DNA of 64,000 nt from Sipunculus nudus. Its lineage: Eukaryota; Annelida; Sipuncula; Golfingiida; Sipunculidae. Positions 1 to 64,000 of this stretch are shown here, piece by piece. Position 1 is the stretch's first letter. The number at the start of each line of letters is the position of its first letter. The position numbers were made by a program, and so were the translations under genes. The notes under the pieces are model-generated. The model ran no database searches and was not told the origin of the DNA. It worked only from the letters and a program-made list of their open reading frames with translations. Location of the stretch: positions 13,971,019 through 14,035,018 of the forward strand of contig CM049306.1 of assembly GCA_026874595.1 (NCBI GenBank). Reading direction: 5' to 3'.

Positions 1-835
1 CTGAGTTTGATTTCATCCTGATGTGTATGAAAAAAAATATGCCTTGTACTTGTTTTAAATATTCGTTATCATTTAAGAGAGATTTGTTAAATTTCCAGTA
101 GGAAGGATCCCTTTCTGGTTTTTGGTAATTAATATATACGGATATTGCTGTGTGATCAGTAGAAGGATTTGTCTGTAGTTTGCTTGATCTATTTTATTTT
201 TTAATGTTGGATTGATAGATATATAGTCAAGGCGTCTTGCTATGAAAGGATTATTTCTCCTTCAGGTGTAATCCCTACGGTCTGTGTAATGTTCACGCCA
301 TATATCTATCAATCCAAGTTGTTTTATCATATCATTGAAAGCGCTACTCTCTTTTTTTAATATTCCTTCCCTGAAGTAATATCTAAATTTTGATTTATCA
401 CGGAATTAAAATATCTTATCAAGAATATATAGTCCGAGGTGTCAAAGACGCCCATTGTATATGTTCGGAGTTGTTAAAATAAAAGCTAGCTTCTCCGTTG
501 AGTTACATAGAGCGTAAACGTTTATAAGAGTATAGGCACTAATATCTATATGAAAATTAGAGACAAAATACGTTATGATTTTTAAAAAGTACAACTAGAC
601 AAAGTTATTGATAACTTTTCCGAAAAAAAGATTGCTAAACCATTACTATGCTTCGTACCGTTAACATAAAATATTTCCACGCGCCATTCCTTTCTTATCA
701 CATCTATCATTTTATTTTCTCAATACGTTTCATGCAAACATAATATGTCTACCTTGTCAGATTTTGCTCTTGCAAGGATTCTCTCTCTTTTTGTTTTATT
801 TTTTCATTCCACTGCTATTTAACTGATCACTTCCA
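1..835 (-). pseudogene. Decayed LINE endonuclease (ORF2 N-terminal part)
   Basis: Minus-strand translation in shifting frames gives a chain of segments typical of the APE-type endonuclease of LINE retrotransposons. KRERILARAKSDKVDILCL (near 800-735) matches the N-terminal stretch that usually runs on into a QETH motif; here it reads HETY and then a stop. LINVYALCNSTEKLAF follows near 535-480. A stretch like the IDxWR...RRLDYIF region lies near 310-200. PSTDHTAISVYI, then RDPSYWKFNKSLL, lie near 170-80. Several stops and frameshifts separate these blocks, so the copy is dead. The reverse transcriptase would lie beyond the left window edge. The family is recognised from motif order only; I cannot name the clade. 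Confidence 0.72.
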
Positions 836-1289
836 TACTGGAAGTGGCGAAGTTGGTGTGTCCGTATATATTTATTCATTTATTCTGTCCACGGTCCAAG
901 TCGAAAATCCATCTGATCAATACTTAGGTCGGGCGTGAATTGGTCTGTTGTGATTGGAACTGGGATTTATTTGTCGTTTTTTCCAGCGTCATTGTTGAGC
1001 GGTGAGTTAGCCTTTCGATTGTCCTACCTTGCCCCGGCACTGGCAGAGGGTATGGTTTACGGTGTCCTTTCTTAGGTATTTATTGATGTCAGGTGCGGAG
1101 TTCAATCTCTCTCGATGGGCTATGGTCCGCCGTTGACCGGTCTTTTGTTCTCCAGGTAGTGGGTCGAGTTGCCGGTCATCTTTGTTGGAGGAGAGTTGGT
1201 GTTCTCCTGACTCGTTGCTAAGTGAGCATTCTAGATCGCTGGACTTTTACCCGCGGTTACTCAAGTAGAGTTTTGCAGCATTGATGCAC
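836..1289. other. No gene seen
   Basis: Non-coding stretch between the LINE remnant and the next repeat. It is somewhat more GC-rich than its surroundings and could be the LINE 5' region, but I see no motif that proves this. Confidence 0.4.
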
Positions 1290-1650
1290 CTTATCAGGGG
1301 CTAGGTTAAGTTCGAACATGGATGACTTTGACGCATTTTTCAAGGTCACAGCTGCAATAATGCTAAATTGATGTTAACGCAATGACTCTGCTAGGTCAAG
1401 TTCAAACATGGGTGACCTTGACACATTTTTCAAGGTCACAGCTGAGATACTGCTGAATGATGTTAACTCGAAAACAATTTGAGGTACAGTCACCAAAATT
1501 GCAGCATTAATGAACCTTGTTTAGGGCTAGGCCAAGTTGAAACATGGAGACCTTGACTCATTTTTAAGGTCACAGTGGCGATAATGCAAAAATGATTTGA
1601 ACGCAATAACTCGAAAAGAACTGGAGAAACAGTCACCAAACTTGCAGCAT
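1290..1650. repeat. Short tandem array of a ~136-bp unit
   Basis: The phrase ctaggttaagttcgaacatg recurs with small changes at about 1301, 1391 and 1527. Each time it is followed by a match to ttcaaggtcacagctg and a variant of atgttaacgcaatgactc. A second shared phrase, ttgcagcattgatg, occurs near 1273, 1499 and 1641. The middle unit is shortened (90 instead of about 136 bases). Confidence 0.7.
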
Positions 1651-2737
1651 TTTCTTTTCCTGACAACAGATAGTCCTGTACTGGACATTTTCCAGTGTTT
1701 ATTTTGGAATATTCATCCACGAATCAATTAATGACAAATATTATCAAAACTGCAGAGGCACCAAAAAAGCGTATCAGTCGACACCGACAGGAACCGGAAC
1801 AAATTTGGAGGTGGCTGATTGCTTATCTGCAGAAGATTAAAAGGTCACTAGTTGCAAAACGCGTACGGTATTTTTTTAAAGGGTTAAAAGGATATCTTTA
1901 ATTAATGGATGTCAGATATCGGAATAGGCCCCTTTAAACAAAGTGATTTTCGTGACTGGAAGACGCGTGCATGTTTGACATGTCTCGGTTTTATGATATG
2001 ACAAGTCTGGTAGGACCATGAGATTTCACTTGAATCTTTGTGTGATTTCGAGCTTGTGGGTTATTAAGTACTCTAAGAGCAGACACACAGAGAAGAAATG
2101 CCAGTTCACTAGGTGGAATGATAGATGATTTCCGCACAGCATGCGTTTTGATACACGTAATATATTCGGTTACGAATTATCTTTGTTAACCTTTATAAAA
2201 CATTGTCATCTCGTAACAAACCACTCAATTCTCTCGAATGAGTCCGTACATGCTGATACACTTAAGTAACCCAGTCCCAGTGACACCCTAATGATCAATT
2301 TCGGCCACATATCAAATGTTAAGGCTTTCCATTACAGATAACGATATTGGCAATTATCTCTAGAATGCATACGCCATCTTTAGTTTTTTTTCTACTTTAT
2401 GGGATGTTGCCATACTGTATCACATTTATATTTACTTCCAGACTGCCCTTTGGTGGTTTTCCTGCCCATTGTCTTTAATTTAGGGTCAAGCTATCATATA
2501 AAGACTAACGAAACAGCGTCAGTAAAATTCATCTCCGCTTCCAAGCCTATGATAGGAAAGCGTCCTTTGTCCGAAATCAGGATGAGAGGTTCACTTACGA
2601 CTGATAGGCCCTCGCGTTTGCTGCTTTGTTTTAGCCGCTGATTTGTATCGCTAGATTCTCAGGTATCACCACGTGGGCTCCATAGTTTTTTTTTTTTTTT
2701 TAGTATTTTTATACCTCAGCTACACAGAAAGCAAGGC
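1651..2737. other. No gene seen
   Basis: AT-rich non-coding DNA ending in a T-tract near 2687-2701. Short open frames at 1695-1901 and 2399-2641 show no domain or splice context. Confidence 0.4.
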
Positions 2738-3362
2738 TGTTACGACCCATAATGTAATAATCGGCCCATAATGTAATAACGGCCCATATTGTAATAAAAA
2801 CGACCCATAATGTAATAATGGCCCATAATGTAATAAAAAAACGGCCCATATTGTAATAACCATACCCTGCCCATATTGTAATAAAAACGCAAGTGGGTAA
2901 AACTTGTAAAAAAATGCAGTTTAGATGATTATGATTAAATATACGTAGCATAAATGTTATCTGTTTCAATGGATTTCCATTATGACTGCATTCAATATAC
3001 CAATGAGGAACCAAAATGGCTGTCATTTTAGAAGGTATTCTCAAAACACATATCGCCTGTTAGATTTGGGATTCATTCTTGAGCTTAAACATGTGCTATT
3101 TCAATATGGGCTGTTTTTCCCACTTCCCGTTTTATTACAATATGGGTAGGGTATGATTATTACAATATGGGTCGTTTTTATAACAATATGGGCCGTTAAT
3201 ACAATATTGGCCGTTTTTTATTACACTATGGGCCGTTATTACAGTATGGACCAGTTTTATTACAATATGGGCAGGGTATGATTATTACATTAAGGGTCGT
3301 TTTTATTACAATATGGGCCGTTATTACATTACGGGCCGGTTATTACAATATGGGTCGTAACA
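2738..3362. mobile_element. Foldback-like DNA element with arrayed inverted arms
   Basis: The ends are perfect inverted repeats (TGTTACGACCCATA at the left; its complement ends the element at 3362). They are flanked by the direct repeat AAGGC (2733-2737 and 3363-3367), a likely 5-bp target-site duplication. The left arm (to about 2890) is a run of variants of an 18-21-base unit of the type cggcccataatgtaataa. The right arm (about 3110-3362) is the same unit inverted, so the two arms can pair over long distances around a spacer of about 220 bases. Arms built of tandem subrepeats define foldback transposons. No transposase is present. Confidence 0.78.
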
Positions 3363-3641
3363 AAGGCCATTCTCATCTTGGGAAATCAGTTTTTTACTTT
3401 TTCACAGGTCGTATGGTAACCATTAATTCTGTATTTATTATACTATGCAATGTATATTTACACCCTATCATACAATAACTTCAAAAAAGTTGGCAAAAGG
3501 CATTTAGTCAAATATTTATTTCCTTCATGTCTGATAAAATGTAAGTTTGATGTTTTATTGTCACAAGACGGGTTTAGTCCATTGTCACTTAATGTTAATA
3601 TTCCAATACCACTTTGCCACATATAAGCAATAGTATTTGAG

Positions 3642-4836
3642 CAGTGGCTTCACTTTATCTTCAAGTGTGGGGTATGGCTCGGTGTGGAAGGGTTATGGAA
3701 GTTGGAACTATTTTTTTTAAATACATTTTATCATCTCTGTGAAATATTTCAAATATATCACAATTAAATAAAAGGATTTCAAAATAAGGTATTATGTTAA
3801 GCTAATGAATGGAACCAATGTATGAAAATTTAATTTTCAATATATTTCATTTCCAATATATAAATACCATTCTCTGAATAACAGGGGTGATTATATTGAC
3901 CACCCCCCTTGCTAAAAGTGGGGGGTGGGGTTACAGATGTCTCTTATGTATGCAGCAATCTTACATGTGTATGTGCAGCGCTAGCATTGCCCGTTGCCAT
4001 GGGAGACACGCCAGCTGGCCAGGCCGACGCGAGGGGTCTGACTTGTAAACACAGCGGTCATGCAAGTCTGGGGCTTTCTCGCCTGGGCGGCCAGCGTGTG
4101 AGCCCTGATATGTAGAAATACAGCGTTCTTTGTTCGAGATGTTTCCTGTAACGTGTGTAATGTTAGTTTCTTTGTTCGGGATTGTCGGGAAATGAAAAGT
4201 TCCCGGCTTGAGGTGAAAGTTATAAATAATTGGCTGTGTTTTAGAGCCAGAGAGGTGAAAAATATTCCAGCGGACACAGAAGAGTGTAAGTCAGTTTGTG
4301 GACCTTTTCCGATAATGGCGGCAGTTATAGATTTTCTTCTAAATATGTGACGGATCTTATATAGTCTTCAGTTTGCTTTCGGAATTATAACAAGAACTTC
4401 ACTTTCGGATCACAACAAATTGATTTTGTGATTGAACTGGACTGTTATTCTCTGTGAAGATTTATGTGAACTGTTCATCTGGATTATATGCTTTAAAGGA
4501 CTTGTTGTCGCTGTGACAGTGGTGGTATCCAGGCACTGTACACTTTATTTATATACTTGTATTGATTTACTGTTGTATTGTTTTTTACTGTGTAATTGTA
4601 TTGATTTAGTGTATTTTAATGTTAGGATTGTTTTAAGAATAAATTATAATTATTTGTTAACAAAAAACCACTGACTTCTTTATTCATTCCCCTAGACATT
4701 TCACGCTGCCTAGTGTTACAGAATCTGATTTTTTTTTATCTCTAGAACAAAATTTATGATCGTCAAGACTACGTGATCTGTTGATATTAGGTTCCATTAC
4801 AGGGGGATGTATACACCCTGTGTATTGACGCCCCTG
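3642..4836. mobile_element. hAT-like non-autonomous element with nested insertion
   Basis: It starts CAGTGGCTTCA and ends TTGACGCCCCTG. The 8 bases before it (3634-3641) and after it (4837-4844) are both TATTTGAG, a perfect 8-bp target duplication as made by hAT transposases. Internal bases 3750-3930 match the elements at 20918 and 41439 (for example caaatatatcacaatta and ataaggtattatg). From 3931 to 4801 it is interrupted by a separate LTR-like repeat. Without that insertion it would be about 320 bp. Confidence 0.82.
3931..4801 (+). mobile_element. LTR-like repeat nested in the hAT-like element
   Basis: It is homologous over most of its length to 13530-14367, in opposite orientation. Shared blocks include aaaccactgacttctttatt, the 3' end ggttccattaca, and ccaggcactgtac against ccaggtactgtgc. 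In this orientation it carries a TATA-like site near 4220 and an AATAAA near 4640, as a solo LTR would. G runs flank it (3927-3930 and 4802-4806), consistent with a 4-5 base duplication of the host G tract. I see no gag or pol sequence, so a solo LTR is inferred, not proven; another kind of short insertion remains possible. Confidence 0.6.
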
Positions 4837-4844
4837 TATTTGAG

Positions 4845-7093
4845 CTTAACATTCCCATATCTGGACTTTAAAGGCGGGAAAAATACCGAGCATATCATAA
4901 GGTGGTTTATTTGCCATAAGATTTTTACGTCATTTTGCGAAGGATCTGTTGCAGCGTCATCTATTAGACACTCCGTGTATCCACCGGGTGAACTCTCCTT
5001 ATGATAAACCCGTCCCCGACTAATGTCGCGCGGACCTGTCCCGGCACATGATCGGGTAAAATGCTAGTAATTTTAAAGTGGTGAAGGCTGATTGACTGGT
5101 GAATGTATGGAGGCAATTTTGCACATAGTCACAACACTCAATACTCTTTTATTGATCCCTTTTTGTGCGGAGTCATGCATTTTCCAGACATAAGAACAAG
5201 TGCCCCAATTACCATATTTTATTCATTATTATGTCATTTTTACACATTCAAGAACATCACACGTCTATCTTTGGTATGTGAGGGACGCTTCCCATTTTTC
5301 AGAAATAAATTCAGACGTCAGTATGACCGTTAGGATAACATCCGTTTGCCAGATGTTTACCATCATGGCACAGCAAGCAACCAATCTATTTGCCATCTAT
5401 AATTAAACCCGTCACCCGGGGGGGGGGGGGAGGCTTTGTTCAGAACTACTTTACTAGAGGTCAATATCCTCTGCTTTCAGTAACTGAAAAGAGTGAAACC
5501 TAGTGACCAATTATATGATAACTGAGTCATTAAAATATGCCAGTGGCTCCCATCACTTCCATTGAGATTGTATAAAATTCATGTTTCCCTGCGCATATTA
5601 ATGGGTCGGCCTGTATTTCGATAATATATTCGAGTTCCACCAGGACATTAGGTTGGCCCCCACCGAGTAATAAGTATTTTAAAAGAGACATCTGCCAAAA
5701 GACTATTTACTGTAATTTACGTTAGGTACTATTAATAGTCAGATTGGAAAAGGAACTTTCAATGACACTTGTAAAAATAATGAAACAATTAAATATATTT
5801 ATGGAGAGGCAAATTTATAAGATAGTTGTTCGCAAAAAATCTGGACATCAGATATCGTGTCCTTATAAATTTATAATGCATCAGTCAGCGTAATTGTATC
5901 ACTGATTTAACTGAAGTACATGAATTATAATGGGTTTTTTTACTGGCATGAAATCGAAGTATTTTATTTCACAATCTGTCTGCTGCGCTTTAATTAAACT
6001 CTGAATCTATAATCTATACTTCATGTAAATAAAACTTGTCTTAAAACATAAACTGGACTTAAAACTGGACTATACATTTTTTATTTTGTTATTCCCGAAC
6101 AAGTCAGCTCTCAGCTGTTGTTTGCATGCCCGCACGAACTATACAACATAAAGCGGCATATTTTTTTCTGTTGTATATTATGGAACCTAATTCCAAATAT
6201 GTAATGTATCCATATCCAATTAATAACAAGAACTATCGTGGACATAAAGAATCATTTGTGTGATTTGTGTAACAGAAAGAAATGAAGAAAATGTGTACAT
6301 GATACCATATGTAAATAGGAATTACAGATTTCCTATGGGACTATTCCTTTCCTTCGATTTAGAGGAGTTGACATTACCTTTCATCAGGTACTTTGAGCTT
6401 CACATGTTTGTTTATCTGTAAACTGTTACACAGCATCCAAACCAATTCATCATAACTGGCGCCTTTAACAGAAATGTGGCAAAAGTTATCCAAAACACAT
6501 AAAAAAAACGTTACTGGCAAGACGTATTGGATAAAATATCTCCGTGCAATTGTCATATTTATAATATTTATAATATGAGACCTTTGCCTTCAATTTTTTT
6601 CCTTGAAGACTGGGTACGTTTTAATGTTTTGCTTCAGTGATTGTTATGCCTGGAAGAAACATTTACTTTATTTTAAAATATCACGATTCATGCTGTAGAT
6701 TGTACGTTACAAGATTATGATAGAGAAATATCGTCTTTGTACTGGGGTGATTTACGCATATAAGATATTTTTAAAAATTTTGCAATAGTACCTTTTGAAT
6801 AGAAATCTTGCTTAAATATTATTGTTTTATGTGGTTTTTTATTCAGGTTAAACACAGCGACAAAGGAAAACATTAATTGTGGCAGACCATTTGTTTCCTA
6901 GAATTATGTGTGTGCAGCTTGCACGTCCACAGAGTTCAATCCTTTTTTCTCCAGAACTGATTACCTTTACAAGAATTTTCTTTATATAACTATCTTCACA
7001 CAAGGCCAAAGTCTGGGCCAGACGAAATATGGCGATAATACAAAAACTGTAAATCAGACTTACTACGTGCAATAAAAACTTTTAGCAGAGATA
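4845..7093. other. No gene seen
   Basis: AT-rich sequence with a poly-G tract at about 5419-5430. Small open frames lack domains, signal peptides or splice context. A TA-rich stretch is at 6550-6580. Confidence 0.4.
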
Positions 7094-7170
7094 TCAGTGG
7101 CGTATCCAGGATTTGAAAAAAGAGGGGGCGCACCTCCAATGTCGGGAAGGGTGCTGTTCTGCGTCTTTTA
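7094..7170. repeat. Terminal fragment of a GGCG-type MITE
   Basis: The sequence cagtggcgtatccaggattt followed by a G-rich stretch matches the left end of the CAG(G/T)GGCGGATCCAGG element family found at 40647 and 54991. No right end is visible. Confidence 0.45.
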
Positions 7171-7318
7171 GACATGTCATATATTTAGACATGTTATATA
7201 TATATATATGGAAGTGTCATTAAAAGATAAATAGTCACACATAATGTTGTATGAAATATTCAAAAGATCATAAACGCGCATATATTATACTTACATGAAC
7301 AATATTTGTTTGTTCTGA

Positions 7319-7336
7319 ATATATATATATAGTAAC

Positions 7337-7384
<48 letters not shown>
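7319..7384. repeat. (AT)n microsatellites
   Basis: Two AT runs (about 7319-7331 and 7338-7384) separated by agtaacatt. They create a false minus-strand open frame rich in Ile-Tyr. Confidence 0.97.
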
Positions 7385-7385
<1 letters not shown>

Positions 7386-8093
7386 TGATCAATCATTACT
7401 AAGATTATACTGAAAGTAAGCATATAGAAGCAAGCATATTTAAACTTGTTTGAACATACTGCGTGGCAGTAAAATTGTCTCCAACTAAGCATATCAAATA
7501 TTGTTAGTTCGTGAATTATTATTATGCTAAACAATTAAGATTTTATTTTTGTATGGTATATAATTCAAGTTGTTAATTATATTAACCATGGGGCCCTCAT
7601 CTGTATTTAATGCATTATTTGAACAACAGAAATATACATGCATCAAGAAGTGTAGTGTTGTAACTTAATTGTATTTTTGAAGTAAAAAATGGTCAACGCA
7701 CATACAAAAGAACTGAAATGGGTTTACGATTATGTCACTGAATCTGTCAAACCAACGGCATCTATTTTTAGTGAAGCTTCTGATAATGAATTCCATAATA
7801 TCGGTCTTTGGTCGATAAATTATTTTTGCATCAATTCAGTTCGAACAGGAGCCAGATGGAATTGAAAAATAATAAAGATAGTCTCACTTCAGGTAATTAA
7901 AGTACTTTAAAAATGCAGCATTCAAACATCAAGCCGGGTCATCCAGCTCCAGGGACCGTGGCTGGGCAGTTAGAGATGCTTTTAATGACCCCAGAATCAA
8001 GAAACCTGAAGGTTTTGTATAGTCCCGATGGGTATTCCAAGGTAAATGTCCAAAATGAGGCATAGCAGGCCTCCAGTGAAAGTACAAATAACT

Positions 8094-8096
<3 letters not shown>

Positions 8097-8134
<38 letters not shown>
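8097..8134. repeat. (AT)n microsatellite
   Basis: Uninterrupted AT dinucleotides, about 19 copies. Confidence 0.97.
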
Positions 8135-8137
<3 letters not shown>

Positions 8138-8737
8138 ATTACTGGGTTGTTGTTGTACTCACTTGTTTACTTTAAAGAGAAGTCCTTGAAACTTTAACAC
8201 AGTTTATTTTTGTTGAACACCACACTTACAGCTTCACAGTTGAACAATACAGATCTATACCAGTTCCTGTTGACATTATGAATCGCATTCCGGTTGTACA
8301 TAGAAGTTACATATTTCAATTAAATGTGATGCACACTGTTACAGACTCCTGGCGAACATTTAGATTACACATTTCGGCTGTAGCTTAAGCATCACAGTGT
8401 CACAGATACTTAACAGAACATAACAATCGAAGGAGGCAGCTCTTCGTTTGCATTGATGGTCATAACTTCTGTTGTTGAGATGGAGATCCACTTTTTACTT
8501 AAATATATTATTCCGAGCAAGCAGCCAGTTCCATCCTAGTATGCCATTATATAATATATAATATAATATAGCTGTTTACAAAATCTGAAAGGTTCAAGTC
8601 TGTCTTATGAGCGATGGTAAACTTAATTGCCTGGTGAATCATAATCCCAGAACATATTAATTAACTTTGAACCCCTTTCAGACAACATATGTATAGCTTC
8701 ACTGACAGATAATAAAAAGTCTACATGAACACCTCTG

Positions 8738-8739
<2 letters not shown>

Positions 8740-8782
<43 letters not shown>
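8740..8782. repeat. (AT)n microsatellite
   Basis: Uninterrupted TA dinucleotides, about 21 copies. Confidence 0.97.
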
Positions 8783-8785
<3 letters not shown>

Positions 8786-11700
8786 GCATGTTAGTCTGTA
8801 TAGTCGAAGTGATAATAAATAAGTTATTCTATCTGAAAGGCTTCACTCTTACTCTTTATATGTAGAGACACAGGATTCTAAACATTGTAGTTTAAAATGA
8901 TTGGTCTTGAAAATCATTCTCTTTATGTCAATAATTTTCAACATTTTCTCCATTTTTGTTCGATCTTTGGATTTCTAAATATATGTGTATATTATAGATG
9001 TATTATTTCATGATGCTTTTGAGAGATACCGTTTTCAATGCATATTTGGATGAAACTTTGTCATGGAAATGAAGTAAAAGTAATATATTTTAGAACACAA
9101 GTTTGGCTCAGCAGTACTCACTAGTTTTTAACTTGAACGTGACTGATGGTCGCATACGTAACTCTACCTTTTAATCAAAGAGACGAGCAGGGAGCAGTGA
9201 TACACTGACGCGTATAGTAACAGTAATAAGTGTCATTTGATCCATTCAACCGGATCAATTTACTGATTACTGGTCTGGGGAATAGTTGTTGGCCCGGTCT
9301 ATTCATGAGGGGGCTTCCTCATTTCCGTTTTTCGATTTACGAATAAATATTTAATTTAACGATTAGGATAAGAGCAACAGCATGCGTATGAATTGATATT
9401 TGGAAAGGACAGTAATACCTCGCCCTGCTTAATGTAGCCATCAAATAATTGTTCTGTTTTGGTGTGTATGTGCTTAATGTTAGAGCGTATATCATGCCGA
9501 TCTGTAGCATGATGGACATGAACCGGTAATTGGGAGAACAGTTAAATATATGATACGCAGAAAGTTAATATTGTCATCAATTTATATATGAAAGAAAAGC
9601 TTTCATAAAGTAGGAGTGTTCAGTCTTCCATCGTATTTTATTTTGAGATATGCACTCAAAAGGTTTAAGAAATATTACAGTATATTATCATTAATCATCA
9701 TGATTATTAATCATAATCATTATTTACTCATTTGAGGCGTAAATCTTTGTAAAATACAAGCAAACTGACAGACTGAAGATGTTTACGCTCTAGCGAAATT
9801 TAGAACCAACGCCCTTGGCGCTCCTTTAGCTATAGAATTTTGAAATTTATTTGAGCCGATAGACGTGATGCCACACAAACAAAGAAGTGAACCGCGAGAC
9901 TGCCATCGTATACCCGTACCCAGGAAAGCTTGAGTACAGACAAACTATATTATTTCAGTTTAAATCAGTTTGGTATATCGTCATCGGACACACAAGCACT
10001 GCTAAAATTTAAAAGTAAGTCTACCATTTCAAATTTTTCGTAATGTTTGTTTATACAGTAATCAAATCTTTTCAAACCTTTTCTCAAGCGATTTCTGTTG
10101 ACTATGACAGAAAAGAACTGTTCGTACTGCGACAAGGAAAGATTATTTTGTTATATATCAAATTACTTAAGTAAATAACAGTTTTTCCCTAAAGAAGAAG
10201 TTTCTGGCATGTCTCTCTTTTCATTCAGTACCGAAACCCCCCCGCTTGCTCCCTGGATCCCAAAAGGGCAAAAGTTACGCGCAGTGCACATGCTCATGGA
10301 AAAAGTCTGTCGAGGGAAATCCGACATTTTTATTCATCGCTCCTTGCTTGAAGACGTCGATTTTAGTATATAGTTTTGACGGTTTCAGCGCCAAATGTAT
10401 TGTTTGTTTGGTACACCATACAGTAAATCAACTCAAATCTTAAAGCAACACCTATTTGCTACAAAGCGCCTCTTTTCATAAGTCATGTTACTTGTATAAC
10501 CATTCAAACGTATTGAAATGTTAAAGCTACGGAAAAACAAACCCAAAGATAGCAAAATACGTCTTAGAACACATGCACAGACAAATAGTGGCAAATTGAA
10601 CCTACAACTAACTTTGCAGACAGGGAAAAATTCAAGAAATAGCTCTGAACCATCCTGGTAACATCAGAGACAGTGCCCCACAAGGCACCTCACCAAGAGT
10701 ACAGCTATAGAAGCACCAAACGGTCAAGGAAAATGTTTACTTTGCTGCAGAGCGCTTAATATTTCATCCCTGGCGGCGATCACCGGCAAAGCTGTTAGAA
10801 CTACTTACCTCGTGTCCATAGAAACCAGGGCAATAATGTAGCATTGAAATTGTACAAAGAAAACTCGCAGTTAAATGTCAGAGACAGAAGAACATTGACC
10901 GTCCGCTGTCAGGTCACGGCACATTTACAATAATCCAGTTGTACAAGGAAGCTCCCGGTTATAGAGGGCCAAGGGAATTACTGCGGGTAATTTTAAATAT
11001 TTGTTTTACATATACATGAACTTAAGGTGAACATCGCGTGAAAACAGGTATCCGTGAAGATCTAACTGGACCCAGCATGTTTTAGGCCTATATACTTGCT
11101 TTTTCAAACAGAATGAGCTTGTACCAGTACCGGGGATAATCCCTGTTTCAGTTTATCATTTTCCTGTGGAGTCCGGATATGAGGCTATAGGAAACCAACA
11201 TTATAATCCTTTTTTTTTGCATACTAAATATTGAATACGAAGGGGAATATTCTGTTGTCAAACGTATTACATATCCCATAATATTATCATGTAACAGGCT
11301 TAAGAAAAACTTTCCTAACAGCAAACAATTTTTTATTAATTTCCCACGAACACTAACGGTTAGAGAATGTCTAATACATGCACCATTACTTATCCACTGC
11401 AGAGGACACGCTCGACTCTGCATTGCCATTAGTAGAGGAAACTCCCTACTGATAAAAATGTTAGGATCTGAAGTGTATTCGGGTGTAGGTAAAAACCAGG
11501 GCAACCACGGCCTGGTGCAGGTCTGCTCCAGGAAATCCAACGTCTCTTCCTGGTTCAGTGACGGATATTGATAGCCATATCATAGGTGGTCCTCGTGACA
11601 ATTTTCAGGTCCATGACAAGACAACGGGAGGACCTTTGCAGACCTGTGGAAGACTAGTAACAAAAATTTATTTTTTAATATTCAAGTGAAGATGGCGCTT

Positions 11701-13529
11701 GAGCTTGTCACAGCGCATAGCCGAAGCTATGTCTGCACCGCTCCCTCGACCAGAAGTTTATCCGGCAGTTATCTGGCAAATAGCCTGCAGTTAACCTTAG
11801 CAGACCGAAAACCCGCCATCCGTTTGCAATTCCTCGGATGGAGTCGATTTCTCCTTCGGTTAATCCTTGAATGGCTTGGAGGGGTTTATTCGGGGAAGAG
11901 ACTTCAGCTGTAAGTCCTAACTCAGACACACACAATGTGTTATAGGAAATAGAACAGTCAGGGACATGAATGAAAGGAAATCAACGGCGACATATTACTT
12001 CACAACTGTTTATATTTAAATGATTAATTGTTCATGTGGAGCAAAGTGGAAAGCTCAATGTGTCCATTTTGTAATAAAAAAAAGAAAATGTCAAGTATTT
12101 ATTCCATGAGTGTGAAGTGGTGAGACAGTTTTTGAATGGTGTATTGAAGTTTTCAACTAGACGATGACCTGAAGAATTAAAAACAATCTTATTCTAGGAT
12201 TACCGGAGAGTACAAGCTAGCAATCCTCACTCGATATTTTATTTACAAAATAATTAGATTTGTGTTTTTTAACATATGAAATATTTAGAATGTAAGGAAA
12301 TAACTTTAAATCAGAAAAAAATATTCAAAGATAGATAAAGCTGTGGAATTCAATTAAAAGCCTTGTTAAGAGAAAAAAATTATGAGACATGATCATTTGG
12401 TGAACAGGTAAATATTTTGTTGTGGTAGTTTGTCCAGTGTTTTTTGTTTCGTTATGTACTTTTTTATGTATATGTATGTGATTATATTGTTGTTGTTGTT
12501 AAAAAAAGAAAATATGGGTATATCAAAAGAAAAATAGCGAAACAAACAACCGGAGAGGCAAAACAAAATAAAACAAAATGGGCTGTTAACAGACCTTGGG
12601 TCAATTCTGGAATGAACTGGATTTGAATTAGGGAAAACCAAAGGAATTGGAATTGAATTAAAAGGTGAAAATTAAATGAATTGGAATTGAAGTTTACAAG
12701 CTGCATTGATCTTAATTGATTGGCAAAAGTTCCACCTCTCATATTTTCCTAGGTGTCGCTCATTGGAAGTTGCTCAAAGTCAGTTTGAAGATCCCTTATG
12801 CAGTATATGGTTGGAGTAAAACACAAACGCCCCTAACGGGTGAAACGAAGCTCTTTGTAACAGCTTAAATGCTCCCTTATCACTGTTCCTGAACTGTTTG
12901 TATCAACAAATTCAGCACACCAGAGATGTAATTATTATATGATATTTAAAGTTATATTTATATATATATAATATATAAAATTTTCAGAATTTCAAAGTAG
13001 TAGTGATAGTAATATAATAGACGTAAAACTAACTTTAATAGTAATGATAATAGAATAAGAGAAATTATGTATTACCTTCTATTACTTCCCATTCCCTGCT
13101 TGTTACCAGAGAACTGTGACTTAGGTATTGTGTTGCATATTCTAGTTGGGATAATAGTCAGATGAATCGTTTTGATAATTTTGTTGTACATTAATATGGA
13201 GTATCATGTTTAGAAAATGGCGTGATATTGGTTAAAGAACACACGTTTCTCGTTAGATGTTACTTTCAGGGCAGTTTAGTTGTTAGACGGAGCAGCCTCT
13301 GTATTGCGATCACTAGTGTTTGTGGTTGATTTCATGAAGTGGAAGTCCACCTGTGTAAGTTAGGTTTTCTCACACTCGTTTCCTTTTTAATATTCGCGCT
13401 TTGATTGACTGTCGGCGTTATTTGGAGTAATGATCGGGAGTTGTGACGTCTTGAGGCATTTATAAGGAGTGCAGTGGGACTTTTTCGGCACAAGGGCCCC
13501 TTTCAGCGTACCGGTGAGGTATAGACTGA

Positions 13530-14367
13530 TGTAACGGAACCTAATATAAACAGATCACGTATGCGTGATGAACACAAATTTTGTAATGGAGATAAAAAAA
13601 ATCAGATTCTGTAACACAAGGCAGCCTGAAATGTCTAGGGGAATGAATAAAGAAGTCAGTGGTTCTTTGTTAACAAATAACTATAATTTATTCTTAAAAC
13701 AACCCTATCAATACAATACACTAAATCAATACAATTATACAGTAAAACAGCGGTATAGCAACAAGTCAATACAATTACAGAGAAAATAATGTATGTGCAC
13801 AGTACCTGGATACCAACACCATCACAACGATAAGTCCTTTAAATGTAAACTCTCGGAGAATGACAGTCCAGTGGAAAGTTCTTGCAACAATCCAGAAAGT
13901 AAACTGAAGTCCAAATGCATAAAATCCTGGAGAAAAGTCTTTGAAAATCTATAATTACCGCATTCGTCGGATAAGGTCCTGACACACGCTTCTGCTTCCG
14001 CTGGAATCTGCTCTGCTGTTCTCCTTCTGCCCCTGCTTAAACACAGCCCCTTATATACCTTCACACCCCAAGCCGAGAATTTCCACTTCTCGAACAGTCT
14101 ATAAGGACCTTACTCAACAGTAAACACGCGTATCAAGAATTCTCTAGAAAACATCGCCGTGCCTCTACACACCATGGTGTACACGTGATCTCGCCCCAAG
14201 CCAGCACGACAACAAGAGTTCAACCAGTACGGATTAAACACAGAATGTAACACGTGGCCAGACACGAGCGCCACAACAGGAGTTACGCCCGTGTCACATA
14301 ATAAAAAGAGCACCTGTAACACTGACGATACCTACGGCAGTCCTGCGGCTAGTCTGCATATGTTACA
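13530..14367 (-). mobile_element. Second copy of the LTR-like repeat
   Basis: Reverse-orientation homologue of 3931-4801. On the minus strand it begins TGTAACATATG and ends GGTTCCGTTACA, giving the TG...CA ends of an LTR. It carries a TATA box (tatataagg, near 14050) and an AATAAA near 13690. Both copies share attccagcgga followed closely by cagaag. The flanking 5-mers are not a clean duplication. The open frames on the minus strand here (13822-14064 and 14110-14322) are not conserved between the two copies, so I do not call them genes. Confidence 0.6.
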
Positions 14368-16194
14368 GATGAGACAGCCGAGAGGTGGTGTCGATGTCTT
14401 AGGAAGCCACGAGTGATTTCTCTGTAATACTTCAGAGCAAATAACGCATTTTGCCGACGGACTGGTAATCTGGTGGGGTGATGCCTGTTGTGAGTGCTTC
14501 CAGGAACAGACTGAGGACTTTATATATACGCATTACCGATCAGGTACAGGATATTGCTGTGTGGAAGCTTATTCTGGTACCAGATCTGGATGATTCCGGG
14601 AGACATCAGCTAAAAGACTATTTCAACTCTCAGTAGAATAATCTGTGCGCGGAGCGGGGACTGTGAAACGTGTATAAACAGAGACAGATTGAGGATTATA
14701 GAAACTCCGTGAATACAGGACAGTGTTACATCCCGTCGTTACGTGTGTATGCGATAGCCAAGTGGTTAGGAACCGAGTGATAAGACACTTTGCTGTTTGC
14801 CGTCATGATTGGACTGTGTTTTTATGTGATTATATTCATTGTTGATGTAAATGGATCGTCTCTCCAGAGAATGTAATTACTTTTTTTAATATATATTTTT
14901 GTTTTGTTTACACAGGTCTTATTCACTTATTGGAGTGTACGTATGTATTTGTTCAGCCAGTTTGTTTGATTCCTAAAAGACTCTAGACGTTCACATCTTT
15001 ACCGACGTGACACTGCTATGCCATAAAGCATGGGATCAGATAATACTAAAGTGAATAGGTCTGGTCCAGTGACTTGCATCCAGTATGCTTGGAGCTGCAC
15101 AGCTGGCCTGGTGTGTTTGGACCGGTTGTAATATGCGTAGTGTCCAGTGGTCCTGATTATTTAGGGCACTCTACTTGCCAGGACAAGCAACAGCCTTGAG
15201 ATAGCAAAGTACATCCCATAGACTACTGGTCTTTGATGACTAAAATCAGTAAAATATATTGCACATGAGTGATCATTCAAAGCACCAGTTTTGTTGACCT
15301 TGCTATTGTAAAGAGATAATGTCACCTTTATTTACATTTACCACACACATTTCAATAGATTCAGAAATTTATAAGTAAAACATTTCTTTAAAAAATAACT
15401 GGGGAGGAGAGGCTTTTGTCCTCTTTATTATCAAGGAGAGGGCGCTTTCGACCCGGGGGTCTTTTGTCTAGGGGGCTTTTGCGTACCCCGCTCCCCACGC
15501 CATGATTATGAAAACTTGAATGTTTTTAAACATCAAAGAAAAAGATTATTTGCATATATAATTGCACTAGGTAGAAAATGGCCACTCAATTAAAATCCAA
15601 ATAAATCCTTGACCGAATAATTGCCCAGGTAAACAAATAACACCTGTCTGCCCGCTATGCCTTGCCACATGAAATGTCGAAATTAATGATATTTCATTAA
15701 ATTTTGGAGAAAACTCAACCAATTCTGAACAAAATCGTAAGTTGTGTGCATGTGCAGAAGTAATAAAACACCTGTGATAACACTAGATACATACCAATGA
15801 AATATAATCAAACGAATGAAATTCATTTAATTGCGAATTGAATTTGAACTGAACTAAAATTGATATTTTTTTCTCCAGCACCTTGAATTGGATTGAATTG
15901 GAATTTAAAAATTAAACTGACCCAAGGTCTGGCTGTAAAATATCCATCCATAACAGTTCTTAAACTTATCACTGAATATGATTAGAACATATATTAGTAT
16001 ACCGGTTCAGTCTTCGAATGTTAGCTTTTATTAAGCTACATATGACATTAGGTGTCCTGAAATACTCGATGACCATTTATATACAAATATGTAAACAAAT
16101 GACAATAATATAGTGTACCACATAAAGGAAATAAACATAATGAATATAAAGTCCATGGGGTGATACCAAAAGCGAAATAAAGAAACTTCAAACC
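14368..16194. other. No gene seen
   Basis: Non-coding. It contains an isolated tRNA A-box-like word (tagccaagtgg, 14755-14765) without a B box, and AT-rich filler. Confidence 0.4.
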
Positions 16195-16760
16195 CCGTCA
16201 TACTTGAGACGGAATGGGACGGAATGCCGTCGGAATAAAAATTCTTTGTATATTCCTGGATATCTGAAGTGCATTATAAAAATTCTGACTGCATTGTGAG
16301 TGCATTCCAAATATTCGGACCCATTCTTTTCGCCGGCCTGAATGTTCAAAATTTTCGAGGTGCATTTGAAATGGAGAATTATCGAACGGCGTCAGAGGTG
16401 AATTCTAACTGCACTCTGACTTCATCCTTAATATTCTTACGACATTCCAACAGCATTCGAAACATTCTGAACGCACCTGAGGGAGAACCGAAACGGCAAG
16501 CGACAAATCCTTCTAGAATGTCCTAAATGCGCCTGGAATGAGCCGAAATGCATCTCGATTGCTACCGTTATCTTTTTCGATGGTAAAATAATTCACCTGA
16601 AATGCACTTCGAACTGCCATCGGAATCTTTTGATTTCCGCCCGAATGCAGCTTGAATGCATGCAGTCGGAATGTCCCGATGGACCTCCGCACGTTATTCA
16701 GAACACCGCCGAATCGGATAAAAACACTGCCACTAAAACGTCAGTCGGCATTGAGGAATC
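16195..16760. repeat. Degenerate repeat rich in GAATGC/CATTC words
   Basis: gaatg, its complement cattc and variants such as cggaatg, gaatgca and gcattc recur every 20-40 bases in both orientations. No exact period is kept. The region is GC-richer than its surroundings and creates two spurious plus-strand frames (16269-16526 and 16630-16893). Confidence 0.5.
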
Positions 16761-18395
16761 GCCTGGTCAAAATCACGTCATGTCCCTAAGGAAGAAGTCC
16801 CCCTCACTTTTTTATAGGTACTTTTTGTCTCTCCCAGCTTCCATTACTGTTTATTCTCATAGCGATCGTAAGATAATTAGATCAACAAAGTAGTCCATAG
16901 TTACTTACTTTATATTTTCCTCAATAATCTTAGCATGTAGTACCGCCTACTGCCTCTCAGAAAGAAGTTATACATTAGCAGACCAGTAAAGACGTGCATT
17001 CTATATCTACTGCTGGAACAACATGTCTAACAATGGAGGTAGAATCAAACCAATTTTTTATATTAAAAAAAATCATGTTTTGTTTTTAAAATCGATTTTT
17101 TTTTATTCAATTCAACTATTGAAATACCATTTTGTCCATTATTGTTATACATTTGTATTAACAGCTTTGCTAAAATGTAGATTATTATAAAAGCATTTGA
17201 TGATGACTAGTTTAAAAAATAAATTACGAAATAAAATATTTTGAAATAAAGAAATAATGTAAAAGTGGCAAAATCTATTCGGGGTAGATCATTTGTGCAC
17301 TAAAGGGAAATATATATGCTTCTATGTCCTTCATTTTGTCGGTCGTTCCTGCGATGTTTACCAATATTATTTCTGTGTAATATAATTTTACAGTTATGTT
17401 GAATTCGGTTCACTCATTTAAATAATAAAATCTTGATTCTGTAGGAGAACAAAATATACAAGACGTTGAGAAAAATATAGTGATCGATCAGATTTAAATG
17501 ATGAAAAATATATCGCTCAGTTAGAGGGCAACCGAGGCTGCTTCCAGTGATTGCTTGGCAACTGCAAACATCAAATGTCATCCTGAAGCTTGTCTGCTAT
17601 ATAGTAATTAGATCAGTATTTTTTCTGGCTGATACTAATTAGAGTTAATTAACAGGGACCTAGAATTGAGATTAACAGTCCTCCAGACAATAGAACCAAG
17701 TTCACCATTTTGACCCGAAATATATATGTTTATTAACAGTAATACACTAGCTGATAGACCCGGTATACCGGGCTTATTACCGGGGTTGGGGAGATTTATA
17801 AACTGAGATGTGAAATGTATGCTCATTTTTTATTCTAAAAGTTAACAGAAAATATAGGTTTTCAGTGGGAAACTGTCTCCATAAGATATGTATAAACATT
17901 TTGGCACGACTTCAGAATAACTCACGAACCTCTATGAGGCACAACAGTTCTATGAACAAAAAACGTTTCTATGTCCAGCTGCCTGTATCTTAATTTTGCC
18001 ACTTATTTTTATCTGCCTCTTACTTTTAAATTACATGAATCCTAAACATCATACCGCCCGTCCGTATAAACTCATAACCTGGTGGAGACAATTCGTGAGA
18101 GATCCTGCAGTCGCTCCAATATTTTTAACATTTATTTTGTGGGGCTCTCCTCGTGGCATGAAATTTATACCCCGGTATATTTACCTTGAAGACCTGGACA
18201 GTGATGGTGTTTACATTGCGAACCGGAATGAGACGCGGGGGCATTCAGGTTTTCAATGATATTTGACTGGATTCTATCATTGGACGTATAAAGATTAGGT
18301 TGATGTGAGGAACACATGAAAGATTTATTAAATTGTACGTTGCAAGGAAACTGTTCCTGAAGAAAGAAACAGAAATATGCATACCTCGTAAGCAG
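16761..18395. other. No gene seen
   Basis: AT-rich non-coding sequence. Short frames at 17635-17826 (minus) and 17996-18259 (plus) lack any recognisable feature. Confidence 0.4.
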
Positions 18396-18575
18396 CAGAA
18401 GCGGATCCAACGGGACTGCATGCAGAGGGCCCGTATTCATTTTCAACCGCCGCAAACTTTTTTTATCGTATCAGACAAATTTTGAGGCCTGAAACCCCCG
18501 ACACCACCCCAGCCCTGTTCCTGAAATTGGGACCTTGAATTAGGTTTTGTCATTAATCCTCCTGGGTTGAACTCT
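18396..18575. mobile_element. MITE, CAGAAGCGGATC subfamily (partial)
   Basis: It begins CAGAAGCGGATCC and contains gtcattaatcctcctgggtt, shared with the copy at 61038-61246 (gtcattagtcctcctgggtt). The right terminal inverted repeat is missing or too diverged to see. Confidence 0.55.
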
Positions 18576-19242
18576 CCATTTCATAAAGCGAGAAACATGT
18601 GTTTTACCCTTTTACTGACCACGCACGTGGGTCAAATCCCTCACTGAAAGCAAGCGTTATTCATATGAACAATAGTCCTTAGTGTTAGAGGTTAAGTGAC
18701 CACGATGCACGCATTCCGGTGATTGCCGAAGGCAGTTCGGCTGTGCTCGGTAGAAAAACGGAAAAATCACTACAAATTATATGTATATTAACAATTATTT
18801 ATTTTCATATAGCCTATGTCACTGCGGGGATAATAACCTTTAAAATGATGTATGGCACAATATTGTACACAACCCGGTTTTAGAGAACACTGCGAACAAA
18901 CGTGAACTGAATTCCTTTTATAAGTATTAGATGAGTCCCCGCCGTAGACTGAATGTGTTGGTCTCAGGATAAAACACGTTGCATAAACATTATTTTGGTT
19001 GATAGCCGTTCGAAATGTGGATTTTTCTTAATTAACTTTAATGTCAATAAAAGGATTTGTGATAAGGAAGTTACAATGCATGATGTCAGAGCATTTCGCA
19101 ATTTTCTGAGGAAAATATGTCATGACTTTTGTACGGATGTAGAATTTTAATCTGTTTACACGATAAATATAAGCTGCAGATGTACACATACACGCCAGAA
19201 TCCTAAACGTGACGACGTTTTTAAATAACCGTCCGAATGCTC

Positions 19243-19582
19243 TAAGCTGCGTTTATCGGGCGCTCGGTATGCGATATGATGAGTGCGGCAGCAGAACGCG
19301 GGATGCGGCATTTACTTGGCGGGCGGTTAAACACTGCGATGGGCCTGATGATGTCATATCCGCTAGGTCTCGCTGCATTTGTATAGTATATGCATATGGT
19401 AACCAAAGCCTATGGGCGTTATACCGCGCGGCATGCGGATCCGATTCTCCCCTGATAATTCCATTTTACCGCGTGTTTCATGCCGCATACTGCATACCGC
19501 AGGCTCGGTAAACGCTTTGTGATAAAATAACTAGAGCGAAAAATTTTTTTTCGCATATCGCGCGACCGGTAAACGCAGCTTC
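19243..19582. mobile_element. MITE with AAGCTGCGTTTA terminal inverted repeats
   Basis: The left end AAGCTGCGTTTATCGGGCGC and the right end (complement AAGCTGCGTTTACCGGTCGC) are imperfect inverted repeats of about 20 bases. Internal repeats of the end (ctcggtatgcgat; gcaggctcggtaaacgc) suggest subterminal motifs. It is markedly GC-richer than its flanks. No coding capacity; no clear target duplication. Confidence 0.65.
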
Positions 19583-20917
19583 AAAGGTCTTATCCAAAGT
19601 ATTTGTAAAAAATTTACATAATTTAAGCCATTATCTGTACAAATAGGGATTCAAATGCCTGTTTTTTTTTTTTTTTTTTTTTTTTGTCAATGTAGTACTA
19701 TTAAGCAAATATGATATATTTTATTTAGGAAATGAAGCAAGCAACGTTTGCAAAGTAGAGAGTGGAATGTGATTTCATCTACACACTCCCTACCACTGCG
19801 ATATCCCAACCCGAGAAAGTGTCATTAACTGATTTATTAAGGTATAGGACCAACGGCACTCAGAATTAACCTGGTATTGTTACTTGGGGCTTGGTCATTC
19901 ATAATGAGCCCGCTGTGACCCACTTAGGCAACTAAGCATTCAACGTTTAATCTCCGTTGACGGAAGGCCACTCTCCACGAAACAGTTCCGTGTGTATGTC
20001 TCATCGAGTCAAACTGAAAGCTTGTCCTGTGGACCCAAAATGAGGTTCACAGAGCTCTCTGGAGATTTACCATGCAATGTGACAGGCGGAGGATACATCA
20101 ACGGAAAATGATTTTATATTCTTTTACTTAAAGAGTCCGCCAGGATTTAACCAAGTTTCAGCAGCAGGTATGTGGACAGACTTAACAGATAAGCCGTCAT
20201 ACATTCACTATTAGGGTTACCAAGACCGACAAGATAATAATAGAGGATATCACTTGTAAACACAAACATTTAGAAAAGACCAAGGTTGCTACGATGCCCA
20301 GCTGAGACAGGAACCCGAAATAACATATACGTAAATAAAACAAATCAGAGAAAGTTTATGTATATCATTTATGTTACAAAATTGAGACCAAAACCTTAGC
20401 TGAATTTTAACTTCCGATAAACCCTCTTTGTTTAACACCTGCAGAAACAACTGCATTTAAAGCCTAATACGTTCATTATAACACATTTCATATTTCCCTG
20501 CCTGTAGAAAATTTATCAAAATCGATTTTGCATAAAAAAGGGCCCATTCTCGGGGTGAAAAACATTTTTGTTTTAATAAAAAAGAGGCTAAAAGTTTAAA
20601 ATGATTTGGTAAAAAGCTGTCGGCACCTCTGCTGGCACTATCAACAGTGACGTCAGCAACGGAAACCCCTATTGAAAAAGTTCTTGATCTTCTCTAGAAA
20701 GTAACCAGCGACCGCATATATATCAGCGTACTTGCTGGCACGAAATATTACTATGTATGCTGATGAAAATTTAGTGTGTAATTTTGTAAGCGTGCTCTGT
20801 GTTGATTCTCCTGTCAGTGGAGGAAATAAAGGTACAACAATAACATGCACCCAAGATCATAGAATTGTACATGTGATTCCTTAATTAACTGCATTCATAG
20901 TTGTATCACACAACAAT
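19583..20917. other. No gene seen
   Basis: Non-coding. It holds a T-tract at about 19662-19685 and nothing else that I can name. Confidence 0.4.
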
Positions 20918-21031
20918 CAGTGGCGTCAATTTATCTGCCAGGCTGGGAGGGAGGGGGTGTGTGACTTGCACACACAAACACACACACACACATATATATC
21001 TATACATTTTTAGCGTTTGTATGACACATTT

Positions 21032-21088
<57 letters not shown>

Positions 21089-21354
21089 TCAACAATGCAC
21101 GTTTCAAATATATCACAATTAAGTATAAGGTTTTAGAAAATATGGTATTATTTTTCCAGTAAAAAGCTAATTCCAAAGTTTATTTATAATATTTCATAGT
21201 AAACTTTGACATTGAACTAAAGTCTATAATGGTATTTATTAATATGTTTCATTTGCATATTCTCTTAATAGTTGAGGGAAGATTACATTGGCCATCTCCC
21301 TTACCAAAAATTGGGGGGGATATATACCCCATCCCCCTTATATTGACGCCCCTG
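20918..21354. mobile_element. hAT-like MITE carrying an (AT)n tract
   Basis: The ends CAGTGGCGTCAA and TTGACGCCCCTG form inverted repeats with one mismatch. The flanks ACAACAAT (20910-20917) and CGAACAAT (21355-21362) agree at 6 of 8 positions, consistent with an aged 8-bp duplication. The interior is homologous to 3642-3930 and to 41439-41745. An (AT)n run at 21035-21087 sits inside it. Confidence 0.75.
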
Positions 21355-21430
21355 CGAACAATAGCTGCCCTTTACGCCGTTGAATGATGAGGGACTCTCC
21401 CCTGGTCATGATATCAAACAGGTTGTGTCG

Positions 21431-22132
21431 TACGCTCTTTACACAGCGCTTTAACTATAGGCATACTTCCTATATGGTAAGCGCTGTTTGTTATGACCTC
21501 GTATCCTGAATAGCTACACCAGAGGGGAGCACTGTATTTTTGTCCAATCAGATGAGACCTTGTGCTGGAAGAAACGGCCAAGCGAGGAATACACGGAGCC
21601 AATCATGTTCATTTCGTTTTGAGTGACAGCTCTTCGCCCCGGTAACCGTATGAAGAGGCCACAGGCTCAGAGAGAATTGCCAGAGACGTGGTTTACTTAG
21701 GGCCTGGGGCACATAGGATGCCCGGTCGGTGAGCTGTTATTCAAACGAAACGTAACAACAAAGGCTGCGAGCACACCTCGCCGGCTGGTTTCAGTTCTGC
21801 AGACACCAGACACATGGCTACGCTAACACAGTCATACTCTCAGAATCGAATCGGTCGATGATGCGAGAATGCAGAGGGAGCAATTAAAATTCGAACGTAA
21901 ACTTGTCTTCAAACGGCGCTTGAAGCACAGCTGTGGGCGGAGACAGGATGCCTGTCGCGTGTTTGTTTATTGGCATCTGGTTATCTGCTTTTCACATCAT
22001 ACGCACGTTTTGTTCAGCGGACAACGAATCGCCATCTGGTGCCTAAATATATATCATATACGGTCAAAGCTGGCAGCGTAAAAATCAGTTGCTTCTATAG
22101 AAGCGTAAGATTTCCGCTGCCTCGGGAGCTTA
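21431..22132. mobile_element. Mutator-like non-autonomous element
   Basis: The 9-base direct repeat GTTGTGTCG flanks it exactly (21422-21430 and 22133-22141). The ends are TACGCTC and, in the second copy at 44205, GAGCGTA; here the right end has drifted to GAGCTTA. A 9-bp target duplication is the hallmark of Mutator/MULE transposases. The element has no transposase; open frames inside it (21414-21602 minus, 21869-22081 plus) are not conserved in the second copy. Confidence 0.78.
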
Positions 22133-22141
22133 GTTGTGTCG

Positions 22142-25100
22142 GAAAATAAAACATATGATAATAACAGATGCCCTCCGAATATAATACGTTTGATCCTTGG
22201 ATATCAACCCTTCACTCAATTTAACAATTGCCCGTTCATAACTTTTTGAGTGAAGTGCAGAAAAAAATATCAGTGACACAGTTTCGGGGCCCCGTCCACT
22301 CAACCATGCCTAACGACCGAAAGGTGAACCGTAGCGTTACCCATTTAAACCAGCGTACGGGCATATCATTCTTGGTGTATGAAAACAAATCACAGCCGGC
22401 ATACCAGAAGGTAAGATCAGTATAGCTTTCATGTAATTAAAATTGCTTCTAATAGCCAATATAGTATGTATCAGTTTCAGTCTTGTGTATACAGATTGTT
22501 GGTTGATTCACCGTCCACAAAGTTCTCAGTTTCATAAACCCTCCCTCTCTTTCTTCCGGGAGGACGCGAGTCGTTGCAGAGGCGCTATCGGTAGAGCATA
22601 TTCGTATATACACTAAGCCTTAATCGATATAAAAAAATATTGATACGCCACGTCGACACTTTTACCGATGTGCTGTACATGCTTTATCGGGGAAACACGA
22701 CTGCTAACAAAGATTACAACCTTTAACCCAAATTATAATCTGAATTTTTATTATGCTAAAGCTACATGTATGTACATTTACTATGTTCTCCTTTCAAACC
22801 ATATTTGCCCAAAATAAAACCACATGTATTGCTCTATGACTGACCAGTTGGAATGGGTGTACACTTGTCGGTGGTTAAAGGACAAGGAGGCGCGGATGAG
22901 CGCTAATAGAGGAATATTATCCTCGTGATTGTTTACAGCGATACTCATTTATGTTTTACTGCAATTATAATGAAAATTGCATTTGTGATCTCTGTAGACT
23001 ATATGAATTCTATTTAGTAAACCATTATTTTGCCTCAGACGTTTTTAAATGTTAACACACCCAGTTATTCGAAGCCCATTTTTACCTGTATAGCCTGAAC
23101 TACGTTGGACAACTGGTGAAACCAATGGGGGTGGGGGGGTGGGGGGGGGGGGGTTCCATATACTATTTAACAAGAATAAATGTTATTAAAGGTTTAACAT
23201 TCTTTAAACATAAATAAAGTTTAATGACATGAGATGTAAAATAAAAATTGTTATCTTCCCAATAAAATGCAAATATAAGGGGGGATGGAGTGGCAAGGAC
23301 AAAATCGATATTTTAATACCGAATACCCTGTTCAGTGCATGGGGTTACGACAAAATGGAAAGGTTTTAAGTTTTAGGTGAACGTTTCTTATGACATTTAT
23401 CATATTTTGCCCATCATTTGAAAGGTGTGCCTACCACCCCCGAAACGAGGGTTTGACGCCACCGGCATGCATGTGGCTAGTCTGCATGGCAAGAGAGCGA
23501 AAAATAAGCATTAAATGTTTAATGTGGGTGACGGGCCCTAACAGTCCAGTCGATGACGTCTGTATCTAACAACAGGTGAGCGAGTAAGGATCTGTCAACT
23601 ACTTTGAAAATTACTCAAAAATAAAGCAAGCACTTTTTAACATGTATTTGCATTTTACAAAGAAAATCAAAAGGTTACGCGTGAATGGAATTACATTCTG
23701 TGAGGGACAGAGGCCACATCTGAAAGGATTGTTATCTACGACAATGAATGTAGATAAAGGATACTTTCATTATCAGCATCTTCCCGAAAATATTAAAAGT
23801 TATATACGAAACAACTGATTTTAATCGTTGGTCAAATCGACATCAGACCTATACCATACCATTGTGTGTAGAATATATCGTTTATTAATCTGGTATTAGC
23901 ATAAAAATTCAATTTTATCCAAGAAATTGAAAAAAGTATTGTTTATCCGAAATATAGGGAAGAGGAAGGTTCGATTGTTACAAATGTTCCCTTGAAATGC
24001 AGGCTTTTTTTCTTTTTTTTTCTTTTATTTTTACAAAACTGGGCACATCCAGGATGTCGGTGTCTACAGTGTGTATGTAAGTGGCCTTAACTCTCTCGCT
24101 ATCTCACCGCGTACAATATAAAAGTAACTGCATGACTCGTTTGGATCTGTATGGTAAAGACCCGTAGGGGGCATGCATGGAGTCATGGGTCGTAGGTCAC
24201 AGAGTATATTTGTTTTGTTTGACAGTCGACTACCTGGATTAGTTAAAATAAATTTTGCAACTGGAAAATAAGGTGACGGGTACAGATATAGACACGGACA
24301 CGTTTAGCGTGTTTCCATGTAAACATTCGCCGTACGACCAGCATACAGCAATAGTCATATAGTCTCTCCTTATTTAACTTGTCGTAATTACAGTAACAAA
24401 CGTATACTGAAAGTCATTTAAAAATAAGTTAAGCTCAATATATATTAAAAACAATATGTTATATATCATATAATATCATATTGTATGTATGAAATACAAA
24501 ACTTACATATAGGAACCAATAAATAGTTGATAAAACCAATAAAAAGGAACAAAATTAATATGATAGACATCTCTGCTGTCCGACCTTTACAACCTTATTA
24601 ATATGTATGTGCTGTACAACGGAAAAGAAGCCCGGGTGTTAGATTTTTATAAAATATTATAAAAACATATTAATTATATATATGAGAAGAGGAATAATAT
24701 AGGACTGTGCCCTGATTTCCCATCCTCATAGCTTTGCTTTGCAATAAAATATTGTTTAAACCAATTACCCGATATATACACTTGAGAGCTGGAGTCTTTC
24801 TGCATATTGCTGGGTGCTTTGAAGAAAATCACATCATTAAGAGAATTACCATACAGAGCTGTATCTATGTTATCTGGGGTTTATGAGCAGTGAAATATAT
24901 TTGGCCAGAAGCCAAGATCGCTTCATGAATATGGTTGATTTGTTATAGCAAAAATGCGATATGAATGACAAAGTTAATATGATCACTCGCTTTTACAATA
25001 TCAGTCGGATAACATGTTATATACAGAAACTACATATCCTTAAAGCAAGTAAACTCTGCTGCTATTTTAGTAATAAACATAGTTAAGCGAACATCCGTAT

Positions 25101-25225
25101 AGGAGCGACATGTAATGGGTGTATGGTGGACCTCTGCCGTTGTTAGTTATCATGCCCAAGTAATTTAGCAGCCTTTACGTCACATTAATTTCCCGCCTGA
25201 ACAGCCGCTTTCCATAAAGCATGTG
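22142..25225. other. Unannotated stretch with one weak exon candidate
   Basis: A possible short exon ends at 22410 at a strong donor (aag|gtaaga): plus-strand ATG at 22305, 35 codons, hydrophilic. I found no partner exon. The rest is AT-rich, with a poly-G tract at about 23128-23153. Confidence 0.25.
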
Positions 25226-25830
25226 ACCAAGGCCATGGGATGTGAGGCCGAGACCAAAACACACCATGTGATCCTAAACCAAGACCCGACCATGAGATCT
25301 GAGACGAAGACCCGATCATTGGATCCAAGATCAAGAACTGACCATGGAATCCGAGACAAAGACTGAACATGGGATCCAAAACCAAGATTCAACCATGGGA
25401 TCCGAGACCAAACCATGGGCTCCGATACAAAGACCCGTCCATGGGATCCAAGACTCAACCATGGGAACCGAGACCAAGACCCAACCATTAGATCCGAGAT
25501 CAAGAACTTACCATTGGATCCGAAAACTAGACTCAACCATGGGATCCAAGGCCCAAGATTCTACCATGGGATCCGAGACCAAGACCCGACCATGAGATCC
25601 GAGACCAAACAATGGGATCCGAGACAAAGACCCGATCATGAGATCCAAGACCCAACCATGGGATCCGATACAAAGACCCGTCCTTGGAATCCAGGATTAA
25701 AACTCGACTATGGGATCCGAGACCAAGACCTGACAATTGGATCCGAGACCAAGACCTGACCATTGGATCCGACACTAAGACCTGACCATTGATACTAGAC
25801 CAAGACCTGACCATTGGATCCGAGACCAAC
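25226..25830. repeat. Minisatellite, ~26-bp unit with a GGATCC core
   Basis: About 20 variants of the unit ccatgggatccgagaccaag plus acccga, with some units shortened to about 20 bases. Because 26 is not a multiple of 3, several frames stay open on both strands; those frames are not genes. Confidence 0.93.
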
Positions 25831-25859
25831 TATGTTGAACAATGTTTAAAATGTCTCCC

Positions 25860-27340
25860 AGGGCATGCATTTTGCCAATAGACCTTAGATATAGGTTACA
25901 GTGACCTTATTCTACATCCAACAGCTACCGTGTGACCATCTGACTTATAACGTGTTAAAATCATGGTCTTTCACACAGCTTGCAGAATAAAGGCCACGTT
26001 GACTTATTTCAGTTTTCCCAGAAATTTTTACAGGAACCTCCCTGTATCTTAATCAAAGTCATGATAGAAGAAATGGATACAATTTGTACCCAATCTGACT
26101 CACTAGGTGCCTAAAAAATCATGTTTTTGGTAATTAATACGCTAAATATAGGTCACCATGCCCTTATTTCAGGTTTCTAAGGAGATTTGCATGAAACCTC
26201 CCTGTTCGTCTCGTTAGAAGATTCTAGGCCTAATGGATACAATTTGTGCCCCGTTAGACTGTCTTGGTGCTCAATATCATGTTTCCGATCCGTAGGTCAC
26301 AGAATATAGGTCACCATGAAAATTTTCAGGTTTCCGAGGAGATTTGCCTAGGACCTCCCTGGATGTACAGTAAGAAAATTCTAGATCAAATGGTTACAGT
26401 TTGTGCCCTTTAAACTGCCGGATTGCCTCATTTGAAGGTCTCAAAATAGAAAAGAATGCGTAAAAAATTTAAAAAAAAAATGGTGGAGCCACCATTTTGC
26501 AGGAAATGATAAAACACTCCATGATGAATATGCAAGCAAAGAATCATGGTGATCAATACATTAGTAATTCAGATACTGGAATGTTTGTATCAAATTTTAT
26601 ATTATTCTGGAGGGTATTAACGAGCCCCGTAGCTCGGAGGATATGGGTAAAGGAGACCTAATTTCAGGTTTCCTCAGATATTTTTCATGGACCTCCTAGG
26701 ATATCAAGTTAGAAAATTCAAGATCCAACGATTACGATGTGTGCCCCGTTAACTGACGACCGCTTTATTTGAAGGTCTCAAAATAGAGAAAAATGCGTAA
26801 AAATTCGAATAAATACAGGTTGCCCCACCAGGCTAGAGGAAATGATGAAACGCACCATGATCACCATGATACTGGAGCGTTTGTATCAATTTTTTAATTA
26901 TTTGGGGGGGGGGGTACCCATAGCTCAGAGGATATGAGTAAGAGAGACCTCATTTCGAATTTCCAATGAGGTTTTCCATGGACCTCTCAGGACGTTAAGT
27001 AAAAAGATTCTAAGTCTAACGGTACGATTTGTGACCTGTTAACAGACGACCTTTTTATTTGAAGGCTTTAAAAAAATTGTGAAAAAAATTCGAAAAATAT
27101 CGGAAATTACAGGTGGCGCCACCAGTCTGCAGAAACTGATGAAACACTTCATGGTCTATATGCAAAGAATCATGCCGATCAATGCATTAGTTATTCAGAT
27201 ACTTGAGCATTGTATCAATTTTTTAATAATTCTGGGGGTACTTACAAGGCACAAGCCCTATAGCTCGGAGGATATGGGTAACAGACACCGTGACAGAGAA
27301 CAGAAGCTCTGAGACCAAGACCTAAAACTGCAAAAATCGT
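25860..27340. repeat. Degenerate long-period repeat array
   Basis: Phrases such as tttcaggtttcc, gaagattctaggcctaatgg and tacaatttgtgcccc recur several times. Units marked by ttgaaggtctcaaaatag start near 26429, 26769 and (diverged) 27058, and each also contains a variant of tggcgccacca. It belongs to the same dispersed family as 43365-45190 and 50275-50818. Confidence 0.7.
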
Positions 27341-29963
27341 ACATTATTACAAGTTATAAATGTAATTAGTTTTTTTCTTTCACACAACGTTGATGGCGTC
27401 ACGTCCAATCGTTCTTCTGTTTTGCGCAGTTTTATATATCTCATGAGTGGCGGGATTTATGTGCCGGTAATTTTGTTTTGTCCATAGATCTTAAATTAGT
27501 TTTATCTTGTATACAAGAGACTTGTGCCATCTACAAACGTTTTGCGCATTGTACTTTGGTGCGTGTATTTTGGTTGAAATCACACATATCTCAATATGAA
27601 TAGGTCTGGAATTTTGCAAAGAACACAGATAGCTCTATTTTGAACATAATTGGTGGCGCCACCTACAATAGTTTATCCGTTTTGTCAAGATTTACATATT
27701 TCAGTAATGAATGGACTTATAAGCCAGAAGTTATGCATGCCCGGAGATCTTTGGTAGCTTTATATCACACACAATATGGTTACAACAGGCCAATTTAAAA
27801 AATTGGTATGGCAACGTCTGTGGATCTTTTCGATGCCTGAAAATTCGAGGGCTCTTACGTCAAGAGACATTTTATGTCTAACAGTCAACGCCTCCCTGAG
27901 AAATCCGAACCTGTCAGCTGGTTTTGACTTGTTACACAGTTCCTGGAAATCGACATATCGCCCAGCAGCTTTAGTCTTTACTCTAAAGACATTCCAAGGG
28001 CGTCAGTGGCGTTTGAAAACTATTCCAAAACCTCACAGCTGATATTAGAGGCTGCAGGTACCCTGTAAAAACTACTCATTTCCCATGTTTAACACATTAA
28101 TTGTTCATCATGTCTTGGTACCTTTGTCACCAGAGCACAATTAAATAACTAAAACCCCTAGATTAATAACAAATTGTCACCAAAGTAATGTGTGACAATT
28201 GGGGATCTTAATTTATGGCTCCTGTTGATTAATTATATAAAGCATGTTACAGCCCTTGACGCCAAACAAACAGCGGTCGGTCTCAGCATTGTCCCGTGTC
28301 ATAGCTAATCACAGGTTAAGAGTGCAAAACAATATTTCTCTTAAGATACATTTGACAAATTTTTAGAATATTTATATATTTTAAATAGGGCAGCATACTA
28401 ATACTTAAACCTGAAGATAAAAAAAAACTTTCGAGTGATTTAGGTTTCAAATCTGTACGTATTCACCATCGCTATACCCTTTATCAAACATCGACACGTG
28501 CAGCATCTGGATTGATCAGTGTATAGGGGATGAAGTTATCACCCGAAAGCTCAGTCCAGGTGTCAGCAGACCACCACCAACAATTAGATAATGTCGGCTC
28601 GTAGGAAATAAACAACCATTACTCACCTGTCAGGACACTATAGCGGGTATTCACACGTGTCATTGCCTCGGCAACTGGATGGCGGAGGAGGGGATTGAGA
28701 AAATCCGCATGCAATTAGGGCACCCATTTAATAAATTACTGAAATTGTGTCAGCTTCCCACTCAAGCACGGACTGGCCGGCTACTCAACAGGACAATCCA
28801 GTAAATACCTGGACTTCAAACCATGTGAGTGTGCAGGTCATGGGCTCGAGAACATGACCCTTAAATAGTTTAATACCGTCTTGGCAATACATACCTTGGC
28901 ATGTTTCCCTGAATAGACGTAGCATTCGTTCACAGTTCATTATACAGAGGGATTGTCCCATATCTCTAAACGCTGATCATAAAACCTCATCAAAATTCTA
29001 GAAAGACCTGTTTTAGTTTGGATGTGACATGTTTGGCACACTTCATGCAAGATCTGGACAAGGCTATAGTGTTCATTGAGATATTAAAGGCGAGTACCAA
29101 TTCCGCGCGATCTCGACACAGTGTCTTATTATAAATTATAAAACTAATAACTGTTGCCTGTTAAACAGCAGGTTATTGCATAACATTAAAGGCTACGTAA
29201 TCTGCATGTAAGATATTGAGTTGTGCTGGATATTACTCTTTTACTATGAGTATATAAACATGTCAACGGTTCCAATCCGTGTGTGTATAAATGATGTTAA
29301 AGCACTGTGTCAGTTTTAAAGCATGTAACTAAAACTAGTAAGTTTAAATGTTTTAATATTTGCCAGGCAGTTCCGCAGATGTACACGCAATTTTAAGCAA
29401 AATTTTTAGTTATAGAGTTAAATTAAATTTATCCATTAACTTTTCGTGAAGTATTGAAATGGGATAATGAAAGAGAGTACAGATCAGTATTTTATATCAT
29501 GTGACGAATTTTAAAATGTTGTCCATGATTTACGTGCAGACACATTTAACTGTGCTGCGGTACGCATTTGGAATTCGTGTAAACAATGTGGTCCGTGTAG
29601 GTGTCAGGTTACACATTTGTGTAACCAACAAAATAAAAGTAGTAAATGAATATGCATTTTATTATTGTATTCTTAACTCAGTTAAATAAAAGAGCGATAT
29701 ATAAACAGATTAAATGCACAGCCAGGGACAAAACATGCACACAAAATTAAAAATTACCTAGCTCGACTGTTTTGTTATGTCAAATTTACATACACTCGTA
29801 CAGCAGTCTGCAACACCCCATTATGCAAGGCTTTATGGGAGGATTATAGATTCCTCAGATCTGCATGTCATATTAGTAACAATGCAACATCATCAAAGAA
29901 ATGTTAAGACTATATAGAATATACAGTAATATGTTAGTTCCCTTTTGTTTATTGTCTTTGCAG
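27341..29963. other. No gene seen upstream of the GPCR
   Basis: Non-coding. 27400-27780 still resembles the preceding repeat family (ggtggcgccacc at about 27652). A promoter or 5' untranslated exon of the GPCR may lie here, but I cannot place it. Confidence 0.4.
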
Positions 29964-30017
29964 ATAAGGAGCACAAATAAAACACAGCAGATGTTATAAG
30001 TGAACTAACCCGTCAAA
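29964..30017 (+). promoter_or_regulatory. Probable 5' untranslated part of the GPCR exon
   Basis: A good 3' splice site (ttgtttattgtctttgcag, AG at 29962-29963) lies 54 bases before the ATG. This suggests that at least one upstream non-coding exon joins here. Confidence 0.5.
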
Positions 30018-31555
30018 ATGTTATCTACAAAAAAACAGACCTGCATCTTATACTTCGCACTAACTACTGCAACCGTAACGCGCTTTACCTGCGACGCCTT
30101 CGTTGAATTGACAGCAGAACATGCGGCTAGTGGCAAACACACCACGGTAAAGGCTGACCAGTTCGATGATGGCACAACCACACGGGTCCATACCACGACG
30201 GAGAACATTGCATCCAACTATAAAGATCCAACGGTGGCAAAAATTGACAGTACACGAAAGCGGATCATGTCTTCATCGTCTGTCCGGGCAAGCTCATATT
30301 GGAGAGGTTCCTCGGGCATAATACCTACAGGTCTCCCAAAAACAATTGGCCAAAAGACAAACGGTTTAAATGATGTTCCGACCACCACGACGTCAGTATT
30401 AGCAATAAAGAACACAAGTCATATTTGGACAATAAAACCTTCAGCTTTAACAAATAATTGTTCAAGAAACAGTCCAGCCTTTACCACATCAGTGCCCCCT
30501 CTACAGGATGATTCAACTCCAAGAGCAGTTACAAACACACCAGGAAATGATAGAATCATTACCACAGTGACTGTCAGAGTAGTAGAGTCAGGTCCAGGTT
30601 CCAGAAATAACATGTCTAGAAACGACCAAGATTTAACAAGATGGACCTCTCGACTGCTTAGAAATTTGAACCCCAAATCAAATTTTACCGATGGTACTTT
30701 TTACCTTTCAAACGTGACAAATCATTCGACAAGTGAACAAGAAACAGGAGACTCGGAAGTGAATCCGTTAATTATCACATCAAGAGAAGTGTACAAGTAC
30801 GGGATGACTTTCATCTTCGTCTTTGGGGTCGTTGGTAACTCTCTGATCATGCTCATCATATACCGCGGAAAGACAGGTCGCACGTCCAGTAGTTTGTATT
30901 TATTAACTCTTGCTGTTTTAGATCAATACATCATAGTCGCTGCTGTGTTTGGTAGTCATGTGATAAGATCATTTACCGGGTTCGATTATATACGAGCAAG
31001 TCGCCATTCATGTAAAGTCGCCTACTTTACCATTGTCACGTGTGCACAATCTTCTTTCTGGTTAGTTGCCATAATGTGCTTCGAGAGGGCGTTAGTGTTG
31101 ACCCGTCCGATGCGATTCAAAGACAAGTTCAACAAAAAAACCACCAGAGTGATCATCTGCATCACAGTGTTTTTCTGGACGCTAAAAAATGTGCACATGT
31201 TTTGGTCAAACGGTGCCGAATATAAGCGCGACGAAAATGGCACTCTGGTATTGAAGTCAGAGTGTGGTTTTGTTCAAGGCCCATTGCTTGATTTCAACAT
31301 TCGAATCAGACCCTGGATTGACTATGCAGTTACATTTACAGCCGCCTTGGTTATACTGATTTCTAATATCATCATTGTGTGTTTACTTTTACGCTCAAAA
31401 AGACTGCGACGTACCTCGTCCAACAAGGGTCACAGCGGGACGCACCATCACCTGATGGCGATGTTGGTCACTGTCAGCATTGCGTTTCTCGTCTTCGCCC
31501 TTCCTCTCCAAATTGTCACGATCCTGGTTCCCAGGAATCCAAACGACGTTAAAAG
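30018..31555 (+). CDS. GPCR exon 1 (N-terminus to TM6)
   Basis: It codes 512 whole codons plus two bases. The frame runs four bases past the donor before a stop, so a frame-only reading would give a truncated six-helix receptor. Confidence 0.9.
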
Positions 31556-33006
31556 GTAGGTTTTACTGACATAATTCCTACATTTTGTTTTTTTGCAGCG
31601 AATTGCGCACATGGGAATGGGTAATTTTGTTTTTTGTTATGGTAGAAATGGACTATACCTTGGCTGCCAAAGACAAGGTTTAACCCCTATCAGGCTCTTC
31701 GATCGTTTCAGTGCTTGGTGAGGCAAGTTATGAGAAGGCTTTAAAACTAGTGTACCAAATTGATTTAGAGGGGAAGCCCCCCCCCCCCCCCCCCCCCCCG
31801 TTGGCCATAAAAATAAATCTGGATAATAGAATAATACCGATATTTTGCCGGATTTTGCGTCTTTTCTTCCTTTTACTTCTGAATGATATTTATGTTTTGT
31901 TTACTGACAGTCCAGACACATTTGTTTTCCTGCGCCAGGGTGCTGACCCTCCTCTTTTCTAAGATCCTGCATCCTGGGAATCACCCGTCAGAAGGCGAAT
32001 TTATTAATGTGTACCGCAGTTGTTGGCACTTTTGTGATTACAAAGTGACACCGTCAACGAAAGTAGCAGGGGTTACGTGATCTGCCTGGTCTGTGTATAT
32101 TTCTGTGTCCGATGCATATCTAAAAACTCGGAATGAATTCGATGAAATTTTGTGGAAGGATTGGCAATGGGCAAGAGAAGAAAAACTGTAATTTTTGGAC
32201 GGTTCTGCGGGTGCATTCCTCGCCGACCTTTTTCTTTTGCTTTCATATCTTGTTCGAGTCAAGGGAGCAAGAATTCAAATTCAGTGAATCATTCTGGAAT
32301 GGTTGGATAAAGGTCGATTAAAGTTTTGGTAAGGCCTTGGTGCGGTTACAGCTATTGGCACAGGGATGCCCTTTGTGAGTGCTTTCTAGTTTACACCTGT
32401 ATTTTTACCGTCTTCCTTGTGGATTCTGTTACTTAGATATACATGTGTGTTAATTTACGGTTGTTGTACGTAAATTTTGCTCGGGACAACCTCAAGCTCG
32501 GTATTGAATAATGAAACTTTTTTAAATATTATACGTTTCGTTGCATATTTCCTAAGTTTTTACATCATCCAGGATATATTGATGGATATAAGTGTGTTTA
32601 TGCAATGGGGAATCCTATTTTCTCCTTTTTACTCCAACAGCTGCATCAGATTATCACCTATAGAGATAATCATTGGTCATCACACTTTGACATCTTGAAA
32701 TCATATTACGGGGGGGCATATTATGCATTCTTATTAATTTGTTTTTGTTTTCTTTTCAGCGAGGCAGCAGGGAAGGCTTCGCTCCTGTGGTCGCTGGGTC
32801 TGTTGATGAGTTACGCTAACAGCGCTGTCAACTTCTACATCTACTGTGCGAGTTGCCGAATGTTCCGCCATGATTTAGTTGAGATTTTGACATGCAGGAA
32901 ATATAAAGAAAAAGAGGCAACAAACCACAAAAGCATGTCTGGTCATGTAAAATCACATGCAGGTTCGGTTATGGTGAACTCAGAGACCATATCCACAAGT
33001 CTTTGA
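30018..33006 (+). CDS. Rhodopsin-family (class A) GPCR, peptide-receptor-like, two coding exons
   Basis: Predicted cell-surface receptor of 594 residues. Exon 1 is 30018-31555 and exon 2 is 32760-33006, joined as aaag|gtaggt ... tcttttcag|c with an AGC Ser codon split 2+1. Residues 1-25 look like a signal peptide. Residues 30-250 are an unusually long Thr/Ser-rich extracellular domain with six N-glycosylation sequons (N132, N147, N198, N222, N232, N235). Transmembrane helices: TM1 262-283 (GN at 273-274), TM2 291-311 (LAVLD, D302), TM3 331-355 (disulfide Cys C332, then FER in place of DRY), TM4 377-396, TM5 433-458, TM6 478-504, TM7 519-542. C416 is the extracellular-loop-2 partner of C332. 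TM7 ends NSAVNFYIY, so the Pro of NPxxY is Phe, as in FMRFamide/myosuppressin-type receptors. The ligand is unknown; a neuropeptide is my inference. The gene is convergent with the UPF0489 gene to its right. Confidence 0.9.
31556..32759 (+). other. GPCR intron
   Basis: It separates TM6 from TM7 (extracellular loop 3). It contains a C-tract at about 31781-31799 and, near 32130-32230, a fragment (atgaattcgatgaaattttg) similar to the dispersed repeat at 59160. The small open frames inside it are not coding. Confidence 0.85.
32760..33006 (+). CDS. GPCR exon 2 (TM7 and cytoplasmic tail)
   Basis: It begins after tcttttcag and encodes SLLWSLGLLMSYANSAVNFY, then IYCASCRMFRHDL, a typical TM7/helix-8 junction. 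A tail of about 45 residues follows, rich in Lys and Ser. Confidence 0.9.
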
Positions 33007-33160
33007 AATGACAGACTTCTGTAAGAATACAGGACTGTTCTGCACTATGGTAGGACGCAAAGGATGCTTCTGATGGCCTTAGAATGCTCTATCTATGAAC
33101 ATTTGTAACTCTTCTGAAGTGAAGGTACGGAGCTTGAATCTAGTCGCTTTGATGGTGCAT

Positions 33161-33166
33161 AATAAA
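33161..33166 (+). terminator. Candidate polyadenylation signal of the GPCR
   Basis: AATAAA 155 bases after the stop codon. Confidence 0.45.
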
Positions 33167-34650
33167 AATAATCTGGTCATAAAAACGTGCACTTATAAAT
33201 GTCTAAAAATTCCTCCACCCTAATCCAAAGAATCTGAAATATTGGTCCTGTACCATATCATCTCCATCCTACACACTGTGACGTAAGATGGCACTTCCTG
33301 CACTTTTGAAAAGGAACGAGGTGCTCTGTGATTAAAAATATCAGTTCATCTCCATTTCATTATAGTTTTCATTATCATGAACAAGGGTGCTTTTAGTTTT
33401 AGTTTATTATGATATATATAAGGAAAAACGATTTTTATCGTAATTAAGGAAGAATATAAATGAAAGATTTGATGACAATATATATATATATATATAAATA
33501 TATGTGTAAGTGTGTGTGTGTGTGTGTGTGTTAAATATGGATAAAACGGTTGCAGCTGGAATGGTCATTCTTGTCAACAGCAGTATGTCACTTGACTCCA
33601 CCGAGTTGGACGACAAAATATAGCGGTGGTCTTCTGTACAGCTGTGGCAAAAAGAGGACGAGACAGGTGTAAAATGATATCATTTACTCTATAATCAAGG
33701 ATTGGATACAACTAAGGTCTGTCATGCTGCAAAATACACATACATGCACATCAAATCAATAGTGCTGTTTATTTATTTCTTTATTCTTCTCTTTGAGACG
33801 AAGAGTATTGTTTTAACATGTTATCATATCATATATTATAGTGTTTACCATCTGTTTCTTTTCTTCAGGTTCCTCAATAAATTACACAAAAGTAATTTTC
33901 CGAAAAGTGTCATTTTTCAATATGATGTGTTACATTAGATTGACTTCTTTCTAAACTTTCTAAACCAGTTGTCCAGTGACTCATTTTTATATCATAATCT
34001 AAATTTCAACTGAAAGTTGAGGCTTTTTCATTCAACCCTTTAAATGTTATCGAGGCGGTATCCGCATTCTTCTTGTGTCCTCTGTCAAGCCGTGTGTTTT
34101 GACGGGCATTGTCATGCATCTGGTGACGGGATTGGAAGCAACCTCCAATATAAAGAGTTAATGTTTCCATAATAAGAAATATAACTGTGCCATACTCTCG
34201 AGATTTCTGTTCTCACAATGTTTTACTCATTTTATGTTACTCCTTTTGATATATTCTATTGATAACGAATGACCCTTGTGAAAAATTGTATAAGCCTTTT
34301 TGTGGCCCTATAAGGTTAAGAAATCCGATGAAAGTTATAAATAAGCCATTCAAGTCTCTACTGTACACATTAATTTCAATTTATCGTTTATGTTGTGAAC
34401 ATTGTTAAAATACTAAAATACTAGATCCGATCGAGCAAGATGCATTGTCATGGAGCTCTTTTTAGCACATGCTGTGTTCTCATGTTTCCAGTAGGCCTAT
34501 TTGGAGCACGACGGTATCAAATGCCGTAAAACGTAAAAGCGTGGTGGACTGAATCATGCATGATCGATATTTTTCAGGAACAAAGAATTCGACACACTGG
34601 TACTCCCCTAGACCTTGCAAACAATAGACACCTATGCATGGCATGCATGG
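33167..34650. other. Convergent intergenic region
   Basis: Space between the 3' ends of the GPCR and UPF0489 copy A. An (AT)n/(GT)n compound microsatellite lies at about 33478-33531. No coding sequence seen. Confidence 0.5.
33478..33531. repeat. Compound (AT)n-(GT)n microsatellite
   Basis: AT run to about 33502 followed by a GT run of about 12 copies. Confidence 0.92.
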
Positions 34651-34656
34651 TTTATT
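34651..34656 (-). terminator. Candidate polyadenylation signal of UPF0489 copy A
   Basis: TTTATT on the plus strand (AATAAA on the minus strand), 118 bases beyond the stop codon. Confidence 0.4.
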
Positions 34657-34773
34657 CGGTTCAGTTCGAAGATCATTATTCAGTTATCTCCGTGCGCTTC
34701 ATGACAGAATAAAATTGCACGAGTACTAGATTGAGGTCGATGTCTATATTTAAAAATGTGGAATGAAAATATT

Positions 34774-35952
34774 TCATAATTGTTTATGAAGTCTGGGCCA
34801 CCCACCTTGACCTCCGAGTAAGTCCAAATCAAAATGAACTTTGTAAGGATGACTTAATTTTGACCTAAATATATCTAATATCCCATTCTCTATTAACTCA
34901 AAATGGTTCCTAGGCGTGTAACCATCCCTTATTGACCTGCAGACTGTCACAAGCTTTGGATGAGGGTAACGACCGTCAACAAACATTCTCTGTAACCTTT
35001 TTAGGCGGGAATGCACATCAGCCTCGTTTGGAGAGTACCAGAGAACGACGGTTTCGTTTGGATGATTGAAGCCGTGACAAATTTGAAAGGTACCAGACGA
35101 GCGCTTACTGTTGATGAAGAAGCTTGACTTTGGTGTGGTCATCATGCATATTCCTGTCCGCGCGAGAGCTTGCAGGTGAGAGCGTTCAAAATGTAGTAAA
35201 TGTCGGGCAAATGCGTTCATACGTCTGGTGTACACTGCTCGATTTCTAGTGCACAAGTACGCTGGGAATTTGGACATTACTGTCTGGAGATGATTTGCCG
35301 CAAATCTTTGCAGTTGGGACTCGTACCCGACACATGGCATGTTAGAGTTTTTACACAACTCGATGGCTTTGTGAACTATGGGCATCAACAGAGCCTCCCC
35401 GGGAATCTCGTGTTCTGTCCGCCGTGGACACACCAAGCGATTTACCAAGCCATCTATTGTTTCCACCAGAGGCCAGGGGGCGCCAGCATCGACCAGCTGC
35501 TGCCCAGCACTCTGGCAACCAAAAAAGTCCTCATCAATGTCGATCAGAAGTGACTCATCCTGTTTGATCCAGGTACCTGACAACAGGTTCTTCACGGCCT
35601 GGTCTTCCGAGATCTCCTCCCATTCATAGCGACCTTTTATCCTACACTTCTCAGGTGAAAGTTTAAACATTTCTTTATCCATGAAGCCTAAATCAAGCAT
35701 AGTTTTGTTATAGTAAAAACACATTGGGTCCTTTTCTGTAACGATTGTTCGACATGCACAATACACATTTTCTTCCTCCCCCTCTGGGCCTATCACTCGG
35801 GTTTCTCCGTAATTCATGACTCCTCGTAACCACTCTCCATCGGGATGATTCGGAGAATCCCAGCGTGGCCACACCCATATGAACCGCTTGAACATCCCAG
35901 TCATCGCGGCAGCCAGGAAAAAGAAAACATGTACCGGCATATTAAAAGATGT
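34774..35952 (-). CDS. UPF0489 copy A, exon 4 (upstream-acceptor version)
   Basis: The shared coding part starts at 35913 (GCT GCC GCG ATG). The first AG upstream is atgcag, putting the exon start at 35952 with the added residues TSFNMPVHVFFFL. The strong pyrimidine tract (gttttctttttcc) lies between 35952 and 35913, which supports 35913 as the original boundary. The exon carries DIDEDFF and a C-terminal block ([19 protein letters not shown]) nearly identical to copy B. Confidence 0.8.
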   Translation of the reverse strand, partial: TSFNMPVHVFFFLAAAMTGMFKRFIWVWPRWDSPNHPDGEWLRGVMNYGETRVIGPEGEEENVYCACRTIVTEKDPMCFYYNKTMLDLGFMDKEMFKLSPEKCRIKGRYEWEEISEDQAVKNLLSGTWIKQDESLLIDIDEDFFGCQSAGQQLVDAGAPWPLVETIDGLVNRLVCPRRTEHEIPGEALLMPIVHKAIELCKNSNMPCVGYESQLQRFAANHLQTVMSKFPAYLCTRNRAVYTRRMNAFARHLLHFERSHLQALARTGICMMTTPKSSFFINSKRSSGTFQICHGFNHPNETVVLWYSPNEADVHSRLKRLQRMFVDGRYPHPKLVTVCRSIRDGYTPRNHFELIENGILDIFRSKLSHPYKVHFDLDLLGGQGGWPRLHKQL

Positions 35953-36067
35953 CTGCATGAATTTATATTAAATCAGTTATATTGCAATCAAACAAATCAG
36001 CAAAAAATCAGATATGCGACGCTTTCAAGGTTGTTCATGTATCCCGACGTTCAGGAGTACAAATCCA

Positions 36068-36147
<80 letters not shown>

Positions 36148-39007
36148 GTATCATATTTCACCTTGTTCTTTGGTAGGAACAGGATAAGAACATTTGAAGT
36201 ACAAAGATAACTTTTGAATAAAACACAATGTCTATAAAATTTAAAGAAAAACAATCCATCACGTCTAAACATTCATTCATCATGATGTGTGCATGTATGG
36301 GTGCAGTATCGTTTTGCAACAAAGGAAAATCAAAATCAACTGCAAAATTTTGGGCCAATACTTGACACCTTAAAGAGAAAGAGATTAAAATTTTGCGTCA
36401 TGTTTATTACTTCAAGATATTTCACAATTAAATGACTGCGCCTGATTGCAACTGTTTATTAATAACTGAAGCCGATTTAGATCTGACATTTGTAGACCGA
36501 CGTCCTAGCCAACATGGCTGCACCTTCCGATGTCACAAAGTTAAATTTTTTGAGAGGAAAAAAAGTTAAAACTCTCATGGACCGCTTTAATTTTTTACGA
36601 ATTAGCTGACTGTCACGTACGTATGTAGATAGGTTGTCTGTAAGTCCTGTTAAACTTACTTGAACAAAGATGTCGTTTTCTTGCATCATAATCCGCAGCT
36701 CTCTCTTAGTGCGCGGGAAACGGAACTTGGGGTAACCCATAGTGATGTCGGGAGGTGCATCGTCACTATGTCCGTCAATATGCAACTAGAGTATAATATA
36801 TCACATTGCAGTATTGTCAAACATAGAACAAAATTTAACATTACATTGTAATAATGTACAAAGCATAATAATAAAGAAGGAGCATACAAGATTTCACATG
36901 AACTGCATTATAGCATATATTTTATATAGATGTGTATAACAGACAAAGCAATAATCGACAAGTGAACATTAATACAAAGTCCTAACACAATTTTTTATAA
37001 TTAAATAAATATCAGTTAATAACTCGTCAGGTGGACAAACACCACTTAATTAAAACTGACGCTTTAAATTCAGTAATAGTCAGATGGATGACGTAAGAAT
37101 TTTCAGCATACTAAAATGTTTCTTGTAAGAATCCCATTCATAACAGCACATGGAAAAAAAGCTGACCACCATTTTGGCTCCATCTGGGTACATACCAGTA
37201 TATTATTTTTGGAGGGAATGAGGCCCTTCTTGACAGCCGTGAACCAATAAGACAGAGCTGTAACACAAATAAAAGATACTTCAATACATGGTCATTCACA
37301 AGATATTAAATAACTGCAATCAACTAGTCAGATATACAAGAACAAATCAGGCCATTTGTGGAAGGTCAGCATTACTGTTATTACAATATACAATACCTAA
37401 CATCGGAATGCTTAAAAACGTAAGTCGTAAAGTCCCTGGATCAGGATTACGAAAAATCTGATGAATCGATTTCACATGAACTTTGTGGAGGTGTGGGACA
37501 TGTGACTTTGTGGAGGTGAGGGACATGTGACTTTCTGGAGGTGTGGGACATGTGACTTTCTGGAGGTGTGGGACATGTGATTTTCTGGAGGTGTGGGACA
37601 TGTGACTTTCTGGAGGTGTGGGACATGTGACTTTCTGGAGGTGTGGGACATGTAACTTTGTGGAGGTGAGGGACATGTGACTTTTTGGAGTTGTGAGACT
37701 TGTGTCTTTGTGGAGGTGCGGGACATGTGACTTTGTGGAGGTGTGGGACATGTGACTTTGTGGAGGATGTGACTTCTTGGGACATTGGTAGACCAGAAAT
37801 TTTGGTGCGGATCCGGATAAGGGTACTGGATCACTTTTGCACACTGCTCCCTGCTGCCACCTATGCGCTAAAACGGACACTAAAGGTGGATGATTGGAGC
37901 TTGGGTCATGGATGACCCCCATCACATTGTGGTTTGGACCTGAATAAAGAGGCGGATCAAGTGTAAGTTACTTTCCCTTAATTTAGATGTGTGCTCGACT
38001 GATTGCTTTGATATTTTTAACCGGTATTCATAATCATATAAATAAATAGTTAACTTCGTCTTCATCAAATAATTTTAATTTGAGGCCATGGTCACCCGTG
38101 GCAGCGGAAATTAATCAACTTGCGGTAAACCCTTAATGTCAACATTTGGTTTCGAAATCAGGAATATTCAGTGTAAACGTGTTGTAAGTACGACACGAGT
38201 TCACTAAAGCTTCCGTTACACTTGTTTTGGCTCATTAACCCTAATGTATTGAATATTTGATACAATATGTGCCTATATGCAGCACCTGAATATTGTGGAA
38301 ACCAAGACACCCACAATGATATTAAATCAATCTTTTAAAATTTCCCTGTTTGTGTGCCAGGTGATAGCGAATAGGTTATATGTTACGATCAGTAACGGAT
38401 CCAGAGGGGTGTCCAGTGGGTATGGACCCACCCTTTCTCAGCGCCGCAATCATTTTTAAGGAGTTCAGACCACTGGCTTCGACTCTCCGTTTTACTGACC
38501 TGAGCACCTTTTCAGGTCTTCCTGGGTTGCCCCATTCCCTTTTCCCAAAAATCGTAAATCCGCCCCTGTAAATGTTTCATTTTTTTTTAATTTCTAGCAT
38601 AATAACCCCATGGTTACCGATTCAAATAACTGGCCCTAGCATGGACCAACTGTTTATCATCTGCATATATTTATTGACTGAGGATTTCCATACAGCAGAA
38701 CCACAAATTAAAAGACCAAAAAGATTAATGAAGAAATTTCCAGGATTTAGAATATAGATAATGTATATAATGTATCACCTTCATGATGCTCTTCGAAAAC
38801 TACAACTTTTTCGTCCTCATGCCAAGAAGATCCCTGTCTTTTGTTCCGTGATTCTTTGTGATGAGCATCTGAAGGCTGTTTCCACCTCAACAATACCAGA
38901 GACACGGAGAACAGAATGATGCCAATCACTGCAAAGCGCTTCATGCAAGTAGGTGATTTCAGCGCCATCTTCAGGGCGGAAAAACAACTATTTCTTGCAT
39001 GTCTCAT
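34774..39007 (-). CDS. UPF0489 (C5orf22-like) type II membrane protein, copy A
   Basis: Four coding exons on the minus strand: 38779-39007, 37196-37257, 36660-36785 and the last exon ending at 34774. Residues 25-40 are a hydrophobic anchor (FAVIGIILFSVSLVLL) after a basic N-terminus, so the rest should face the ER/Golgi lumen; NKT and NET sequons fit this. The UPF0489 domain shows EEHHEA (residues 72-77), HIDGHSD (99-105) and DIDEDFF (264-270), which resemble the His, DxHxD and DxD metal ligands of arginase-fold enzymes. Bacterial relatives include peptide arginases (Arg to Orn); that activity here is inference. Introns have phases 1, 0, 0, exactly as in copy B. Oddity: the last acceptor reads cctg|gct where copy B has gcag|gct, so the ancestral AG is lost. 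With the ancestral boundary the protein is 518 residues, equal to copy B. The nearest upstream AG (exon from 35952) keeps the frame and adds 13 residues. Downstream of the start all exons are open, so the gene may be functional with altered splicing. Confidence 0.85.
36072..36148. repeat. (AT)n microsatellite in intron 3 of copy A
   Basis: About 30 AT dinucleotides, then an interrupted tail. It generates false Ile-Tyr open frames on both strands. Confidence 0.95.
36660..36785 (-). CDS. UPF0489 copy A, exon 3
   Basis: 126 bases, 42 whole codons, [18 protein letters not shown] onward; donor caa|gtaagt, acceptor ctctag|ttg. It carries the DxHxD metal motif. Confidence 0.88.
37196..37257 (-). 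CDS. UPF0489 copy A, exon 2
   Basis: A 62-base exon: completes an Ala codon and then codes LSYWFTAVKKGLIPSKNNIL. Acceptor gttacag|ct, donor ctg|gtatgt. The same length and phase are found in copy B. Confidence 0.88.
37483..37768. repeat. 25-bp minisatellite in intron 1 of copy A
   Basis: About 11 units of tggaggtgtgggacatgtga plus ctttc. The period of 25 is not divisible by 3 and no stop occurs on the minus strand, so three overlapping frames are open there. They are not genes: they lie in an intron and only reflect the repeat. Confidence 0.93.
38390..38568. mobile_element. MITE of the GGCGGATC family in intron 1 of copy A
   Basis: Ends CAGTAACGGATCCAGAGG and, at the right, TAAATCCGCCCCTG, roughly inverted. 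It contains tcaggtcttcctgggttg, related to the 61038 copy. About 179 bp. Confidence 0.6.
38779..39007 (-). CDS. UPF0489 copy A, exon 1
   Basis: Start chosen at ATG 39007 because the next bases align with copy B from its own ATG (M....NS...). An acceptor-like cgtttcag lies just before it (AG at 39012-39013), suggesting an upstream untranslated exon. It codes the basic stub, the membrane helix, a Ser/Lys-rich stem and VVVFEEHHE; donor gaag|gtgata. Confidence 0.83.
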
Positions 39008-39924
39008 GTCGCTGAAACGTGAATTGTTTTCAAAAGCTAATTTATAAAAGAAGTAAAAACTCATTGATACCAGTCTGCAAGCATGCTGCGGTGCACAGAG
39101 ATTAATAAATGTTACGAAATGGCCAAGATCAACATGACTAACATGACAAACTAAAGACTGAAGTTTAAAAAATACAAAATGTATTTACTATATTTTAATA
39201 TTACAGAATAAAATTGTGCAGCACTGGTATATCTTTTTATCTCTTCCTCATTAGAAAGAACACATATGAGACAAATGTACCTAAATGAAATATAGATAAA
39301 ATAAAGAGAGAGATGTACGTAGCACAAATAGTAATTTGAGATACTTTGTTCAAGAATGCATGGCGGAGTATGCATTGTGTACCAATTCGTTGCCGCCAAA
39401 GCATTAATATACAAATCACGTTATAATTTAGGCCAAAAGGATACTTCCAGATAAGATGGTAAAATTGTGGCGTATTACGTATCCGCCTGTCGTTTATATC
39501 CTCAGCGAGTATCAAAATACAGAGTTAAAGGATGACTTCCCGCAATGTGTAACACAGTTACAAATTATTTTATATGCAACTTCTCAGTTCCTCTTACATT
39601 ATGTCTGATATTGGCGATTAGATAAAGTATAAAGCACGAATAATTTAATCATTTATTATAATCATACCACAAATTATAATTCTAAATACAGTTCTGTAAT
39701 GTGAGAACAATGTATGTTATAAAATATATTCATTTGGTATAACGAAAAGTGATAAGCGTTACATTCATGGTATCGCTAACATTATGCAAATAACCCAAAG
39801 TATTTTACATACATAAAATATAACCAGCACGTTGTCATACTGGACATTGTGGTCTTATTGCCGTTGATTGTATCAATATAATTTGGCAGCCAAAAAATTA
39901 TGGAAGAAAATCATTTATATAGTA

Positions 39925-40400
39925 GAAAGAAAAAAAGTGGAGCCACCAGTGTTCAGGAACTGAAGAAACCAGTCATAATCAATAAACACACCAGGTTTAA
40001 GGGACACAAGATAAAACCAAAGTTAAGAAACTGACATAATTGCGGTCATTTGAAAATCTTAAAAACAGAAAAAAATCGTAAAATTGGGGGGGGGGGGGGA
40101 ATGCAGGTGGCGTGAACTGACAACCCTAGTCATGGTTAACATTCAAGCAAAGATTTATTTATTCTGGGGGCTACTTATACAAGCCCTATAAATCGAAGGA
40201 TATAGGTCACAGCTACCCAATTTCAGATTTCCAAGGATATTTTTTATTGATCTCTCTGGGGTTTTTTTCAGTTACAGGTTTCTAGGTGCAATGGTGTCGA
40301 AACGTGCCAGTCTAACGTACGGATAGACACACAGACAGACGGACGGACGACGGACGCTGACCGATCATTATAGCTCAGTTGACTTACAGTCAGTTGAGCT
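39925..40400. repeat. Dispersed repeat, same family as 50275-50818
   Basis: It shares ccagtcataatcaataaaca and caggtttaaggg-like sequence with the second copy, and ends in a gacagacggacgg-type run followed by agttgacttacagtcagttg. Internal G-tract at 40086-40099. Confidence 0.7.
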
Positions 40401-40646
40401 AAAACAGCTTGCTATTTATGCACTCCTTTATATAAATCATGTTTATCGATTTACAATTATTGTTTAATGTTGCATGGCCCTTCTTGATTACCTTAATTGT
40501 CTGGGTTGGGGGGGTGGGGGGGGGGGGGATAGCCACCATCAGTGCAATACCATATCAGTGTATTACCATATAAAATATATTATACATTTTACCAATTAAT
40601 ATATATATATATATGTGTGTGTGTGTGATCTATGCTTAGACATATT

Positions 40647-40881
40647 CAGGGGCGGGTCCATGCAGGATTTAGGAAAAGGGGGATCCAACCCAGGTGGGCT
40701 AATGACAAAAAAAGGGCCCAAGATCAGGAAAAGTGGAGGGGGAGGGGGGGTTCAGGCCTTTCGAAGGGTTTCGGCGGCTGAAAAAGTGGATTCCCTGGAA
40801 CCCGCCCCCCCCCCCCAACCCCAACCCAAATCTGCTTCTGATAATGTCCCGCCCCCAGAAAAATTCCTGGATCCGCGCCTG
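40647..40881. mobile_element. MITE of the CAGGGGCGGATCC family
   Basis: Left end CAGGGGCGGGTCCATGCAGG, right end CCTGGATCCGCGCCTG, near-perfect inverted repeats. About 235 bp with C- and G-rich interior. No clear 8-bp duplication. Confidence 0.68.
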
Positions 40882-41438
40882 ATTACAGCCCAAATTTGCA
40901 GACTACAACCTACGTCACACTCCTTCCTCGGGCTAGCTGTTCGGGTATCTATAATCTAAAATGCTGTATCCGCCCCTTATTCCTAAATTATAATGCATGG
41001 AGTAGGCAAAAAAGGCTCAAGGGTTATTAAACACCTCTGTGATTCCTAGTAAGCGCCTCAACAATAATTCATTTGTCATGTCAAAAGGCTGAAGCGTAAT
41101 GAATGGTCAGCTTTTGTCAACTCGACCTCGTCGTCACATACCTGTTCATCCTGGTACCGGGGCGACATCTCTACGCATTACTGTTATTAGAAGGATATTT
41201 ATCGGCACTTCTGAAAGAAAGCTTCCTTGTCATGACCTAGTCAAATATAAATATCTAATGTAACAGTAAGTTTCATATTTCAATTAATATTAATGATGAG
41301 ACCCGGCGGGGAGGGGGGGGGGGGTCTATAAAGAGTCAAATTCATGAAAATAACAAGTATTGACCCTGCCACCTGCCACGATCTAAACTGGTGAAGCCTT
41401 ATAATTAGTTTTATGACAGATCAAATAATAATATAATT

Positions 41439-41745
41439 CAGTGGCGTCAATTTATCTTCAAGAGTGGAGGTGGGGTGACTCACAGGGATGGGAGGATAAA
41501 AAGTTAGTAGTGGTTCCACTGTATGTATATATTCTTTTTATAGTCTGTAAGACATAAATTACATATATTACATATTATATATATAAGGTTAAAAAAAATA
41601 AGGTATTATGTTTCCAGTATATGTTATTTCTAAACCAGGTTTGGGTATAAAATATTTCATATTCAACTCAGTATTAATATATTTGATTTCCAGTATATAA
41701 ATATTTTTTTTTTAGAATATCGGGGGGTGGGGTGATTACATCGAC
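41439..41745. mobile_element. hAT-like MITE, right end lost
   Basis: Starts CAGTGGCGTCAATTTATCTT as in the 20918 copy, and contains the shared aaggtattatgtttccagta. The homology stops near 41745, where a GC-rich stretch with different end-like words (acgtaggtccggtgtgaaag) follows, possibly another insertion. Confidence 0.62.
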
Positions 41746-43364
41746 GTATTGCCACGTAGGCATAGCGTTGGGAACCGAAAGCTCGGCGTAGTCGGTACGC
41801 CGCACTACGCAACTCTACGTAGGTCCGGTGTGAAAGGGGCTTTACAGGCTGCAAAACAGGCATCATGTTGAACTGATATAGAGCTCGACAGAATTTCTTA
41901 AATATAGAGGAAAATCCCCTTAGATTATTATGGTATTTTGAATGGTAATTTGAGTAGGAAAATATAATGTCTTTTTATTGTTCCATTCAAATGAATTCCG
42001 AGAGAGACAAGCAGACAACATTCAGCAGACAGATAATTTACGGCAAGTTGAGAGTCACATAGTACGGGAGACTATATGGTAAAATTAAATATTAATCCAG
42101 GCGTTCAGATTACTTATTCATATCCGATATTGATACAGCTCTACAAAACCATGTTAAACTCTGCGAGAGGTTCGCTTTCTTTTCATGGTTTTACGATTCC
42201 CATAATCTAGGTCAACCTCTTAGTTATAATATTAAACGTTTGTTACAAATCGCGGTATGACAGTAACATAAAACTGAAAGAAAAAAAATTGTCGACCAGG
42301 CGCAATCTGCTATCATGGTAATCGCATGGTGGCGCGGGAGGTTCGTCCCCATCCCGCTCCTCCTCCCCCTCCCCCCCCCCCCCCCCCTTCTTGTACCACA
42401 GGTACCTGACGTGTAAAGCTGTGGGGTTTTTTTTCAAAGTATAAAAGATACACAACCTCTGAGTCGGAAATAGAGGCTATCGTGTATAATTTGAACAAAA
42501 ATACTGATTTATGCTGGATTTGCACTGAGGTATCGGTGTGACAGATCGTGTTTACAGGTATACTTACGTAAAATATGTAACCTTGTTCCAAGCTGTAAAA
42601 GGTACACACAGATACACATTAGCTATCTACATGCACAGCAGACTCCTCCCAGTACACAAGTATACGTGTAAGTGTACCCAACCATGTACCTGAGTATTCA
42701 CAACAGTGGAACAGCTTACGGTGAAGTTTGTGGCAAAAGCTCAAAATGTCCGGCCAACATCCGCGATGCTATGGTTTTAGTGCCTTTGTTCTGAACGGCA
42801 ACACATTGGATGTTATTCAGTGAGTAGACGACAGACACATACGGGCCTCTTGTGTCTCTGCACACACCGTCACAAATCTTCCACGCGATCAGTTTCACAT
42901 AGCTGGGCATATCCATACAGTCCGCCTCACACAGGCGTTTACAGTTTACAGTTCCGGGTTCGCTGTAAGTTCCTCAGCATATCCCGCGTTTTTGTTCTGA
43001 ATGCCCACGTACTGACTTAGTCAAAGCGGATTCTAAGAACAATTCATTATCTATTACATAGACATGGAATGTAAAACCTAGCTGTTAGCTGCATATATAT
43101 GCCTCGTTCAGGGTCTACTGATAATATGCTGAGTTTTTGCGATCACATTGACCGCCTTTCCATCAATCATAAGCATGTATATGGTGTTTGCACTAAGCTA
43201 CTAGGCTACGATCATTTATCTTCATCACTGCTATATATAAACACTATAAAACTGACTTACTCGGTTAATAAAAAAGAATAGAGATTATGGCAATTATTGA
43301 TTTCTAAAAGGGATCCATGTGATGCTACTGCAAATTATTCTCAAATTTTTACGTTTTCATAAAA
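41746..43364. other. No gene seen
   Basis: Non-coding, with a C-tract at about 42362-42388. Small frames here have no family features. Confidence 0.4.
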
Positions 43365-43690
43365 AAGTGGCTCATGGGCCACGAAGCTCAGCTAAATTTG
43401 ACTGAGTGCTCATTTCTTTTATTAATGAAATATTGGCAGAAAATAAAAATACAAATTTCAGGATTCATAGGAGACCTGCCAAGGACACCCCCCCCCCCCC
43501 CCCCGGATATCACAGAAAATGGACACAATTTGTACCCTGTCTGTCTTGGTGCTCAAAATCATGTTTCTCGTCCATAGCTCGCAAAATATAGGTCACCATG
43601 ACCTAATTTCAGTTTTTCCAAGGAGATTTGCCAAGGACCTCCCTGAATGTCATGTTAGAAGAGTCTAGGGCAAATGGAGACAATTTGTGC
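43365..43690. repeat. ~150-bp dispersed repeat, left block
   Basis: Contains gtggctcatgggccacgaag, then units with ataggtcaccatgacctaat, tccaaggagatttgcc and aaggacctccctgaatgt. The block is cut off at 43690 by the Mutator-like copy. Confidence 0.7.
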
Positions 43691-44205
43691 TATTCGCTCT
43701 TTACACAGCGCTTTACCCATAGGCCAACTACCTATATCGTAAGCGCTGTTTTTTATGACCTTGTATCATGAATCTCTACACCAGAGGGGATCACTGTATT
43801 TTGGTCCAATCAGATGAGACCCTGTGCTAGTCTCTTACACAGACACACGGTGGCCAGGCTACCCCTGTGCTGGAAGCAAAACGGTTTACCAGCCAGTCGA
43901 GGAATACACGAAGCCAATGTTGTTCATTTCGTTTTGAGTGACAGCTCATCGCCCCGGCGACCGTTAAAACAGGCCACAAGCTCAGAGAAAATTGCCCCTC
44001 ACGTGGTTTCTGGGTGGAGCCTGATGCTTGTCGAGTATTTGTTGACTTGCATTTGGTTGGCTGATAGTCACATCAGCAGTTTTTTAAGCAATCAGGCCCA
44101 TGTGCACCACCTGGTGTTTAAATGCATCATAAACAGTCAATGCAGTCAGCGGGAAAATCATTAGTTTCTTTAGAAGCACACGATTTCCGCTACCTCGGGA
44201 GCGTA
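43691..44205. mobile_element. Second Mutator-like element copy, inserted in the ~150-bp repeat
   Basis: Strong similarity to 21431-22132 from cgctctttacacagcgcttt through tccaatcagatgagac to ccgctacctcggga, with a right end GAGCGTA that matches the inverted left end. It is about 190 bp shorter, from internal deletion. The flanks do not show a clean 9-bp duplication, so its edges may have been rearranged. Confidence 0.7.
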
Positions 44206-45190
44206 CTAGGCCTAATGCATACAATGTGTACCAATCTGACGTTAAAGGTACTCAAATCATGTTTTTGGCCTGTCACATGCAGGTTTCCAGTGGGATTTGC
44301 AAAGATCTCCCTGGATGTTGTGTTGCAATATTTTAGGGCTAAAGGATACAATTTATGCCTTATCTGACTGTATTTGACATGTATTGTAAAAATTAATTTA
44401 CCTAATTTCAGGATTCAAAGAAGACTTGCCAAAGACCTCCCTAGACTTTCCAATATAAGGTTAAAAGAAAAATAGATACAATTTGTACCTTGTCTGTCTG
44501 GATGCTCAAATTCATATTTTTTATGGCTCATAGCGCATTACATAATTTCTGGTTTCCAAAGAGATTTGCCTTTAACCTCCCTAGATGTTGCTTTAGAAGA
44601 TTCTAGGCCTAATGCATACAATTTGAGCCCATCTGACATTCAGGGTGCTCATATGACACCTTTTCCCCTGCTGGTTGCAGAATATAGGTCACAGTAAACA
44701 AATTTTCATATTTCCAAGGATATTTGCCTGGGACCTGCTTGAATCTTATGTAAGAATATTCTAGGCTCATGGATACAATTTGTGCCCCTTCTGGGTGCTC
44801 AAAATCATTTTTTCTGCCTAAGTTGCAAAATATAGGTCACCATGACCTAATTTCGGGTTTCCAAAGAGATGTGCCTAAAACCTACCTGGCTTTTGTGTTA
44901 GAAGATTCTGGTCCGATTTGTGCCTCTCTGACATTCATAGTGCTCATATGACATTTTTTCTTAAAGGTTTCAGAATATAGGTCACTATGATCTAATTCCA
45001 TGTTTCATTTGCCTGGGAACAGCCTTGATCATGATATAAGATTCTAGGCCTAATGGATAAAATCTGTGCCTCCTCTGACTGTCTGGGTGCTCAAAACCAT
45101 TTTTCGGCCAATAGGTCAAAGAATATAGGTCACCATGACCTACTTTCAGATTTCCAAGGACATTTGCATAGGACCTCCCTGAATTTCTGG
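44206..45190. repeat. ~150-bp dispersed repeat, right block
   Basis: About six units, each with a match to ttctaggcctaatgcataca, atttgtgcc, a ggtgctcaaaatcat phrase, ataggtcaccatgacctaat and tttccaaggagatttgcc. Spacing of the last phrase is about 140-150 bases. Confidence 0.75.
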
Positions 45191-47375
45191 AACTCAAAAC
45201 AGTCTACCATCACAGTGCGCACAACTTGGAACAAGCTACCATCACACTGGGTGCAGTTCAGAACACGCTACCATCACAGTGGGCGTAACTCGGAACACGC
45301 TTTCATCATACTTGGCGCATTAGAAAACATAATACCATCACACTGAGCGCAACTCAGAATACACTACCATCACACTGGGTTGCAGTTTAGAAAACGCTAC
45401 CATCACACGGGGCACTTCTCTGTACACGCTACTATCACCCTGGACGGAACTCGCTACAATTACACTGGGCGGAACTCGGAACACGCTACAATCACACTGG
45501 CCCAAACTCATCATCTTGGACGGAACTCGGAACACTACCATCACACTGAGCACAACTCGGAACACGCTTCCATTTCACTGAGCACAACTCAGAACACACA
45601 TTTTCATCACACTGGGTGCAGGTCAAAGCACGCTACCATCACACTGGGCGCAACTCAGAACACGTATCTATCACACTGGGCGCAGTTCAGAACACGCTAC
45701 CATCACACTCAGCACAACTCGGAACACGCTTCCATTTCACTGAGCACAACTCGGAACACGTTTCCATAACACTGAGCACAACTTAGAACATGCTTCCATC
45801 ACACTGAGCACATCTTGGAACTCCCTACCATCACACTGGACGCAACTCGGAACACAATACCAGAGAGCACGCAGTGCACAGCTCAGAACACGCTACAATC
45901 ACACTTCTCGAAACTCAGAACACGCTACCGTCACACTGGGCGGAACCCGGAACACGCAACCATCACACTGGGCGCAACACTGTACACGCTACCATCACAC
46001 TCGGCGCAACTTGGAACACGCTGCCATCACACTGGGCGCAACTCAGAATACGCTACCATTACACCTGGCGGAACTCGGAACAGGCTATAATCACACTGGG
46101 CCCAACTCAGAATACGCTTCCATCATCCTTGACGGAACTCGAAACACTACCATCACACTAAGCACAACTCAGAACACACACTTTCATCACACTGGGTGCA
46201 GGTCAAAACACGCTACCATCACACTTCTCGCAACTCAGAACACGCTACCATCACACTGGGCGGAACCCGGAACACGCAAACATCACACTGGGCGCAACAC
46301 TGTACACGCTACCATCACACTCGGCGCAACTTGGAACACGCTGCCATCAAACTGGTCGCAACTCAGAATACGCAACCATCACACCTGGCGGAACGCGGAA
46401 CACGCTACAATCACACCGGGCGCAACTCAGAACACGCTTCTATCACACTGGGCGCAGTTCAGAACACGCTGCCATCACACTCCGCACAACTCGGAACACG
46501 CTTCCATTTCACTGAGCACAACTCAGAACACATTTCTATCACACCGAGCACATACTGGAACTCCCTACCATCACACTGGACGTAATTCGGAACACAATAC
46601 CAGATAGCACGCAGTGCACAGCTCAGAACACGCTACAATCACACTTCTCGCAACTCAGAATACGCTACCGTCACACTGGGCGGAACCCGGAACAGGCAAC
46701 CATCGCACTGGGCGCAACACAGAACACGCTACCATCACTGAGCACAACTCGGAACACGCTACCATCACATTTGGTGCAGTTCAGAACACGCTACCATCAC
46801 ACTCGGCGCAACATGGAACACGCTACCATCACACCGGGAGGAACTCGGAACACGCTACAATCACACTGGGGCCAACTCAGAATACGCTTCCATCATCCTG
46901 GACAGAACTCGGAACACTACCATCACACTGGTCGCAACTCAGAACACGCTACAATCACACTGGGCCCAAGTCAGAATACGCTTCCATCACACCGGGCGGA
47001 ACTCGGAACACGCTACAATCACACTGGGCCCAACTCAGAATACGCTTCCAACACCCATGACGGAACTCGGAACACTACCATCGCACTGAGCACAACTCAG
47101 AACACACACTTTCATCACACTGGGTGCAGATCAAAGCACGCTACCAACACGCTGGGCGCAACTAAAAGAACACGCTTCTATCACACTGGGCGCATTTCAG
47201 AACACGCTACAATCACACTGAGCTCGGAACACAATGCCAGACAGTACGCTGTGCACAGCTCAGAGCACGCTACCATCACACAGAGCACAACTTGGAACAC
47301 GCTACCATATCACCCTGGTCGCATCTCAGAACACGCTACCATCATGGGTGAAACTAGAACACACGACAAAGTTAA
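45191..47375. repeat. Large 32-bp minisatellite
   Basis: About 65-70 units of ctaccatcacactgggcgca plus actcagaacacg. Unit starts at 45204, 45236, 45268 and 45300 give a period of exactly 32. Blocks of units also repeat as higher-order copies (for example around 45845-46100 against 46575-46860). All three plus-strand frames stay open over hundreds of bases because 32 is not a multiple of 3 and the unit has no stop in those frames; the long Thr/His/Asn-rich frames are not genes. Confidence 0.95.
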
Positions 47376-47459
47376 CAGACTTTCACATTGGGTAAAAACT
47401 GACAAAAAGCAGACAATTCTAAATTAACACATTTATGGGATTTGTCCTTCTATTTTTAA

Positions 47460-48602
47460 TCATTCTGACAAATTATGGGTATCATGAATTCTTGGCCACC
47501 CACCTCGACCTCCAAGCAAGTCCAAATCAAAATGAACTTTATAGGGATGACTTAATTTTGACCTAAATATATCTAATATTCCATTCTCTATGAACTCAAA
47601 ATGATTCCTTGGCGTGTAGCCATCCCTGATTGACCTACAGACTGTCACTAGTTTTGGCTCAGGGTAACGCCCCTTTACAAACATACTCTCTAGCCGCTGG
47701 AGTCGGGAACGTACGTCCGTTTCGTCTGGCCAGTACCAACGAACAACAGTATCGTTGGGTTGATTGACACCGTGACAGATTTGAAAGGTTCCGGACCAGC
47801 GTTTAGTGTTGATGAAAAAATCAGATTTGGGAGTAGTCATCATACATATCCCCGTCTTAGCAAGAGCCAAAAGCTGGGATCGTTCAAACTTCTTCAAATG
47901 TTTGGCAAATGTGTGCATCCTTCTTATATAGTCAGCTTCGCTTTTGGTGCACAGGAACGAGGGGGATTTAGACATGACTGTCTTCAGATGATTGGCTGCA
48001 AATTTCTTTAGGTCAGACTCGTACCCACCGCATGGGGTATTAGTGTGCTTGCATAACTCAATAGCTCTGTGAACTACGGGCATCACGAGAGCTTCTCCAG
48101 GAATTTCATGAGCAGTTCGGCGTGGACAAACTAGCTGATCTATAAGCTCGTCAATAGTTTCCACCAGCCCCCATGAGACGCCAGCGTCCACCAGTTGCTG
48201 CCCAGCACTCTGGCAGCCAAAGAAATCTTCATCAATATCCACCATGAGGGACTCGTCTTGATTTATCAAAGTACCTGACATTAACTTCTTCATGGCTAAG
48301 TGTTCTCCCACCTCCACCCATTCATACGAACCTTTAATCCTGCATTCATCTTCATCCAGTGGAAACACCTCTTTCTCTTCAAAGTCAGTCATATTCTCGT
48401 GCAGGGAGTAGCACTCTAGTCTGTTTTCTTCTGTAACATGCTTGCAGCCACAAAATACATCTGTCTTTCCTTGGGGGCCTATAAGGGTGGCTTCGCCATA
48501 TTGGATGATTTCGCTGACCCACGCCCCGTCAGGGTGATCCAGTAGATCCCAGTGCGGCCACACCCAGATGATGCGTTTGAACATACCAGTCATCGCCGCA
48601 GC
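47460..48602 (-). CDS. UPF0489 copy B, exon 4
   Basis: Acceptor ctgttttgcag|gct; begins [18 protein letters not shown]. It encodes 380 residues and the stop, including DIDEDFF and many Cys (for example FCGCKH and DECRIKG). Confidence 0.92.
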   Translation of the reverse strand, partial: AAAMTGMFKRIIWVWPHWDLLDHPDGAWVSEIIQYGEATLIGPQGKTDVFCGCKHVTEENRLECYSLHENMTDFEEKEVFPLDEDECRIKGSYEWVEVGEHLAMKKLMSGTLINQDESLMVDIDEDFFGCQSAGQQLVDAGVSWGLVETIDELIDQLVCPRRTAHEIPGEALVMPVVHRAIELCKHTNTPCGGYESDLKKFAANHLKTVMSKSPSFLCTKSEADYIRRMHTFAKHLKKFERSQLLALAKTGICMMTTPKSDFFINTKRWSGTFQICHGVNQPNDTVVRWYWPDETDVRSRLQRLESMFVKGRYPEPKLVTVCRSIRDGYTPRNHFEFIENGILDIFRSKLSHPYKVHFDLDLLGGRGGWPRIHDTHNLSE

Positions 48603-51331
48603 CTGCAAAACAGAGAGAGTGAAAATAATATTAATACAGAAAGTGGTAAATATTTCAAATATATCTTTAGTGTCTTTTCCGTTAAATTACACCATTCCTT
48701 GAATTCATTGTTTGCACATGTAAGGACCATTTTTGCAACTGGCTCTTCATTGCAACTCCAGTCCTCACCATGAACCAGCTTCTAACCCCCTTCCACATTC
48801 CTTTATTCTGTCCTTGAATAAAGTACATTTGTGCTGTATCCTTGATTGGAAATACCCCCAGATCTTTCATTATCACGAGAGTACAATCTAATAGACAAAA
48901 CTGTCTGCGCTTTTATATTCCTATGAGAATCATACATCAGGCAAAATGGGTTCCTATATTATGACTTTTCAGGTTTATAAATTTCCACATTCGTCTTGTT
49001 GTGGCATTGGTCACCAACAACGCTGGTCCTGGGTGAAAAATTATATTTTATCCTCATACCGGAGGCAAGACATCCTCCATGTTAGGGTGGACACGTTTAT
49101 GTGCAATGTCAACCTTTTGTGCTGGAACGCCAGTCACTTTTTAGTTTTCACCTGCCACCGATTAAAATTTTAAAAATGGCTGGCGTTGCCTGTCGATTTG
49201 ATCAGGTTTGATATTCTTACCTGGAGGAAGATATCGTTTTCCTGCATCATCCGCCTCAGCTCCCTCTTACTTCGCGGTAACCTGAACTTGGGGTATCCCA
49301 CAAAAAACTCCGGCGGGGCGTTGTCACTGTGGCCGTCGATGTGCAGCTGCAACATAATTATGGGATTATATATATGTTCTGTAATATATACATATATTGT
49401 CCCATGGACCCAGCAGTGAGATTCTCAGAGGTCAAGGACAAACATTATCGTCAAGTGGCAAACATTATCGTCAAGTGGAAATAATTTCAATGTGATACAC
49501 TTCAGTTGAAAATTGATTTTCAATTTGAAATTAAATAATATAGTTTCAGGAGACACGCTCATTTCATTATCTGTTTATAAATTTTGTATTTAATTCCCTT
49601 ACTTTAACACACAAATATATAATGATAAAACTGGCGCAAAAGTTTTTTTCCTTAACATATGTTAATGTCTCTTAAATAGGATTACTATATCTCCTTTGTT
49701 CGCATTTACTCTCTTTCAAACTAGGGACCCATTGGTCTCGACGCTCAGCTGAATTTTTTATCTAAAATGATATGTTTTTGAGCTTTATTGAGCTTGTTTT
49801 GAGCTGAATGTGGGTCCTGTGATAAAATTTGAAGCCAATCTGTCTACCCAAACTGGAGTTATCCATAAACTAATTTGGGAAAGAATGGGCCCTATGACCT
49901 TGATATTTGAGCTTGTGAACCAAAAATCAAACATAATCTTCCCCCTATTGACAGATGAGCCACATGTGGAAGATGGAAGGTTTAAGATGAAAATTTTGGC
50001 GTAAAATGCATCTGCATATAGATCAATAGAATTCTTGCTTCTGGGGTGGGCCATATATACCTCAAGTTTGAAATCGATATGTGAATCCAAAATTGAGTTA
50101 TCATCAGGAAACAAATTTGACGGACGTAAAGAAGACGAACAGACGGACAGACAGGGTGATAACTACAGGGTATCTGCTTATTTAAGCGGGGCCCTGACAA
50201 GCTCACAAGGTTTCAGGACACTAGATGGAACCATAGCTGTAACTATGATTGTATAAATATAATATGGCAGTCTCAAAATAAAGGGGAAAATGCTACAAAA
50301 AAAATACAGATGGCGCCATGAGTTTTCAGAAACTGAAGAATCCAGTCATAATCAATAAACACGCCAGGTTTTGGGATACTAGAAGAAACTAAAGTTGAGA
50401 AAATGACATGATCGCTGTCATTTGACGTTTAAAAAAAACAGAATGAATATCGTAAAAATTATTTTTAAAAAATGCAGGTGGCGCCACCAGTTTTCGGGAA
50501 TTGTCAACCCTAGCCTTGTTCAATATTCAAGGCAAGATTCAGCAATCCATCCATTAATTATAAAGATACTAGAGGGTTTGGTATATCATTTTTTAATTAT
50601 TCTGGGGGGGGGGGGGGGTACTTATAAGCCACATAGCTCAAAGATTATAGGTCACAGTGACCTAATTTCAGTGAATTCCCCTGGATATTCAGTTACAGGT
50701 TTCTAAGGTCAGCCGGTATGGTTTGTGCCCTGCTAACGGACGGCCAGACGGCCGGACGGACGACAGACAAAGCGCCATTCATATATACCTCAATTGACAT
50801 TCAGTCAGCTGAGCTAAAAAGCAGATGATTGATCCCTTTAAAGTGCATCGAATAAAAAAACATACCAGAACGTTATCTTTGGCTGGAATAAGCCCTCGTT
50901 TGATAGCCGTGAACCAGTAAGGAAGAGCTGCAATTGCGAAATATAGATTAGGTATATATGTATAATGAACTGAAAATGCAACTGAAACGTAACGTTTACT
51001 CCTAGATATAACCAACACTTTTGAGTTGCGCTGGAGATGCACTGGATATATATCGCTCATGAGACAGGCCCCTCTCATTATGTTAGGATTAGTTAAAAAA
51101 AAAAAAACAATACACCCCTAACTAATGAACAATATCTCACATAATATACAGATAAATAACAGGACAGTGTCCAAGAAACCAGGAGGGTTTATCGCTACAC
51201 AATAAGGCTCTTTATCTGAACAACTCTATACCCAGTGATAATGTGTCAGAAACATATATTAATCTGCTGTCTTGTATGTTATCATCCTTTCAGCTCCAGG
51301 AACTTTGGTTAAACATGATTAACCATGATTG

Positions 51332-51385
<54 letters not shown>

Positions 51386-51432
51386 TTATATATCATATAT
51401 AAGGCTTTTACAATCTTTATATTATACACTTC

Positions 51433-51478
<46 letters not shown>

Positions 51479-52035
51479 GTGTGAGGGTGTGTGTACTGAT
51501 AAATCAATGTAAAACGACTTAAATGGAAGCACATGTTGGTTTTATATTGTCATAAATAAAGAAAATTAAGCATGTGGACGTATCAGTTCAACAATCTTAT
51601 AAGTCGACAATGTTAAGGCAATCCCGGGAAGAGAGAGCACGCATGGCCTGTTCATTGACATCAATGATTACAAGACAAAGGCTTGTAGAAATAATGAAAA
51701 AACATTTTCAAACAGAAGAAAATGTAATATTGCATGCAGATGTCTGATCAGGAAACATGAAAAGGGAAAAATCGATGAGTTTGGAACTCGTGACAGCTGG
51801 TCTGATTACCTTCATGGTGCTCCTCAAACACAACCACCCTCTCATCTCGCTCCCATAATGCATCGTGTCTGCTGCCCTGGCTCTGACTTTTACGGACGTC
51901 AGGGGGATGCTTCCAGTCCAACAGTAACAACAAAAACGCAGATGAAGCCAACACAATTACAATTATTCGTCTGAGGCACACATTTGAGCTCATCGCTGTC
52001 CTTAAACCGACGACGAAACTGTTAAATGCTGTCAT
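47460..52035 (-). CDS. UPF0489 (C5orf22-like) type II membrane protein, copy B
   Basis: Predicted protein of 518 residues from four minus-strand exons: 51810-52035, 50866-50927, 49221-49346 and 47460-48602. All introns are GT-AG, with phases 1, 0, 0. Residues 24-39 ([16 protein letters not shown]) form a single anchor after a basic stub, so the body should be luminal; NMT and NDT sequons agree. UPF0489 signature: EEHHEA (71-76), HIDGHSD (98-104) and DIDEDFF (260-266), which resemble the metal ligands of the arginase fold. In bacteria this family includes enzymes that convert peptide arginine to ornithine; an animal substrate is not known to me and the activity is inferred. Copy B is closely similar to copy A throughout, most of all in the last 60 residues, and lies about 12.7 kb from it in the same orientation, so the pair is a tandem duplication. 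There is no retention motif at the C-terminus (THNLSE). Confidence 0.9.
49221..49346 (-). CDS. UPF0489 copy B, exon 3
   Basis: 42 codons, [18 protein letters not shown] onward; acceptor atgttgcag|ctg, donor cag|gtaaga. Confidence 0.9.
49720..50165. repeat. Dispersed repeat in intron 2 of copy B
   Basis: It opens with gggacccattggtctcgacg, similar to gggacccatgggtcacggac at 61379, and ends in an agacggacagacagg run typical of this repeat type. It is non-coding. Confidence 0.5.
50275..50818. repeat. Dispersed repeat in intron 2 of copy B
   Basis: Homologue of 39925-40400: ccagtcataatcaataaaca, caggtggcgccaccag, a G-tract at 50606-50618, and a closing gacggacgacagac run followed by cagtcagctgagctaaaa. 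Confidence 0.72.
50866..50927 (-). CDS. UPF0489 copy B, exon 2
   Basis: 62 bases; completes Ala and codes [20 protein letters not shown]. Acceptor caattgcag|ct, donor ctg|gtatgt. It ends about 48 bases from the dispersed repeat. Confidence 0.9.
51335..51468. repeat. Pair of (AT)n microsatellites in intron 1 of copy B
   Basis: AT runs at about 51335-51383 and 51434-51468 separated by a 50-base spacer. Confidence 0.95.
51810..52035 (-). CDS. UPF0489 copy B, exon 1
   Basis: ATG at 52035 chosen because a credible acceptor (ttttattttatgttccag) lies 8 bases upstream of it, so the open frame further upstream is probably intron. Copy A has its ATG at the equivalent place. An alternative start at Met15 (MSSNVCLRR) would still keep the anchor. 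Donor gaag|gtaatc. Confidence 0.85.
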
Positions 52036-53559
52036 TTCAGTCCTGGAACATAAAATAAAAACAAATGGGCTACAGTAGACACAACGGAGAGGCGGGAGAG
52101 GAGCTAGCATTTTCACTAATTCCTCAGTATCAGGGATCACTCTACCTATCTGTTTACTTATGTTTGGAAGGAGACGATCTTTTAAACAAACTTATTACGC
52201 CTTTTTCATTTTTCAGATTTCGGACAAACGGTCAAAATTCGGATAAACGGTATTCTACTGTATGTCTTTCGATTAAGCGTATCGTTCTTTGAAGGTGGTG
52301 CACAATAATCAATCCAATATCGATAAAGGTTTTCTTCTTTAACATGTATGCGGCCCTGTGAAAAAGATACACTATTTTGCACTATTTGCACTATTTGAGG
52401 GGGAAAATAATTTTACTCTTTGTCCAGGGAGACAAATCAATTTTAAGCTTGGTTACTCAACAACCGGTTGCGTTCGGACTAGAAGTTTCCTTTCCGTGTA
52501 ACTGTCTCCACACGGCACACTTCACATGTCAAAACTCCTATAAACGTAAATAAAATCACTCCAAAATGGGGTTTATATTCATATAAGACCCCATAAAGTA
52601 TACATTATTTCAAACCTAGTACGGTGATCTTTCTGATGGTATACATATTACATATTTTTTAACTTTTCACTCATTTTAATATGATCATGTAACATTTTAA
52701 AATTAAAATGTTAAACAAATTAAAAGGTAATCTATTTAAAGCATCAAGTAACAGGATGACACGTTTTAGTGGACTAATATTAAACTTCATGACAATATCT
52801 GAAAACGGTTTTTTTTTCTGTATCATATTTCTATCTACCCTAAACCTATAATTTGAAATTTTTATTTGACAATAAAAAAATTCACACAGAATAAAATAAA
52901 ACATAAAATGTTACAGATATTGACACGTAGTTTGATATTTGTCCGCTGTAGAGTGGCTTCATAGGTGCTTAAAATCGTGAACCTTTCAAAAATCTATTTT
53001 TTTTAATGTTACAAAATCATATGAAAATTAAAGAAAAGTTCAAAAACATGTATACCATCAGTAAGATGACGGTTCAAGGTTTAAACTAATGTACACTTTA
53101 TGGGTTCAAATATGTTTTAAACAACTTTTGGATTGATTTAGATATAGGGGTTTTTGACAATAATGTTACCTTTAAGGTCAAGTGTAAACAGTGGCTCCCA
53201 GTGACATTTAGAGGAAGCTTTGAAACACAGAGAGCAATCTCCATCCTGCGTGTGATATAAATACAGGCCACATGAGAGGCCCCCTGGGCGGAGCGAGTTT
53301 AGAGTAAAGAGGAAACATAACCAGAGAATTGGCATTTGTTTAATTTACATGCTCTCTACAACTCTAGTTTTAATAAATGTCAATGTTTAAACCCTGCAAA
53401 CTACATCGTTAATTCACATAGGTGCATTTTATTTTAATCAAAAACTTAAATTTACCGCTGGATCGATTACTGGGGCGAGGCAGCACACAGAGCGCCACCT
53501 GTGCTCGCTAAGCAGAACGTAGGAATTTTGATGTTAGTGTTGAAATGGGGCGAGTCCTT

Positions 53560-53602
53560 TTATTATTATTATTATTATTATTATAATTATTATTATTATT
53601 AT
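53560..53602. repeat. (ATT)n microsatellite
   Basis: About 14 ATT units with one interruption (ataatt). Confidence 0.94.
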
Positions 53603-54152
53603 GAACGAGTGTCGGCTCAATATGCGAATATCAAGAAATAGGGGCCTCAGAAAGGGAAGATGTCATACATCGGTTGCAATTCATATATAAATTTGAACCT
53701 TTCATATATCGAAGTATAAGTGTAGCTATTATATTTACAACTACAATAAATCAATGACAAACGGCAATCGTCTGTGTATAGTATATATATCTTAAAAATA
53801 CATTTGACTGAAAATGGTATAATTTCAAACGATGAGTATATTGTCAAGCTCCACCAAAGTGACCGGATTTCACGTGAATTCTTCCGACAGCTGACTTAGA
53901 ACTCTTCCCTGTTCGACGTTTTGAGGCACCCGGAATATTTCAAGTGTCATTACATTAACATGCAGCACAGAAATGTCCCCTCTCCTCGTGTTTCTGCGGA
54001 CTTGAAGCTTGTAAATAACCTTGGATGTAAATAGCATTCACAAACATTCGGAGTAGACTTACATTGAAACGGGGCAGTATTAAACTTTTCCTATACAATA
54101 TCTATAAAATGCACGAGGTTTTGACCTCTCTTTGTCAACTGTATAACGAGAC

Positions 54153-54156
<4 letters not shown>

Positions 54157-54227
<71 letters not shown>
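54157..54227. repeat. (GA)n microsatellite
   Basis: About 35 GA dinucleotides, flanked by acagacagag-like degenerate copies. It gives false Arg-Glu and Ser-Leu open frames. Confidence 0.96.
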
Positions 54228-54230
<3 letters not shown>

Positions 54231-54990
54231 CACAGACAGACACAGAGAGAAAGAGACAGATAGAGTGAGACGGACAACAGAGGGTCCTAAAAAGGTAAGG
54301 TGTACTTAAGAGTGATATTTAGTCATCTATGTCATGCAATTAATATTACTAAGAAAGATTCAATGACAGCGGGGTAGAATCTATACTGGTGTACAGGCAC
54401 CCTCCAGGTGGCAGAAGTATCATGTTTTTCCCTTGGTAGGCTAGCTGGTTACTTTAGTGATTTGGATCCTGGTGGAGGTTTGCATGTAGGCTTGGACTAC
54501 ACGTCAAATGAGAAATGCAATTTCTGTAATGGTAAATCTATTCTGGATAGTGCGTCATTATATATTCTGCCCTTGGCCAAATGCGGGCAGTTACAGGGAA
54601 TAACGTTTGCATGCATTACGTCATGCATAATAAGGATGACTGTGTCTGTCACAGGGATATATGCTTTTGTAAAACACGTGGTCCATTATGTAAAAATATG
54701 TTCTTGGAAAACGTCATGAAAACACTCCTGCTTGAAAGTTGAAATCCAGTTTCCATGGCACCAGTCCTGTTCGTATTATAACTCCACTGGAGTTGGTCTG
54801 CTCATTAAAGGCAAAATGTTAGTGCTACCCCGATACTGTAAATTATTACAAGACCCGCATACAATCAGTTATGCTTATGAAGCATATTATTACTTAATAT
54901 GTATTCGTCCAACTATCTGATGCCTGGACTATACTGCGCATCATTTGCTGCACAGTATAGGAGGGTCACTCGCACGGCCTCGCTCATACA

Positions 54991-55130
54991 CAGGGGCGGA
55001 TCCAGAATGTAAAGGAAAAGGAGGGGTCAAACCAAGGAGAACTAATAAAAAAAACACTAAAAAAAGGACCTAGGCCCTAAAAGGGGGTGGGTCCAGGACG
55101 CATAAAAATGGTCTGTAATCCTTGAAAAAG
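54991..55130. mobile_element. MITE end, CAGGGGCGGATCC family
   Basis: Starts CAGGGGCGGATCCAGAATGT and continues with ggaaaaggaggggtcaaacc, as in 40647 and 56797. The right end is not identified. Confidence 0.55.
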
Positions 55131-55662
55131 GGTTGTGGCGCTTGATACAGTTCAATACTTAAGCACATCCGAAGGGGCTCTCAAAGGTAAAAAATGTACA
55201 CTTACCTGATTTGTCAATTCCTTTGCGATTTGAATCAAGTACGCCAGATCGATCATATTCAACTCAAATCACACGTTCAATAACATCTGGTCAAGCATGA
55301 CGCTCCGCAGAGGGGCCTGAACGGTCACAGGCGGTGTCAGTGTCCTCTCCTGAACTCGCGCGGGAACAACTGTTACTCGTGTTTGGGCTGTTCAAAATAA
55401 CCATAAAAACATTATAGCTGGTCGCAAAGGGATGAAATTCCAAAATAGGTCCACTTATACTAACAATCGTTCTACACAGGCCACCTTTATCACTGTATTA
55501 TCCAACAGGCGTATACACCACCAGCTGAATGGTCCGGGCTTATACTGGTTATCGTTTTAACGTGGATGTTAGTATATCCGTTATATCCAGGATCAGGGCT
55601 GTCTTAACGCCTGGACACAGTGGGCATTTGCACTGGGGGCCAAGGGAAGTATGTTAAGAGAG
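55131..55662. other. No gene seen
   Basis: Non-coding sequence with no recognisable element or exon. Confidence 0.35.
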
Positions 55663-55946
55663 CAGGGGCGTCAATATTAGCAGGGGGGGGGGGGGGGTCA
55701 ATGTTATCCCACCCCCACAATTCAGAGAATAGTATTTATCTTTTGCAAATGAAATATATTAATAAATAGAGTTATAGACTTTTGTTCCATTTTTTATTTT
55801 ACTATGAAATATAATATCTCAAACTGGTTTAGAATTAAATTTTACTAGAAACATAATACCTTATTATGTAAAACCTTATAATTAATTGTGAAATATTTGA
55901 AATGTGATTAAAAATATATATTTGAAATGCGTCATACAGACGCTAA

Positions 55947-56021
<75 letters not shown>
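55663..56021. mobile_element. hAT-like element end, inverted, with (AT)n
   Basis: CAGGGGCGTCAATATTAG is the complement of the right end at 21354. The following 290 bases match the 20918 element in reverse (for example aaccttataattaattgtg and cgctaaaaaggtatata). The (AT)n run at 55952-56021 has grown at a different internal position from the one expanded in the 20918 copy. Confidence 0.72.
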
Positions 56022-56022
<1 letters not shown>

Positions 56023-56344
56023 TCATAAACACTTAGTGCAACTGAGCAGAAAGCGAAAGAATTTGGGGAACGTCTTACAAGGTTCATCACTTAGCTGTAG
56101 CACTCTGCATGGCGTCTGCAGAAAACAGTTGAAGACAAGCACCTTTAAGTCAGTATTTGCCAATATGGAAATTACACTCAGGTTGACCATGTGCATGCAC
56201 GTGGTAACCAACTACACAAGCAAGCGTTTCTTTTCGAGACTGAAACTGTCGGATACAGATACAGCTTTGAAGCACAATCGGAAAGTAGCGTTAGATCTGG
56301 TTTTCATTAAAGACGGTATAAAACGTTATCCTGAACACTATTAA
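56022..56344 (+). pseudogene. hAT transposase C-terminal remnant
   Basis: The plus-strand frame gives SVFANMEITLRLTMCMHVV, then TNYTSKRFFSRLKLSDTDTA and VALDLVFIKD. This matches the pattern of the hAT C-terminal dimerisation region, where a phrase like F-N-EI-LR leads to a conserved ERSFSRLKL block followed by an L-L-SIE tail. Here the E of ERSF is K and the second block is eroded. It follows a hAT-type terminus at 55663, so both may be remains of one autonomous element. The upstream reading frame runs through the (AT)n tract and is artificial. Confidence 0.6.
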
Positions 56345-58319
56345 TATATAACTTTGAGCAAATCATAAAACATAAGAAATTTCGCAAATGTTTAATTTAA
56401 ACTGAAGGCTTTATTTATCCTTATATGAACTTGTTACTGTCTCGACCAATATCCTTCAACTAGAGGTCATTTTTACTCTAAATGAACCTCTACCAGTTAG
56501 GCACTGTGGAATAGCCGAGACTATATTTATCTCAACTGTCAAACTTTAAATCAAAATTTGTTGCATTTCAAGGGAACACCTGTTTACATTTCTCATGCGT
56601 ATGCTTACAAAATATTACTTATTCCGTGAAATCCTGATCACATAAACACCCAAGTTTATGTTATTTGCCAGGAAACTATTCTTATATATCAAACATATTT
56701 GAACGGACTACATTACCCTCTTCACTACATTTATACCCAAGCCGCTGGTGTATTTTGAAACCCCGGTGCATTGTGAATGGTGAAATTAACCTACCTCATG
56801 GGTGGATCAAGGATTTAGGAAAATAGGGGGTCCAACCAGGAGGACTAATGACAAAACCTAAAAGGTCTCCAGATCCCAGAATTCTGAAATCGCCTATATA
56901 GCATGCGCCGCCGTAACCGTGTCCGTATACAAGTGGAAACGTTCCTTACATTTTATTATATTTTAGTTCCAACCGTATCCGTATATCCGTGTCCGGACAA
57001 GTGGAAACACAGCTTAACACGCGAACTATCTGCAGATCCATTTGTTAAATGGTAAATTCTTCATAATGTTCAAAAGTTTACACTATTTTAGCAACAGACA
57101 AGCCGTTTAACACCCTTTAACAAAATCTAATTCGTTTTGGTTGTAACTTCACTCACATGAATACTAGAAAATGTGTACGATTCTGTAGACTCCAGTCTGA
57201 CAGTATCAAGGACATTTCCTTCGTAGATGAAGATTTCATGACGTGCATGCTTGTTAGGACTATCTGATGAAGACGAGGACTCCCTTGTTCGGTTTACCAG
57301 TACCAGCTTTTTCATTACACTACCAATGGAGTTTTCATTCTCTGTTGAAACGTGTTTTTACAATATCAAGAAATTTGAGTTGCCGTTCAGCGTTCCCTGG
57401 TCCTACCGTTTTTAAACAGTCGCGGCTGCCTGCCGCGCAAAAGAGCTTGGAGCTTTTTTCATTGGGTACAGGAGGGGTGAAAAAATACCTATATACATGC
57501 ATGAGTTGCCTATAGGGGGCGGAGCATCAGGCTACAACTTCGCCCAAGGGCCCTTAAAGATTTAAGGTGGATCCGGCCATAACGGCACTTTTGGGGGTAT
57601 AGAACTTTTACTCTGAGCCACATATTATTTTTTTTAAATATTAAACAAGTCGAAAAATTTGTTTTTTATTCATGGAGCACAAGAAAAGTAGGGTATATTT
57701 AACTTTCATTTTTTCATCACACCAGACCCATTGAAAGCAGCGTTCCTCTGAATAGACTGTAATGATAGACATATTCGTGATAAAAAGTGTTAAACCCTTC
57801 GTTCCTGTGATCTTTATTATTTTTAAAATTCTTTTCAAATGTGCATTAGGTGCGTAATGGTTGTTCGGTATTCTCAGACAGACGTCTTGCCTGCCACATA
57901 ATTAGCAGTAACTTTTTTCATCATATATAAGCGTATAATTTAAGTGGTGTAACTTATAAGCATCGCTTCGGGTGCCAATAAAAGCTTTAAATATGAGACG
58001 AAATTGTCGGAGTTACTTGATAATATCAGTCAAATTGGAAAATTACAGCGGAGAGACCTCTGGCGGGGATTTGACTAACCAGTTGTTTGAGACCAAGTTG
58101 GGCAATCAGTGTTGATCAGAATCTCATTGATAAAGGAGTTGGTGAAACAGAGCATATATATATATATATATCAATGACAAATATTGTGAAAACAGTGATC
58201 TGTAAACTACGCAACTTATTTATCTAAAGTCTAAAGCTAGGGATAAATGTCTAGTAGATGAAGATCAAGTCATATATAATATCTGTCATAAATATAATGT
58301 TATTAGAGTTTTTAGTTTA
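56345..58319. other. No confident gene
   Basis: A minus-strand frame at 57127-57315 codes a hydrophilic, Ser-rich 62-residue peptide (SSSSSDSPNKHARHEIFIYE inside) with a strong donor word (cat|gtgagt) near 57154. It could be an orphan exon or a retroelement fragment. A MITE start like that at 54991 is seen near 56797-56900. An (AT)n run is at about 58153-58171. Confidence 0.25.
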
Positions 58320-58830
58320 GCTGACTGTAAGTCATCTGCGCGATAGCGATCACCCCTTGTCCGTCAAGCAGCCCAGTTGTCGTGCGTCGGGCCGTCCATC
58401 CGTTAACAGGACACAACTTGTATTCGTTAGAACTAGTAACTTCTACCTGTTCATCCAGGGAGGTCTCCATGGAAACCTGAAATCAGGTCAAGATGACCTA
58501 TATACGGGCCGAAAACATGATTTTGAGCACCCAGTCAGATGGGTCACACATTGTATCGATTAGGCCTAGAAGCTTCTAACATAAGATTCAGGGAGGTCCT
58601 TGGCAAATCTCCTTTGAATCCTGAAAATTATATCACTTAATTCTTATAACACGTCAAAACACACCAAAAAATATATAATTTTATTTTCCGTCCTTTTATA
58701 CAAAATAGTAACATTAGCCATAGGCTATTCTCACAAACGATTTTTAACATTAATAAAATAAATGAACACTCAGTCAAATTAGGCAGAGCGTCATGGCCCA
58801 AAGGCCACTTGTTAGAACTTGCATGGGACA
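58320..58830. repeat. Dispersed repeat, inverted copy of the ~150-bp family
   Basis: Carries tcaggtcaagatgacctata, gaaaacatgattttgagcac, aggcctagaagcttctaaca and gggaggtccttggcaaatct, the complement of the unit phrases at 43600-45190. It ends with gcgtcatggcccaaaggcca, the complement of the 43371 start. Confidence 0.7.
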
Positions 58831-59159
58831 TTAGGCCAAAAAAAAATAAAAGGTATGGTTCTCAGGCACCGCCCGCGTCAATTTTAATCCCCCGCATCAA
58901 AACTTTTTATTTTGCTTTTTATCTTTCAAGAAGATAAATAATACATTTTATGTAGTGCTTCTACCTGTTTAGCAGAAATATTTGTTATTTTCATGCTTTT
59001 CCCTGATCATATGGCATTTTTATCGAAACACTCAAAAAAAGGTCAAAAATAAAATACCGCCCGCCCGCACTGATTTCTGAAAAAAAGTGCCTGAGAACCA
59101 TACCTTAATTTTTTTTGGCTTTACTGGTACTAAATAACCTCCGCAACTTTAACGGCATG
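58831..59159. other. Short inverted repeat region
   Basis: aaggtatggttctcaggcac (58850-58869) is inverted at about 59086-59105 (gtgcctgagaaccatacctt), giving perfect arms of 20 bases around a 216-base loop; the ccgcccg words next to each arm are also shared. It may be a small MITE. Confidence 0.6.
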
Positions 59160-59520
59160 GTTAATGATTTTGGCGGCGTTGGTTTGTCTGTTTGTTAGCA
59201 ACATTACTCGAAAAGTTATTGACGGATTTTGATGAAATTTTCATGATACCTCGACTATAATAGATGGAACTTTTGGGGGTGATCCGGATCACCATCTGGA
59301 TCCAGGATATTTCAAAAGATAATTCTGCATTTCTCAAAATGCCATGTGGGCTCAATGAGCTGCCTTGTTAACTTTGTTGCCACTAGATTTCGCTCAGTGT
59401 ACTATAACGTTCAGTGATTGTCCAGGTGTGTTTATCACCTATTTCTGACAATGCCACATGGAGGAAATAAGCTGATTGGCGGAGGTCTGCAAATTTCTAT
59501 ATAGTACACCATGGAGATTC
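59160..59520. repeat. Dispersed repeat of a type common in marine invertebrates
   Basis: Contains cgaaaagttattgacggatt, tttgatgaaattttcatgat, gtgatccggatcaccatctg and ggcggaggtctgc. A fragment of the same kind is in the GPCR intron. I recognise the wording as a widespread invertebrate repeat but cannot name the family. Confidence 0.5.
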
Positions 59521-60114
59521 AACTATAATCAAGAGATATTATCTTTGCTGTAGCATTGAACAGAAATTAAAATAGCAATTTAGGATATTTATAGTATATC
59601 CACTTTCTGTACGCGAGTCTTGGAAATTTCATTCTAGATTCAAGATTCGATGTTAACGTGCCCCATCCATCCAGTACAAGCAGAACTCATACAAACAGAA
59701 CAATGTAATTACTCTTTTATTTGTCCCCATAAAACACAGACAACTGAACTGTAAGCAACGTACGTTAGTCACAATCGTACATACTTTCAAGTTTCTGATT
59801 AATTTGACCTAAAATGAAGAGCCTGATGTTTAGTTTTTAAATGCTAAGATATATCTGGCAAGAAAGCATCCATTTTTACAGTTGAACCAAAGACCATGCA
59901 TAATGGCATTATGCATTCATTGATAATGACCTTTCAGCAATTTATACTTAACTGATAGGAACTTCCCAATATTCACATATCCCAATATTCAAATGTTTTC
60001 GATATTTTGAGAGATGTTAATTTTATCAAATCTCTAGGATATTATAACTTGTCATATATAACACGCATCACAAAATGCAGAAAGTAAAAGCACTTCATGA
60101 TTTTCAAAAGTAAA
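59521..60114. other. No gene seen
   Basis: AT-rich non-coding DNA. Confidence 0.4.
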
Positions 60115-60430
60115 CAGTGGCGGATCCAGAGCTCTCCGAGCCGTCCCCCCCCCCCCCCCCCCCCACCTCCACCCACCCCTACCACCACCACCCGTTGAGC
60201 TGAGACATCTCTCATTTTATGAAATTCTTTTCCAAGTTATTCGTAATTAATCTTCTTTTCTTAGATATCTTTTTTAATTAGTTTACGTATTTAGTAATAA
60301 TTAATATATACCGGTATATATATTGCATATATAGGGTAATATAATATTGCATATATATATTGTTTAATATCTATATACCGCTAACCTAAAATTAGCGCCC
60401 TCTGTTCTTGAATATCTGGATCCGCCACTG
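60115..60430. mobile_element. hAT-like MITE with near-perfect inverted ends
   Basis: The left end CAGTGGCGGATCCAGA is the exact complement of the right end TCTGGATCCGCCACTG. 316 bp with a C-tract (60145-60163) and TA-rich interior. The flanking octamers do not match well. Confidence 0.78.
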
Positions 60431-61037
60431 CTAAATGGTATACATTCTGCTCTGCTATGATTGTCGTAAAAATAAGATACATCTCTGTTCTTGGCAACTG
60501 ATTCTAGATTTACATGTATTTTACAAAGCCGTTACTTCAAAATATATAAAATATTCAAAAACAAATATCATTAAATGCTTTACTTGCGAAAAACGCATGC
60601 CTTATTAAGTATTATCATTTCAGTACAACAAAATGAAATGGTTCATGATTTAGCCTGAATCCACAGCACAAAACAATCCAGAGACACAAATTTCCTTTCT
60701 GAAATAACTGAAATTGCAATGGCTGTGTGCACCTGTCAGACGAGCATTTAAGAAAAATGAATGATCTAATATTTCTATACCCCTTCCAATGGATTCTATA
60801 TCAGTCCATGCAATTTACCCCAGTCCTCGTTCACTTACAGAATGAATAAATGTTTATTTTTTTTCAAAACCCTCTGTGTTGAAAGCCGAATGGTTCTGGC
60901 AGAGTTATCTTAAACCAATTATCTGTAAACAAAAAAAAATTGACACCACAGTCGCTTGAATCCATGCATTTTTGTGGGTGTGATTTCATCGAGAAATGGA
61001 CGAAACTGTGCACTAAATTAGTATTTATATTGTCATG
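60431..61037. other. No gene seen
   Basis: AT-rich non-coding DNA. Confidence 0.4.
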
Positions 61038-61246
61038 CAGAAGCGGATCAAGTGGGAGGGTCTAGGGGGTCCGGACCACCCCCACCCCCACCCCCTCTCT
61101 CTTTCAGCAGTTGCAAGCTTTTTTTAAGTGCTTCAGACCAATTGTTCGGCCTGGCTTCTCCTTTTCTGAACCTGGTGACCTTTTTATAGGCTTTGTCATT
61201 AGTCCTCCTGGGTTGGACCCTCTCCCTAAATCCTGGATGCGCCCCG
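61038..61246. mobile_element. MITE, CAGAAGCGGATC subfamily
   Basis: Left CAGAAGCGGATCAAG, right ...CTAAATCCTGGATGCGCCCC; interior shares gtcattagtcctcctgggtt with 18396-18575 and, inverted, aggaggactaatgac with 56797 onward. Confidence 0.62.
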
Positions 61247-63039
61247 ACTCATGTCTTACTTCCTTTGGAGATAGCGTGTGTCAATTAAGAGGTGTCCAAA
61301 ACACGCGTCATCCCATATGAGCTATTACTTTCTAGGATAAGGATTCAAGCGACACGTAGCGAGAAAAATATTAACAAGGGACCCATGGGTCACGGACCTC
61401 AGCTGTTATATATGATCACAAAATATGATTTGGAAGAGGAGGTAGGTAAATGCTGGTTTTGTTTGGTAATAGAAGCTCTATTAGGAGTTGAAAGTGCTTA
61501 ACTCAAGTTATGTAAGATTTTGATAATATCCTTGGAGACAGGGAAGAGAATTGATGTCATTTATATTATTTACAGTTGGAAATGGTGTGCTAATTTCACA
61601 CAGGTTTTGACTTGGCCATAAATCTTTATCTACATTGCAGCAGATTTATTTTAAAAGTTAAACTATTTATTAAAAATTAATAACAAATACTGTCAAATAT
61701 AATTTAAAAAAATAATAACAGTATCATCTGGGTTTTTTTTCGTCAAAGATATTTTAATAATATTATCAAAATAAATGATTATTAAATAATATTATAGAAT
61801 ATATTCATGAATGCATTTGTATTCAAATACTTTCATTTTTTACCTGTATTCCTATTCTTATGCATGAGATTATATAGTACATATTCAAATTTGCATTCAA
61901 ATACATTTGCAAAGTACTGCACCATGTCCGGTATATTCAGTTTCAGCCAAAAAAGTTCTTGAGAATCTAGTATAAACAAATTTTACAAATTTAAATAATG
62001 ATCATAAGTACCTGGTTTTATGGATTTTATTTATATTAAAAAATAAAACTATTATATTCACTTTGGACTACCTTCACATCAATCTACATACTAGACATAG
62101 CAAGAGTCTTATGACAATTTTTAACATTACAGAAATCATAATGAGAAATTGTCTAAGATTTGCTTTTTTATCATATTCATATTTTTTTATTTAAAAAAAT
62201 GTATCAGAAAAAAATTGAAGTTATTTCAGATATGAAACCATTATATGTGTGAAAAATAACCCAAGGATAAGAACATCCTTAATTTTATACAAGGAGAAAA
62301 CTAAAGATGGGCAAGTTCAATTTTATTAACTGAAATAAAGGAACCAGTAATATAAATTTAGATTATTTACATCGTCTTGTGACAGCTGATACAGCCACGC
62401 GTCATAACGTCATTAGTGAAACATATTGACATCTTTAATTAGTACTTGTCTAAATAAAATTTAAAATTTTGACATATTTTAATCTTTTTTTACTTTTGAA
62501 ATAAAGATATATTATCACGCTGAAACACTTGGAAAAGACCCGGACATTAACATTGATATTATGAACTGCATCTTTGTCTATGATTATTTTCCTTCATATA
62601 ATCCCCAATAGTACGAACAATATAATTTAATTTTTTTTTCAATATTAAAATTGAAAAGAAAAATACCATAGGTGGCTCAATGGTGTTATTTAGAATAAAT
62701 TTTCATCCATCCATACAAAATCCATAAAACATCAGTAATTGCAAGGTAATTCACTGTTAATGTCCCACTCATCAACTATCAAATTCCTTTTCTATTGATT
62801 TTTCTTAAAGTTGTTATTATAGACCTATAGAAATTTATTTATTTATTGTTTATTGTTATGCCGTTAGTCTATACAATTAATAGATGAGTTCGGTTGGACA
62901 CCTGAATCAACTGAGGCCAGCCATAAGCTGCCTGGCTAACCAGTATATGCCCCGCCTCAAGCGTGCATAATTGGCCTGAAAGGTCAACTAGAGGACATAC
63001 AGGTGACTAAAGAGGGGCTGGGTAGAGCCTGGGTCTGAC
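61247..63039. other. No gene seen
   Basis: Very AT-rich. No coding frame beyond chance length and no repeat that I can define. Confidence 0.4.
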
Positions 63040-63306
63040 ATGGTCTCGTTAAAACTTTAATAAAAGCTACAGTTTTGGCGAATTTCGTTAAACTTTCAAA
63101 ACTAACAAGCTGAAATCCTTATTTCTGCATAATATGAAAATTAAATCAACAGTGTTTACAGGAAACAAACGCGCCATGGTCAAAGTTAGGCAAAATTTAA
63201 GGTACTGATTTTATATTTATGCTAATAACTTATAAAATTTAAAAAATTCAAATCTAATTTTGGGTATACAATTGAATCTTGATTAAATATTGTTATATCC
63301 CTTCCA
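63040..63306 (+). repeat. Direct repeat, first copy
   Basis: ctgattttatatttatgcta, aaattcaaatctaattttgg and gggtatacaattgaatcttg recur 689 bases further right with few changes. Confidence 0.85.
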
Positions 63307-63729
63307 AAAATAATCTCTAGCTTCAGCAATTTTCATGTTAAGGAAGTAAATATATATTTTGGTTTTTTACAAAGTGCATTATGTCCGGCCCCATAGCTTA
63401 AAACAATTTCGCAGTACTGACATCATTTCCTTCATGTGCATACAGTACGAAAAGAAGAACATGTATATTATATATGATGAAAGTCAGATCAGTAGTTTTG
63501 ATTTTAGGCAGTCTTTAAGTGTAACAATGTTTTTTTAATTGAAAATTGAAGTTTTTTCTTATATCTCGAAGGAATGAAGTTCTAGTGAACAAACTTTTGG
63601 TTTGGTAGGGGGTTTTGGGGACATCTAACTGTATGCCAAATTTAGGGAGCTGAGAGCTGGCCTGGGAAGCTGGGGAGCTGAGCTCTAGAAAACTGCATCA
63701 CACTTGCTTGATCTAAACAATACTTTACA

Positions 63730-64000
63730 TGGTGCTTGAAAACTTGAATAAAATCTACAGTTTTTGATTAAATGGTTTCAAATTTCATATGTTAACAGAT
63801 GAAATGCTTATGGTAACATGCTGTGAATAGTAAAAACACAGCGGTTACAGGAAAAAAATGTGCAATGGTCAAATCTGGGCAAAATTTAAGATACTGATTT
63901 TATATTTATGCTTATAACTTATAAAATTTGAAAAATTCAGATCTAATTTTGGGTATACGACTGAATCTTGATTAAATATAGTTATATACCTGAAAGAAAG
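63730..64000 (+). repeat. Direct repeat, second copy (runs off the window)
   Basis: Matches 63040-63306 at an offset of 689 bases. The unit may belong to a longer tandem array that continues beyond the right edge. Confidence 0.82.

Follow-up and report, generated by a model that had tools for sequence, protein, structure and literature searches.

Tandem genes for membrane-anchored UPF0489 proteins in Sipunculus nudus, candidate secretory relatives of bacterial peptide arginases

The closest described relatives of the proteins reported here are the bacterial peptide arginases OspR, FlmR, OhkR and PbsE; in the excerpts of the literature matches listed, biochemical knowledge of peptide arginases is confined to bacterial pathways. 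The metal site of OspR is built from H12 and D43, which bind MnA, H41 and D167, which bind MnB, and D39 and D165, which bind both ions; in addition, a role has been proposed for Glu11, Ile73 takes the position of the His proton shuttle, and where human arginase-1 has Glu277, OspR has Ser264 (PMC10028609). OspR is a homodimer that associates via an added domain, residues 170-234 (PMC10028609). In animals, human C5orf22 has already been hypothesised to be a peptide arginase (PMC10028609), and it was 16.7-fold enriched in Golgi pull-downs with no strong colocalisation with a Golgi marker (PMC10193996). Ornithine is known from a secreted human peptide, HNP-1, in which it arises from ADP-ribosylarginine, the product of ART1, by non-enzymatic hydrolysis (PMC3163396). 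Among the matches listed in the open-licence literature on UPF0489, PF12640 and C5orf22, as far as their excerpts go, we found none that describes a UPF0489 protein of the secretory pathway.

The locus described here lies in a stretch of 64,000 nucleotides of the S. nudus genome (the window, to which all positions refer unless a contig is named). An earlier sequence-only reading had placed tandem UPF0489 genes at 34774..52035, and this was confirmed: two genes follow each other on the minus strand, with gene A running from 51993 to 47460 and gene B from 38968 to 34774, and with four coding exons each and equal phases. Position 34774 is the end of the stop codon of gene B. At position 52035 an in-frame ATG precedes the gene A start used here (51993); translated from this ATG, the tail could be 14 residues longer. 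Exon 1 of gene A (51810..51993, 184 bp) is an open frame that ends at the donor GAAG/gtaatc and encodes a predicted cytosolic tail, a signal anchor, a stem and the metal/catalytic motif EEHHE. Exon 2 (50866..50927, 62 bp, 21 residues; acceptor ttgcag, donor gtatgt) is an in-frame bridge to exon 3 (49221..49346, 126 bp; acceptor ttgcag, donor gtaaga), which carries LHIDGHSD, i.e. the DxHxD metal motif. Exon 4 (47460..48602, 1143 bp, 380 codons and the stop; acceptor ttgcag) encodes the remaining domain with the metal motif DIDED, a further motif of 11 residues and Cys-rich insertions. The exons of gene B correspond one by one: exon 1 (38779..38968, 190 bp; donor GAAG/gtgata) with the anchor and EEHHE, exon 2 (37196..37257, 62 bp; acceptor ttacag, donor gtatgt), exon 3 (36660..36785, 126 bp; acceptor tctag, donor gtaagt) with LHIDGHSD, and exon 4 (34774..35913, 1140 bp including the stop), the latter provided that the homologous TG acceptor (tttttcctg/GCTGCC) is used. 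The spliced products have 504 (A) and 505 (B) residues and the same layout, i.e. a short tail, one hydrophobic anchor, a stem and the UPF0489/PF12640 domain.

The last intron of gene B requires a comment. All three introns of gene A and the first two of gene B are of the GT-AG type, but the last intron of gene B ends in TG where gene A and a third paralogue, D, have AG. The TG may have arisen by recent damage or by an error in base calling, or it may be an acceptor of a rare type, and gene B may be impaired or mis-sequenced, given this acceptor. An in-frame AG is found 39 bp upstream (35914-35952), and its use would give an exon at 34774-35952 and 13 more residues. Counted against D as the outgroup, the changes beyond the anchor that are private to one protein number 16 in B and 19 in A, so gene B has not decayed.

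Of the 500 residues aligned between the two proteins, 335 are identical. Between the genes dN is 0.223 and dS 1.93 (Nei-Gojobori with Jukes-Cantor correction, dS being near saturation), which shows purifying selection; the frames are intact at this dS. When the S. nudus genome (1.43 Gb in 153 contigs) was searched with protein A, 10 stretches matched, namely the four exons of A, the four exons of B and two exons of D; the remaining two exons of D were located by script. The search scored its best candidates only, so there may be additional, distant copies. Paralogue D lies on the same contig as A and B, some 87 Mb away (C1:100925638-100929465), and it has the same structure, i.e. four exons of 178, 62, 126 and 1134 bp and the anchor; its translation is 500 residues long with the stop counted. 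D is about 41% identical to the tandem pair (203 out of 486 residues to A, 202 out of 488 to B). Frames that stay intact at a dS of about 1.9, together with a third copy that is built in the same way and lies far from the pair, argue that genes A and B are more than a chance arrangement.

The assignment of both proteins to UPF0489, which the sequence-only reading had made from motifs, held up in profile searches. Against the PF12640 HMM, A scored 44.3 bits (3.2e-11) and B 38.4 bits (2.1e-9), both past the 27-bit gathering cut-off, with matches that span profile positions 1-85 of 167; exon 4 alone gave no match to this profile. The proposed likeness to bacterial peptide arginases was borne out by the PDB sequence search, in which OspR (8BRP_A) was the sole match at E<=10, both for A (1e-13) and for B (1.4e-13). 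A profile built from the three paralogues found OspR at 7.9e-19, the next match being at 0.23, and conventional arginases were absent from the PDB matches of A, B and this profile. The NCBIfam peptide-arginase model NF052474 (FlmR/OhkR family) gave 93.0 bits (2.2e-26) for A and 88.3 bits for B; the curated cut-off of 350 bits is reached by neither, and it is also missed by an OspR-like bacterial protein (L006, 305.2 bits) and by four other bacterial proteins scored. Out of 225 pattern matches we took 11 bacterial loci as a homologue set, and 10 of the 11 were used for a profile. This profile matched OspR at 3.1e-120 and the profile of A, B and D with 99.5% probability (1.1e-22) over 85 N-terminal columns. 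A second structure model, of exon 4 of gene A alone, had OspR at the top Foldseek rank (probability 0.99 but E 0.16). The fold proposed for the domain draws on sequence homology together with a model that is partial and weak and, like the non-AG acceptor of gene B, it tempers the interpretation. As far as these comparisons go, A, B and D belong to the peptide-arginase family and probably form an anchored, secretory branch of it.

It is instructive to compare this branch with the C5orf22-type gene of the same genome. C5orf22 shares the PF12640 domain and arginase-type motifs with A and B, and the differences given here are taken from the S. nudus gene, not from the human protein. The PF12640 search of the genome found this gene on a separate contig (C11:2042965-2045392, locus L015, with a later exon in L018), and we therefore rejected A and B as the C5orf22 orthologue of this genome. 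Its motifs are DSHPD, DVDLDFFS and, across later exons, SRSSEDDYCP. The first exon was not found; for the product pieced together from the other exons the PF12640 score was 143.3 bits and the NF052474 score 72.7, opposite in order to those of protein A (44.3 and 93.0), a contrast that is partly due to the differing lengths of the two models. In the PDB this product, too, matches OspR best (1.1e-5). In pairwise comparison, protein A scored 54.3 bits with its best bacterial homologue (L004), 53.1 bits with L002 and 31.2 bits with the C5orf22-type protein, and the latter scored 41.2 bits with the bacterial protein L001. There are thus two UPF0489 lineages in one genome, A/B/D and the C5orf22-type, and the tree left their branching order unsettled. 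The contrast with C5orf22 drawn by the sequence-only reading stands in so far as the two types are separate genes; for the C5orf22-type product, pieced together without its first exon, the absence of an anchor is presumed.

The sequence-only reading had singled out HHE, DxHxD and DxDxD as an arginase-type metal site, and the putative active sites were compared residue by residue. EEHHEA, DGHSD and DIDED are present in both A and B, and EEHHEAL and DGHSD in all three paralogues. In the alignment with OspR all six ligands are conserved, H12 corresponding to H59 of A, D39 to D86, H41 to H88, D43 to D90, D165 to D248 and D167 to D250; furthermore, E11 corresponds to E58, S264 to S448 and Ile73 to I121. 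The equivalents of the six ligands, Glu11 and Ser264 are identical in A, B and D (3 out of 3), and the His proton shuttle is absent from all three, the residue being Ile in A and B and Ala in D. If the OspR-type motifs EEH(N/H)EAF, DXHXD and LDIDLDYFSC are taken as reference, the ligands match exactly, the first motif has one mismatch, and the third, which is 10 residues long in A and B and reads LDIDEDYFGC in D, has four mismatches in A, four in B and two in D. The motifs of A stand in two stretches, of 26 and 16 residues. We think that there is a slightly better than even chance that A, B and D are type II anchored secretory enzymes with two Mn ions that convert peptidyl arginine to ornithine and urea.

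Three alternatives bear on these residues. Firstly, the proteins could be lumenal or cell-surface ureohydrolases of the same fold whose substrates are not peptides but guanidino compounds that are free or small (arginine, agmatine, methylarginines and others), which we regard as unlikely but worth keeping in mind. The metal site is common to conventional and peptide arginases (PMC10028609), all its ligands are present in A, B and D, and ligands alone do not reveal the choice of substrate. However, OspR, the only PDB relative found for A and B, is without almost all of the residues that grip free arginine at its amino and carboxyl groups (PMC10028609), and a Ser at the place of S264 and the missing His shuttle fit peptide arginases. 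Secondly, it would be rather surprising, in our opinion, if these proteins were lumenal hydrolases of the arginase-deacetylase superfamily with another reaction, e.g. of the amide or deacetylase type: UPF0489 is one clade of that family in a published tree (PMC5454378), and the Ala of D at the place of Ile73 suggests that the pocket is not fixed, but the full two-metal ligand set is retained in A, B and D, and the characterised members of PF12640, i.e. the four bacterial enzymes named above, are peptide arginases according to the excerpts seen (PMC10028609 and further literature). Thirdly, A, B and D could be catalytically dead lumenal proteins whose fold is kept for binding or structure. The insertions are large, and an Elusimicrobia homologue (L004:2390-3385) has a Cys at the place of OspR D165 (LDVCLDYF), so its metal site is possibly altered or dead and the family can lose ligands. 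We nevertheless give little credence to a dead enzyme, because all three paralogues retain the six ligands together with Glu11 and Ser264, although A and D differ at 59% of the remaining aligned positions past the anchor.

The location proposed for these candidate peptide arginases depends on their N-terminal part and on their cysteines. The best 19-residue segment of the N-terminal region has a mean Kyte-Doolittle hydropathy of 2.33 in A, 2.12 in B and 2.46 in D, while past residue 45 the best means are 1.13, 1.06 and 1.20, so each protein has a single strong hydrophobic segment. A and B contain 13 Cys each, with three sequons in A and two in B. Beyond the anchor, 12 out of 12 Cys are invariant across A, B and D, whereas 179 out of 435 (41%) of the other residues are identical between A and D; the crude chance of this is 2e-5, a figure that ignores the generally strong conservation of Cys. 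One sequon is found in all three copies (alignment column 423), and a second at column 205 in B and D or 207 in A. No C-terminal KDEL-type signal was seen in the sequences of A, B and D. The anchor in three copies, the invariant Cys and the recurrent sequons point to a domain that is lumenal or extracellular and disulfide-bonded, which lends indirect support to the secretory location that the sequence-only reading had deduced from the same kinds of features. It seems to us very improbable that the hydrophobic N-terminus serves as something other than a lumenal anchor, with the domain facing the cytosol or the protein residing elsewhere. Positive charges flank the segment on both sides and leave the orientation undecided, and the Golgi enrichment of human C5orf22 came without strong marker colocalisation (PMC10193996), but invariant Cys and sequons that recur in three copies are typical of lumenal and extracellular domains.

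If A, B and D are indeed anchored peptide arginases, the short cytosolic tail and the single signal anchor would hold the disulfide-braced UPF0489 domain in the lumen, in the Golgi or at the cell surface, and the domain would bind two Mn through the ligands used by OspR. The two ions and D90 would then activate a water molecule for attack on the guanidino carbon of an arginine side chain in the substrate, whose guanidinium E58 would help to hold; urea would be released and an ornithine residue would be left in the passing secretory peptide or protein. We infer each of these steps from homology to the published OspR scheme (PMC10028609). Whether this animal lineage has a dedicated family of disulfide-braced Golgi or cell-surface peptide arginases, with ornithine as a programmed modification of secreted peptides or proteins in parallel to bacterial RiPP maturation, appears to us evenly balanced. 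If it does, animals would make the rare amino acid ornithine in secreted peptides by a dedicated enzyme, and a separate, anchored branch whose Cys are invariant and whose two-metal site is intact would place the reaction in the secretory pathway. There, mass spectrometry of secreted peptides could reveal the substrates. The question whether animal UPF0489 proteins are peptide arginases becomes directly testable, and a search for Arg-to-Orn conversion (-42.02 Da) in animal peptidomes would be called for. The novelty that had been claimed for a secretory arginine-modifying enzyme stands with respect to the secretory location, for which the excerpts of the listed literature hold no precedent, but C5orf22 has already been published as a possible peptide arginase (PMC10028609), and the claim is further tempered because a secreted human ornithine peptide is already known from a non-enzymatic route (PMC3163396).

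In terms of general features, A and B share EEHHEA (EEHNEA in OspR itself), LLHxDxHSD, DIDxDxFxC and PKLxxxCRSxxxGYTP with the OspR-type bacterial enzymes, and they resemble OspR in the six ligands, Glu11, Ser264 and the lack of a His shuttle. Unlike the bacterial peptide arginases they have a membrane anchor, are rich in Cys and contain introns. Compared with L006, protein A has about 37 additional residues in the stretch from the W of the IIWV/VYWL strand to DIDxD, and about 100 in that from DIDxD to CRS, which is the place of the dimerisation domain in OspR. The conventional arginases (EC 3.5.3.1) have the superfamily and the two-Mn site in common with this group, as published for OspR (PMC10028609), but A and B lack the motifs GGDHS, DAHXD and SXDXDXXDP that have been published for them. 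The ART1/HNP-1 route likewise yields ornithine in a secreted animal peptide, but through unrelated chemistry, i.e. ADP-ribosylation followed by non-enzymatic hydrolysis. No RiPP gene cluster was seen in the window, which was looked over rather than searched systematically.

The surroundings of the two genes also deserve a brief description. A rhodopsin-family GPCR gene with a long Ser/Thr-rich N-terminal region lies on the plus strand at 30018-31556 (PF00001, 69.1 bits); a segment at 32515-33003, on the same strand, resembles its last exon and has no Pfam match. Intron 1 of gene B contains a 25-bp tandem repeat of 11.6 copies (37480-37771). A degenerate 32-bp minisatellite of about 57 to 66 copies occupies 45205-47344, ending about 115 bp past the 3' end of the gene A coding sequence, and it gives rise to long chance open frames on the plus strand.
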